Shown here: positions 1-39,284 of the stretch, piece after piece
How the letters are laid out: every line of letters begins with the position of its first letter
Numbering within the stretch: the stretch's first letter is position 1
Assembly (NCBI GenBank): GCA_903835255.1
Contig: CAILMI010000011.1
Coordinates: 1-39,284, forward strand
Direction of reading: 5' to 3'
Origin: an uncultured Verrucomicrobia subdivision 3 bacterium
GTDB lineage: Bacteria > Verrucomicrobiota > Verrucomicrobiia > Limisphaerales > UBA11358
DNA length: 39,284 nt
Program-made: the position numbers and the translations under genes
Notes under the pieces: model-generated
Databases searched by the model: none
Told to the model about the DNA's origin: nothing
What the model saw: the letters and a program-made list of their open reading frames with translations, nothing else

Positions 1-1
1 C

Positions 2-205
2 CTGGGCTGGGTCCCCTATGCCAAGGACTTTGACCTGCAGGGGCTGAAGGATTATCCCCCTGAAAAGTTCGACCGCGTCCAAAACATCAATTATGATGAC
101 TGGCGCCGCGAGCTGCTCCAGCAGGATGAGCTGTTCATGAAGATTTATGCGCATCTGCCGAAGGAGCTGATTTTCCAGCGCGAGCTGCTCGTGGCGCGCC
201 TGTAA
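2..205 (+). CDS. pckG: Phosphoenolpyruvate carboxykinase (GTP), C-terminal fragment
   Basis: The open frame enters from the left edge and ends at TAA 203-205, leaving 67 codons. The visible tail (LGWVP...DFDLQGL...DDWRREL... ending in LVARL) matches the extreme C-terminus of GTP-dependent PEP carboxykinases, where a 'LDLxGL' segment is followed by a 'DxWRxEL' helix and a closing '..LPxEL......L.xRL'. The family converts oxaloacetate to PEP with GTP in gluconeogenesis. The catalytic P-loop and metal-binding regions lie outside the window, so the call rests on tail similarity only. dctA starts 25 bases downstream on the same strand. A C4-dicarboxylate importer beside an oxaloacetate-to-PEP enzyme makes sense for growth on organic acids. 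Confidence 0.72.
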
Positions 206-219
206 AACCGGAAGGGCAC

Positions 220-234
220 ATGAAAACCCAATGA
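220..234 (+). other. Possible four-codon leader minicistron before dctA
   Basis: ATG at 220 is followed by three sense codons (MKTQ) and TGA at 232-234. A purine-rich GGAAGGG sits just upstream at about 210-216, better placed for this ATG than for the dctA ATG at 231. The minicistron stop overlaps the dctA start as ATGA. This could couple dctA translation to termination of a tiny peptide, or the ATG could be chance. Seen directly: spacing and overlap. Function is inferred. Confidence 0.25.
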
Positions 235-1499
235 CCCCGATCCAGCCCAAGCCCTTTTACCGGCAGCTCTATGTCGTGGTGTTCGCCGCGATGCTGCTGG
301 GGATTGCCTTCGGTTTTTTCTACCCCGATCTAGGGGTGAAGATGAAGCCGCTGGGCGACGCCTTCATCAATCTGGTGAAGATGCTGATCAGCCCGATCAT
401 TTTCTGCACCGTCGTGCACGGCATCGCTTCCATGGGCGACCTCCGGAAACTCGGGCGGGTGGGCGGCAAAACCCTGTTCTATTTCGAGGTCGTCTCCACC
501 CTGGCCTTGGTTTTAGGGCTGGTGGTGGTCAACGTGCTCAAGCCCGGCGCGGGCTTCAACATCAACCCGGCCACGCTGGATCCCGAACTGACCCGCTCCT
601 ACACGTCCAACGCGCACGCCCTGAGCACGGTGGATTTCCTGATGAACCTGATCCCCAAGACTTTTTTTGGCGCGTTCGCTTCGGGGGACCTGCTGCAGAC
701 GCTGGTGGTGGCCGCGCTGGTCGCGTTCGCCCTCCAGGCCATGGGCTCCCGGGGCAAGCCCGTGCTGCAGGTGATCGACACGGGGTCACAGATTTTCTTC
801 GGCATCATGCACATCGTCGTCAAACTGGCCCCCATTGGCGTGTTCGGCGCGATGGCGTTCACCATCGGGAGCAATGGCATCCGCTCGCTGACTTATCTGC
901 TGGAATTAATCGCCGGCTTCTATCTCACAGCCGGCTTATTCGTAGTGCTCGTGCTAGGGGGCATCGCCTGGGCCTGCGGATTTTCCATCTTCCGCTTTCT
1001 CGTTTTCATCAAGGAAGAACTGGTCCTGGTGCTGGGCACCAGTTCCTCGGAGACGGCGCTGCCCGGGATGATTCAGAAGATGAAGCGCCTCGGCTGTGCC
1101 GAATCCACCGTGGGCCTAGTAATCCCCACCGGGTACAGCTTCAACCTCGACGGCACGAATATCTACATGGCCATGGCGGCGGTCTTTCTGGCCCAGGCCA
1201 CCAACACCCCGATGGATCTATCGCATCAGATCAGCCTGCTGATGGTGGCAATGATTACCTCCAAGGGCGCGAGCGGCGTGACCGGGGCCGGCTTCGTCTG
1301 CCTGGCGGCCACGCTCGCGGCCGTGCCGGGCATCCCCATTGAATCGCTCGCCCTGCTCGTGGGCATTGATCGGCTCATGAGCCAGTGCCGCTCCTTTACC
1401 AACCTCATCGGCAACGGCGTGGCCACGGTCGTCATCAGCCGCTGGGAAAAAGAGGTCTCGGCAGAAACCGTCCGCGCCCACCTGCGCCCCTCATCATGA
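231..1499 (+). CDS. dctA: C4-dicarboxylate/proton (sodium) symporter, DctA family
   Basis: This 422-residue polytopic protein belongs to the dicarboxylate/amino acid:cation symporter family (glutamate-transporter fold). It would import succinate, fumarate or malate with H+ or Na+ across the inner membrane. Family signatures are intact: the serine-rich re-entrant loop [10 protein letters not shown] (271-280), [11 protein letters not shown] (303-313), the second loop [10 protein letters not shown] (343-352) and the substrate-binding helix [20 protein letters not shown] (379-398), whose R and N residues are typical of DctA. Length matches the family (about 420-440). It starts 25 bases after pckG and its stop overlaps the next ATG (ATGA, 1496-1499), so the three genes are probably one operon. 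Substrate could also be glutamate or aspartate, but the RSFTNLIGN pattern favours dicarboxylates. Confidence 0.93.
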
Positions 1500-2386
1500 A
1501 CTATTATCCCTCCCTCCGAATCCTCGCCGCCGCCCTGATGATGGTCGCCCTGGGAATGACTGCGGCACCCATTCCTGTGGGCCTCAGCAAAATCGAGGTC
1601 GGGACCGGGACAAATACCCTCACTTTGTTTACCTACAAACCACATAATTATAACAACGGCCCGCTGGTGATGGTCTTTCACGGGGCGCTGCGCAATGCAG
1701 AAACGTATTGCAGCAATTCCATCCCTCTGGCCGAACGCTATCAAGCGCTCATCATCGCTCCGCTCTTTGACACCAACCGATTTCCCCAAGGGGAATACGG
1801 CACCGGCTGCGTGCTGAAAAAGGGCGTCCTCCAGCCCCGCAGCCATTGGGCCTTCACCCGCGTCCCCGAAATCATCCAGGCGGTGCGCCAGAAGGAGTCG
1901 CGCCCGGACATGCCCTACTATTTCATCGGTCATTCCGGCGGCGGACAGTTCACCATGCGCTTGACGGCGATGCTTCCGACCGAGGCCGTGCGCATTGTCG
2001 TCGCCAATCCCGGAACGGATCTGTTCCCGCGGCGCGATTGGAAATACGGCTACGGCTTCGGCGGACTGCCGGAGGAGTTGAGCGACGATGCCGCCCTGCG
2101 CCGCTATCTTGCCGCGCCGCTGACGCTCTGCCTCGGCCTGAAAGACACCGATCCCCAGCATCCGGAACTCGACAAATCGGCCGCCGCCGAAAAACAGGGG
2201 GCGTTCCGACTCGAACGGGGCCGCGCCTGCTTTGCTTTCGCCCAGGCGCTGGCGCGCGAACGCGGGTGGAGTTTCAACTGGCGCAAGGTGGAGGTGCCCG
2301 ACATTGCGCACGATGGCGGCGCCATGCTGGCGGCCGGGGCCGTGCAGGAAGCCCTGCTCAAATCAGAGAGCTCACCGCATCCCTGA
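1496..2386 (+). CDS. Exported alpha/beta hydrolase, depolymerase/esterase-like
   Basis: I chose ATG 1496 because it overlaps the dctA stop (ATGA) and gives a 296-residue protein beginning with a signal peptide ([24 protein letters not shown], cleavage near residue 24). An alpha/beta hydrolase core follows: an oxyanion-hole HG at 62-63, the nucleophile elbow GHSGGGQ (145-151, Ser147) and a late His in 'DIAHDGG' as the candidate catalytic histidine. The frame is open further upstream inside dctA, but that part has no signal sequence. The closest style is the polyhydroxybutyrate-depolymerase/feruloyl-esterase group; the true substrate is unknown. It is translationally coupled to dctA and 20 bases ahead of another exported hydrolase-like gene, so an export operon feeding organic acids to DctA is plausible. 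Confidence 0.8.
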
Positions 2387-2406
2387 GAAGTGGGGGCGCT
2401 CTCTTT

Positions 2407-5064
2407 ATGCACCCATTTCAATTTCTAAATATTGCCCCGCGCGCCCGGTTTTTCCTGTCGCGCACCGCCCTCGCCCTGCTGCTGACCCTCAGCCCCGCCC
2501 GCGCCGCCCAGATGGAGGACGGGCAGGATTATCCGATTGCAAACTCAACGTCGACGAATGGTCGGGCACCCTGGATTATCGCGAAGGACGGTCTATCAAC
2601 CGGGTCTTCCTCTTATATTGGTATTTACACAAACGATCTCACGAGCACGACCACTCCCCCGCTCGCCGGATTGCCCAACCTCGTCAACCCGCCCGCCCAT
2701 CTGCAGATCAGTCGCGCACCCACCAACTCGCGCACCTATTATCGCAGCATCGGCACCACCATCACGAACGGCCCGGTCTTTTTCTCGTTTCTGATGAACG
2801 TCGCGACCAACCCCACCCTCAGCGATGAAATCCTGTGCGAACTGATTCCTGCCGTGACCGGTACCAATTATGCCGCCAACCCAACCGCCAACGATCCGCT
2901 CACACTGCATGCCAAACAAGACTCGGACACCAATCATTTCAAACTAGGAATTCAAAGCCTCGGCGGCACGGTCGCGTGGTCAGCAACCAACTACACCATC
3001 AACACGGATTATCTGGTGGTCCTGGGCTATACCTTCGGCTCGGGGCAACCCGGTCAGGTTTTCATCAATCCCATTCCCGGCGCCGCCCAACCGGTTGCCA
3101 GCGCCAGCGCCACCAAAGGCAGCGCCCCCGAACCAGCCAATATCGGCACGGTGCTCTTTTGGGAAAGCGCGGCGGCAACCAGCGGAACATTCAACTACGA
3201 CGTGATGCGCGTGGATGCGAGCTGGGCGAATGCGACCCCAGCGACTAACAGTCCCGCCCCCACAAACAATGTCTCCCCCGCCCTGCGAGCGCTCTTTCTG
3301 GGCAACAGCCTGCTGGGCATCAGCTCCAGCTACTCCAACAATATTCCCGCCATCCTGTCGGAGCTGGCCACCAACTTGGGCGACGCCTTTGTCTGGGAGC
3401 GAGTCGCCAACGGCGGCTGGGAGTTGCTGGATCATGCGACCAATGCCGCCTCCACCAACGCCATCAACACCAGCAACTACGATCTCGTGGTCTTGCAAGA
3501 ACAGAGCGATAATCCGTCGCAGGCCAGCGTGCGCACCGCGCGGATGTTTCCCGCCTGCCGCACCCTGAACACCCTCGCCATCAATCATGGGGAACGGACG
3601 GTGTTTTATGAGTCGTGGGGCTACCTGAATGGCGACACCACCAGCCACTGCATGAACTACACGATCCCCCCACAATACAAAGACTGTGACGGCGGCTTCG
3701 GCAGTTTTTCCGCCATGAATATTGCCACCCGGGAAGGCTATTCTCTGATTGCAAACGAACTCGGCTCGGCGATCTCGCCCGTGGGGTTGGCCTGGGCGCG
3801 GGTGCGGACCGAGCGGACGAATCTCAACCTCTACATCTTGGACGACAGCTTGGGCGACCGCCACCCCAACAGCTGCGGCGCCTACCTCGCGGCGTGCGTG
3901 TTCTACAGCGCGTTCTTCGGCCGCAGCCCGGAAGGCAGCACCTATTATTCAACCAACAGCCCCGGGGACGCACAATACCTGCAGCGCATTGCCGCCGAGA
4001 CCGTGCTGGAGGATCCGTTTGCGGCGGACGCCTATGGTTTCGCAACCAATCACTATTACTGGGCTTACAACTGGCGAAATTTCACAAACCCGCCCTCGGC
4101 TCCCGCAAACACCCTCGTCATTTCCGGCGCGTCGGGCACCCCGTCGCCCTCGGTGAAAGTGGACACCGCCGTCGCCGGGGTCAGCAATGTGTGGCTGGGG
4201 ATTCTGGACACCAATTCCCACAAGTCCGGCCAGGGCCGTCTCTATCTTTCCACCAATGGCTCCCTGACCGTCAGCGGGGCGCTGGTGGCGGGCCGGGAGG
4301 GGAAGGGATTTGTCCGGCAGACCGGGGGGGCTCTGTCGGTGCCCGGCATGATCACGCTCGGAGAATCCACCAACAGCGCGGGCCAATACACGCTCTCCAA
4401 CGGGACGGTTTACGCCGCACAAATTCTGGCGGGCGCCGGCAGCGCCGCCTTCCTGTTCCAAGCCGGCCAGCTGGGATTCCGACAGTATGGCAGCGCGCTG
4501 CGTCCGCTCAATTTGCACAATGCGGCGGGCACGCTGACCTTCACGAACACGGCCGGGGCGGCGCAACTGTTCGGGAATTTCACAAACGGCACCAATGCCA
4601 CGCTGACCATGACGCTCGGGAGCAGCGCCAACGGGCTGGAAATCAGTGGATCGGCTTTGCTTTCGGGGACGTTGCAGCTGAAGTACGCCCCCGGCTTTAA
4701 TCCGGCCCTGGGTCAGCAATTCAATGTGGTGACAGCGGCGGCGCGCGCAGGAAATTTTTCGCAGATTCTGCTGCCTGCCGTCTCGGCGGCGGGACTGGGA
4801 CTATCGACCAGCCTGACGGCCACTTCCGTGGTGGCCAGCGTGATCAGCTATGCCCCGGCGCTGGCGGTCACGGGCATTACCACCAACGGCCTGTTTTCGT
4901 TCACGGTCAACGGGGTGACGGGACAGAATTATGCGGTGCAGGCCAGCACCAATCTGGCGCCGGCAAACTGGGTTCCGGTGAGCACGAACCCGGCCCCGAT
5001 TGTTTTTATTGAAACCAACCGCTCCCTGCCGCAGCGCTTTTACAGGGCGATATACCTGCCGTAA
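2407..5064 (+). CDS. Large exported SGNH-hydrolase-like protein with beta-repeat stalk and verrucomicrobial C-terminal domain
   Basis: ATG 2407 gives 885 residues with a signal peptide ending near PARA-AQ. Residues ~40-270 form a Ser/Thr/Asn-rich beta domain. An SGNH/GDSL-type domain (DUF4886-like) follows: block I FLGNSLLG (Gly299-Asn300-Ser301), 'VVLQEQSD' as block III, and 'GDRHPNSCGAYLAACVFY' as block V with His486. The Asp lies two rather than three residues before that His, a deviation from DxxH. After ~560 comes a passenger-like stretch of beta repeats ('VRQTGGALSVPGMITLGESTNSAGQYTLSNG...') and a final domain (VNGVTGQNYAVQAST-NL...RFYRAIYLP) common at the ends of secreted Verrucomicrobia proteins. 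It is probably a secreted or surface carbohydrate esterase. The frame stays open upstream in the preceding gene, but that part is a shadow. Confidence 0.75.
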   Translation: MHPFQFLNIAPRARFFLSRTALALLLTLSPARAAQMEDGQDYPIANSTSTNGRAPWIIAKDGLSTGSSSYIGIYTNDLTSTTTPPLAGLPNLVNPPAHLQISRAPTNSRTYYRSIGTTITNGPVFFSFLMNVATNPTLSDEILCELIPAVTGTNYAANPTANDPLTLHAKQDSDTNHFKLGIQSLGGTVAWSATNYTINTDYLVVLGYTFGSGQPGQVFINPIPGAAQPVASASATKGSAPEPANIGTVLFWESAAATSGTFNYDVMRVDASWANATPATNSPAPTNNVSPALRALFLGNSLLGISSSYSNNIPAILSELATNLGDAFVWERVANGGWELLDHATNAASTNAINTSNYDLVVLQEQSDNPSQASVRTARMFPACRTLNTLAINHGERTVFYESWGYLNGDTTSHCMNYTIPPQYKDCDGGFGSFSAMNIATREGYSLIANELGSAISPVGLAWARVRTERTNLNLYILDDSLGDRHPNSCGAYLAACVFYSAFFGRSPEGSTYYSTNSPGDAQYLQRIAAETVLEDPFAADAYGFATNHYYWAYNWRNFTNPPSAPANTLVISGASGTPSPSVKVDTAVAGVSNVWLGILDTNSHKSGQGRLYLSTNGSLTVSGALVAGREGKGFVRQTGGALSVPGMITLGESTNSAGQYTLSNGTVYAAQILAGAGSAAFLFQAGQLGFRQYGSALRPLNLHNAAGTLTFTNTAGAAQLFGNFTNGTNATLTMTLGSSANGLEISGSALLSGTLQLKYAPGFNPALGQQFNVVTAAARAGNFSQILLPAVSAAGLGLSTSLTATSVVASVISYAPALAVTGITTNGLFSFTVNGVTGQNYAVQASTNLAPANWVPVSTNPAPIVFIETNRSLPQRFYRAIYLP

Positions 5065-5094
5065 GAATTGGCAATTTGAGGGACAGGTCCACTG

Positions 5095-5394
5095 AACCCG
5101 AATTCCGAAGTGGGCTATGCTCTCGCAGCCCTTCGGGCGCCTCCTCTCCCCGCCCTCTCCTCCATTTTCATGGAAGAGAGGGAGCAGAGCCATCGACGCC
5201 TCGCCATTGGATTCCCTCTTAATTTGAGAATGGAGATTTAAATTAAAACGGTCACCCGCTGAACGAGGCAGGCCAAGCTCAGGTTCCCCCCTCGCCCCGC
5301 GATGCATGAGCGGGAAGAGGGCCGGGGAAAGGGGGCCGTTTTTTCGGCGTTGTCCCTGCTAGGATGGGCGCGCCTGCGTTTCGGAATTCGGGCT
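5095..5394. repeat. Inverted-end intergenic repeat module 1 (with long hairpin-rich module copy 1 inside)
   Basis: The spacer after the exported SGNH-like gene begins with AACCCGAATTCCGAA (5095-5109) and ends with its near-exact inverse TTTCGGAATTCGGGCT (5379-5394), giving a 300-bp unit with inverted ends. Inside, 5140-5334 aligns colinearly with 28436-28640. Shared blocks are CCGCCCTCTCCTCCAT, CATGGAAGAGAGGGAG, CTTAATTT..AGAAT..GAGATT, CACCCGC..GAACGAGGCAGG and a CCCCGCG...GAGCGGG hairpin. No protein gene is credible here. It looks like a small non-autonomous, MITE-like or REP-type element; mobility is inferred. Confidence 0.7.
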
Positions 5395-5443
5395 GAACAC
5401 AGAGAAGCTGCCTCAGATCTGTTTCCGCGGCAAAAGATCCTCC

Positions 5444-6082
5444 CTACTGGCTGCCCAGAAACTTCACCACCGCCTCGGTGCGGGAAGACACGTGCAGTTT
5501 TTCATAGACGGCATGCAGGTGAACGCGCACGGTGCCGGAGGCAATGCCGAGCTGCTCCGCGATTTCCTTGTAGAGATAGCCTTTGGCCAGGAGGGCGAGG
5601 ATCTCCTGCTCGCGTTTGGAGAGCATGTCGATCTGGCTCGAGTTCTGTTTGATCTGCTGGAAATAATTTACGACCTTGCGCGCGATGGCCATGGACATGG
5701 GCGAGCCCCCGACGCTCACCTGCTCCACCGCCTGCACAACCTCCTGCGGCGGCATATTCTTGAGCAGATAGCCGGAAGCGCCGGAGCGCAGCGAATCAAA
5801 AATCAGCTTGCTGTCCTCGTAAGTGGTCAGCATGAGAATCTGAAGTTTCGGCAGCTTCGGCTTCAACTGCGCCACGCATTCAATGCCGTTGATGCCCGGA
5901 AGATTAATATCCATGAGCACCACCTCGGGCGGGTCCTTGGGAATCTCGCGCACCGCCTCCTCGCCGCTGCCGTAGGTGTGCCAGCACGCAAGCGTGGACG
6001 AGGCGTTCAGGATGGCTTTGAGCTTCTCCCGCGTCCCCGCATCGTCATCCACCAGCGACACCTTGATCCGCTTTTTGTTCAT
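5444..6082 (-). CDS. NarL/LuxR-family response regulator
   Basis: Starting at ATG 6082 (MNKKRIKVSLVDDD) gives 212 residues; a start 7 codons upstream is possible but adds nothing conserved. The receiver domain has the acidic pocket Asp12-14, the phosphoacceptor Asp58 in LMDINLPG, Thr in 'MLTTYED' and Lys in 'YLLKNMPP'. The output domain is a LuxR-type helix-turn-helix, 'LSKREQEILALLAKGYLYKEIAEQLG' through 'VRVHLHAVYEKLHVSSRTEAV'. It should bind DNA after phosphorylation by a HisKA_3 kinase. Exactly such a kinase lies upstream on the same strand (6323-9307), so the two form a cognate pair. Between them is a 240-bp spacer filled by a repeat module, which may uncouple or attenuate expression. 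Target genes are unknown. Confidence 0.92.
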   Translation of the reverse strand: MNKKRIKVSLVDDDAGTREKLKAILNASSTLACWHTYGSGEEAVREIPKDPPEVVLMDINLPGINGIECVAQLKPKLPKLQILMLTTYEDSKLIFDSLRSGASGYLLKNMPPQEVVQAVEQVSVGGSPMSMAIARKVVNYFQQIKQNSSQIDMLSKREQEILALLAKGYLYKEIAEQLGIASGTVRVHLHAVYEKLHVSSRTEAVVKFLGSQ

Positions 6083-6137
6083 GGCAGCCCCAGCATCTCC
6101 CACCCGCCGAACGATGGCAATGCGACAAACTTATCTT

Positions 6138-6305
6138 AAACCCGAACTTCGATCCCGCGCAGGCCGCCCTCTCGCCCCGCGAAAACTCGAGCGGGGAGCG
6201 CTAGGGAGAGGAGCCTTTTGTTCCGCCTGCTCGGCGCGGGCGGGGACAGCGCAGCGCGCTATCCTCTACCATAAGTGGCGAGAGCCAGTTTCGGAATTCA
6301 GGTTA
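6138..6305. repeat. Inverted-end intergenic repeat module 2
   Basis: The spacer between the response regulator and the sensor kinase starts with AACCCGAACTTCGA (6139-6152) and ends with inverted TTTCGGAATTCAGGTT (6290-6305). Inside are a CTCGCCCCGCGAAAACTCGA..GCGGGGAG hairpin, similar to the one at 5291-5315, and a short GC element 'GTTCCGCC...GGGGACAGCGCAGCGCGCTATCC...' (6220-6270), which recurs at 34131-34178. The element accounts for most of the 240-bp gap and I see no gene in it. Confidence 0.65.
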
Positions 6306-6322
6306 AAAAAGGGCGCCCGGGA

Positions 6323-9307
6323 CTAACCCGGCCGCTGCCCTTGCCAGTAAATCTCCAGCCGCACCCGCGTGCCCCCGCCGACGCGGCTGATGATCTCGCA
6401 CCGCCCCCCCATCTCGGCCAGGCGCTTCTGTATATTTCGGAGCCCATCGGCCAGTGCGTTGTCCGGCGACATCTCAAATCCGCGACCGTTATCGGAAATT
6501 TCCCACCGCAGCCCTTTCTCATCCACGGCGGCCTGCAGGGAAACCTCCGTGGCGTGCGCGTGCTTGACGATGTTATTGAGCGCCTCTTTCACGGCCAGGA
6601 ACAACCCGTGGCGCACCTCGCCGGAAAGCTCGCGCACCGGCGGGGCTGCCGGGAAATCAATCCGGCAGCGCACCCCGGCGGCCCGGAGGAAATCCAGCGC
6701 ATACTGCCCCGCATAGTCCAGCAGATCAGCGAGGGTGTCATTGCGAGGGTTCACAGCCCAGACGATCTCGTCTAGGGACTTGATGCCCTGCCGGGAGAGC
6801 CCGGCAATCTGGTTAATATGGTTGCCGGTGACGGCGGGCTCGGCGATAGCCTGCTGGGTGATCTCCGTGAGCAGTGAAATCTGCGTCAGGCGCGCCCCGA
6901 GATCATCATGGATGTCACGCGCAATCCGGGCGCGCTCCTTCTGAACGGCATTCTCCTTTTCCAACCGCGCCACTTTTACACGCAGCCGCCGGACGGCCAC
7001 GAAGCGGACTGCGGCAAAAATAATCCCCACCAGCACGGCGGTTATCCCGGCGCGAAACCACCAGGAATTCCAAAAAAAAGGAGCCACCTCGAACCTAAAT
7101 TCCGCGCCGGCGGCATTCCACAGACCATCGCTGTTGCCCGCAAAGACCCGAAAGCAATAGTCGCCCGCCGGCAGGCGTGAGTAAGTGGCTAGCCGCTCAT
7201 TATCCACTTCCACCCAGTCTTCGTCCCAGCCTTCGAGCTGATAACGAAAACGAACTTTTTCCGGCTCAATGAAGCTGGGGGCCGTGAAGGCCACCTCGAT
7301 TTTCCGGTGCTCCGGATGGATCACGGCTTTCCGGCCCGGCGCGCCGACCTGGATTGCTTGGCCGTCGAGCTCCACCTGCGCAATCGTCACCGGCGGCGGG
7401 ATAAGATTTGCCCGAATTTGATCCGGATGCACAATCGCTAGACCTGAGTGAGTGGGAATGAGGATGCGCCCGTCCCGCGTGCGGGTCGCGCCCGGCGCAT
7501 ACCCATAATACCCCTGCAAACTTGGCAGCGCCTCGTCGCGCCCATAACCGATGCAGGGCACGGATACTTCCTGGCCCGCGCCGGCAGCCAGCAGATCCGG
7601 GAGGCCCGCCCTAAAAATTCCGTGATCCGAGCCAAACCACATTGAGCCCTTGCTATCCGGCATCAGCGAGCAGATGCTATCGTCCTTCAATCCCTCATCC
7701 CGGCCGATGATTTCAAAGTGACCGTCCTTGAGCCGCCCCAGTCCGGCGGAGGAATAGCCAATCCAGAGAGCGCCATCCGGCGTCGCCGCAAGACAGCGAA
7801 TGGGGTGCCGCGTCTCGGTCGTCTTATCTGTTTCATCCACCACCCGGTCGCCCTCCACGCGCAGCAACTGCATGTCGAGGTTCGCCATCCAGACATCCCC
7901 CCGGGCATCTTCCGTGAACGCCCGAATGGGGCGGCTATCCGGAGGCAGGTCGTAATTGCGAAATTGACCCTGGCTGAAACGCTGGAGAACATCCCCCTGC
8001 GAAAAGGCGATCCAAAGATTTTCCCGGCTGTCCACAAAGAGCGAACGGATGCTCACCTGCGCCAGCCCCGCCGCCCGCCGCAGCAGGGCGAGCTTTCCCT
8101 CCTGCCATCGGCACAAACCGTGGCTGAAAGTCCCAATCCAGACCACCCCGTCGCGATCACAGGCCACACAGGTCGCCAGCCCTCCCGGCCAGGTGTCACT
8201 GGCTGAAATGGTTTTCCAAGAGCCGCCCGTATTGTTCACCACATCGCCATTCTGGGTCACCACCCATATATTTCCTGCGGCGTCCTCGCACGCGGAGCGC
8301 ACGGTGTCGAACGGCAGCCCGGCATCCTTGCCCTGGATTTCCACCACCTGCCGGCGCAGCCGGTTCAGCCCGCCGCCATCCGTGCCAACCCAGATGTTGC
8401 CCTCACTGTCCTGTGTGACCGTGCGGATGCGGCGATGCGACGTCTCAATCCGGGTAACATTTGAGCCCTCACAGCGGAACAGTCCCCCGGCGATCGTGCC
8501 CACCCATACCGCGCCGTCTGCGTCCTCAAACAAGGCCGTGGGACGCACCGGCGTCGTGTCCGGCGGCAGCGTGGCCACATCCACCCGCAAACCCTCGGGC
8601 AGATAATACATGAGCCGGTCCCCCGCACAGATCCACACGCCCCCCGCTCGCCGGGCCTGCAAATGGATGGAGCGTTCCGGCAGCGTGAGCAGCGTCTGGA
8701 ATTGGCCCTCGCGAAAAATCCCCACCTGTCCGGCCTTGGCAAACCAAAGTTGCTTCTGGGAATCGCGCGCAAGGCAGCAGGCCCCGCCCTCCGGCAATCC
8801 CTCTGCAGCGGTAAATCGCCTGACTGTTTCCCCAGAGACCCGACTGACCGAGCCATCCCCGCTGGAAAGCCAGACCGCCCCGGTGACGTCCTGCGCCATC
8901 TCCAGCGGCTGCGCGCGCGAAAGACCGTCCCGCGATGACAGCGAGAGCGGCTTGCCGCCCAGCAGACGAACCAGAACCCCCCCTTCCTCCGCCAGCCAAA
9001 GCCGCCCGGAATCGTCCTGCAGCAGGGCGCGGATGATGGGATGCGCACGGCCCAAGGGCATCTTGATGTTCTCAAAACGAATACCGTCAAACCGCGCTAA
9101 TCCGGTCTGGGTCGCAATCCAAAGATAGCCATCTTCCGTCTGTGTCACTCCGGTGACATTGTCTCCCGGGAGACCATCATCCGCCTGCCAGCCTCGATAA
9201 AACCACGGGCCGGCCAGGCTGCGCTGGCAAAAAAAATCCGATTCCAGCCCTAATAGCAGCCCCAGCCCCAGCAGGGCGCAAAAACGGCAGGCGGTGGTTT
9301 TCACCAT
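6323..9307 (-). CDS. Membrane sensor histidine kinase with periplasmic beta-propeller (Reg_prop / Y_Y_Y / HisKA_3)
   Basis: This 994-residue protein has a signal-like N-terminus, then about 600 residues of two-component-regulator propeller repeats ('GYLWIATQTGLARFDG', 'GAVWVGTIAGGLFRCEG', 'GNIWVGTDGGGLNRLRR', 'GALWIGYSSAGLGRLKDG'). A Y_Y_Y domain ('FRYQLEGWDEDWVEVDNERLATYSRLPAGDY') and one membrane helix (about 748-772) follow. The cytoplasmic part has a HisKA_3 dimerisation motif with His800 in ARDIHDDLG and an HATPase domain (N box 'EALNNIVKHAHA', G boxes 'DNGRGFE' and 'VGGGTRVRLE'). The family includes hybrid polysaccharide sensors of Bacteroidetes, but here the regulator is a separate protein (5444-6082). 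The ligand is probably an extracellular sugar or oligosaccharide, by analogy only. Start: ATG 9307. Confidence 0.92.
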   Translation of the reverse strand: MVKTTACRFCALLGLGLLLGLESDFFCQRSLAGPWFYRGWQADDGLPGDNVTGVTQTEDGYLWIATQTGLARFDGIRFENIKMPLGRAHPIIRALLQDDSGRLWLAEEGGVLVRLLGGKPLSLSSRDGLSRAQPLEMAQDVTGAVWLSSGDGSVSRVSGETVRRFTAAEGLPEGGACCLARDSQKQLWFAKAGQVGIFREGQFQTLLTLPERSIHLQARRAGGVWICAGDRLMYYLPEGLRVDVATLPPDTTPVRPTALFEDADGAVWVGTIAGGLFRCEGSNVTRIETSHRRIRTVTQDSEGNIWVGTDGGGLNRLRRQVVEIQGKDAGLPFDTVRSACEDAAGNIWVVTQNGDVVNNTGGSWKTISASDTWPGGLATCVACDRDGVVWIGTFSHGLCRWQEGKLALLRRAAGLAQVSIRSLFVDSRENLWIAFSQGDVLQRFSQGQFRNYDLPPDSRPIRAFTEDARGDVWMANLDMQLLRVEGDRVVDETDKTTETRHPIRCLAATPDGALWIGYSSAGLGRLKDGHFEIIGRDEGLKDDSICSLMPDSKGSMWFGSDHGIFRAGLPDLLAAGAGQEVSVPCIGYGRDEALPSLQGYYGYAPGATRTRDGRILIPTHSGLAIVHPDQIRANLIPPPVTIAQVELDGQAIQVGAPGRKAVIHPEHRKIEVAFTAPSFIEPEKVRFRYQLEGWDEDWVEVDNERLATYSRLPAGDYCFRVFAGNSDGLWNAAGAEFRFEVAPFFWNSWWFRAGITAVLVGIIFAAVRFVAVRRLRVKVARLEKENAVQKERARIARDIHDDLGARLTQISLLTEITQQAIAEPAVTGNHINQIAGLSRQGIKSLDEIVWAVNPRNDTLADLLDYAGQYALDFLRAAGVRCRIDFPAAPPVRELSGEVRHGLFLAVKEALNNIVKHAHATEVSLQAAVDEKGLRWEISDNGRGFEMSPDNALADGLRNIQKRLAEMGGRCEIISRVGGGTRVRLEIYWQGQRPG

Positions 9308-9376
9308 ATGCGGAGGCTAACCTGATCCGCCGGCGCACAGCAAGAACGCGTCGCGTTATATAACACTAAAACCAAG

Positions 9377-9405
9377 CTTTGGTCTGTCTGGACAGACCAG
9401 CAAAG
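9377..9405. promoter_or_regulatory. Inverted repeat, possible operator or leader hairpin
   Basis: Between the divergent sensor kinase and the membrane hydrolase lies TGGTCTGTC-TG-GACAGACCA (9380-9399), a 9-bp arm repeated in inverse around a 2-base centre. With a small bulge the symmetry extends to GCTTT...AAAGC (9377-9405). An AT-rich TTATATAAC lies just upstream (9356-9364). It could be an operator for a dimeric regulator or a hairpin in the leader of the gene starting at 9445. No regulator can be assigned from sequence. Confidence 0.4.
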
Positions 9406-9444
9406 CAGTATCCTCTCCCAGACCGTGTAGCCCCATTCAGGACG

Positions 9445-11376
9445 ATGACTAATTCCAGCACCCATGTAAAATCCCGCCACCCCTTACGGGGAATTGCCCT
9501 GGCGTTGACGCTGGTGCTGCTCGGCGGCTGGGGCGCGCACCTGGTGCAGACAGACTTGGGGGAGGTTAAAATCACCGGGCTGACTTTTTTCACCGACAAT
9601 GGCCAATGGATTGCGGCAGACCTGTTCAGGCCCAAAACCGCGACGGCATCGAATCCCGCGCCGCTGGTCGTGGTCTGCCCGGGGTTTGAGCGAAGCAAGG
9701 AAACGATGGGCAGCTTCTCCATCGAACTGGCACGGCGCGGGATAGTCGTGATTGTGATCGATCCCTACAATCAGGGCGCCTCCAGTTCCACCCAGCAACG
9801 GCGCTCCGCCTCCAAGGAAGGCTACGGCGTGGTTCCGGTGGTCGAACAGGTCTGCGCCTCCACGCAATTCGATTTTGTGGATAAAGCGCGCATCGGCGCT
9901 GCGGGGTACTCCGCCGGGGGCAATGCCGTACTGCAATCCGCCTCCCTCTTTGGCGCGCGACAGGCCCGGGCGCTGAGGGCCGCCCAGCGGCTGGATTCTG
10001 AGGCGGGCCGCACCATCACGGCCCAGGAAACGGCCAAAGCCCGCGCCGAAAATAAACTCTCCGCCATTTTTGTGGGCGGCTATGTCCTGACTATGTCCAA
10101 CTCGGTTCTGGATACCGTGGACGCCAACGTAGGCATGGACTACGCCCTTTGGGATGAAGGCGCCTTCCGCACCCGGAACGGCAATGCCGATATGCGCACC
10201 GCCGCCGAATCCCTCTGCCTGGTAAATTCAGCCCTGCCCGATGCTGAAAAAATATCCACGGTAGAGCCCGGTAAAAAATATGGCGACCCGGCGAAGCGAA
10301 CGCTCCGCATTGTTCACAACACCTCCAACATCCATCCGGTCCTGCCGTATGACCGCGAATTTGTGGCCCACCTTACGGGATTTTTCAACGATGCATTCCA
10401 GCTTCCGGTGGACCTTTCGCCGACCAATCAGACATGGGGACTCAAGGAACTCTTCACGCTCGTGGCCCTGATTGGAGCCATGCTGTTCATCGTTCCTTTC
10501 ACCGCTCTTTTGCTGCGGTTGAGTTTTTTTCAACCACTGGCAAAACCCGTGCCAGCCCCGCAACCCAGACCCCAGGGCCGCGGCCGGATTCTTTTCTGGT
10601 TCTTCTTTACGCTGTCCGCCGTCATCGCCTGCTTCCTCTTCATCCCGCTGGCGGAACAGACCCGCATCTGGTTTCCTGCAGCCAGCGCCGCGCAGCAGAC
10701 CTGGTGGTTCCCCCAGCGCATCAACAACGCCATCCTGCTCTGGGCCGTGGTCAACGGCCTGCTGGGACTCCTGCTCTTTTGTTTGCATCATCGGCTGTCT
10801 GTCAAAAAGAACGGCGCCTCCCCCGCTATCGGAGGCATCACCACCAACGCCGGAAATCTCGCGCGATCTCTTTTGCTGGCCCTCTCGGTCCTCGGGGGGT
10901 TCTATGCGCTGGTGTTCGCCAGTCACTGGCTGTTTCACACGGACATGCGATTCCTGTTTGTCGCGGCCTCGGTGGCATTCCCGGCCAAGATGCTGCTGGT
11001 GGCGCTGGAATACCTGCCGCTCTTCTTCATTTTCTATCTGGCTAATTCCATCCGCGTGAACACGGCCGGCCGTTTCGCCGATCAGCCGGAATGGGCGAAC
11101 CTGCTCATCCACGGCCTCGGCAATTCCCTCGGACTGCTGCTCATCCTGCTGATCCAGTATTCACAGCTCGCGCGCCATGGCACCGTGTTTTGGACGGACG
11201 GCTGGCTTTACGTCAACCTGCTGCTCGGAGTGGTGCCGATGATGTTTGTGCTGCCCTATTTCCACCGCGCCCTTTTCCGTCTGACCGGCAGCGTCTGGCC
11301 TGGCCCAATGATCACCTGCCTGATTTTTATCCTGATGATGCTCACCAACAACGTCTGCTACATCCCGCTGAAATGA
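9445..11376 (+). CDS. Alpha/beta hydrolase fused to a polytopic membrane domain
   Basis: ATG 9445, preceded by AGGA, gives 643 residues. A basic N-terminus and one hydrophobic segment (about 15-33) act as signal anchor. Residues ~45-320 form an alpha/beta hydrolase: 'PLVVVCPGFERSKETMGSFSIELARRGIVVIVIDPYNQGASS', nucleophile elbow GYSAGGN (154-160, Ser156) and a late 'NTSNIHPVLPY' segment with candidate His. From ~330 to the end there are about eight hydrophobic helices. The hydrolase domain probably faces the periplasm and acts on a lipid, glycan or acylated substrate near the membrane; no specific reaction can be assigned. It is divergent from the sensor kinase across a 137-bp region. Such dienelactone-hydrolase-like membrane fusions exist but are poorly characterised. 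Confidence 0.75.
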   Translation: MTNSSTHVKSRHPLRGIALALTLVLLGGWGAHLVQTDLGEVKITGLTFFTDNGQWIAADLFRPKTATASNPAPLVVVCPGFERSKETMGSFSIELARRGIVVIVIDPYNQGASSSTQQRRSASKEGYGVVPVVEQVCASTQFDFVDKARIGAAGYSAGGNAVLQSASLFGARQARALRAAQRLDSEAGRTITAQETAKARAENKLSAIFVGGYVLTMSNSVLDTVDANVGMDYALWDEGAFRTRNGNADMRTAAESLCLVNSALPDAEKISTVEPGKKYGDPAKRTLRIVHNTSNIHPVLPYDREFVAHLTGFFNDAFQLPVDLSPTNQTWGLKELFTLVALIGAMLFIVPFTALLLRLSFFQPLAKPVPAPQPRPQGRGRILFWFFFTLSAVIACFLFIPLAEQTRIWFPAASAAQQTWWFPQRINNAILLWAVVNGLLGLLLFCLHHRLSVKKNGASPAIGGITTNAGNLARSLLLALSVLGGFYALVFASHWLFHTDMRFLFVAASVAFPAKMLLVALEYLPLFFIFYLANSIRVNTAGRFADQPEWANLLIHGLGNSLGLLLILLIQYSQLARHGTVFWTDGWLYVNLLLGVVPMMFVLPYFHRALFRLTGSVWPGPMITCLIFILMMLTNNVCYIPLK

Positions 11377-11486
11377 AGCCCGCCCCGCAAAGCGGCCTGC
11401 GCGCCCGACGCCCGTTATATGACAAAAGAGTCGCTCACGGGCATTGATTCCCCCAGACCGGTTTTAGCACTATCAAAACCCGCTTT

Positions 11487-12485
11487 ATGAAAAAAATAAA
11501 AGTCGCGCAATTTGGACTCGGCCCCATCGGCATCGAAACCCTCAAGCTCGCCGCCACCAAACCCTGGGTGGAAATCATCGGCGGCATCGACATCGACCCC
11601 GCCAAGATTGGCAAATCCCTCGCCGACCTGACCGGCCTCCCCGGACTGGCCGGAGCGAAAGTCCACCGCTCGCTGGACGAATTGCTGGCCGCCGCCGGCA
11701 AGCCCGAGGTGATCTTTCACACCTCGGTCTCAAAAATCCGGGCGGCCTGCGACCAGATTGAGCCGATGGCCCGCCACGGCATCAGCGTGGTCTCCTCCTG
11801 CGAGGAACTGCTGTTCCCGGCGCTGCGCGACCCGGCGGCGGCAGCCCATCTGGACGCCACCTGCAAACAGTTCGGCGCCCGCGTGCTCGGCACCGGCGTG
11901 AACCCGGGCTTCGTTATGGATGTCCTGCCGGTATGTCTGACCGGCGTCTGCCGCTCGGTCCAGGCCGTCCATGTCCAGCGGGTCGTCAATGCCGCCACCC
12001 GCCGCGGTCCGCTGCAGAAGAAGATCGGCAGCGGCCTGCCCCCGGCCGAGTTTGAAAAGTTGTTTTCCGAGGGCAAAGCCGGTCACGCCGGCCTGAAGGA
12101 GTCCGCCGCCCTGATCGCCCACTGCCTCGGCTGGAAAATTGATCGCCTCACCGAAACCTGCAAGGCCATGGTGGCGGATCACGACATCACCACCCCCCAC
12201 GTTTCGGTCAAAACCGGCCAGACCTGCGGCCTGCATCAGCGCGGGGAAGTGATGGTGGCGGGGAAAATCGTCATCACCCTGGATTTGAAGATGTATCTCG
12301 ACGCGCCCAACCCGCATGACAGCTGCCAGATCGAGGGCGAACCTGCCCTGAATATGACCATCAGCACCGGAGTTGCGGGCGATTCAGCGACCGTTTCCGC
12401 CGTGGTCAATGCCGCACCGCGCATCTTGAAAGCGCCCCCCGGTCTGCTGCTGATGACCGACATCGGCGTGCCCAGCTTTGCGTGA
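11487..12485 (+). CDS. DapB-like NAD(P)-dependent dehydrogenase (2,4-diaminopentanoate dehydrogenase-like)
   Basis: This 332-residue protein starts at ATG 11487, 110 bases after the membrane hydrolase. An N-terminal Rossmann fold is clear: GLGPIG (10-15) after a short beta strand and an acidic 'GGIDIDPAKIGK' at the end of strand two, favouring NAD(H) or ambivalent binding. The C-terminal part ('CGLHQRGEVMVAGKIVITLDLKMYLDAPNPHDSCQIEGEPALNM...GDSATVSAVVNAAPRILKAPPGLLLMTDIGVPSF') resembles the dihydrodipicolinate-reductase-related family that includes 2,4-diaminopentanoate dehydrogenase rather than true DapB (about 240-270 residues). The substrate is probably a small amino or imino acid. No ornithine-fermentation genes accompany it, so the specific activity is unproven. 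The gene is convergent with asnB. Confidence 0.7.
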   Translation: MKKIKVAQFGLGPIGIETLKLAATKPWVEIIGGIDIDPAKIGKSLADLTGLPGLAGAKVHRSLDELLAAAGKPEVIFHTSVSKIRAACDQIEPMARHGISVVSSCEELLFPALRDPAAAAHLDATCKQFGARVLGTGVNPGFVMDVLPVCLTGVCRSVQAVHVQRVVNAATRRGPLQKKIGSGLPPAEFEKLFSEGKAGHAGLKESAALIAHCLGWKIDRLTETCKAMVADHDITTPHVSVKTGQTCGLHQRGEVMVAGKIVITLDLKMYLDAPNPHDSCQIEGEPALNMTISTGVAGDSATVSAVVNAAPRILKAPPGLLLMTDIGVPSFA

Positions 12486-12567
12486 GTCCGCTCAATTCGC
12501 ATCCGACCTCCCGGATCACTCGACTCGGCGGGGTGATCCACCCGCGCCCGTTTGAGGGGTCTCCAGT

Positions 12568-14442
12568 TTAAGGGGTCTTTTCTGCGGTGCCGGCGGTTTC
12601 GGCCGCCACCCAGTCCAGCCATTCGCTCAACACAATCAAGGTCCATAGCGCCCGCGCGTGATCGGCCTGCTGCCGCTCATGTTCCGAGAACAATTCCAGG
12701 GCGGCTCCCGGGCGCACGCCGGCCTGCGCGAGCCGGGGATTGGATAAAGCGGCCGCCGCCCACTCCCGCAACGGCCCGCGCAACCAGCGGCCGATTGGAA
12801 CGGACAACCCGCGCTTGCGCCGGTGCACAATGGATCGGGGCAGATAACGCAGGGCGTACCGCTTTAAAAAAATCTTGGTGGAAAAATGACGCACCCGCTC
12901 CCCGGCAGGCAGTCCGGCGGCAAACGCCATGACCGATTGATCCAAAAACGGCGCGCGCAGCTCCAGCGCGGAACTCATGCTGGCACGGTCGGCCTTGGTA
13001 AGCAGACCCTCGGCCAGAAAACTTTCCAGGTCCCAGCGCTGCACCCGGTCCAGCAGCAGACCGGGACCGGCGTCCTCCGCCCGCGACGGAACCAATGGAA
13101 CCCCCAGACGCCGGAGGATCGGCGGCGGAATCTGGGACATCCATAATTCATGGCGGGTCATGCCGCCCAATTCCGCGCCCTGGACGAACCGCTTCAACAG
13201 AAAGGAAACGGTCATCTTTTTGTCGCTGACGGGCAGCGACTCGACGCCGCGCCGGAGGAGATTGCGCAGCCATGCGGGCAGATGCGCAAACCGTTCCGCC
13301 AGCCCGGCGCCAATGTAGGTGGGATACCCGCCAAACAATTCATCCGCCCCCTCACCCACCAGCGCCATCGGCACGTCCTCGGCGGCCCGGCGCGCCAGCA
13401 GGGCCGCGGGCAGCCAGGCCGGGTCGGCGAGCGGCTCCCCGACTGTCCGGATCAGCAGCGATAATGCCCCGGGCAAGTCTTCCGGCGCCACCCAGACCGG
13501 CACCGGCTCCAGTTTTAAAGAGGTGGCAACAGTTTCGGCGAAATCCCCCTCATCAAACGACTCCACCTTGAACCGCAGGGTGTATGCCTTCAGCGGACGT
13601 TTTGGATACAGCGAGCGCGTGACGGCGGAGATCAGCGATGAATCCAGACCGCCGCTTAAGAACAGTCCGAAGTCCACATCCACGTCGGTTTGCCGGCGAA
13701 CGGCGGCGCGAAATACTTCATCGAATCGTTCCAGCGATGGTTTTTGTTTCATCGCCTCGACATTGTTCCAGCGCCAATAGGTTGAATGCCGGATGCCGCG
13801 CGCATCGATCTCAACTCGGCCGCCAGGCGGGACCTTTTGGATATTCGAGAACGGGGAAGACGGCGAGGCAAACAATCCGAATTGAAGGTAGTGATGCAAG
13901 GCCGCAGGGTCGAAGGTCACTGACAGCTTGCACTGGGAAACCAAGCTGGCCAGCTCCGTGGCAAAAACGAAACTAGCGCCGGTCTGGCTGAAAAAGAGCG
14001 GCCGCTCGCCCGCGCGGTCGCGCACCAGCGTCAGCCGGTGTCCGCGCGGGTCCCAGACCGCGACAGCAAAGGCGCCTACCAGCTTTTCCGCGAACGCGGC
14101 GCCGAGCTCGAGATACAGTCCCGGAATCACCGCCACATCGGTGGCCTGCTGCACCGGCCGGCCGCGATCCGCCAGCCACTGGCGCAATTCCTGATGGTTG
14201 TCGATCTCCCCGTTGCAGACCACCACCACACCGCTGGCCGCGTCCACCATCGGCTGGCGCCCGTCCGCACCGCCGCGAATTGCCAGCCGGGTCGCCCCCA
14301 GCACGGCCGACGCGGAGACGTTCAGGCCCGCGTCATCGGGGCCCCGGTGCAACAGCGCCTGCAGCATGGCCGCCACGCGCAACCTTACGGATTCCGCCGG
14401 ACGCTCTCCCGATACACTGACGATGCCGCAGATCCCGCACAT
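12568..14442 (-). CDS. asnB: Asparagine synthetase (glutamine-hydrolysing)
   Basis: This 624-residue enzyme makes asparagine from aspartate, ATP and glutamine-derived ammonia. The N-terminal class II glutaminase domain begins MCGICGI with the catalytic Cys2 exposed after Met removal, followed by 'HRGPDDAG' (32-39) and 'CNGEIDNHQEL' (76-86). The synthetase domain carries the PP-loop SGGLDSS (263-269) and 'VGEGADELFGGYPTY'. Length is typical of the AsnB subfamily. The gene starts 7 bases after the stop of an upstream glycosyltransferase on the same strand, so the two are probably cotranscribed. AsnB paralogues near glycosyltransferases may amidate surface-polymer sugars or peptides, so a role other than free asparagine synthesis is possible. 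Confidence 0.92.
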   Translation of the reverse strand: MCGICGIVSVSGERPAESVRLRVAAMLQALLHRGPDDAGLNVSASAVLGATRLAIRGGADGRQPMVDAASGVVVVCNGEIDNHQELRQWLADRGRPVQQATDVAVIPGLYLELGAAFAEKLVGAFAVAVWDPRGHRLTLVRDRAGERPLFFSQTGASFVFATELASLVSQCKLSVTFDPAALHHYLQFGLFASPSSPFSNIQKVPPGGRVEIDARGIRHSTYWRWNNVEAMKQKPSLERFDEVFRAAVRRQTDVDVDFGLFLSGGLDSSLISAVTRSLYPKRPLKAYTLRFKVESFDEGDFAETVATSLKLEPVPVWVAPEDLPGALSLLIRTVGEPLADPAWLPAALLARRAAEDVPMALVGEGADELFGGYPTYIGAGLAERFAHLPAWLRNLLRRGVESLPVSDKKMTVSFLLKRFVQGAELGGMTRHELWMSQIPPPILRRLGVPLVPSRAEDAGPGLLLDRVQRWDLESFLAEGLLTKADRASMSSALELRAPFLDQSVMAFAAGLPAGERVRHFSTKIFLKRYALRYLPRSIVHRRKRGLSVPIGRWLRGPLREWAAAALSNPRLAQAGVRPGAALELFSEHERQQADHARALWTLIVLSEWLDWVAAETAGTAEKTP

Positions 14443-14449
14443 GAAATAA

Positions 14450-16132
14450 TCAGGGGGCCGTTAAAAGCACGCCGAGGTAAGGCGGCGTCAGGGGTTGAAT
14501 ATCGGCGGGAAGGACGCCGGGAATTGCCGCCAGCCGGGCCCGGTTTTTATCGCGGGCGACCAGATAGACTGGGGCGCTGCGCTGGGAGATCCACTGGTCA
14601 AAATTCGTGGAAGGGACCAGAGACGCCGGCCAGGCGGGCTCGTGCTTCAGGCGAAACAGGATGTAATTGCTAGCGCTGGTGATTTCGGAGCCATCCTTCG
14701 TGAAGAGCGTGGCGGTGCGATTGAGATAAAACGGCAGCCCGCTGGGAAAACATTCCAGAAATGCCAGCCGGGTTTCGGGCGGCAGCGCCGGAATCTGCTG
14801 CGCCATCTGCCGGGCCGATTTGACGTTAAAAACAATTTCCATCACCCCGACATTCACTGTGAACAGCAGGAGCGGAAATAGCGCGAAGGCAACAAACACC
14901 CGACCGGCCCGGCACCGAAAACGCGCGAACCACCCCAGCGCCGAGAACGCCAGAAGAAGGAAAATCGGCGCCAAAAAATGGCGGCCCAACTCTTCGGCGC
15001 TCCCCACCGACAGGCCCATCGGCTTGGCCAGCGACCCCATCCGAGATGACAGAACCAGCGCTCCCACCGCCACGGCCAGACACAGGACCGAGAGCGTAAT
15101 GGCTGCGCGACCGACGATACGGGAGGCTTTCCCGCCCGGATTCGCCTGCGCCCGCTCAAAGAGCCGGGCCAGCAATATTCCGGAGGCCACCGTCGCGGTC
15201 AAAATATACCCGGGCAGTTTCGATTTGGAGAGCGAGAAGAAAACCACCACCACCACCGCCCAGACCAGGCACAGCCGGTCTGCGGAAGACATCGAGGCTC
15301 TGTTTTTCCACGCCGCGACACCCGCTTCCGGCAGAAGAAAGCTCCAAGGCAGAAATAGCCCGGCGACAATCAGGGCGTAGAAATAAAACGGCTGAGTGCG
15401 ATGAAAGGTGGTGGTGGTGAACCGGTGAAAGGATTCCTCGACCAGCCCGTAATAGGGGAAATCAGGATGCTGCAGGGAGAGCCCAATGAACCACGGCAAG
15501 GTCACCCCCAGAAATACCACCAGGTTCAGGGGAGACAGCAAGCGTTTCCAGGCGCCGCGCCGGCCCTCGACCCGGTGGAACACCAGCAACACGAGAATGG
15601 GGATGATAAAACCCACCGGCCCCTTCACTAGCGTGGCGAAGCCCGCCGCCAGCGCCCCAAACAGATACCAGCGGCGCCGCGATTTCCCCTCGCTTTCTTC
15701 CGCCCGATACCCGGCAAAAATCGCCCCCGACACAAAAAATGCCAAAGCGATGTCAAAGATTACCGTCCGGGAAAGCACCACATACAGCGGCAGGGTGGCG
15801 ATGATGATGACCGCCATCACTCCGCACCTTGCGCCATGAGCGCGCCGGACAAATCCATACGCCAGCGCCAGCAGCGCCAATCCGAACACCGCCGAGGGCA
15901 GGCGCGCCGCTGTTTCCGTGTTCCCCAGAGCGGCCAGCGAGAGCGCCACCGCCTTAAAATAAAAAGCCGGCTTGTCTAGGTAGGCGATGCCGTTGTAGGA
16001 CGGCGACAGCCAAGCCCCGGACTCCTTCATTTCGCGTGCAACCTCCGCATTGCGGCCCTCGTCCGGCTGAAGCAGGGGCAGACGGCCTAACTGAAAGAAG
16101 AGGGAAAACCAGACCACCGCTAGAGCAAACAA
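14450..16132 (-). CDS. GT39-family membrane glycosyltransferase (ArnT/PMT-like)
   Basis: This is a roughly 560-residue polytopic protein with a long C-terminal soluble tail. The first periplasmic loop has the family signature 'LPLLQPDEGRNAEVAREM' with Asp24-Glu25, and 'DKPAFYFKAVALSLAALG' is the usual second segment. The family transfers a sugar from a polyprenyl-phosphate donor to a lipid or protein on the periplasmic side. The start is TTG at 16130-16132: no in-frame ATG or GTG exists between the upstream stop (16220-16222) and the DE motif, so translation begins here or at a near-cognate codon upstream. It lies 7 bases upstream of asnB in the same direction and is divergent from the copper ATPase. 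Acceptor and sugar are unknown. Confidence 0.85.
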   Translation of the reverse strand: MFALAVVWFSLFFQLGRLPLLQPDEGRNAEVAREMKESGAWLSPSYNGIAYLDKPAFYFKAVALSLAALGNTETAARLPSAVFGLALLALAYGFVRRAHGARCGVMAVIIIATLPLYVVLSRTVIFDIALAFFVSGAIFAGYRAEESEGKSRRRWYLFGALAAGFATLVKGPVGFIIPILVLLVFHRVEGRRGAWKRLLSPLNLVVFLGVTLPWFIGLSLQHPDFPYYGLVEESFHRFTTTTFHRTQPFYFYALIVAGLFLPWSFLLPEAGVAAWKNRASMSSADRLCLVWAVVVVVFFSLSKSKLPGYILTATVASGILLARLFERAQANPGGKASRIVGRAAITLSVLCLAVAVGALVLSSRMGSLAKPMGLSVGSAEELGRHFLAPIFLLLAFSALGWFARFRCRAGRVFVAFALFPLLLFTVNVGVMEIVFNVKSARQMAQQIPALPPETRLAFLECFPSGLPFYLNRTATLFTKDGSEITSASNYILFRLKHEPAWPASLVPSTNFDQWISQRSAPVYLVARDKNRARLAAIPGVLPADIQPLTPPYLGVLLTAP

Positions 16133-16370
16133 GGCCCAGAGGGTGGATGGGTGCGGAATCCAAGATGTGCGGTGCGATTCGATGCGCGCAGTTTGCCAAC
16201 GCCACCTCGCAACGCAAGCTCATCTGATAATGGCGCCGGGACTCACAGGCAACAAAAGCGCCCTTGTGGACGTCTTAAATGACGGCGGCAATACGTCAGG
16301 CCCTCCGGCGTTTTTCAAGCCGCCATTCGACAAACCGGCCGCGGCTGATACCTTTTCCCAACAAGATAAA

Positions 16371-18722
16371 ATGGGTCATTCGCCAAACATCCCCGCCACC
16401 GCACCCGACGATTCCTCCACGACAGAACTCCGGATCCAGGGCATGACCTGCCAGAATTGCGCCCGCCATGTCGCCGAAGCGATTCAAAACACACCCGGCG
16501 TCCGCCATGCCGTGGTTTCCATCGGAAAGAATACCGCCGCCGTCCACTGGAAGCCTGGCACACTAAAAAACAACGCGGCCGTCATCGCCGCCGTCCAAAA
16601 AGCCGGCTTTGAAGCGGAACCACTTCTCCCCGGCGCCGGCGAATCTTCCGCGCCCGGACAAGCGGACTGGCAGATCCGTCTCGGGTTCGGACTCGCCGCC
16701 ACCGTCACCCTGATGATTGGGGAGTGGATGCTAGGGCTGGCGATGACGCCCTGGTTTCAATGGCTCGCCTTTGCTCTGGGCGGAGTCGTGCAGTTATTTT
16801 GCGGCGCGCCCTTCTATCGCGGCGCCTGGAGGCAACTCAAGGCCGGCCACTCCAACATGGACACGCTCGTGGCGCTCGGCTCCTCGACAGCCTTCGGCTA
16901 CAGCGGCTGGGTCTTGTTCAGCGGCGCGGGCGGACACGTTTATTTCATGGAAGCGGCGTCCATCCTGTCGCTCATCAGCGCCGGCCACTGGCTGGAGGCG
17001 CGAGCGAGCGACCAGGCGGGCGGCGCCCTGAAATCCCTCCTGAATCTGGCGCCGCAGACGGCCCGCCGGATTGTTTCATCTCGGGGCCATCGACCTGTGG
17101 AGGGGCATTCTCTTCTGCGGGACGGAATTCAAAGCCTCCTCGCGCCGGCGGCCACCACCGAGGAGGAAGTTCCCGTCGCGCAACTAAAAACCGGCGACTG
17201 CATCGCGCTCCGGCCTGGCGACCGCGTGCCGATAGATGGCGTGGTGCTCACGGGCGAAGCCGCCGTGGATGAGTCGATGCTTACCGGCGAATCCATTCCC
17301 GTGGATAAAAAACCCGGCAGCGACCTGTTTGCCGGAACGATCAACCTCAATGGGAGACTCATCCTGCGCGTCACCGCCACCGGCGACAGCACCGCTCTCG
17401 CCCACATCATCGCCGCCGTGCAACGCGCCCAGACGAGCCGCGCCCACCTTCAACGCCTCGGCGACCGCGTCAGCAGCGTCTTCGTCCCCGTCATCGTCGC
17501 CGTCGCCGGGTTTGCTGGACTGGCGTGGAGCCTTGCGCCGGAAATAATGAAGTACCTTCACGATGGACTCGCGCCCTATCTCTGGCACACGCCGCTGCCG
17601 ATCGGCTCTGCGGCTTCCTTCATCATTGCGACGGCGGTTTTGATTATCGCGTGTCCGTGCGCCATGGGTCTGGCCACGCCCGCCGCCATCATGGCGAGCG
17701 CCAACGCGGCCGCGCGCCGGGGCATCCTGATCCGGGATGGTGTGGCGCTGGAAAAAGCGGGCACCGTGACTGCGGTCATCTTTGACAAGACGGGGACGTT
17801 GACGAGCGGCAAACCGGAGGTGGCGGAGACCTGGTCCAGACGGAGCAGACAGGAAGAGGAGCTTACTAACATGGTCGCCGACGAAGAAAAAATCATCGCC
17901 GCGTCGCTCGCTCGGCATTCCGCCCACCCAATTAGCCGGGCGATTGCAGAACTCTCCCTGAATCCGCCGGAGGTTTCCAATTGGAAAGAGATTCCCGGAG
18001 CGGGCGTGGAAGGCAGACTTTCAGCCCGGCTGGTCCGCCTGGGCTCCCTCGACTGGCTCAAGAACTCCGGCGTGGACCTGGAGCCGGGCGAAAAATTCAT
18101 CGCCCACTGGTCGGGACAAGGCGCGACGCTGGCGGGGCTGGCGTCCGAGCAAAATTTGCTTGGGCTGTTTGCGGTGCGCGATGCGTTGAAAGCGAATGCG
18201 CGGAGCGTGGTCGAGGAACTCCAGCGCCAGGGATTGAAAATTTATTTACTCACCGGAGACCATGCATTGACGGCGGCGAGCATCGCCACCGAGGTCGGCA
18301 TCGCAGCGGAGAACGTCTTTGCCGGCGTGCGCCCGGAGCAGAAGGCCGAGTTCGTGAAACAACTTCAGGCGCAGGGCCAGCGCGTGGCGTTTGTGGGCGA
18401 CGGCATCAACGACGGGCCGGCGCTCACGCAGGCCGACCTCGGGATTGCCGTGAGCCGCGCGAGCGATGTGGCCCGCGAGGCGGCCGACATCCTCCTGTTA
18501 AAATCGGGGATCGAGGCTGTGCCGGAGGCGCTGGGGCTGGCCCAGGCGACGTTGCGGACGATCCGGCAGAATCTGTTTTGGGCGTTTTTTTATAATGCGC
18601 TCGGCGTGCCCCTGGCAGCCATGGGCTTCATCAGCCCGGTATTTTGCGCGGCGGCCATGGGCCTGTCCGACCTGATCGTGATTGGCAACGCGCTGCGGCT
18701 GCTGCGCTGGCGCCGCCTATAA
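16371..18722 (+). CDS. copA: Copper-translocating P1B-type ATPase
   Basis: From ATG 16371 the protein has 783 residues: one N-terminal heavy-metal-associated domain (LRIQGMTCQNCARHV, Cys27 and Cys30), eight expected membrane helices, the transport motif Cys428-Pro-Cys430 (IACPCAMGLATPAA), the phosphorylated Asp472 in DKTGTLTSG, the SAHPISRA motif and the hinge 'GDGINDGPALTQADLGIA'. CPC plus a MTCxxC domain indicates monovalent copper or silver export. An in-frame ATG at 16230 would add 47 residues without conserved features, so I prefer 16371. No CsoR, CueR or copper chaperone gene is adjacent. It diverges from the GT39 gene; the 238 bases between contain no convincing gene. Confidence 0.92.
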   Translation: MGHSPNIPATAPDDSSTTELRIQGMTCQNCARHVAEAIQNTPGVRHAVVSIGKNTAAVHWKPGTLKNNAAVIAAVQKAGFEAEPLLPGAGESSAPGQADWQIRLGFGLAATVTLMIGEWMLGLAMTPWFQWLAFALGGVVQLFCGAPFYRGAWRQLKAGHSNMDTLVALGSSTAFGYSGWVLFSGAGGHVYFMEAASILSLISAGHWLEARASDQAGGALKSLLNLAPQTARRIVSSRGHRPVEGHSLLRDGIQSLLAPAATTEEEVPVAQLKTGDCIALRPGDRVPIDGVVLTGEAAVDESMLTGESIPVDKKPGSDLFAGTINLNGRLILRVTATGDSTALAHIIAAVQRAQTSRAHLQRLGDRVSSVFVPVIVAVAGFAGLAWSLAPEIMKYLHDGLAPYLWHTPLPIGSAASFIIATAVLIIACPCAMGLATPAAIMASANAAARRGILIRDGVALEKAGTVTAVIFDKTGTLTSGKPEVAETWSRRSRQEEELTNMVADEEKIIAASLARHSAHPISRAIAELSLNPPEVSNWKEIPGAGVEGRLSARLVRLGSLDWLKNSGVDLEPGEKFIAHWSGQGATLAGLASEQNLLGLFAVRDALKANARSVVEELQRQGLKIYLLTGDHALTAASIATEVGIAAENVFAGVRPEQKAEFVKQLQAQGQRVAFVGDGINDGPALTQADLGIAVSRASDVAREAADILLLKSGIEAVPEALGLAQATLRTIRQNLFWAFFYNALGVPLAAMGFISPVFCAAAMGLSDLIVIGNALRLLRWRRL

Positions 18723-18736
18723 AGCCGCCATCCGCA

Positions 18737-18762
18737 CCGTCCCCGACGGCCGTCCCCGACGG
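18737..18762. repeat. Tandem pair of 13-bp hairpins after copA
   Basis: Two back-to-back copies of CCGTCCCCGACGG occur 14 bases after the copA stop. Each copy is itself an inverted repeat (CCGTC/GACGG around CCC). No T-run follows, so it is not a classical terminator, but it could act as an mRNA 3' end stabiliser. Confidence 0.55.
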
Positions 18763-18812
18763 ATCTAAAACGCCATCTCATTCCTGATTTTGCTCTCGCA
18801 GAGCATCCCGAA

Positions 18813-18872
18813 GCCACTGCAAGCAAGCGAGTGGCCGTTCCACTTTTTGTTGCATATGCAACAAAAAGTGGA
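18813..18872. repeat. Hairpin plus 34-bp perfect palindrome
   Basis: GCCACT (18813-18818) and AGTGGC (18830-18835) form a hairpin. Four bases later 18839-18872 is a perfect 34-bp palindrome whose left half is TCCACTTTTTGTTGCAT. A related, less perfect palindrome lies at 33805-33834, sharing CACTTT, TTGCA, TGCAA and AAAGTGGA in the same order. The 260-bp gap between copA and the next gene holds these structures and no credible gene. It may be an operator, a transcript end or a mobile palindromic element. Confidence 0.6.
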
Positions 18873-18983
18873 CGGACTTGGATCCCACTCCGGGACCCTG
18901 CCACTTACGGAAAGACGGGGGAACCGACAATCCCGTCTCCTGAAATCCTTTTTCTTTGAGCAAACTTTCCCTATCCTCTGCCG

Positions 18984-19592
18984 ATGGCATTTGAATCAGA
19001 ATCGCCGCTCGACCGGCTCTGGAAAGAATACGCCCGGGCGTTTCAGGGCTGGGACGACCTCACGCTCGCGCGCTGGCTGGCGCAAACTCTCGGCCAGTTC
19101 GAAGGCCGCGCCTGGCGCATCTCACATCCGCTGATCGGCGCCTACCGTCTCGGGGCCCAATTGGCGCATGACAGGCAGATCTGGTTCAAGCGGCTGGCCA
19201 CGCCGCCGGCGGGCTATGGGGAATCGCCCTGCTGCCGCGCGCCGTTTCTGCCGCTGCTCACGCGCGAGGTGCGCGAATCGGGCCTGATTTGCCATCATTG
19301 CAGCGAAACACTCGTGCCCTTTGAGGAGATCCCCGAGGACGTCCGCGCCGAGGTCGGTGCGTGGGCGCAGGAATATGAACCCGTCCATGCCGTGGCGCAT
19401 TGGGATGACCGGCAGCGGCGCGGCGCGGGCGATTACGACGCCGCTTTTGAAAACGCGGCGAAGCAGGCGGAACAACTGCTCGCCCGCGCGGGCCGCGAAC
19501 TCGCCCCCCAACTGCTCCAGCTGTATCCCACCCTCCTCTGGGAAGATCAGGATGAATGCCTGGAAGTCCGACCTGAAGACCTGGCGCTGTGA
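18984..19592 (+). CDS. Hypothetical protein with CC...CHHC motif
   Basis: The protein has 202 residues and no family I can name. It is Trp- and Ala-rich and probably cytoplasmic, with no signal or membrane segment. The middle carries 'GYGESPCCRAPFLPLLTREVRESGLICHHCSETL' with Cys83, Cys84, Cys103, His104, His105 and Cys106, which could make a zinc-ribbon-like site. The C-terminal half is helical and acidic. Codon use resembles its neighbours, the frame is open throughout and the antisense frames look like shadows. The AsmA-like gene starts 22 bases downstream, so an operon is possible. There is no clear Shine-Dalgarno sequence before ATG 18984, as for several other genes here. Function is unknown. 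Confidence 0.7.
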   Translation: MAFESESPLDRLWKEYARAFQGWDDLTLARWLAQTLGQFEGRAWRISHPLIGAYRLGAQLAHDRQIWFKRLATPPAGYGESPCCRAPFLPLLTREVRESGLICHHCSETLVPFEEIPEDVRAEVGAWAQEYEPVHAVAHWDDRQRRGAGDYDAAFENAAKQAEQLLARAGRELAPQLLQLYPTLLWEDQDECLEVRPEDLAL

Positions 19593-19614
19593 GCGCCAGC
19601 CTATTCCAACCGCA

Positions 19615-20307
19615 ATGAAATTTATTTTAAAATGGGTCTTCCGGCTGCTGTTGCTGGTAGCGGCACTCATCGTCCTTTTCCTTCTGGCGCTGGACCCGAT
19701 CCTGCGCCTTACCCTTCAACACCGGATCCGCACGCAAACCGGCCTGGACGCGGAAATCGGGCAATTCACACTTGGGCTCATCCGGCCCACTCTCACCCTC
19801 AGGGATTTTAAAGTCTTTAATCCGCCCGGCTTTGGCGGCACACCCTTCCTGGACATCCGCGAAATCCACGTGGAGTATGACCGCGCCGCACTTGCCCGGG
19901 GTAAGCTGCACCTCCGCCTCCTGCGCTTCAATCTGGCGGAGCTGGACATCGTCAGAAACCAAGCCGGCGAGACCAACCTCTTTTCCTTCAGATCGCTTCC
20001 CCCGGAAAAAACTGGCGGCGCCAAAAACCCGTCCTTCACCGCCCGAACAGGGATGAAGTTCGAGGGAATTGACGAGCTGAACGTGTCCATCGGCCGGTTG
20101 CGGTTCATCGACCTCCAAGATCCGTCCCAGCAGCGGGAGCAGGTGATCGGCCTCGAGAATTGCGTGATGAAGAACGTGAAGACGGTGGCTGATTTGGGCG
20201 GGATGGCGCTGCTGGTGGGATTGCGCAGCGGAAACTTTTTCGATTCCCTGATCAGCCCCAAAGCCCTAGGAGGATCCCGGCCAGACTTTCTGAATCCGCT
20301 GTTTTAA
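19615..20307 (+). CDS. Membrane-anchored AsmA-like protein
   Basis: ATG 19615 gives 230 residues; the frame is open upstream but overlaps the preceding gene, and the sequence from 19615 starts with a classic signal anchor (MKFILKWVFRLLLLVAALIVLFLLAL). The next segment, 'LRLTLQHRIRTQTGLDAEIGQFTLGLIRPTLTLRDFKVFNPPGFGGTPFLDIREIHVEYDRAALARGKLHLRLLRFNLAELDIV', has the pattern of the N-terminal region of AsmA/TamB-type proteins (chorein-like lipid-transfer fold). It is much shorter than AsmA (about 600 residues), so it is either a short family member or a stand-alone N-terminal module. It likely sits in the inner membrane facing the periplasm. It converges on the GH2 gene with 16 bases between stops. 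No phenotype can be predicted. Confidence 0.7.
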   Translation: MKFILKWVFRLLLLVAALIVLFLLALDPILRLTLQHRIRTQTGLDAEIGQFTLGLIRPTLTLRDFKVFNPPGFGGTPFLDIREIHVEYDRAALARGKLHLRLLRFNLAELDIVRNQAGETNLFSFRSLPPEKTGGAKNPSFTARTGMKFEGIDELNVSIGRLRFIDLQDPSQQREQVIGLENCVMKNVKTVADLGGMALLVGLRSGNFFDSLISPKALGGSRPDFLNPLF

Positions 20308-20323
20308 CCGCCGGCGATTCTGC

Positions 20324-23710
<3,387 letters not shown>

Positions 23711-23843
23711 TTATGCTTTTTGACGACAACAAGCAATCTCAGGGGCGTGGCTGGCGTTTTTCCAAGGTCTTTCGGCGCTTTTTAGATGACGCCTCCGCCC
23801 TAGATGCGCTACAAGAAAGCCGCGCACGCAACGGAACCCAAGC

Positions 23844-25091
23844 ATGGAACGTATTTTTGCCACTTATCGGATCGAAACGCCTCTGGCTGTGGAGGCCGCC
23901 GCGGCGGCGCTCGCCGGCGAACAATCCTCGGGCACTTTCGTTGCTGTTCCGGGCGAAACCGAGGAGCTGAAAGAGCGCTTTGCCGCGCGAGTAGAAAAAA
24001 TCACACCGCTCGAATCCGTCCCCCAACCCGCGCTTCCCGGCGCCCGGCCCGGCGCGGGACCCTTTCAACGCGCGGAAATCGTGGTTTCCTGGTCGGTGGA
24101 CAATATGGGGCTTAACTTGCCCGCTCTCGTCTCGACCCTCCAAGGCAACCTCTATGAACTGTCGCAGTTTTCAGGCCTTAAATTGAGGGATGTGGAACTG
24201 CCGCCGTCCTTTGCCCGGCATTTCCAGGGCCCCCGATTCGGGGTGGCCGGCTGCCGCAAACTCACGGGCGTCGAAGGCCGCCCGCTCCTTGGCACTATCA
24301 TCAAGCCGAGCATTGGGCTGACGCCGCAGCAGACGGCGGAACGGGTCCAGGTTTTGGCCGGGGCGGGCATTGATTTTATCAAGGATGACGAGCTGATGGC
24401 CGACCCGCCGCATTCGCCGTTCGACCAGCGGGTGGACGCGATCCAGCGCGTGCTCGAGGATCAGGCGCAGCGCACTGGCAAAAAAGTGATGTACGCCTTC
24501 AACATCAGCGACGAGCTCGATGCGATGCAGCGGCACTATGACAAGATTGTCAATTCGGGAGGAATCAGCGCGATGATTTCGCTGAACAGCGTTGGACTGG
24601 CGGGCGTGAAAAAAATCTGTGACCGGGGCGCACTGGCCATTCACGGCCATCGCAACGGCTGGGGGATGTTGAACCGGCACCCGCTACTGGGCATGGAGTT
24701 CACCGCGTACCAAAAACTCTGGAGGCTTGCGGGCGTGGACCAGATTCATGTCAACGGCATCGCCAATAAGTTTTGGGAGGACGACGATTCGGTCGTGCGC
24801 TCGATCGAGGCATGCGGCGCGCCCCTGCTCGGGGGGATGTCGGTGCTGCCGGTGGTTTCCTCGGGTCAATGGGGCGGTCAGGCTCCAGAAACCTATCGCC
24901 GCACCCGGACGCTGGATCTGCTCTACATGGCCGGCGGCGGCATTCTGGCGCATCCCGGCGGTCCGGCCGCAGGCGTGCGCTCGCTGCAGCGATGGTGGGA
25001 GGCGGCGGTCGAAGGCCTCACCCTGGAACAAGCTGCCGCCCGGTATCCCGAACTGAAGATCTCGGTGGAGAAGTTTGGGAAAAAAGGTTGA
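23844..25091 (+). CDS. RuBisCO-like protein (form IV RLP), probable acid-sugar-phosphate decarboxylase or transcarboxylase
   Basis: The 415-residue protein has the RuBisCO large-subunit fold: alpha/beta N-terminal domain (EQSSGTFVAVPGET, 26-39), then the barrel. Equivalents of key RuBisCO residues are Asn102 (N123), Lys154 (K175, GTIIKPSIGLT), Lys180-Asp182-Glu183 (carbamylated K201, D203, E204), His269-Arg270 (H294-R295), His302 (H327), Lys309 (K334), Ser339 (S379 region) and GGG 364-366. Replacements are Ser156 for K177 and Trp273 for H298, so it is not a CO2-fixing enzyme. The signatures 'IHGHRNGWGM' and 'SSGQWGGQAPETY' fit the RLP group that includes 3-oxo-isoapionate-4-phosphate decarboxylase and transcarboxylase/hydrolase of D-apionate catabolism. 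A DUF1537 kinase starts 10 bases downstream, which agrees. Exact substrate unproven. Confidence 0.9.
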   Translation: MERIFATYRIETPLAVEAAAAALAGEQSSGTFVAVPGETEELKERFAARVEKITPLESVPQPALPGARPGAGPFQRAEIVVSWSVDNMGLNLPALVSTLQGNLYELSQFSGLKLRDVELPPSFARHFQGPRFGVAGCRKLTGVEGRPLLGTIIKPSIGLTPQQTAERVQVLAGAGIDFIKDDELMADPPHSPFDQRVDAIQRVLEDQAQRTGKKVMYAFNISDELDAMQRHYDKIVNSGGISAMISLNSVGLAGVKKICDRGALAIHGHRNGWGMLNRHPLLGMEFTAYQKLWRLAGVDQIHVNGIANKFWEDDDSVVRSIEACGAPLLGGMSVLPVVSSGQWGGQAPETYRRTRTLDLLYMAGGGILAHPGGPAAGVRSLQRWWEAAVEGLTLEQAAARYPELKISVEKFGKKG

Positions 25092-25101
25092 AATTTCGCG
25101 C

Positions 25102-26499
25102 ATGAGCCGGCTTTTTCTAACCTTCTACGGCGATGATTTGACCGGCTCCACGGATGCGATGGAGCAGCTGACCACGGCCGGCATCCGCACCGCCCTGTTC
25201 TTTGAGCCGCCCACCCGGGGGCAGCTCGCCCGATTCAAAAACCTGGGAGCAGTCGGGGTCGCGGGCAGGACGCGGTCTCTGGCACCGGCCGCGATGGCGC
25301 GGGAGCTCCGTCCCGCCCTGGTGGCGCTCCGCGCCCTCGGCGCCCGGCACGTCCACTACAAAATCTGCTCCACCTTTGACTCCTCTCCCGCCCTCGGCAA
25401 CCTGGGATGCGTGATGGATATTGCCGCGGATATTTTTCACGCCCCGTTTGTGCCGCTGCTCGTCGCCGCCCCGGCGCTGGGGCGCTACACGGTTTTCGGC
25501 AATCACTTTGCACGTTACGGCATTGGCAGCACGGGGGCCATCCACCGCCTCGACCGGCACCCCTCCATCAGCCGGCATCCGGTCACGCCGATGGGGGAAG
25601 CCGATTTGCGCCGGCATCTGTCGAGGCAGACGAAAAAGACCCTCGCGCTGTTCGATATTCTGAAGGTGGCGCTGCCCTTGAAGGAAGCGCAGCGGGCGTT
25701 GAAGCAGCTGCTTGCTGAAAAACCGGGTGTGGTTTTGTTTGATGCACTCACGGACGCACACCTCGCCTGCATCGGCCATCTGCTGGAAGGCCTTGCCCGC
25801 AGCCGCCGCCCGCTGTTCTCCATCGGCTCGTCCGGAATTGAAACCGCGCTGACGGCCAGCCGCTCTGCGGGCGGCACTGGAACGCACGTTCAAGTGAAGC
25901 GGGGGAGTTCAAAGATACCTGGGCCGGGCCGGGCGGCAATACTGCTAGCGGGGTCGGGCAGCTGCTCGCCGGTGACCGGGGGGCAGATTGCGTGGGCGTT
26001 AAAAAACGGATTTGCCGAAGTGCCGCTCGATACGGCGGCGCTTGCGACCCCGGGGACGCGGGGGGCAGAAATCACGCGGGCGACAAGGGCGGCGGCGAAG
26101 CTGCTGCAAGCCGGGCGCAGCGTGGTGGTTCACACCACTCGGCGCGGGGCGGACCAACGCATCGCCGCGTCGCTAAAAAAACAGACCGCTCGCATTCTGG
26201 GGACGGCTCTGGGCAGCGTGCTGCGCGGCGCACTGGAACAATCCCAGGCGGGGCGCCTGTGCATTGCCGGCGGCGACACCTCAAGTTTTGCCGCGCGGGC
26301 GCTGGGCATGGAAGCCCTGGAAATGATTGCGCCGCTGACGCCGGGCGCGCCGCTGTGCCGCGCATTCGCCCCCGGCTCGCCTGCCGACGGTTTGGAAGTG
26401 GTGTTCAAAGGCGGACAGGTCGGCGCGGAAAACTATTTCGGGATGGTGAGAGACGGAAACAACCGAAAAAACCGCGCGCCCGTGCGGCGCCCCTTGTAG
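25102..26499 (+). CDS. DUF1537 four-carbon acid sugar kinase
   Basis: ATG 25102 gives 465 residues; a start at 25075 overlaps the RLP and adds nothing conserved. The N-terminal domain begins with the family motif YGDDLTGSTD (9-18) and carries 'KICSTFDSSPALGNLGCVMD'. The C-terminal nucleotide-binding domain has 'LLAGSGSCSPVTGGQIAWAL' and 'CIAGGDTSSFAARALG'. The family phosphorylates sugar acids: known members act on threonate, erythronate derivatives and 3-oxo-isoapionate (OiaK). Next to an RLP the last is the best analogy, with the RLP acting on the 4-phosphate. The racemase-like gene follows after 4 bases. The C-terminus ends in a basic tail (GNNRKNRAPVRRPL) beyond the usual domain. No Shine-Dalgarno is visible, suggesting coupling to the upstream gene. 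Confidence 0.88.
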   Translation: MSRLFLTFYGDDLTGSTDAMEQLTTAGIRTALFFEPPTRGQLARFKNLGAVGVAGRTRSLAPAAMARELRPALVALRALGARHVHYKICSTFDSSPALGNLGCVMDIAADIFHAPFVPLLVAAPALGRYTVFGNHFARYGIGSTGAIHRLDRHPSISRHPVTPMGEADLRRHLSRQTKKTLALFDILKVALPLKEAQRALKQLLAEKPGVVLFDALTDAHLACIGHLLEGLARSRRPLFSIGSSGIETALTASRSAGGTGTHVQVKRGSSKIPGPGRAAILLAGSGSCSPVTGGQIAWALKNGFAEVPLDTAALATPGTRGAEITRATRAAAKLLQAGRSVVVHTTRRGADQRIAASLKKQTARILGTALGSVLRGALEQSQAGRLCIAGGDTSSFAARALGMEALEMIAPLTPGAPLCRAFAPGSPADGLEVVFKGGQVGAENYFGMVRDGNNRKNRAPVRRPL

Positions 26500-26503
26500 A
26501 ATC

Positions 26504-27163
26504 ATGAAACAAAAAACCCTCGGCCTGGTCCACACCTCAGCCACGCTGGTGCCGGTGTTTGCGCAGCTATGCAAAGATAAGCTTCCCGGCGTGAACGTCT
26601 TCAATATCGCTGATGACAGCCTGGTAAAGGGCATTATCGCCGCCGGCAGCCTGACGCCAACCATCGCGCACCGGGTCGCGAGCTACCTGAAGTCCGCCGA
26701 GCTGGCAGGCGCGGATTACATTCTGGTCACCTGCTCGTCCATCGGCCCGGCGGTGGAAGCGGGCGCGGAACAGATCGGCGTGCCGGTGTTGCGCGTGGAT
26801 CAGCCGATGGCGGACAAGGCGGTGGCCCTCGGCGCAAGGATTGGCGTTGTCGCCACATTGCGGACGACGCTGACGCCGACGGCGGATCTGATCCAGCGCC
26901 GCGCGGACATCGCCGGAAAGAAAATCCAGCTCACCTCCCGTCTGTGCGAGGGAGCCTTTGAGGCCCTGATGCGGGGCGATGCGGCGGCGCACGACTCGAT
27001 GGTCGCGGCGGCTCTCAAGGAATTGTCGCAGGAGACGGACGTGATTGTGCTGGCGCAGGCTTCGATGGCGCGGGTGGTGGACGGGCTTGCGCCGGAGGAT
27101 CGGCGCGTGCCCATTCTAGCGAGCCCCGGGATTGCCGTGGATTATCTGGCAGCGGTGCTGTGA
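26504..27163 (+). CDS. Asp/Glu/hydantoin-racemase-superfamily protein lacking the second cysteine
   Basis: The protein has 219 residues and the two-lobe racemase fold signature: 'LGLVHTSATLVPVFAQL', first-lobe cysteine motif 'LVTCSSIGPAVE' (Cys77) and 'GARIGVVATLRTTLTPTADLI'. True amino-acid racemases use a second cysteine in a 'GCT' motif of the other lobe; here the equivalent position reads 'IVLAQASMARVV' (183-188), with no Cys. It is therefore more likely a one-cysteine isomerase, tautomerase or decarboxylase, as known for arylmalonate decarboxylase and related superfamily members. In this operon it may interconvert enantiomers or tautomers of the oxo-acid sugar that the kinase or RLP uses. 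It starts 4 bases after the kinase stop, and the transporter begins 25 bases after it. Annotation as a plain racemase would be misleading. Confidence 0.8.
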   Translation: MKQKTLGLVHTSATLVPVFAQLCKDKLPGVNVFNIADDSLVKGIIAAGSLTPTIAHRVASYLKSAELAGADYILVTCSSIGPAVEAGAEQIGVPVLRVDQPMADKAVALGARIGVVATLRTTLTPTADLIQRRADIAGKKIQLTSRLCEGAFEALMRGDAAAHDSMVAAALKELSQETDVIVLAQASMARVVDGLAPEDRRVPILASPGIAVDYLAAVL

Positions 27164-27188
27164 CGGGCGGCTTTTTTTGAATTCAAAA

Positions 27189-28391
27189 ATGAATCCAGCC
27201 TGGCAACCCCTCGCCGTTCTTCTGGCTGTTGCGGCCGCTATCGGCCTGCGCTTCTCCAAACGATATGGCGGCTACCAGTTCACCGCCTGGATCATCGCGG
27301 TGGTTACGGCGGCGATGATTTATCCGGCAAGCTTTCTTCACGTCGGCGACTTCGACATGAAGAACAAATGGGTTCTGCTGATCGCCATCCAGATGGTGAT
27401 GTTCGGGATGGGAACCCAGATGAGCCTGCGCGACTTTGCGGGCGTTATGAAATCGCCCCGCGGCGTTTTTGTTGGAATCCTCTGTCATTTCACGGTCATG
27501 CCGCTGGTGGGCCTGGCGCTGACGAAGGTGTTTCATTTTGAGCCGGAGATTGCCGCCGGCATCATCCTGGTCGGCTCCTGTTCCAGCGGGCTGGCGTCGA
27601 ACGTGATGGCCTACATCGCCCGATCCAATCTCGCCCTCTCGGTCACGGTCACCGCCGTGACAACCCTGCTGGCGCCGCTGCTGACGCCGCTGTGGATGAA
27701 ACTGCTGGCCGGCACGCTGGTTGAAATCAGCTTTATAAAGATGATGTCGGAAATCATCAAAATCGTCCTCGTCCCGGTGTGCGCCGCCCTGCTGCATGAC
27801 TATCTCAAGCAGGCCTCGCCCCGCGGCCGGCGGAGGGTTCAAGCCATCAACGCCATCGCCGTCGGGTGGCTGCTGTGCTTGGCGGGTGGCGGGTGGGGAT
27901 GGCTGCAAATGCATTGCGAGGAAGGCATGCGGACGGCCATCGCATTGGGAGGGTTTTTACTGAGCGCCTCCGTCATCGGCACGGCGTATCATGCGCTGGC
28001 GAAGCGATGGACGGGGCTGGACGGCCGCATGCCCGCCCTATCCATGGCGGGCATCCTGTATGTCACGGCGGTGACGGTTGCCTCGGGGCGAGACCATCTG
28101 CTTCAGGTTGGCGCCCTGCTGTTCCTGGCGGCAGCGCTGCATAACACGGCGGGCTATGGCTTCGGTTACTGGCTGAGCCGCGCCTCCGGCTTGGACAAGA
28201 ACTCCGCGCGCAGCATCGCATTCGAAGTGGGCCTGCAAAACGGGGGCATGGCGTCTGGTCTGGCCAGCGCGATGGGCAAGCTGGGCACAGTGGGGCTGGC
28301 GGCGGCCATTTTCATTCCATGGATGAACGTCAGCGGCTCGCTCCTGGCGAATTACTGGCGCAAGCGTCCGTCGCCCGCTGCGCCCCGCTAA
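27189..28391 (+). CDS. BASS-family (bile acid:sodium symporter-like) organic acid transporter
   Basis: ATG 27189 gives 400 residues with about ten membrane helices; a longer frame from 27132 overlaps the racemase-like gene. Family hallmarks are 'VMFGMGTQMSLRDFAGVMKSPRGVFVGILCHFTVMPLVGLAL', the unwound-helix motif 'GSCSSGLASNVMAYIARSNLALSVTVTA' (129-156) and 'AFEVGLQNGGMASGLASAMG' in the second repeat. The family carries organic anions (bile acids, pyruvate, pantoate and other hydroxy or oxo acids) with Na+. As the last gene of the RLP operon it probably imports the sugar acid or an oxo-acid that the kinase and RLP process. Known D-apiose pathways often use ABC importers, so a BASS importer would be a different entry point. 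Repeat module copy 2 follows immediately. Confidence 0.87.
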   Translation: MNPAWQPLAVLLAVAAAIGLRFSKRYGGYQFTAWIIAVVTAAMIYPASFLHVGDFDMKNKWVLLIAIQMVMFGMGTQMSLRDFAGVMKSPRGVFVGILCHFTVMPLVGLALTKVFHFEPEIAAGIILVGSCSSGLASNVMAYIARSNLALSVTVTAVTTLLAPLLTPLWMKLLAGTLVEISFIKMMSEIIKIVLVPVCAALLHDYLKQASPRGRRRVQAINAIAVGWLLCLAGGGWGWLQMHCEEGMRTAIALGGFLLSASVIGTAYHALAKRWTGLDGRMPALSMAGILYVTAVTVASGRDHLLQVGALLFLAAALHNTAGYGFGYWLSRASGLDKNSARSIAFEVGLQNGGMASGLASAMGKLGTVGLAAAIFIPWMNVSGSLLANYWRKRPSPAAPR

Positions 28392-28395
28392 AACT

Positions 28396-28640
28396 GAATC
28401 CCGAAGCGGGCCAGACTCTCTCAACCTTTCGGGTCAAGTCCCTCCCCGCCCTCTCCTCCATTTCATGGAAGAGAGGGAGTGAAGGCTGCGGCGCCTCGCC
28501 GCTGCATCCCCATCTTAATTTCAGAATCGAGATTAAAATGAACATCTTTCACCCGCCGAATGAGGCAGGTCAAGCTCTCGCGCAGGGCCTCCCCCTCACC
28601 CCGCGAAAGCGTGAGCGGGGGGAGGGACGGAGAGAGTGGA
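28396..28640. repeat. Long hairpin-rich repeat module, copy 2
   Basis: The gap between the transporter and dnaE starts with GAATCCCGAAGCGGG (28396-28410), a variant of the end sequence seen in other modules, and is colinear with 5095-5334 over about 240 bp. It contains CCCTCTC-CTCCATTTCATGG-AAGAGAGGG (28449-28478) as one hairpin and CCCCTCACCCCGCG-AAAG-CGTGAGCGGGG as another (28591-28620). No inverted partner end is evident on the right. Hairpins here may end or stabilise the RLP operon transcript. Confidence 0.65.
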
Positions 28641-28723
28641 CCAGGGCTTCGAGGCCGGGAATTTCCCGCAATGTGAATATCCCTTTCTTGCGTGCGCTCC
28701 GCGCCCGAGGGTAACTTGGGGGC

Positions 28724-31700
28724 ATGTCGCACGCGGACTTTGTTCATTTGCATTTGCACACCGAGTATTCCCTGCTCGATGGGGCGTGCCGTCTGGACAA
28801 ACTCATGGACCGGGCGCGCGACCTCAAGTTTCCCGCGCTCGCCATCACCGACCACGGCGCGATGCACGGGGTGATTGAATTTTACCAGGCGGCGCGGGCC
28901 AAAGGCATCAAGCCGATCATCGGTTTCGAGGCATACATCGCCCCGGGCAGCCGGCTGGAAAAAAAACTGAATGGCGGTGAAAAATACCATCACCTCGGGC
29001 TGCTGGCCAAGGATGAGGCGGGCTATAAAAACCTGATCCGCCTCACCACCGCCGCACATCTGGAGGGCTATTATTACAAGCCCCGGCTGGATAAGGAAAT
29101 CCTAGCCGCGCACAGCGAGGGGCTGATTGCGCTGTCCGGCTGCCTCGCCAGCGAGATTCCCGATTTGATCATGAAAGATCAATTGGACAAGGCGCGCGAC
29201 GCCGTGGACTGGTTCAAGCAGACGCTGGGCGCGGAGAATTTCTTCCTAGAGCTGCAAAACCACGGCATCCCGGAGCAGGCGAAGGTCAACCAGCATCTGA
29301 TCCGGTGGTCGAAGGAGTTCGGCCTGAAGCTGGTCGCGACCAACGATGTGCATTACATCGAGAAAAACCATTCGCACGCGCACGACTGCCTGGTCTGCAT
29401 CGGCACGCAATCGCTCCTGAGCGATCCCAAGCGCATGAGCGCGGGCTATGCGCCGGAGCAGTTTTATCTGCGCTCGGCGGAGGAGATGAAGGCCCGGTTC
29501 GCCGAGGTGCCGGAGGCGGTGCAGAACACGCTCGCCGTCGCCGAGATGTGCAACCTGGAAATCGAGTTCGGCAAACTTCATTACCCGGTTTTTCATCCGC
29601 CCGAACATTTCACGCGCGAGGGGTTTTTGCGCCAGTGGCTCGCGGAAGGTCTGTTCACCCGTTACACCCTTCACGCCAAAGCCGCGGGCAAGGAATTCAT
29701 CGTGGAGGGAATTGAGGATCCGTGCCGGCTGCCGACTTTTCAAAAGTCGGCCGACGCTGTTCCCACGGCGGTGGCGCCCGGATTGAAGGATCCCGCCGTG
29801 GCCGCCGCCGTCCAGATCGTGATCGATCGCCTGAGGGTGGAGATGGAAGTCATCGAGAAAACCGGATTCATCTCCTATTTTCTCATCGTCGGCGACTTCA
29901 TCCGCTACGGCCGGAGCAAGGGTATTTCGTGCGTGGCGCGCGGCAGTGCGGCCGGCTCGCTCGTCACCTACCTCCTGGAAATCGCCAACGTGGACCCCAT
30001 CCGCTACGGACTGCTGTTCGAACGCTTCCTGAACCCGGAACGCGTCAATCCGCCGGATATCGACATCGACTTTGCTGACGACCGCCGGGCGGATGTCATC
30101 GAATACGTGCGCCAGAAATACGGGAATGATTCCGTCGCTCAAATCATCACCTTCGGCACGATGGGCGCGAAAAGCGTGGTGCGCGACGTGGGTCGCGTGA
30201 TGGGGCTGGGCTATGGCGACTGCGACCGGCTGGCGAAAATGATTCCGTTCGACCTCAAGATGTCGCTCGAGAAGGCGCTCAAGCAATCCCCGGAATTCAA
30301 GCAGGCTTACGAGACCGAGGAGGTCACGCGTGAGCTGATCGACACGGCCCTGATCCTGGAGGATCTCACGCGCAACGCCAGCGTTCACGCGGCCGGCGTA
30401 GTTATTGCCGACCAGCCGCTGGTGAACCTGCTTCCGCTCAAGGCCGACGAAGACGGGGCGATTGTCACGCAGTATGCGATGGGGCCGGTGGGCGACCTTG
30501 GCTTGCTGAAAATGGATCTTCTCGGGCTCAAGACGCTAACCGTCATCCGGAACACCTGTGAAATGGTGAAGCGCACCCAGGGCATCGAAGTGCCAATTGA
30601 CACCCTGCCGCTCGACGACAAAAAGACCTACGACCTCCTGAACCGGGCGGAAACGCTCGGCGTGTTCCAGCTGGAATCCGGCGGGATGCGGGAGCTGTGC
30701 AAAAAATTCCAGATCAGTTCCGTCGAGCATATCACCGCGCTCGTGGCCTTGTACCGGCCCGGCCCGATGGAGCTCATCCCCGAATTCATCAAGCGCCGGC
30801 ACGGGGAGATCCAGATTCAATACGAGCATCCACTGCTCGAGCGGATTTCCAAGGAGACCTACGGCATCCTGATTTACCAGGAGCAGGTCATGCAGGCCAC
30901 GCAGCTCCTGGCGGGCTTCACCCTCGGCGCGGCGGACCTGCTGCGGCGCGCCATGGGCAAGAAAAAAGTCGAGGAGATGCAGCAGCAGCGCGCGGTATTT
31001 GTGAAAGGCTGCGCGGCGACCAATCAGATTTCTGCGGCCAAGGCGAACCAGGTTTTTGACCTGCTGGAAAAATTTGCCGGCTACGGCTTCAATAAATCAC
31101 ACGCCGCCGCCTACGCCATCGTCGCCTACCAGACCGCTTATCTGAAGGCGAATTATCCGGTGGAGTTTTTCTGCGCCATGATGACCAACGACATGGCCGA
31201 CACCGCCAAATTGGGCCTGTATATTGCCGAGGCGCGATCGATGAAAATCGAAGTCCTGCCGCCGGACGTGAACGAGAGCCAGAAGTATTTCGCACCGGCG
31301 CCCCAGTCCGGAGGCATCCGCTTCGGCCTCGCCGCCATCAAGAATGTGGGCGAAGGCGCGGTGGAAGCCCTGCTGAAGGCGCGGGGCGAGGGCGGGAAAT
31401 TCCCGTCCCTTTCCAACCTATGCGAGCGCGTGGACGGGCGGTCGCTGACGCGGAAAACCATTGAGGCGCTGGTCCGGACCGGCGCCTGCGACGGGTTCGG
31501 CCAGACGCGGGCCACCCTGTTTGTGCAGATTGAACGCACCCTGGCGCGGTCCGCGAGCCTGCTTGCCGACAAGCAGCGGGGGCAGAGCTCGCTGTTCGGC
31601 GCGCTGGAGGAAAAATCTCCGCCCATGCCCGAAGCCCTCAGCAACCTGCCGGAATGGCCGCAGCACGAATTGCTCGCGCACGAAAAGGAGCTGCTGGGAT

Positions 31701-32380
31701 TCTATGTCACCGGTCATCCGCTCACGCCCTTTGCGCCCATCCTGGAAAAATACTGCCTCGCGACCACTGCCACCCTTTCCGAGCTACCCAACCGCAGCCT
31801 GACGCGCATCGGCGGCCTGGTGGCGGCGGTGCAGCAGGGGATTTCTAAAAAGAGCGGCAAGCCCTACGCCATGGTCACCCTCGAGGACCTGGCCGGCTCG
31901 GTCCAGATTCTCTGCATGAATGAGAATTACGATAAGTACCGCGAGATGTTCGTGGAAAACCGCGCCCTGCTGGTGATTGGCGAAGTGAACACCACCGAGG
32001 ACCGGCCGAAGATATTTCCGCAAGAGATGATGCCGCTCGAGGCGGCGCCCGGGAAATATACCGAACAGGTGCACCTGCGGCTGCGCCCCGCGCATCTGAA
32101 GACGGAGGATCTGGAGGCGGCCCAGGACCTGGTCGCCGCGCATCCCGGCAAATGCCCCCTGCTGCTGTGTTTCATCCAGCCCGGCGGCGAGATTGTCTTT
32201 ATGGATACGAACGAACGCTTCAGCGTCGCCCCGTCGCTAGCATTGCAGCGGGCGGTGGACGGGCGTTTCGGGGAGGACACCTATTATGCCCGGGTGGACA
32301 CCCGCCTACCCGAGCGCGCCCGCCGCAGCTGGGAAAAGAAAAACGGCTCCGGAGGCAAGAGCGACGATGAGTCCGCATGA
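28724..32380 (+). CDS. dnaE: DNA polymerase III alpha subunit
   Basis: This 1218-residue replicative polymerase starts at ATG 28724 after a GGGGG stretch. Domains in order: PHP domain (FVHLHLHTEYSLLDGACRLDKL; 'ITDHGAMHGVIEFY'; 'NDVHYI'), the palm with catalytic aspartates in 'NPPDIDIDFADDRR', 'TFGTMGAKSVVRDVGRVMG', the thumb/finger region ('LYRPGPMELIPEFIKRRHG', 'EQVMQATQLLAGFTLGAADLLRRAMGKKK', 'FNKSHAAAYAIVAYQTAYLK'), helix-hairpin-helix region and an OB fold ('TRIGGLVAAVQQGISKKSGKPYAMVTLEDLAGSVQ'). It lacks the exonuclease domain of PolC, so it is DnaE type. Residues about 308-352 form an extra linker between 'LAEGLFTRY' and 'RVEMEVIEKTGF', containing a palindrome-encoded peptide. Its stop overlaps the DUF2264 start. 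Confidence 0.96.
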   Translation: MSHADFVHLHLHTEYSLLDGACRLDKLMDRARDLKFPALAITDHGAMHGVIEFYQAARAKGIKPIIGFEAYIAPGSRLEKKLNGGEKYHHLGLLAKDEAGYKNLIRLTTAAHLEGYYYKPRLDKEILAAHSEGLIALSGCLASEIPDLIMKDQLDKARDAVDWFKQTLGAENFFLELQNHGIPEQAKVNQHLIRWSKEFGLKLVATNDVHYIEKNHSHAHDCLVCIGTQSLLSDPKRMSAGYAPEQFYLRSAEEMKARFAEVPEAVQNTLAVAEMCNLEIEFGKLHYPVFHPPEHFTREGFLRQWLAEGLFTRYTLHAKAAGKEFIVEGIEDPCRLPTFQKSADAVPTAVAPGLKDPAVAAAVQIVIDRLRVEMEVIEKTGFISYFLIVGDFIRYGRSKGISCVARGSAAGSLVTYLLEIANVDPIRYGLLFERFLNPERVNPPDIDIDFADDRRADVIEYVRQKYGNDSVAQIITFGTMGAKSVVRDVGRVMGLGYGDCDRLAKMIPFDLKMSLEKALKQSPEFKQAYETEEVTRELIDTALILEDLTRNASVHAAGVVIADQPLVNLLPLKADEDGAIVTQYAMGPVGDLGLLKMDLLGLKTLTVIRNTCEMVKRTQGIEVPIDTLPLDDKKTYDLLNRAETLGVFQLESGGMRELCKKFQISSVEHITALVALYRPGPMELIPEFIKRRHGEIQIQYEHPLLERISKETYGILIYQEQVMQATQLLAGFTLGAADLLRRAMGKKKVEEMQQQRAVFVKGCAATNQISAAKANQVFDLLEKFAGYGFNKSHAAAYAIVAYQTAYLKANYPVEFFCAMMTNDMADTAKLGLYIAEARSMKIEVLPPDVNESQKYFAPAPQSGGIRFGLAAIKNVGEGAVEALLKARGEGGKFPSLSNLCERVDGRSLTRKTIEALVRTGACDGFGQTRATLFVQIERTLARSASLLADKQRGQSSLFGALEEKSPPMPEALSNLPEWPQHELLAHEKELLGFYVTGHPLTPFAPILEKYCLATTATLSELPNRSLTRIGGLVAAVQQGISKKSGKPYAMVTLEDLAGSVQILCMNENYDKYREMFVENRALLVIGEVNTTEDRPKIFPQEMMPLEAAPGKYTEQVHLRLRPAHLKTEDLEAAQDLVAAHPGKCPLLLCFIQPGGEIVFMDTNERFSVAPSLALQRAVDGRFGEDTYYARVDTRLPERARRSWEKKNGSGGKSDDESA
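29731..29751. repeat. Palindrome inside dnaE coding sequence
   Basis: Bases 29731-29751 are a 10-bp arm GCCGACTTTT, a single C and the exact inverse arm, all in frame within dnaE and encoding residues 336-343 (LPTFQKSA). It lies in a linker of about 45 residues absent from standard DnaE alignments I can recall. It resembles an intergenic hairpin element that entered the gene without breaking the frame. Whether other copies exist elsewhere in the genome cannot be seen here. Confidence 0.55.
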
Positions 32381-33669
32381 ATAATAGCCGCCGCGATTTT
32401 TTCAAATCCGCCGCGGCCTGGAGCGTCCTTGGCGCGGCCGGGTTGCCGCTGGCCGATGCGGAGGCCGGGCCGGAGCCGGTGTCCGGAGCCGCCGACCGGC
32501 GCTATTGGGTTTCGATCGCCGAAAGACTGGCGCGCCCCGTGCTAGAAAACCTCGCCCGGCGCGAGCTAAGAAAGAAGATGCCGGTGGAGGAATTGGCCGG
32601 CGCGGAACGCGGCGCGGTCACCCACCTGGAGGCATTTGGACGCCTGCTCTACGGACTTGCCCCGTGGCTCGCGGTGCAAAATCTTGACGGTGAGGAGCTC
32701 CGGCTGCAGCGGGAGCTTTCCGGGCTGGCGCGGTCAGCGCTCGAGGCGGCGACGGATCCCGCCTCACCGGATGACCTGAATTTTTCCAAAGGCGGACAGC
32801 CGCTGGTGGACACCGCCTTTCTGGCGGGCGGAATTCTCCGCGCGCCCGGGGTGCTTTGGGAGCCGCTGAAGCCGGCCGTGAAAGAGCGCCTCATCGCCGC
32901 GCTCAAATCGTCCCGCACCATCCCCACGCCCGACCACAACAACTGGGTCCTGTTCGCTGCCACCGTGGAGGCGGCGCTGCTGGAGTTCGGCGAGCCGACC
33001 CGGGAGGATCGCCTGGAGAATTGCATCCGCAAAATGCTCGGCTGGTATTGCGGCGACGGGGTATATGGCGACGGCGACTTTTTCCACTTTGATGGCTACA
33101 ACAGTTTTGTCATCCACCCGATGCTTCTGGAGGCGCTGGGGATCTTGAAGCGGCACGATCCGGCATTTTCCGGGGCGCATGCGATTGTTTTGAGGCGCGC
33201 GCAGCGCTATGCGGAAATTCAGGAGCGATTCATTGCCCCAGACGGGACCTTCCCCTCCATGGGCCGCTCCACCACCTATCGCTTGGGATCTTTTCAAACG
33301 CTGGCGCTAATGGCCTGGCATCAGGCGTTGCCCGAACGGGTGAAGCCCGCCCAAGTCCGCTGTGCGCTGACGGCGGTGAGTCGGCGCCTGATGGAGGCGC
33401 CCGGAACCTTCGATGCGCAGGGGTGGCTGCGGATCGGGTTTTGCGGCCATCAGCCGGCGCTGGGGGAACGCTATATTTCTACGGGAAGTCTTTATCTCTG
33501 CAGCGCCGGACTGTTGCCGCTGGGGTTGCCGCCCACCGCAGAATTCTGGAGCGCGCCCGCCGCCCCTTGGACCGCTCAGAAACTGTGGGCTGGGGAGAAC
33601 CTGCCCGCCGACCATGCCCTGACCGATGTGCGCACCGTGGCGGTGCCAACGCTGTCTCGGGGCCAGTGA
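32377..33669 (+). CDS. TAT-exported DUF2264 protein
   Basis: The 430-residue protein overlaps the dnaE stop (ATGA, 32377-32380). The N-terminus MNNSRRDFFKSAAAWSVLGAAGLPLADA is a twin-arginine signal (SRRDFFK) followed by a hydrophobic stretch, so the protein is exported folded. The remainder matches DUF2264: 'YWVSIAERLARPVLENLARRELRKKMPVEE', 'HLEAFGRLLYGLAPWLA', 'NNWVLFAATVEAALLEFG', 'DGDFFHFDGYNSFVIHPMLLEALGIL' and 'GRSTTYRLGSFQTLALMAWHQ'. Family members have an (alpha/alpha)6-type fold and sit in polysaccharide-use loci, so a glycan-active lyase or hydrolase is likely; that is inference. The coupling to dnaE is odd for function and may just reflect shared transcription. Alternative starts inside are unlikely because the TAT motif begins at the fifth residue. 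Confidence 0.85.
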   Translation: MNNSRRDFFKSAAAWSVLGAAGLPLADAEAGPEPVSGAADRRYWVSIAERLARPVLENLARRELRKKMPVEELAGAERGAVTHLEAFGRLLYGLAPWLAVQNLDGEELRLQRELSGLARSALEAATDPASPDDLNFSKGGQPLVDTAFLAGGILRAPGVLWEPLKPAVKERLIAALKSSRTIPTPDHNNWVLFAATVEAALLEFGEPTREDRLENCIRKMLGWYCGDGVYGDGDFFHFDGYNSFVIHPMLLEALGILKRHDPAFSGAHAIVLRRAQRYAEIQERFIAPDGTFPSMGRSTTYRLGSFQTLALMAWHQALPERVKPAQVRCALTAVSRRLMEAPGTFDAQGWLRIGFCGHQPALGERYISTGSLYLCSAGLLPLGLPPTAEFWSAPAAPWTAQKLWAGENLPADHALTDVRTVAVPTLSRGQ

Positions 33670-33804
33670 TCCAGAGACATTCCGCACATTAACCGTCACG
33701 GCCTTGCCCCTTCGGGATTCCGTCTCATCGCCCACGTCTGAGAGAACCGGGGGGGGGGGGCGCGAGCATCTCCCAACGCACATCTCAGTGAAAGGCGGCA
33801 AACT

Positions 33805-33834
33805 CACTTTATATTGCAGGTGCAACCTAAAGTG
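33805..33834. repeat. Imperfect palindrome related to that at 18839
   Basis: CACTTTATATTGCA and TGCAACCTAAAGTG flank a GG centre, pairing at 12 of 14 positions. The half-site order CACTTT..TTGCA..TGCAA..AAAGTGGA is shared with the 34-bp palindrome at 18839-18872. It lies 130 bases after the DUF2264 gene and directly before a copy of the end motif AGCCCAATTTCCGAAACCGG (33841-33860). A run of ten G residues lies upstream at about 33751-33760. Confidence 0.5.
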
Positions 33835-33910
33835 GATTTGAGCCCAATTTCCGAAACCGGGTCTCGCCAATCATGGCAGAGATCAAGTCCCTCCCCGGCC
33901 ACCTCCCTTG

Positions 33911-34034
33911 CTGGATCGCGGTCAGGTAGGGCGCGCCACTCCGTGCGCGCCGGCGTGGTAAACCAAGACGCGCGGGTTGGCAGCCGCGGCGGGCAGAGGA
34001 CTGCCCGCCCTACCCGCCGATGTGCCAGGTTAAT
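33911..34034 (-). repeat. GGTAGGGC element, copy 2 (reverse orientation)
   Basis: The 90-bp core 33925-34014 is the reverse complement of 38581-38670 with scattered changes. Homology continues past both ends: ATCGCGGTCA (33915-33924) matches inverted TGACCGCGAT at 38671, and CGATGTGCCAGGTTAA (34018-34033) matches inverted TTAACCTTGGCACATCGG (38561-38578). It begins GGTAGGGCGCGCC and ends GGCGGGCAG..CTGCCCGCC-CTACC, giving internal hairpins. Short open frames across it are low-complexity and not credible genes. Confidence 0.75.
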
Positions 34035-34213
34035 CCCGAACGCCGAAATGGGACAGAGGTGACGCGCTGCGCCGTCCCGATCCAGAGGCGACGGAACGAG
34101 TGGGGTGGCGGGTGAAATCGGGCACCATTGGTTCCGCCCGCTCCGCGCGGGCAGGGACTGCGCAGCGCTATCCCTGCCATTTTCCGCAACGGCCCGCTCC
34201 GGGATTCGGGTTC
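34030..34213. repeat. Inverted-end intergenic repeat module 3
   Basis: TTAATCCCGAACGCCGAAATGGG (34030-34052, given as a variant of AACCCGAATTCCGAA) faces an inverted GGGATTCGGGTT (34201-34212), making a 184-bp unit like those at 5095-5394 and 6138-6305. It holds the short GC element GTTCCGCCCG...GCAGGGACTGCGCAGCGCTATCCCTGCC (34131-34178). No gene is visible. Confidence 0.55.
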
Positions 34214-34320
34214 CTATCAAACTCAATTCTGGAGTTGAGTTGGGAATGAAGCGGTGCCGTTCGACTGCCTTCTCCCTCTCTTCCATGAAATGGAGGAGAG
34301 GGCGGGGAGAGGAGGCCCTC
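34214..34320 (-). repeat. Long hairpin-rich repeat module, partial copy 3 (reverse orientation)
   Basis: Read on the minus strand, 34318-34270 repeats CCTCCTCTCCCCGCCCTCTC, CTCCATTTCATGG and AAGAGAGGGAG as at 5140-5182 and 28437-28480. The rest of the module diverges. The following 135 bases up to the carbonic anhydrase stop (34321-34455) show no gene or structure I can name. Confidence 0.6.
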
Positions 34321-34455
34321 CATGGTTTAACTGCCATAAAAAATGCTGTGCAGTTGCCGTGGGAGGGGGCGCACCGCTTTCATCCCGGCCCAAATCAACG
34401 CTATGGACACGGCGCATTTGTGGAGAGCGGGCGTTCAATGGCGCTGACCCTATGA

Positions 34456-35178
34456 CTACGGCAGGAACTGGACGCGCCCAGTCTGGAGATTGTACATGCA
34501 GCCGATCATCTGGATTTTTCCCGCGCGTTCTAAATCGCGCAGGGTGGGGCTCAGTTCGCGAATGCGCGCCACCGTCAACTGGACGTGCGCCGCGCTCACG
34601 GCATCGACGAAGGAGCTATTCTTGGAATTACGTTCGCCCGGCATATCGCGCACGGCCTCGACGGCGGGCTGGATTTTGTTGAGCAGCCCGGTGAGGTTGC
34701 CGAACTGGATATGGTCGCACGCGCCCTTGACCGCGCCGCAGTCAGTATGACCCATCACAAGCACCAGTTTTGCGCCCGCCACGGCGCACCCGTACTCCAT
34801 GCTCCCGACCAGGTCTTCATCCGCGATATTGCCGGCGATGCGGAGGTTGAAAAGATCGCCGAGGCCCTGATCAAAGACAAATTCCGCAGGGGCCCGGGAA
34901 TCCATGCAGCTGAGGACAACGGCGTGCGGATACTGGCCGGCGGCAATGATCTGCTGATCATGGAGCCGGTCGCGCGGGGCGGATTTTCCGGAAAGAAAGC
35001 GGGCATTTCCCTGCCGGAGCGATTCCAGAACCTCCGATGGCGTCAGCGCCAGCTGTTCGGCCCGGAGCGTGGCCAGGTCGCGGCGGGGAGGAGGCGTTGG
35101 GGCGGGGGTGGAGCAACCGGCCAGGCAGAGAAGCAGGAGCAGAGCCACGGCGGGGAGAATTGGGGTGGGGAATTTCAT
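34456..35178 (-). CDS. Lipoprotein beta-class carbonic anhydrase
   Basis: The 240-residue protein interconverts CO2 and bicarbonate. A lipoprotein signal ends in lipobox LAGC (Cys22), followed by a Pro-rich spacer, so it is anchored on the outside of the inner membrane or in the outer membrane. The beta-carbonic anhydrase core is intact: zinc ligands Cys91 (SCMDSR), His144 and Cys147 (GHTDCGAVKGA), with the catalytic dyad Asp93-Arg95 and 'NLRIAGNI'. Most beta enzymes are cytoplasmic, so a lipid-anchored form is notable. It is 57 bases downstream of a Ca2+/H+ antiporter gene on the same strand and probably cotranscribed. Start ATG 35178; the gene ends 135 bases before a repeat block. Confidence 0.93.
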   Translation of the reverse strand: MKFPTPILPAVALLLLLCLAGCSTPAPTPPPRRDLATLRAEQLALTPSEVLESLRQGNARFLSGKSAPRDRLHDQQIIAAGQYPHAVVLSCMDSRAPAEFVFDQGLGDLFNLRIAGNIADEDLVGSMEYGCAVAGAKLVLVMGHTDCGAVKGACDHIQFGNLTGLLNKIQPAVEAVRDMPGERNSKNSSFVDAVSAAHVQLTVARIRELSPTLRDLERAGKIQMIGCMYNLQTGRVQFLP

Positions 35179-35235
35179 AACAGGGCGATCCTGGGGGATG
35201 CGGCTGCCGGGTTCAAGGCTTTGATAAGACTTTGA

Positions 35236-36396
35236 TCAGGGCTTGAACAGGAGCATCAAGTAAGCCCCGAAGAGCAGCAGATGGACGCAACCGAGTAACA
35301 CATTGGTTCGCGGCAGAGAAAACGTGAGCAGGCTTGTGACCAACGTCAGCAGCAGCAGCACCATGTCCCCGGCATCCACCCCAAGCACGAGCGTCCGCCC
35401 GGTGGCGAGGGATACCGCAATGACCAAGGGGATGGTCAGGCCGATGGAGGCCAGCACCGAGCCGAGCAGGATGTTCACTGACCGCTGGAGCCGGTTGGCC
35501 AGCGCGGCGCGGATGGCGGCGATGGATTCCGGCGTGAGCACCAGCACCGCCATGATAAACCCACTGAGAGCGGGCGGGGCGCCGAGGTTTAGCACCATGC
35601 GGTCGAGCGGGAGAGCCATTTGTTTAGCCAGCAGGACCAGCGGCAGGCCGTAAAGGCCGAGCATCGCGGCGTGATACAGGGACGAGCGCGATGAGGGATG
35701 TTCTGCCGCCACCCCGGAAGCCTCCTCGGGCATCATAAAAAAAACCCGATGCCGGCGATTCTGGACAAACAAGAACACGGCATAAATGCCCACGGACATG
35801 AGGGAAAGAAACACCATTTGGAATACCGAGAGCGTCGGGCCCGGGGTGGAGCGCGTGTAGTTGGGGAGGACGAGCCCCAGCACGGTGAGCGGAAGGATCA
35901 TCACGAGAAAGGCGTTGGCGCCTTGGAGGTTGTATTGCTGTTCCTGATGGCGAAGACCGCCCAGCATCAGGGCGAGCCCCAGAAACCCGTTCAGCACCAG
36001 CATCACCACGGCAAACATGGTGTCGCGGGCCAGCGTCGGTTTTTCCGTGCCCGTGGACATGACAAATGCCACCAGGCACACTTCTAGGCCGGTGATAGCC
36101 AGCGTTAGCAGCAGCGTCCCTGCGGGTTCGCCCAACCGGTGCGCCAGCACCTCGGCATGGCGCACAATGGCGACGGCGGACGCGAGGATCACCCCGCAAA
36201 GGAGGAAAATCACGGCGATCAGGAGCGGCGGTTGTTCGAGGGCGGGGAGCATCCAGTCCCGGCCCAGGATTGCCAGAGACAAGGTGACAATGGCTAGGGG
36301 AAGCGGCCATTCGCGCCACAAGGATTCCTGCGAGGGGGTACGAGCCCCGCTCACAAACCCGTCTCCGGTTGGGGCGTCTTCATCGGAAGCCATCAT
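35236..36396 (-). CDS. ChaA-like calcium (cation)/proton antiporter
   Basis: The 386-residue protein has about eleven membrane helices and the two inverted cation-exchanger repeats. The first contains 'HAEVLAHRLGEPAGTLLLTLAITGLEVCLV' with an acidic residue in the helix; the second is 'LTPESIAAIRAALANRLQRSVNILLGSVLASIGLTIPLVI', the typical 'GSxxxSxxLTxP' pattern. The family extrudes Ca2+ (ChaA also Na+ or K+) in exchange for protons across the inner membrane. The N-terminal 25 residues are polar and acidic. It precedes the carbonic anhydrase lipoprotein in one likely operon and diverges from rpsA. ATG 36396 could be replaced by ATG 36393, the next codon. Ion specificity is inferred from the family. 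Confidence 0.85.
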   Translation of the reverse strand: MMASDEDAPTGDGFVSGARTPSQESLWREWPLPLAIVTLSLAILGRDWMLPALEQPPLLIAVIFLLCGVILASAVAIVRHAEVLAHRLGEPAGTLLLTLAITGLEVCLVAFVMSTGTEKPTLARDTMFAVVMLVLNGFLGLALMLGGLRHQEQQYNLQGANAFLVMILPLTVLGLVLPNYTRSTPGPTLSVFQMVFLSLMSVGIYAVFLFVQNRRHRVFFMMPEEASGVAAEHPSSRSSLYHAAMLGLYGLPLVLLAKQMALPLDRMVLNLGAPPALSGFIMAVLVLTPESIAAIRAALANRLQRSVNILLGSVLASIGLTIPLVIAVSLATGRTLVLGVDAGDMVLLLLTLVTSLLTFSLPRTNVLLGCVHLLLFGAYLMLLFKP

Positions 36397-36459
36397 GAAG
36401 GCCGTCTTGGGCCGCTCGCAAGGCTAAATGCAAGAATCAGATATGCCGGAACTTCCCAC

Positions 36460-36487
36460 TTGCCACCCCTCAAAATAAAGGTATTAT
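36460..36487 (+). promoter_or_regulatory. Probable sigma-70-type promoter for rpsA
   Basis: TTGCCA (36460-36465) and TATTAT (36482-36487) lie 16 bases apart in the gap between the divergent antiporter and rpsA. Transcription would start near 36494, giving a leader of about 174 bases. An alternative -10, TATGAT (36485-36490), has a 19-base spacer. Inferred from consensus only. Confidence 0.4.
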
Positions 36488-36493
36488 GATTTT

Positions 36494-36667
36494 CGCCTGG
36501 CCTCCGCGTGTGCGGAAAGCCACCAAAGGCTGAAAAACAAAAGTCAACGTACAACCTAACCCTTAACCTCCGTTGCCAGTTGCAGCGTTTGGTCGTTAGG
36601 CAATGGAGTCTTCGATGTCCCGTTTCAGGGACAACAAGCCTCCTGCAGTTCATCACTCCGTAATATT
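36494..36667 (+). promoter_or_regulatory. Structured rpsA leader, possible S1 autoregulation site
   Basis: The presumptive leader contains a hairpin GGC-TCCGC-GTGT-GCGGA-GCC (36499-36521), a TTGCC...GGCAA pairing around 36573-36603 and TGTCCC-GTTTCA-GGGACA (36616-36633). The bases before the rpsA ATG (CACTCCGTAATATT) have no Shine-Dalgarno sequence. In other bacteria rpsA has a weak Shine-Dalgarno and S1 represses its own translation through a folded leader; this arrangement is consistent with that, by analogy. Confidence 0.4.
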
Positions 36668-38335
36668 ATGCTCACAATGGAAGAAGCCATGAAGCAAAGC
36701 GCCACGCGTTTTGCTCAGGGCGAAATCGTCAAAGGCACCGTCATCGAACTTCGCAAGAACGAAGTCCTGGTCGACATCGGCTATAAAAGCGAAGGCGTCA
36801 TCTCCGGCGGCGAATTTATCGATCTGAAGTCCGTGAAAGTCGGCGACCAGATCGACGTCCTCATCGAGAAGCTCGAAAACAAGGAAGGCACCGTCGTCCT
36901 CTCGCACGAGAAGGCGGAGTTCAAAAAGAACTGGGACAACATCCTGTCCATCTGCAACGAAGGCGGCATCATCACCGGCAAGGTCACTGCCATCGTCAAG
37001 GGCGGTCTGGTGGTCAACGTGGGCGTCGAGGCGTTTCTGCCCGCGTCCCAGATCGACGTGATCACCCCGAAGAATCTGGCCTCGTTTGTCGGCAACTCCT
37101 ATGAGTTCAAGGTGGTTAAAATCAATCAGGAACGGCAGAACATCGTTCTCTCCCGCCGCGAACTGATCGAGTCGGAACGCACCAGCAAACGCTCGAAAAT
37201 CCTGGGCGAAATGACCCCGGGCGATATCCGCAAGGGCACGGTCAAGAACATCACCGACTTCGGCGCGTTCATTGACCTGAACGGCATCGACGGCCTCCTC
37301 CACATCACCGACATGAGCTGGGGCCGCATCGGGCATCCCTCGGAAATCCTCAAGGTCGGCCAGGAAATCGACGTGGTGGTGCTGGACGTGAACAAGGAAA
37401 AGGAGCGCGTCAGCCTCGGCCTCAAACAGAAGCTCGCCAATCCCTGGGACAGCATCGAAACGAAGTTCCCGGTCGGCGCCAAGGTCAAGGGCAAGGTCGT
37501 CAGCCTCGTGCCGTACGGCGCCTTTGTGCAGCTCGAACCCGGCGTCGAGGGCCTCATCCATGTCACCGAATTGTCCTGGACCAAGCGCATCGCCAAACCC
37601 AGCGACGTGCTCAAGCAGGACCAGGAAGTCGAAGCCATCGTGCTCGGCATCAATCGCGAGGAGCAGAAAATTTCCCTCGGCGTCCGCCAGCTCGAATCCA
37701 ACCCATGGGATGGCGCCGCGGCGAAATACACCACGGGCACCAAGGTCAAAGGCCAGGTGCGCAACCTCACCAGCTACGGCGCGTTCGTCGAACTGGAAGA
37801 GGGCATCGACGGCATGATCCACGTGTCCGACATGTCCTGGACCCGCAAGATCAATCATCCGAGCGAAGTCATGAAGAAGGGCGACGTCGTCGAGGCCACC
37901 GTGCTCGAAGTGGACCGCCCCAACCAGCGCATCGCGCTCGGCATGAAGCAGCTCGGCACGGATCCGTGGTCCAACATCGAAACGCTCTACAAGGTCGGCG
38001 ACCTCGTCAGCGGTAAGGTCACCAAGCTCGCCAGCTTCGGCGCCTTCGTCGGCCTGCAGCATGACATCGACGGCCTGGTCCACATCTCCCAGGTCACCGA
38101 AGACCACGTGGACAAGATCAAGAACGTCCTCAAGGTCGGGCAGGATGTGAACGCGCGCGTCGTGAAAATCGACAAGAGCGAGCGCCGCATCGGCCTGTCC
38201 ATCAAGGCGGCCAGCTACACCGACGAGCAATTGAAGGAAGAGCAGAAGATCCTCGACCAGCTCAAGCCCGGCGAAGATCTCGTGGCGCTGCAGCATGCCT
38301 TCGATGCCGCCGACGAAATGGTCAAGGGCGACTAA
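36668..38335 (+). CDS. rpsA: 30S ribosomal protein S1
   Basis: The 555-residue protein consists of six S1 (OB-fold) domains in tandem. The first two are divergent ribosome-binding ones ('FAQGEIVKGTVIELRKNEVLVDIGYKSEGVISGGEF'; 'GGIITGKVTAIVKGGLVVNVGVEAFLPASQID'). Four more regular copies follow, each with the 'G..V.G.V......GAFV.L..GI.GLIH.S..SW' pattern. S1 binds mRNA leaders and helps the small subunit load messages lacking a good Shine-Dalgarno, which is relevant because many genes here lack one. Length is typical of six-domain S1. ATG 36668 precedes MEEAMKQ; the second ATG (36674) is less likely. A strong terminator follows 25 bases after the stop. A long antisense frame across it is a codon-bias shadow. 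Confidence 0.96.
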   Translation: MLTMEEAMKQSATRFAQGEIVKGTVIELRKNEVLVDIGYKSEGVISGGEFIDLKSVKVGDQIDVLIEKLENKEGTVVLSHEKAEFKKNWDNILSICNEGGIITGKVTAIVKGGLVVNVGVEAFLPASQIDVITPKNLASFVGNSYEFKVVKINQERQNIVLSRRELIESERTSKRSKILGEMTPGDIRKGTVKNITDFGAFIDLNGIDGLLHITDMSWGRIGHPSEILKVGQEIDVVVLDVNKEKERVSLGLKQKLANPWDSIETKFPVGAKVKGKVVSLVPYGAFVQLEPGVEGLIHVTELSWTKRIAKPSDVLKQDQEVEAIVLGINREEQKISLGVRQLESNPWDGAAAKYTTGTKVKGQVRNLTSYGAFVELEEGIDGMIHVSDMSWTRKINHPSEVMKKGDVVEATVLEVDRPNQRIALGMKQLGTDPWSNIETLYKVGDLVSGKVTKLASFGAFVGLQHDIDGLVHISQVTEDHVDKIKNVLKVGQDVNARVVKIDKSERRIGLSIKAASYTDEQLKEEQKILDQLKPGEDLVALQHAFDAADEMVKGD

Positions 38336-38360
38336 ACGCTCCTTAAAAATCAATCACGCG

Positions 38361-38395
38361 AACCGGCGGACTGCCATCAGTCCGCCGGTTTTTTT
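38361..38395 (+). terminator. Rho-independent terminator of rpsA
   Basis: AACCGGCGGACT (38361-38372) pairs perfectly with AGTCCGCCGGTT (38379-38390) around the loop GCCATC, and the stem runs into a T-tract (38389-38395). It sits 25 bases after the rpsA stop, so rpsA ends there. Confidence 0.9.
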
Positions 38396-38529
38396 GTTAA
38401 GCTGCGCTCAAGAATCGGGGCAATTATTTCTGGATGCCTCTTCGTGCAGGGGAGCTCAAATTTCCAAGAAATGCCAGTCATGGCAAAGGAGAGTTGTTTG
38501 CGCTCTCCCTGTCAGAGCGGTAGTGAAAT

Positions 38530-38684
38530 AAACCCGAACTCTGAAATAGGGCAGTTCAATTTAACCTTGGCACATCGGCCGGTAGGGCAGGCAGTCCTCT
38601 GCCCGCCGCGATTGCCAACCCGCGCGTGCTGGTTTACCAAGCCGGCGCGCTCGGAGTGGCGCGCCCTACCTGACCGCGATTCAT
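38530..38684 (+). repeat. End motif plus GGTAGGGC element, copy 1
   Basis: AAACCCGAACTCTGAAATAGGG (38530-38551, a variant of the module end) is followed by TTTAACCTTGGCACATCGGCC and the 90-bp core 38581-38670 (GGTAGGGCAGGCAG...GCGCCCTACC). The core is homologous, in opposite orientation, to 33925-34014. The core ends are inverted (GGTAGGGC/GCCCTACC). Confidence 0.75.
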
Positions 38685-38818
38685 AGAGGGCGGCAGCCGG
38701 TCCTTGGGTCAGTAAATCCAGATCCATGCATCCTTCATCCATCGGGATATATCCGGTCTGCTCTTGCTACTGAAGCCGGGCAAATAATAAAGCGATTCGC
38801 TTGCGAAAAAAGCGCGCA

Positions 38819-38894
38819 GGTAGGGCGGGCAGTCCCCTGCCCGCCGCGATTGCCAACCCGCGCGTCCTGGTTTACCGAGCCGGCGCGTCCTACC
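38819..38894 (+). repeat. GGTAGGGC element, copy 3 (internally deleted)
   Basis: GGTAGGGCGGGCAGTCCCCT through GTCCTACC (38819-38894) matches copy 1 over the first ~60 bases (CCCGCCGCGATTGCCAACCC, GCGCGT-CTGGTTTACC) and then lacks the GGAGTGGCGCGCC part near the right end. It lies about 150 bases after copy 1 in the same orientation. The 120 bases between them hold no gene. Confidence 0.75.
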
Positions 38895-39041
38895 TGTCTC
38901 ACAGGTGCCAAGAACTGCCAAAAGGGGTTTGCGCCAGCGCGGCGGGTCATCGCGCTGCGCTAATCTCGCCCGCGTTCAGCGGGCTTCTGGAAAGGTGCCG
39001 GAAGGAACGCCCGCAAAAGTCCCTTCCGCGCCGGTTTTTAA

Positions 39042-39180
39042 AGGTAGGGATCGCCGCGCTGCGGCGTCCCCGGCGCCGAGCGCAGCGTCAGGCGCCGGCA
39101 AGCAATGAGACAAGGCGGATATCTTATTCCGTTCGTTCCGCCCTGCCGGGCGGGGGCATCGCAGCGCGATGCCCTCTACC
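39042..39180. repeat. Short GC hairpin elements at the right end
   Basis: GGTAGGGATCGCCGCGCTGC (from 39044) with GGCGTCCCC, and GTTCCGCC...GGGCATCGC-AGC-GCGATGCCC-TCTACC (39135-39180, perfect 9-bp stem at 39154-39174), resemble elements at 6220-6270 and 34131-34178. From 38396 to the end of the window (about 890 bases) I see only repeats and no gene; the last ~100 bases show nothing recognisable. Confidence 0.5.
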
Positions 39181-39284
39181 TGCTTGGATGCCGGGATCTC
39201 ATGATAAGACCCGTTCCCGCATAAAGATTTTCTACCACGCCGCACCGCACCGCACTTCAACAGTCTTGGCCGTCCCAACGCCCC

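Follow-up and report, generated by a model that had tools for sequence, protein, structure and literature searches.

Background & Summary

Which compound is degraded by a bacterium that keeps a RuBisCO-like protein (RLP) and a DUF1537 kinase in one compact run with an Asp/Glu-racemase-fold protein and a BASS-family transporter? The first two families recall the D-apionate pathway, for which Carter et al. 2018 reportedly described the enzymes OiaK (DUF1537) and OiaX/OiaT (RLP). The substrates of OiaK and OiaX have the form HOOC-C(OH)(R)-CO-CH2OH, phosphorylated in the case of OiaX, with R = CH2OH, and the DUF1537 substrate series comprises R = H and R = CH2OH. We propose that the four genes probably form a cassette for breaking down L-aceric acid, i.e. 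3-C-carboxy-5-deoxy-L-xylose, in the cytoplasm. This rare, branched acidic sugar belongs to side chain B of rhamnogalacturonan II (RG-II), a pectin of plant walls. Few plant polysaccharides are as complex as RG-II, and bacterial use of the aceric acid released from it appears undescribed.

The cassette is real, conserved and, as far as we have seen, uncharacterised. No aceric-acid pathway was found in the portions of literature that the search covered, Carter 2018 and Ndeh 2017 being outside its scope, and no match in the literature search joined an RLP, a racemase and an acid-sugar kinase. Likewise, the available parts of the literature treating RLPs together with DUF1537 do not describe the cassette. 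A first-pass annotation, made from the sequence alone, had read the locus as an operon for acid-sugar catabolism; its genes, operon, kinship with the apionate pathway and suggestion of a different branched acid hold up in what follows, whereas apiose as the substrate is not supported and the neighbourhood extends beyond Verrucomicrobiota.

Gene content and conservation

The window, meaning the whole stretch of 39,284 nucleotides that was analysed, holds the four genes in tandem on the plus strand with intergenic gaps of 10, 4 and 25 bases (Table 1). Open reading frames, translations and Pfam matches above the gathering scores for all four genes (RuBisCO_large with its N-domain, SBD_N with NBD_C, Asp_Glu_race, and SBF) agree with the identities, coordinates and gaps first assigned to them. 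A scan for promoters and terminators stayed at chance level.

Table 1 Features of the cassette and its divergent neighbour in the window
Feature	Position	Strand	Length	Family	Candidate role
Divergent LacZ-type GH2	20324..23695	-	1123 aa	best match in GH2 cluster	
RuBisCO-like protein (RLP)	23844..25091	+	415 aa	PF00016/PF02788	decarboxylase or transcarboxylase/hydrolase on phosphorylated ketose of aceric acid
DUF1537 kinase	25102..26499	+	465 aa	PF07005/PF17042	kinase for C1 hydroxyl of ketose
Asp/Glu-racemase-fold protein	26504..27163	+	219 aa	PF01177	one-base aldose-ketose isomerase
BASS-family transporter	27189..28391	+	400 aa	PF01758	free-acid importer

When GTDB genome contigs were searched with only the RLP, 581 loci resulted, of which the best 80 were analysed. 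All four genes are present in 71 of these 80 loci, with the same order and strand in 68 and a rearranged order in three (L024, L042 and L044). This conservation is far above chance, and both the operon and its recurrence in other genomes, on which the first-pass annotation had staked its reading, are confirmed. The best 80 loci come mostly from Bacteroidota and Verrucomicrobiota and include two from Planctomycetota (L020 and L054), so the neighbourhood is not confined to Verrucomicrobiota. Among the nine loci without all four genes, L006, L048, L070 and L080 run into contig ends; L018, L031 and L054 are variants inside long flanks; and L020 and L023, which end 335 and 384 bases past the last gene seen, may be either cut or variants. 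Both Planctomycetota loci have three genes and no BASS gene within the stretch examined. The kinases absent at L018 and L031 are present elsewhere in those two genomes, while the gene status of the racemase-fold protein and BASS in L018, and of BASS in L054, refers to the locus only.

Protein families of the cassette

The NCBIfam models nearest to the RLP and the kinase are OiaX (515 bits, NF042437) and OiaK (402 bits, NF042436), both scores being under the equivalog cut-off of 700; the identities to OiaX and OiaK proteins are about 51% and 43%, respectively. The kinship with the D-apionate pathway recognised in the first-pass annotation is real, including the tandem arrangement of kinase and RLP from the same protein families as OiaK, OiaX and OiaT; by the NCBIfam test the cassette pair does not belong to OiaX/OiaK, but it probably works like them. 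The RLP is of form IV, having RuBisCO large-subunit domains and not being of form I-III: it reaches 218 bits against rubisco_III (cut-off 497), and the equivalents of RuBisCO W66 and K177 are F and S. Against the two MtnW models it scores only 163 and 124 bits (cut-offs 409 and 513.6), far from the 515 bits for OiaX, and thus does not cluster with the methionine-salvage enzymes, an outcome that the first-pass annotation had named as fatal to its proposal. OiaC, which was listed there among the RLPs, is not known to be one. The kinase has SBD_N and NBD_C domains at 193 and 120 bits, above the gathering scores, and is 43% identical to the kinases adjoining two rhizobial OiaX.

These two rhizobial OiaX comparators are named by annotation, not by assay. 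In RuBisCO residue numbering, the equivalents of E60, N123, K175, K201, D203, E204, H294, H327 and K334 are kept in 81 of 81 cassette RLP rows, whereas in the two OiaX-annotated proteins the E60, N123 and H327 equivalents are replaced by D, G and Q; seven other RLPs keep these three. In a tree that took in 18 of 79 cassette loci, the window and Rufibacter, the cassette RLPs form a single group (20 rows, support 100/96) that joins the two rhizobial proteins weakly (88/77). The cassette offers a means of naming RLPs, that of Rufibacter among them, whose annotation goes no further than 'ribulose-bisphosphate carboxylase large subunit family protein'.

The racemase-fold protein matches PF01177 at 76.9 bits (cut-off 31), while no NCBIfam model matches it at E 0.001. 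Its predicted fold is clear: the AF2 model (pLDDT 95) aligns with aspartate racemase 1jfl, also of PF01177, at Z 21.5 and an rmsd of 2.4 over 205 residues. The likeness lies in the fold and the first catalytic cysteine, C77, which all 76 of the 76 cassette proteins retain. The differences are a sequence identity of just 17% and the second catalytic position, which is Gln185, invariant in 33 of 33 aligned proteins, so that the cysteine pair of the two-base Asp/Glu racemases is absent. The label 'one-cysteine' in the first-pass annotation was therefore apt mechanistically, even if further cysteines exist (C23 and C148, not conserved in all). Because Gln replaces the second Cys, no two-base racemisation is expected; a one-base 1,2-hydrogen shift would explain both the retained C77 and the exchange to Gln185. 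We know of no member of the PF01177 superfamily that acts as an aldose-ketose isomerase, and the proposed role, if true, would be a new kind of reaction for this fold. With 53-80% identity among 32 aligned relatives, the protein belongs to the system. As a side observation, weak relatives of it occur on plasmids (45-52% identity in four examined), in settings with an ABC transporter and amino-acid-metabolism genes, with GH38 and a class II aldolase, and in a sugar locus; these settings gave no function.

The transporter belongs to the SBF family (PF01758, 120 bits, cut-off 24.3) and scores 196.5 bits against NCBIfam TIGR00841, under the cut-off of 326.3. The nearest solved structures are transporters of the bile-acid-symporter family, e.g. 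3zuy.

Genomic context

For a census of neighbours, the ORFs of the best 80 of the 581 loci were clustered and the representatives named by Pfam. Within the fetched flank, GH127 occurs in 35 of the 80 loci. In 22 it is the immediate upstream neighbour in the same orientation, more often than any other gene; GH2 follows with five, and 26 have no such neighbour. Further counts among these best 80 loci are 18 for GH106, 17 for DUF5703/GH95-like, 14 for LacZ-type GH2, 13 for SASA esterase, 12 for GH78, 10 for GH141 and five for BT_1020-like proteins. The recurrent neighbours are RG-II-type hydrolases; this RG-II and BT_1003 context is visible only in the related loci.

The GH127 copy of locus L012 matches PDB entry 5mqo at 875 bits, with the next GH127 at 404, and Foldseek placed the same entry ('Glycoside hydrolase BT_1003') first at 53% identity for a model of this copy computed from 19 aligned copies, compared with 31-32% for BT3674, another GH127. 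The remaining 34 copies, some of which are fragments, are at least 47% identical to that of L012. PMC10850190 and PMC5698469 describe BT1003 as an aceric acid hydrolase. Against the reading as aceric acid, specificity within GH127 varies: PMC5698469 proposes that more remote homologues have new specificities. The GH127 near the cassette is thus BT_1003-like, with other RG-II-type hydrolases close by. In this it resembles the RG-II loci of Bacteroides thetaiotaomicron, which, along with the GH127 BT_1003, are reportedly the subject of Ndeh et al. 2017. The difference is that BT_1003 releases aceric acid, whereas the cassette would act afterwards, inside the cell.

In the window, the GH2 encoded divergently upstream of the cassette is matched best by a member of the GH2 cluster that occurs at 14 of the best 80 of the 581 loci. 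L002, L004 and L006 likewise carry a divergent GH2 upstream of the cassette, separated from it by one ORF in L002 and L006. The best PDB match of the window protein is 6sd0, a beta-galactosidase, and PMC11739564 names galactosyl-beta-1,2-aceric acid of RG-II as the substrate of the GH2 enzyme BT_0993. By analogy, the window GH2 could conceivably be a partner enzyme that strips galactose from aceric acid, a weak link that is suggestive only.

Association with the GH127 hydrolase was examined in two genome samples, one of the Verrucomicrobiota phylum (n = 213) and one of Bacteroidota (n = 247), whose centres, G000 and G225, both hold the cassette. The RLP (E 1e-80) was found in nine of the 213 genomes. 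These nine are also the genomes that have the racemase-fold protein at 67% identity or above, its four matches in other genomes being weaker. Counted from 700 bits upwards, a line drawn after seeing a gap from 712 to 629 bits, GH127 was present in all nine cassette genomes and in one of the 204 others (G143), giving a Fisher value of 4.8e-15 on related, non-independent genomes; it lies less than 20 kb from the RLP in eight of the nine. In Bacteroidota, where six of 247 genomes have the RLP, the same line gave GH127 in 6/6 cassette and 9/241 other genomes (Fisher 1.7e-8, with the same non-independence). Further, all 35 examined cassette genomes without GH127 in the flank have it elsewhere, at 710 bits or more; these represent 35 of 45 such loci, leaving out L003, L006, L020, L051, L054, L061, L064, L066, L070 and L080.

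Two further markers were compared in the Verrucomicrobiota-phylum sample. The apiosidase domain PF13204, marking one source of apiose, occurs in two of the nine cassette genomes, at 84 and 100 bits, and in 28 of the 204 others (Fisher 0.62); for the BT_1020-like PF24067 the figures are eight of nine and three of 204. Since the cassette also tracks BT_1020-like proteins, part of the association reflects RG-II use in general. The counts mark the cassette as an RG-II trait; of the three partners compared, the aceric-acid hydrolase is tied to it most tightly. The window genome, which is 97% complete, holds a GH127 that matches 5mqo at 695 bits (next 376) on a contig that also encodes a pectate lyase, a GH78-type rhamnosidase and an altronate/galactarate dehydratase family protein. 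Neither apiosidase (at E 1e-20) nor the BT_1020-type domain (at E 1e-15) had a match in this genome, so even there the cassette goes with the aceric-acid hydrolase. Altogether, the genomic context for aceric acid is strong, and the earlier guess of a different branched acid is supported. Against aceric acid stand the occurrence of GH127 without the RLP in G143 and nine Bacteroidota genomes, the location of the window genome's GH127 on another contig (C15) than the cassette (C11), and the BASS gene not seen at the two Planctomycetota loci.

Proposed pathway and alternatives

The route that we infer, in its substrate, each reaction, step order and transport, would begin with a presumably exported BT_1003-type GH127 that frees aceric acid; its gene adjoins the cassette in many relatives and has another location in the window genome. 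The BASS protein would import the aceric acid anion. Inside the cell, the racemase-fold protein would move the C2 hydrogen to C1 with its one cysteine as base, converting the aldose to the 2-ketose HOOC-C(OH)(CHOH-CH3)-CO-CH2OH. By chemical reasoning this ketose is 3-oxo-isoapionate plus one methyl (R = CHOH-CH3) and hence a beta-keto acid. The DUF1537 kinase would then phosphorylate the terminal CH2OH to the 1-phosphate, giving the RLP, like OiaX, a putative substrate that is a phosphorylated beta-keto, alpha-hydroxy branched acid. On the same reasoning, the functions such a route would need, namely transporter, isomerase, kinase and RLP, are exactly the four genes, and the import-isomerise-phosphorylate-cleave logic of the first-pass annotation is retained.

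The RLP would strip the carboxylate from the ketose phosphate to leave an enediolate, after which two courses are conceivable. Protonation would give a 5-deoxypentulose 1-phosphate, to be split by an aldolase into DHAP and acetaldehyde, and this decarboxylase branch has candidate downstream enzymes, as the window genome has four matches to class II aldolases, none linked to the cassette. Alternatively, re-carboxylation of the neighbouring carbon and hydrolysis would give 3-phosphoglycerate and L-lactate. We lean slightly towards transcarboxylation/hydrolysis over plain decarboxylation because the RuBisCO residues are kept and no aldolase would be needed. For D-apiose, PMC6302742 reports RLPs of both kinds, OiaX-like and OiaT-like. 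That this is a first pathway for aceric acid, with a one-cysteine racemase-fold protein as isomerase and with an RLP that, its RuBisCO carboxylation residues intact, yields 3-phosphoglycerate and L-lactate, is a tentative and, in its full form, rather doubtful proposal. If the assignment to aceric acid is true, it would extend the DUF1537 substrate series by a 3-oxo acid whose alpha-carbinol bears R = CHOH-CH3, and supply a marker gene by which users of aceric acid among Bacteroidota and Verrucomicrobiota could be recognised.

BT_1020-like proteins are RG-II enzymes that release Dha. The cassette could serve one of the other acids of RG-II, Dha or Kdo, or else some unknown branched acid freed in RG-II loci, a reading that the distribution of BT_1020-like proteins and the position of such a gene directly after the RLP in L018 and L031 both favour. 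We nevertheless regard it as unlikely: the window genome has the cassette and GH127 without a BT_1020-like match, the usual direct neighbour among the best 80 of 581 loci is GH127, and, by chemical reasoning, Dha and Kdo lack the tertiary carbinol beside a carbonyl that the RLP chemistry requires. A variant D-apiose/apionate pathway, with RLP and kinase acting on 3-oxo-isoapionate and the upstream enzymes encoded elsewhere, is distinctly unlikely too. OiaX and OiaK are the top NCBIfam matches, and PMC6302742 mentions apiose as another RG-II sugar. The sub-cut-off scores of both proteins, however, speak against it, and the cassette partners are the racemase-fold protein, BASS and often GH127 instead of the genes at the two rhizobial OiaX loci. 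No racemase or BASS is listed there in a gene table that is incomplete, and one locus lists triose-phosphate isomerase and RpiB-type genes. Apiose as the substrate, which the first-pass annotation had considered, is thus disfavoured by the apiosidase distribution, including the window genome, and by the RLP residue differences.

Catabolism of a branched sugar from another source is a highly improbable explanation: the D-hamamelose pathway reportedly includes an RLP (Kim 2018, as cited in PMC10176493 and PMC8914248), but the recurrent neighbours of the cassette are RG-II-type hydrolases. We give hardly any credence to a methionine-salvage, MtnW-type RLP. The superfamily is common to both, yet the NCBIfam scores disfavour MtnW identity and no salvage genes are among the named recurrent neighbours of the best 80 of 581 loci. 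L-aceric acid remains the most probable substrate.

Also against the apionate reading, a split transketolase occurs in five of the best 80 of 581 loci, four of which have a sugar-isomerase-like gene and two an FGGY kinase, a set that fits an apulose route of its own. The sugar-isomerase-like gene adjoining the split transketolase (c36) gave no PDB match. In G143, which has GH127 without the cassette, c36 and a transketolase half adjoin GH127, and the cassette and the c36/transketolase module are therefore separable.

Genomic context of the cassette and of other RLP genes

In two of the cassette-bearing loci (L011 and L027), a sugar-isomerase-like gene is followed by a split transketolase, a GlpK-like FGGY kinase, GH127, an MFS transporter and then the cassette, a run that looks like a second sugar route fused to it, perhaps the one leading from apiose to apulose phosphate. 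The cassette is absent from the RG-II-type locus of a sampled Verrucomicrobiota-phylum genome (G143), where a BT_1003-type GH127 lies with the same isomerase-like gene and one transketolase half.

Coordinates of the loci
Feature	Location	Strand	
Possible second sugar route and cassette	L011:1654-14672; L027:1657-14734	all one strand	
RG-II-type locus	G143 contig C27:645000-680000 (L110, L111)		
Divergent RLP and DUF1537 pair, Streptomyces plasmid	L097:1235-15242		
OiaX-annotated gene and kinase, Sinorhizobium	L087:8998-15485		
RLP and DUF1537, haloarchaeal plasmid	L096:3835-9695		
RLP and DUF1537 pairs, Proteobacteria	L094:3415-9567; L095:3512-9528; L098:3650-9491		

GH78, GH2 and GH28 genes and one alcohol dehydrogenase gene surround the Streptomyces pair, and neither a racemase nor BASS is among the genes listed there; this may be an RG-II acid route independent of the cassette. 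At the Sinorhizobium locus, which an opposite-strand xanthine-dehydrogenase-type operon adjoins, no apiose-named gene is among the listed neighbours. Genes for one racemase-fold protein, one SDR and one VOC protein lie close to the haloarchaeal RLP and DUF1537. Ahead of the proteobacterial pairs lie TRAP transporter genes and one gene of the VOC family; the RLPs of these pairs belong to a further uncharacterised group.
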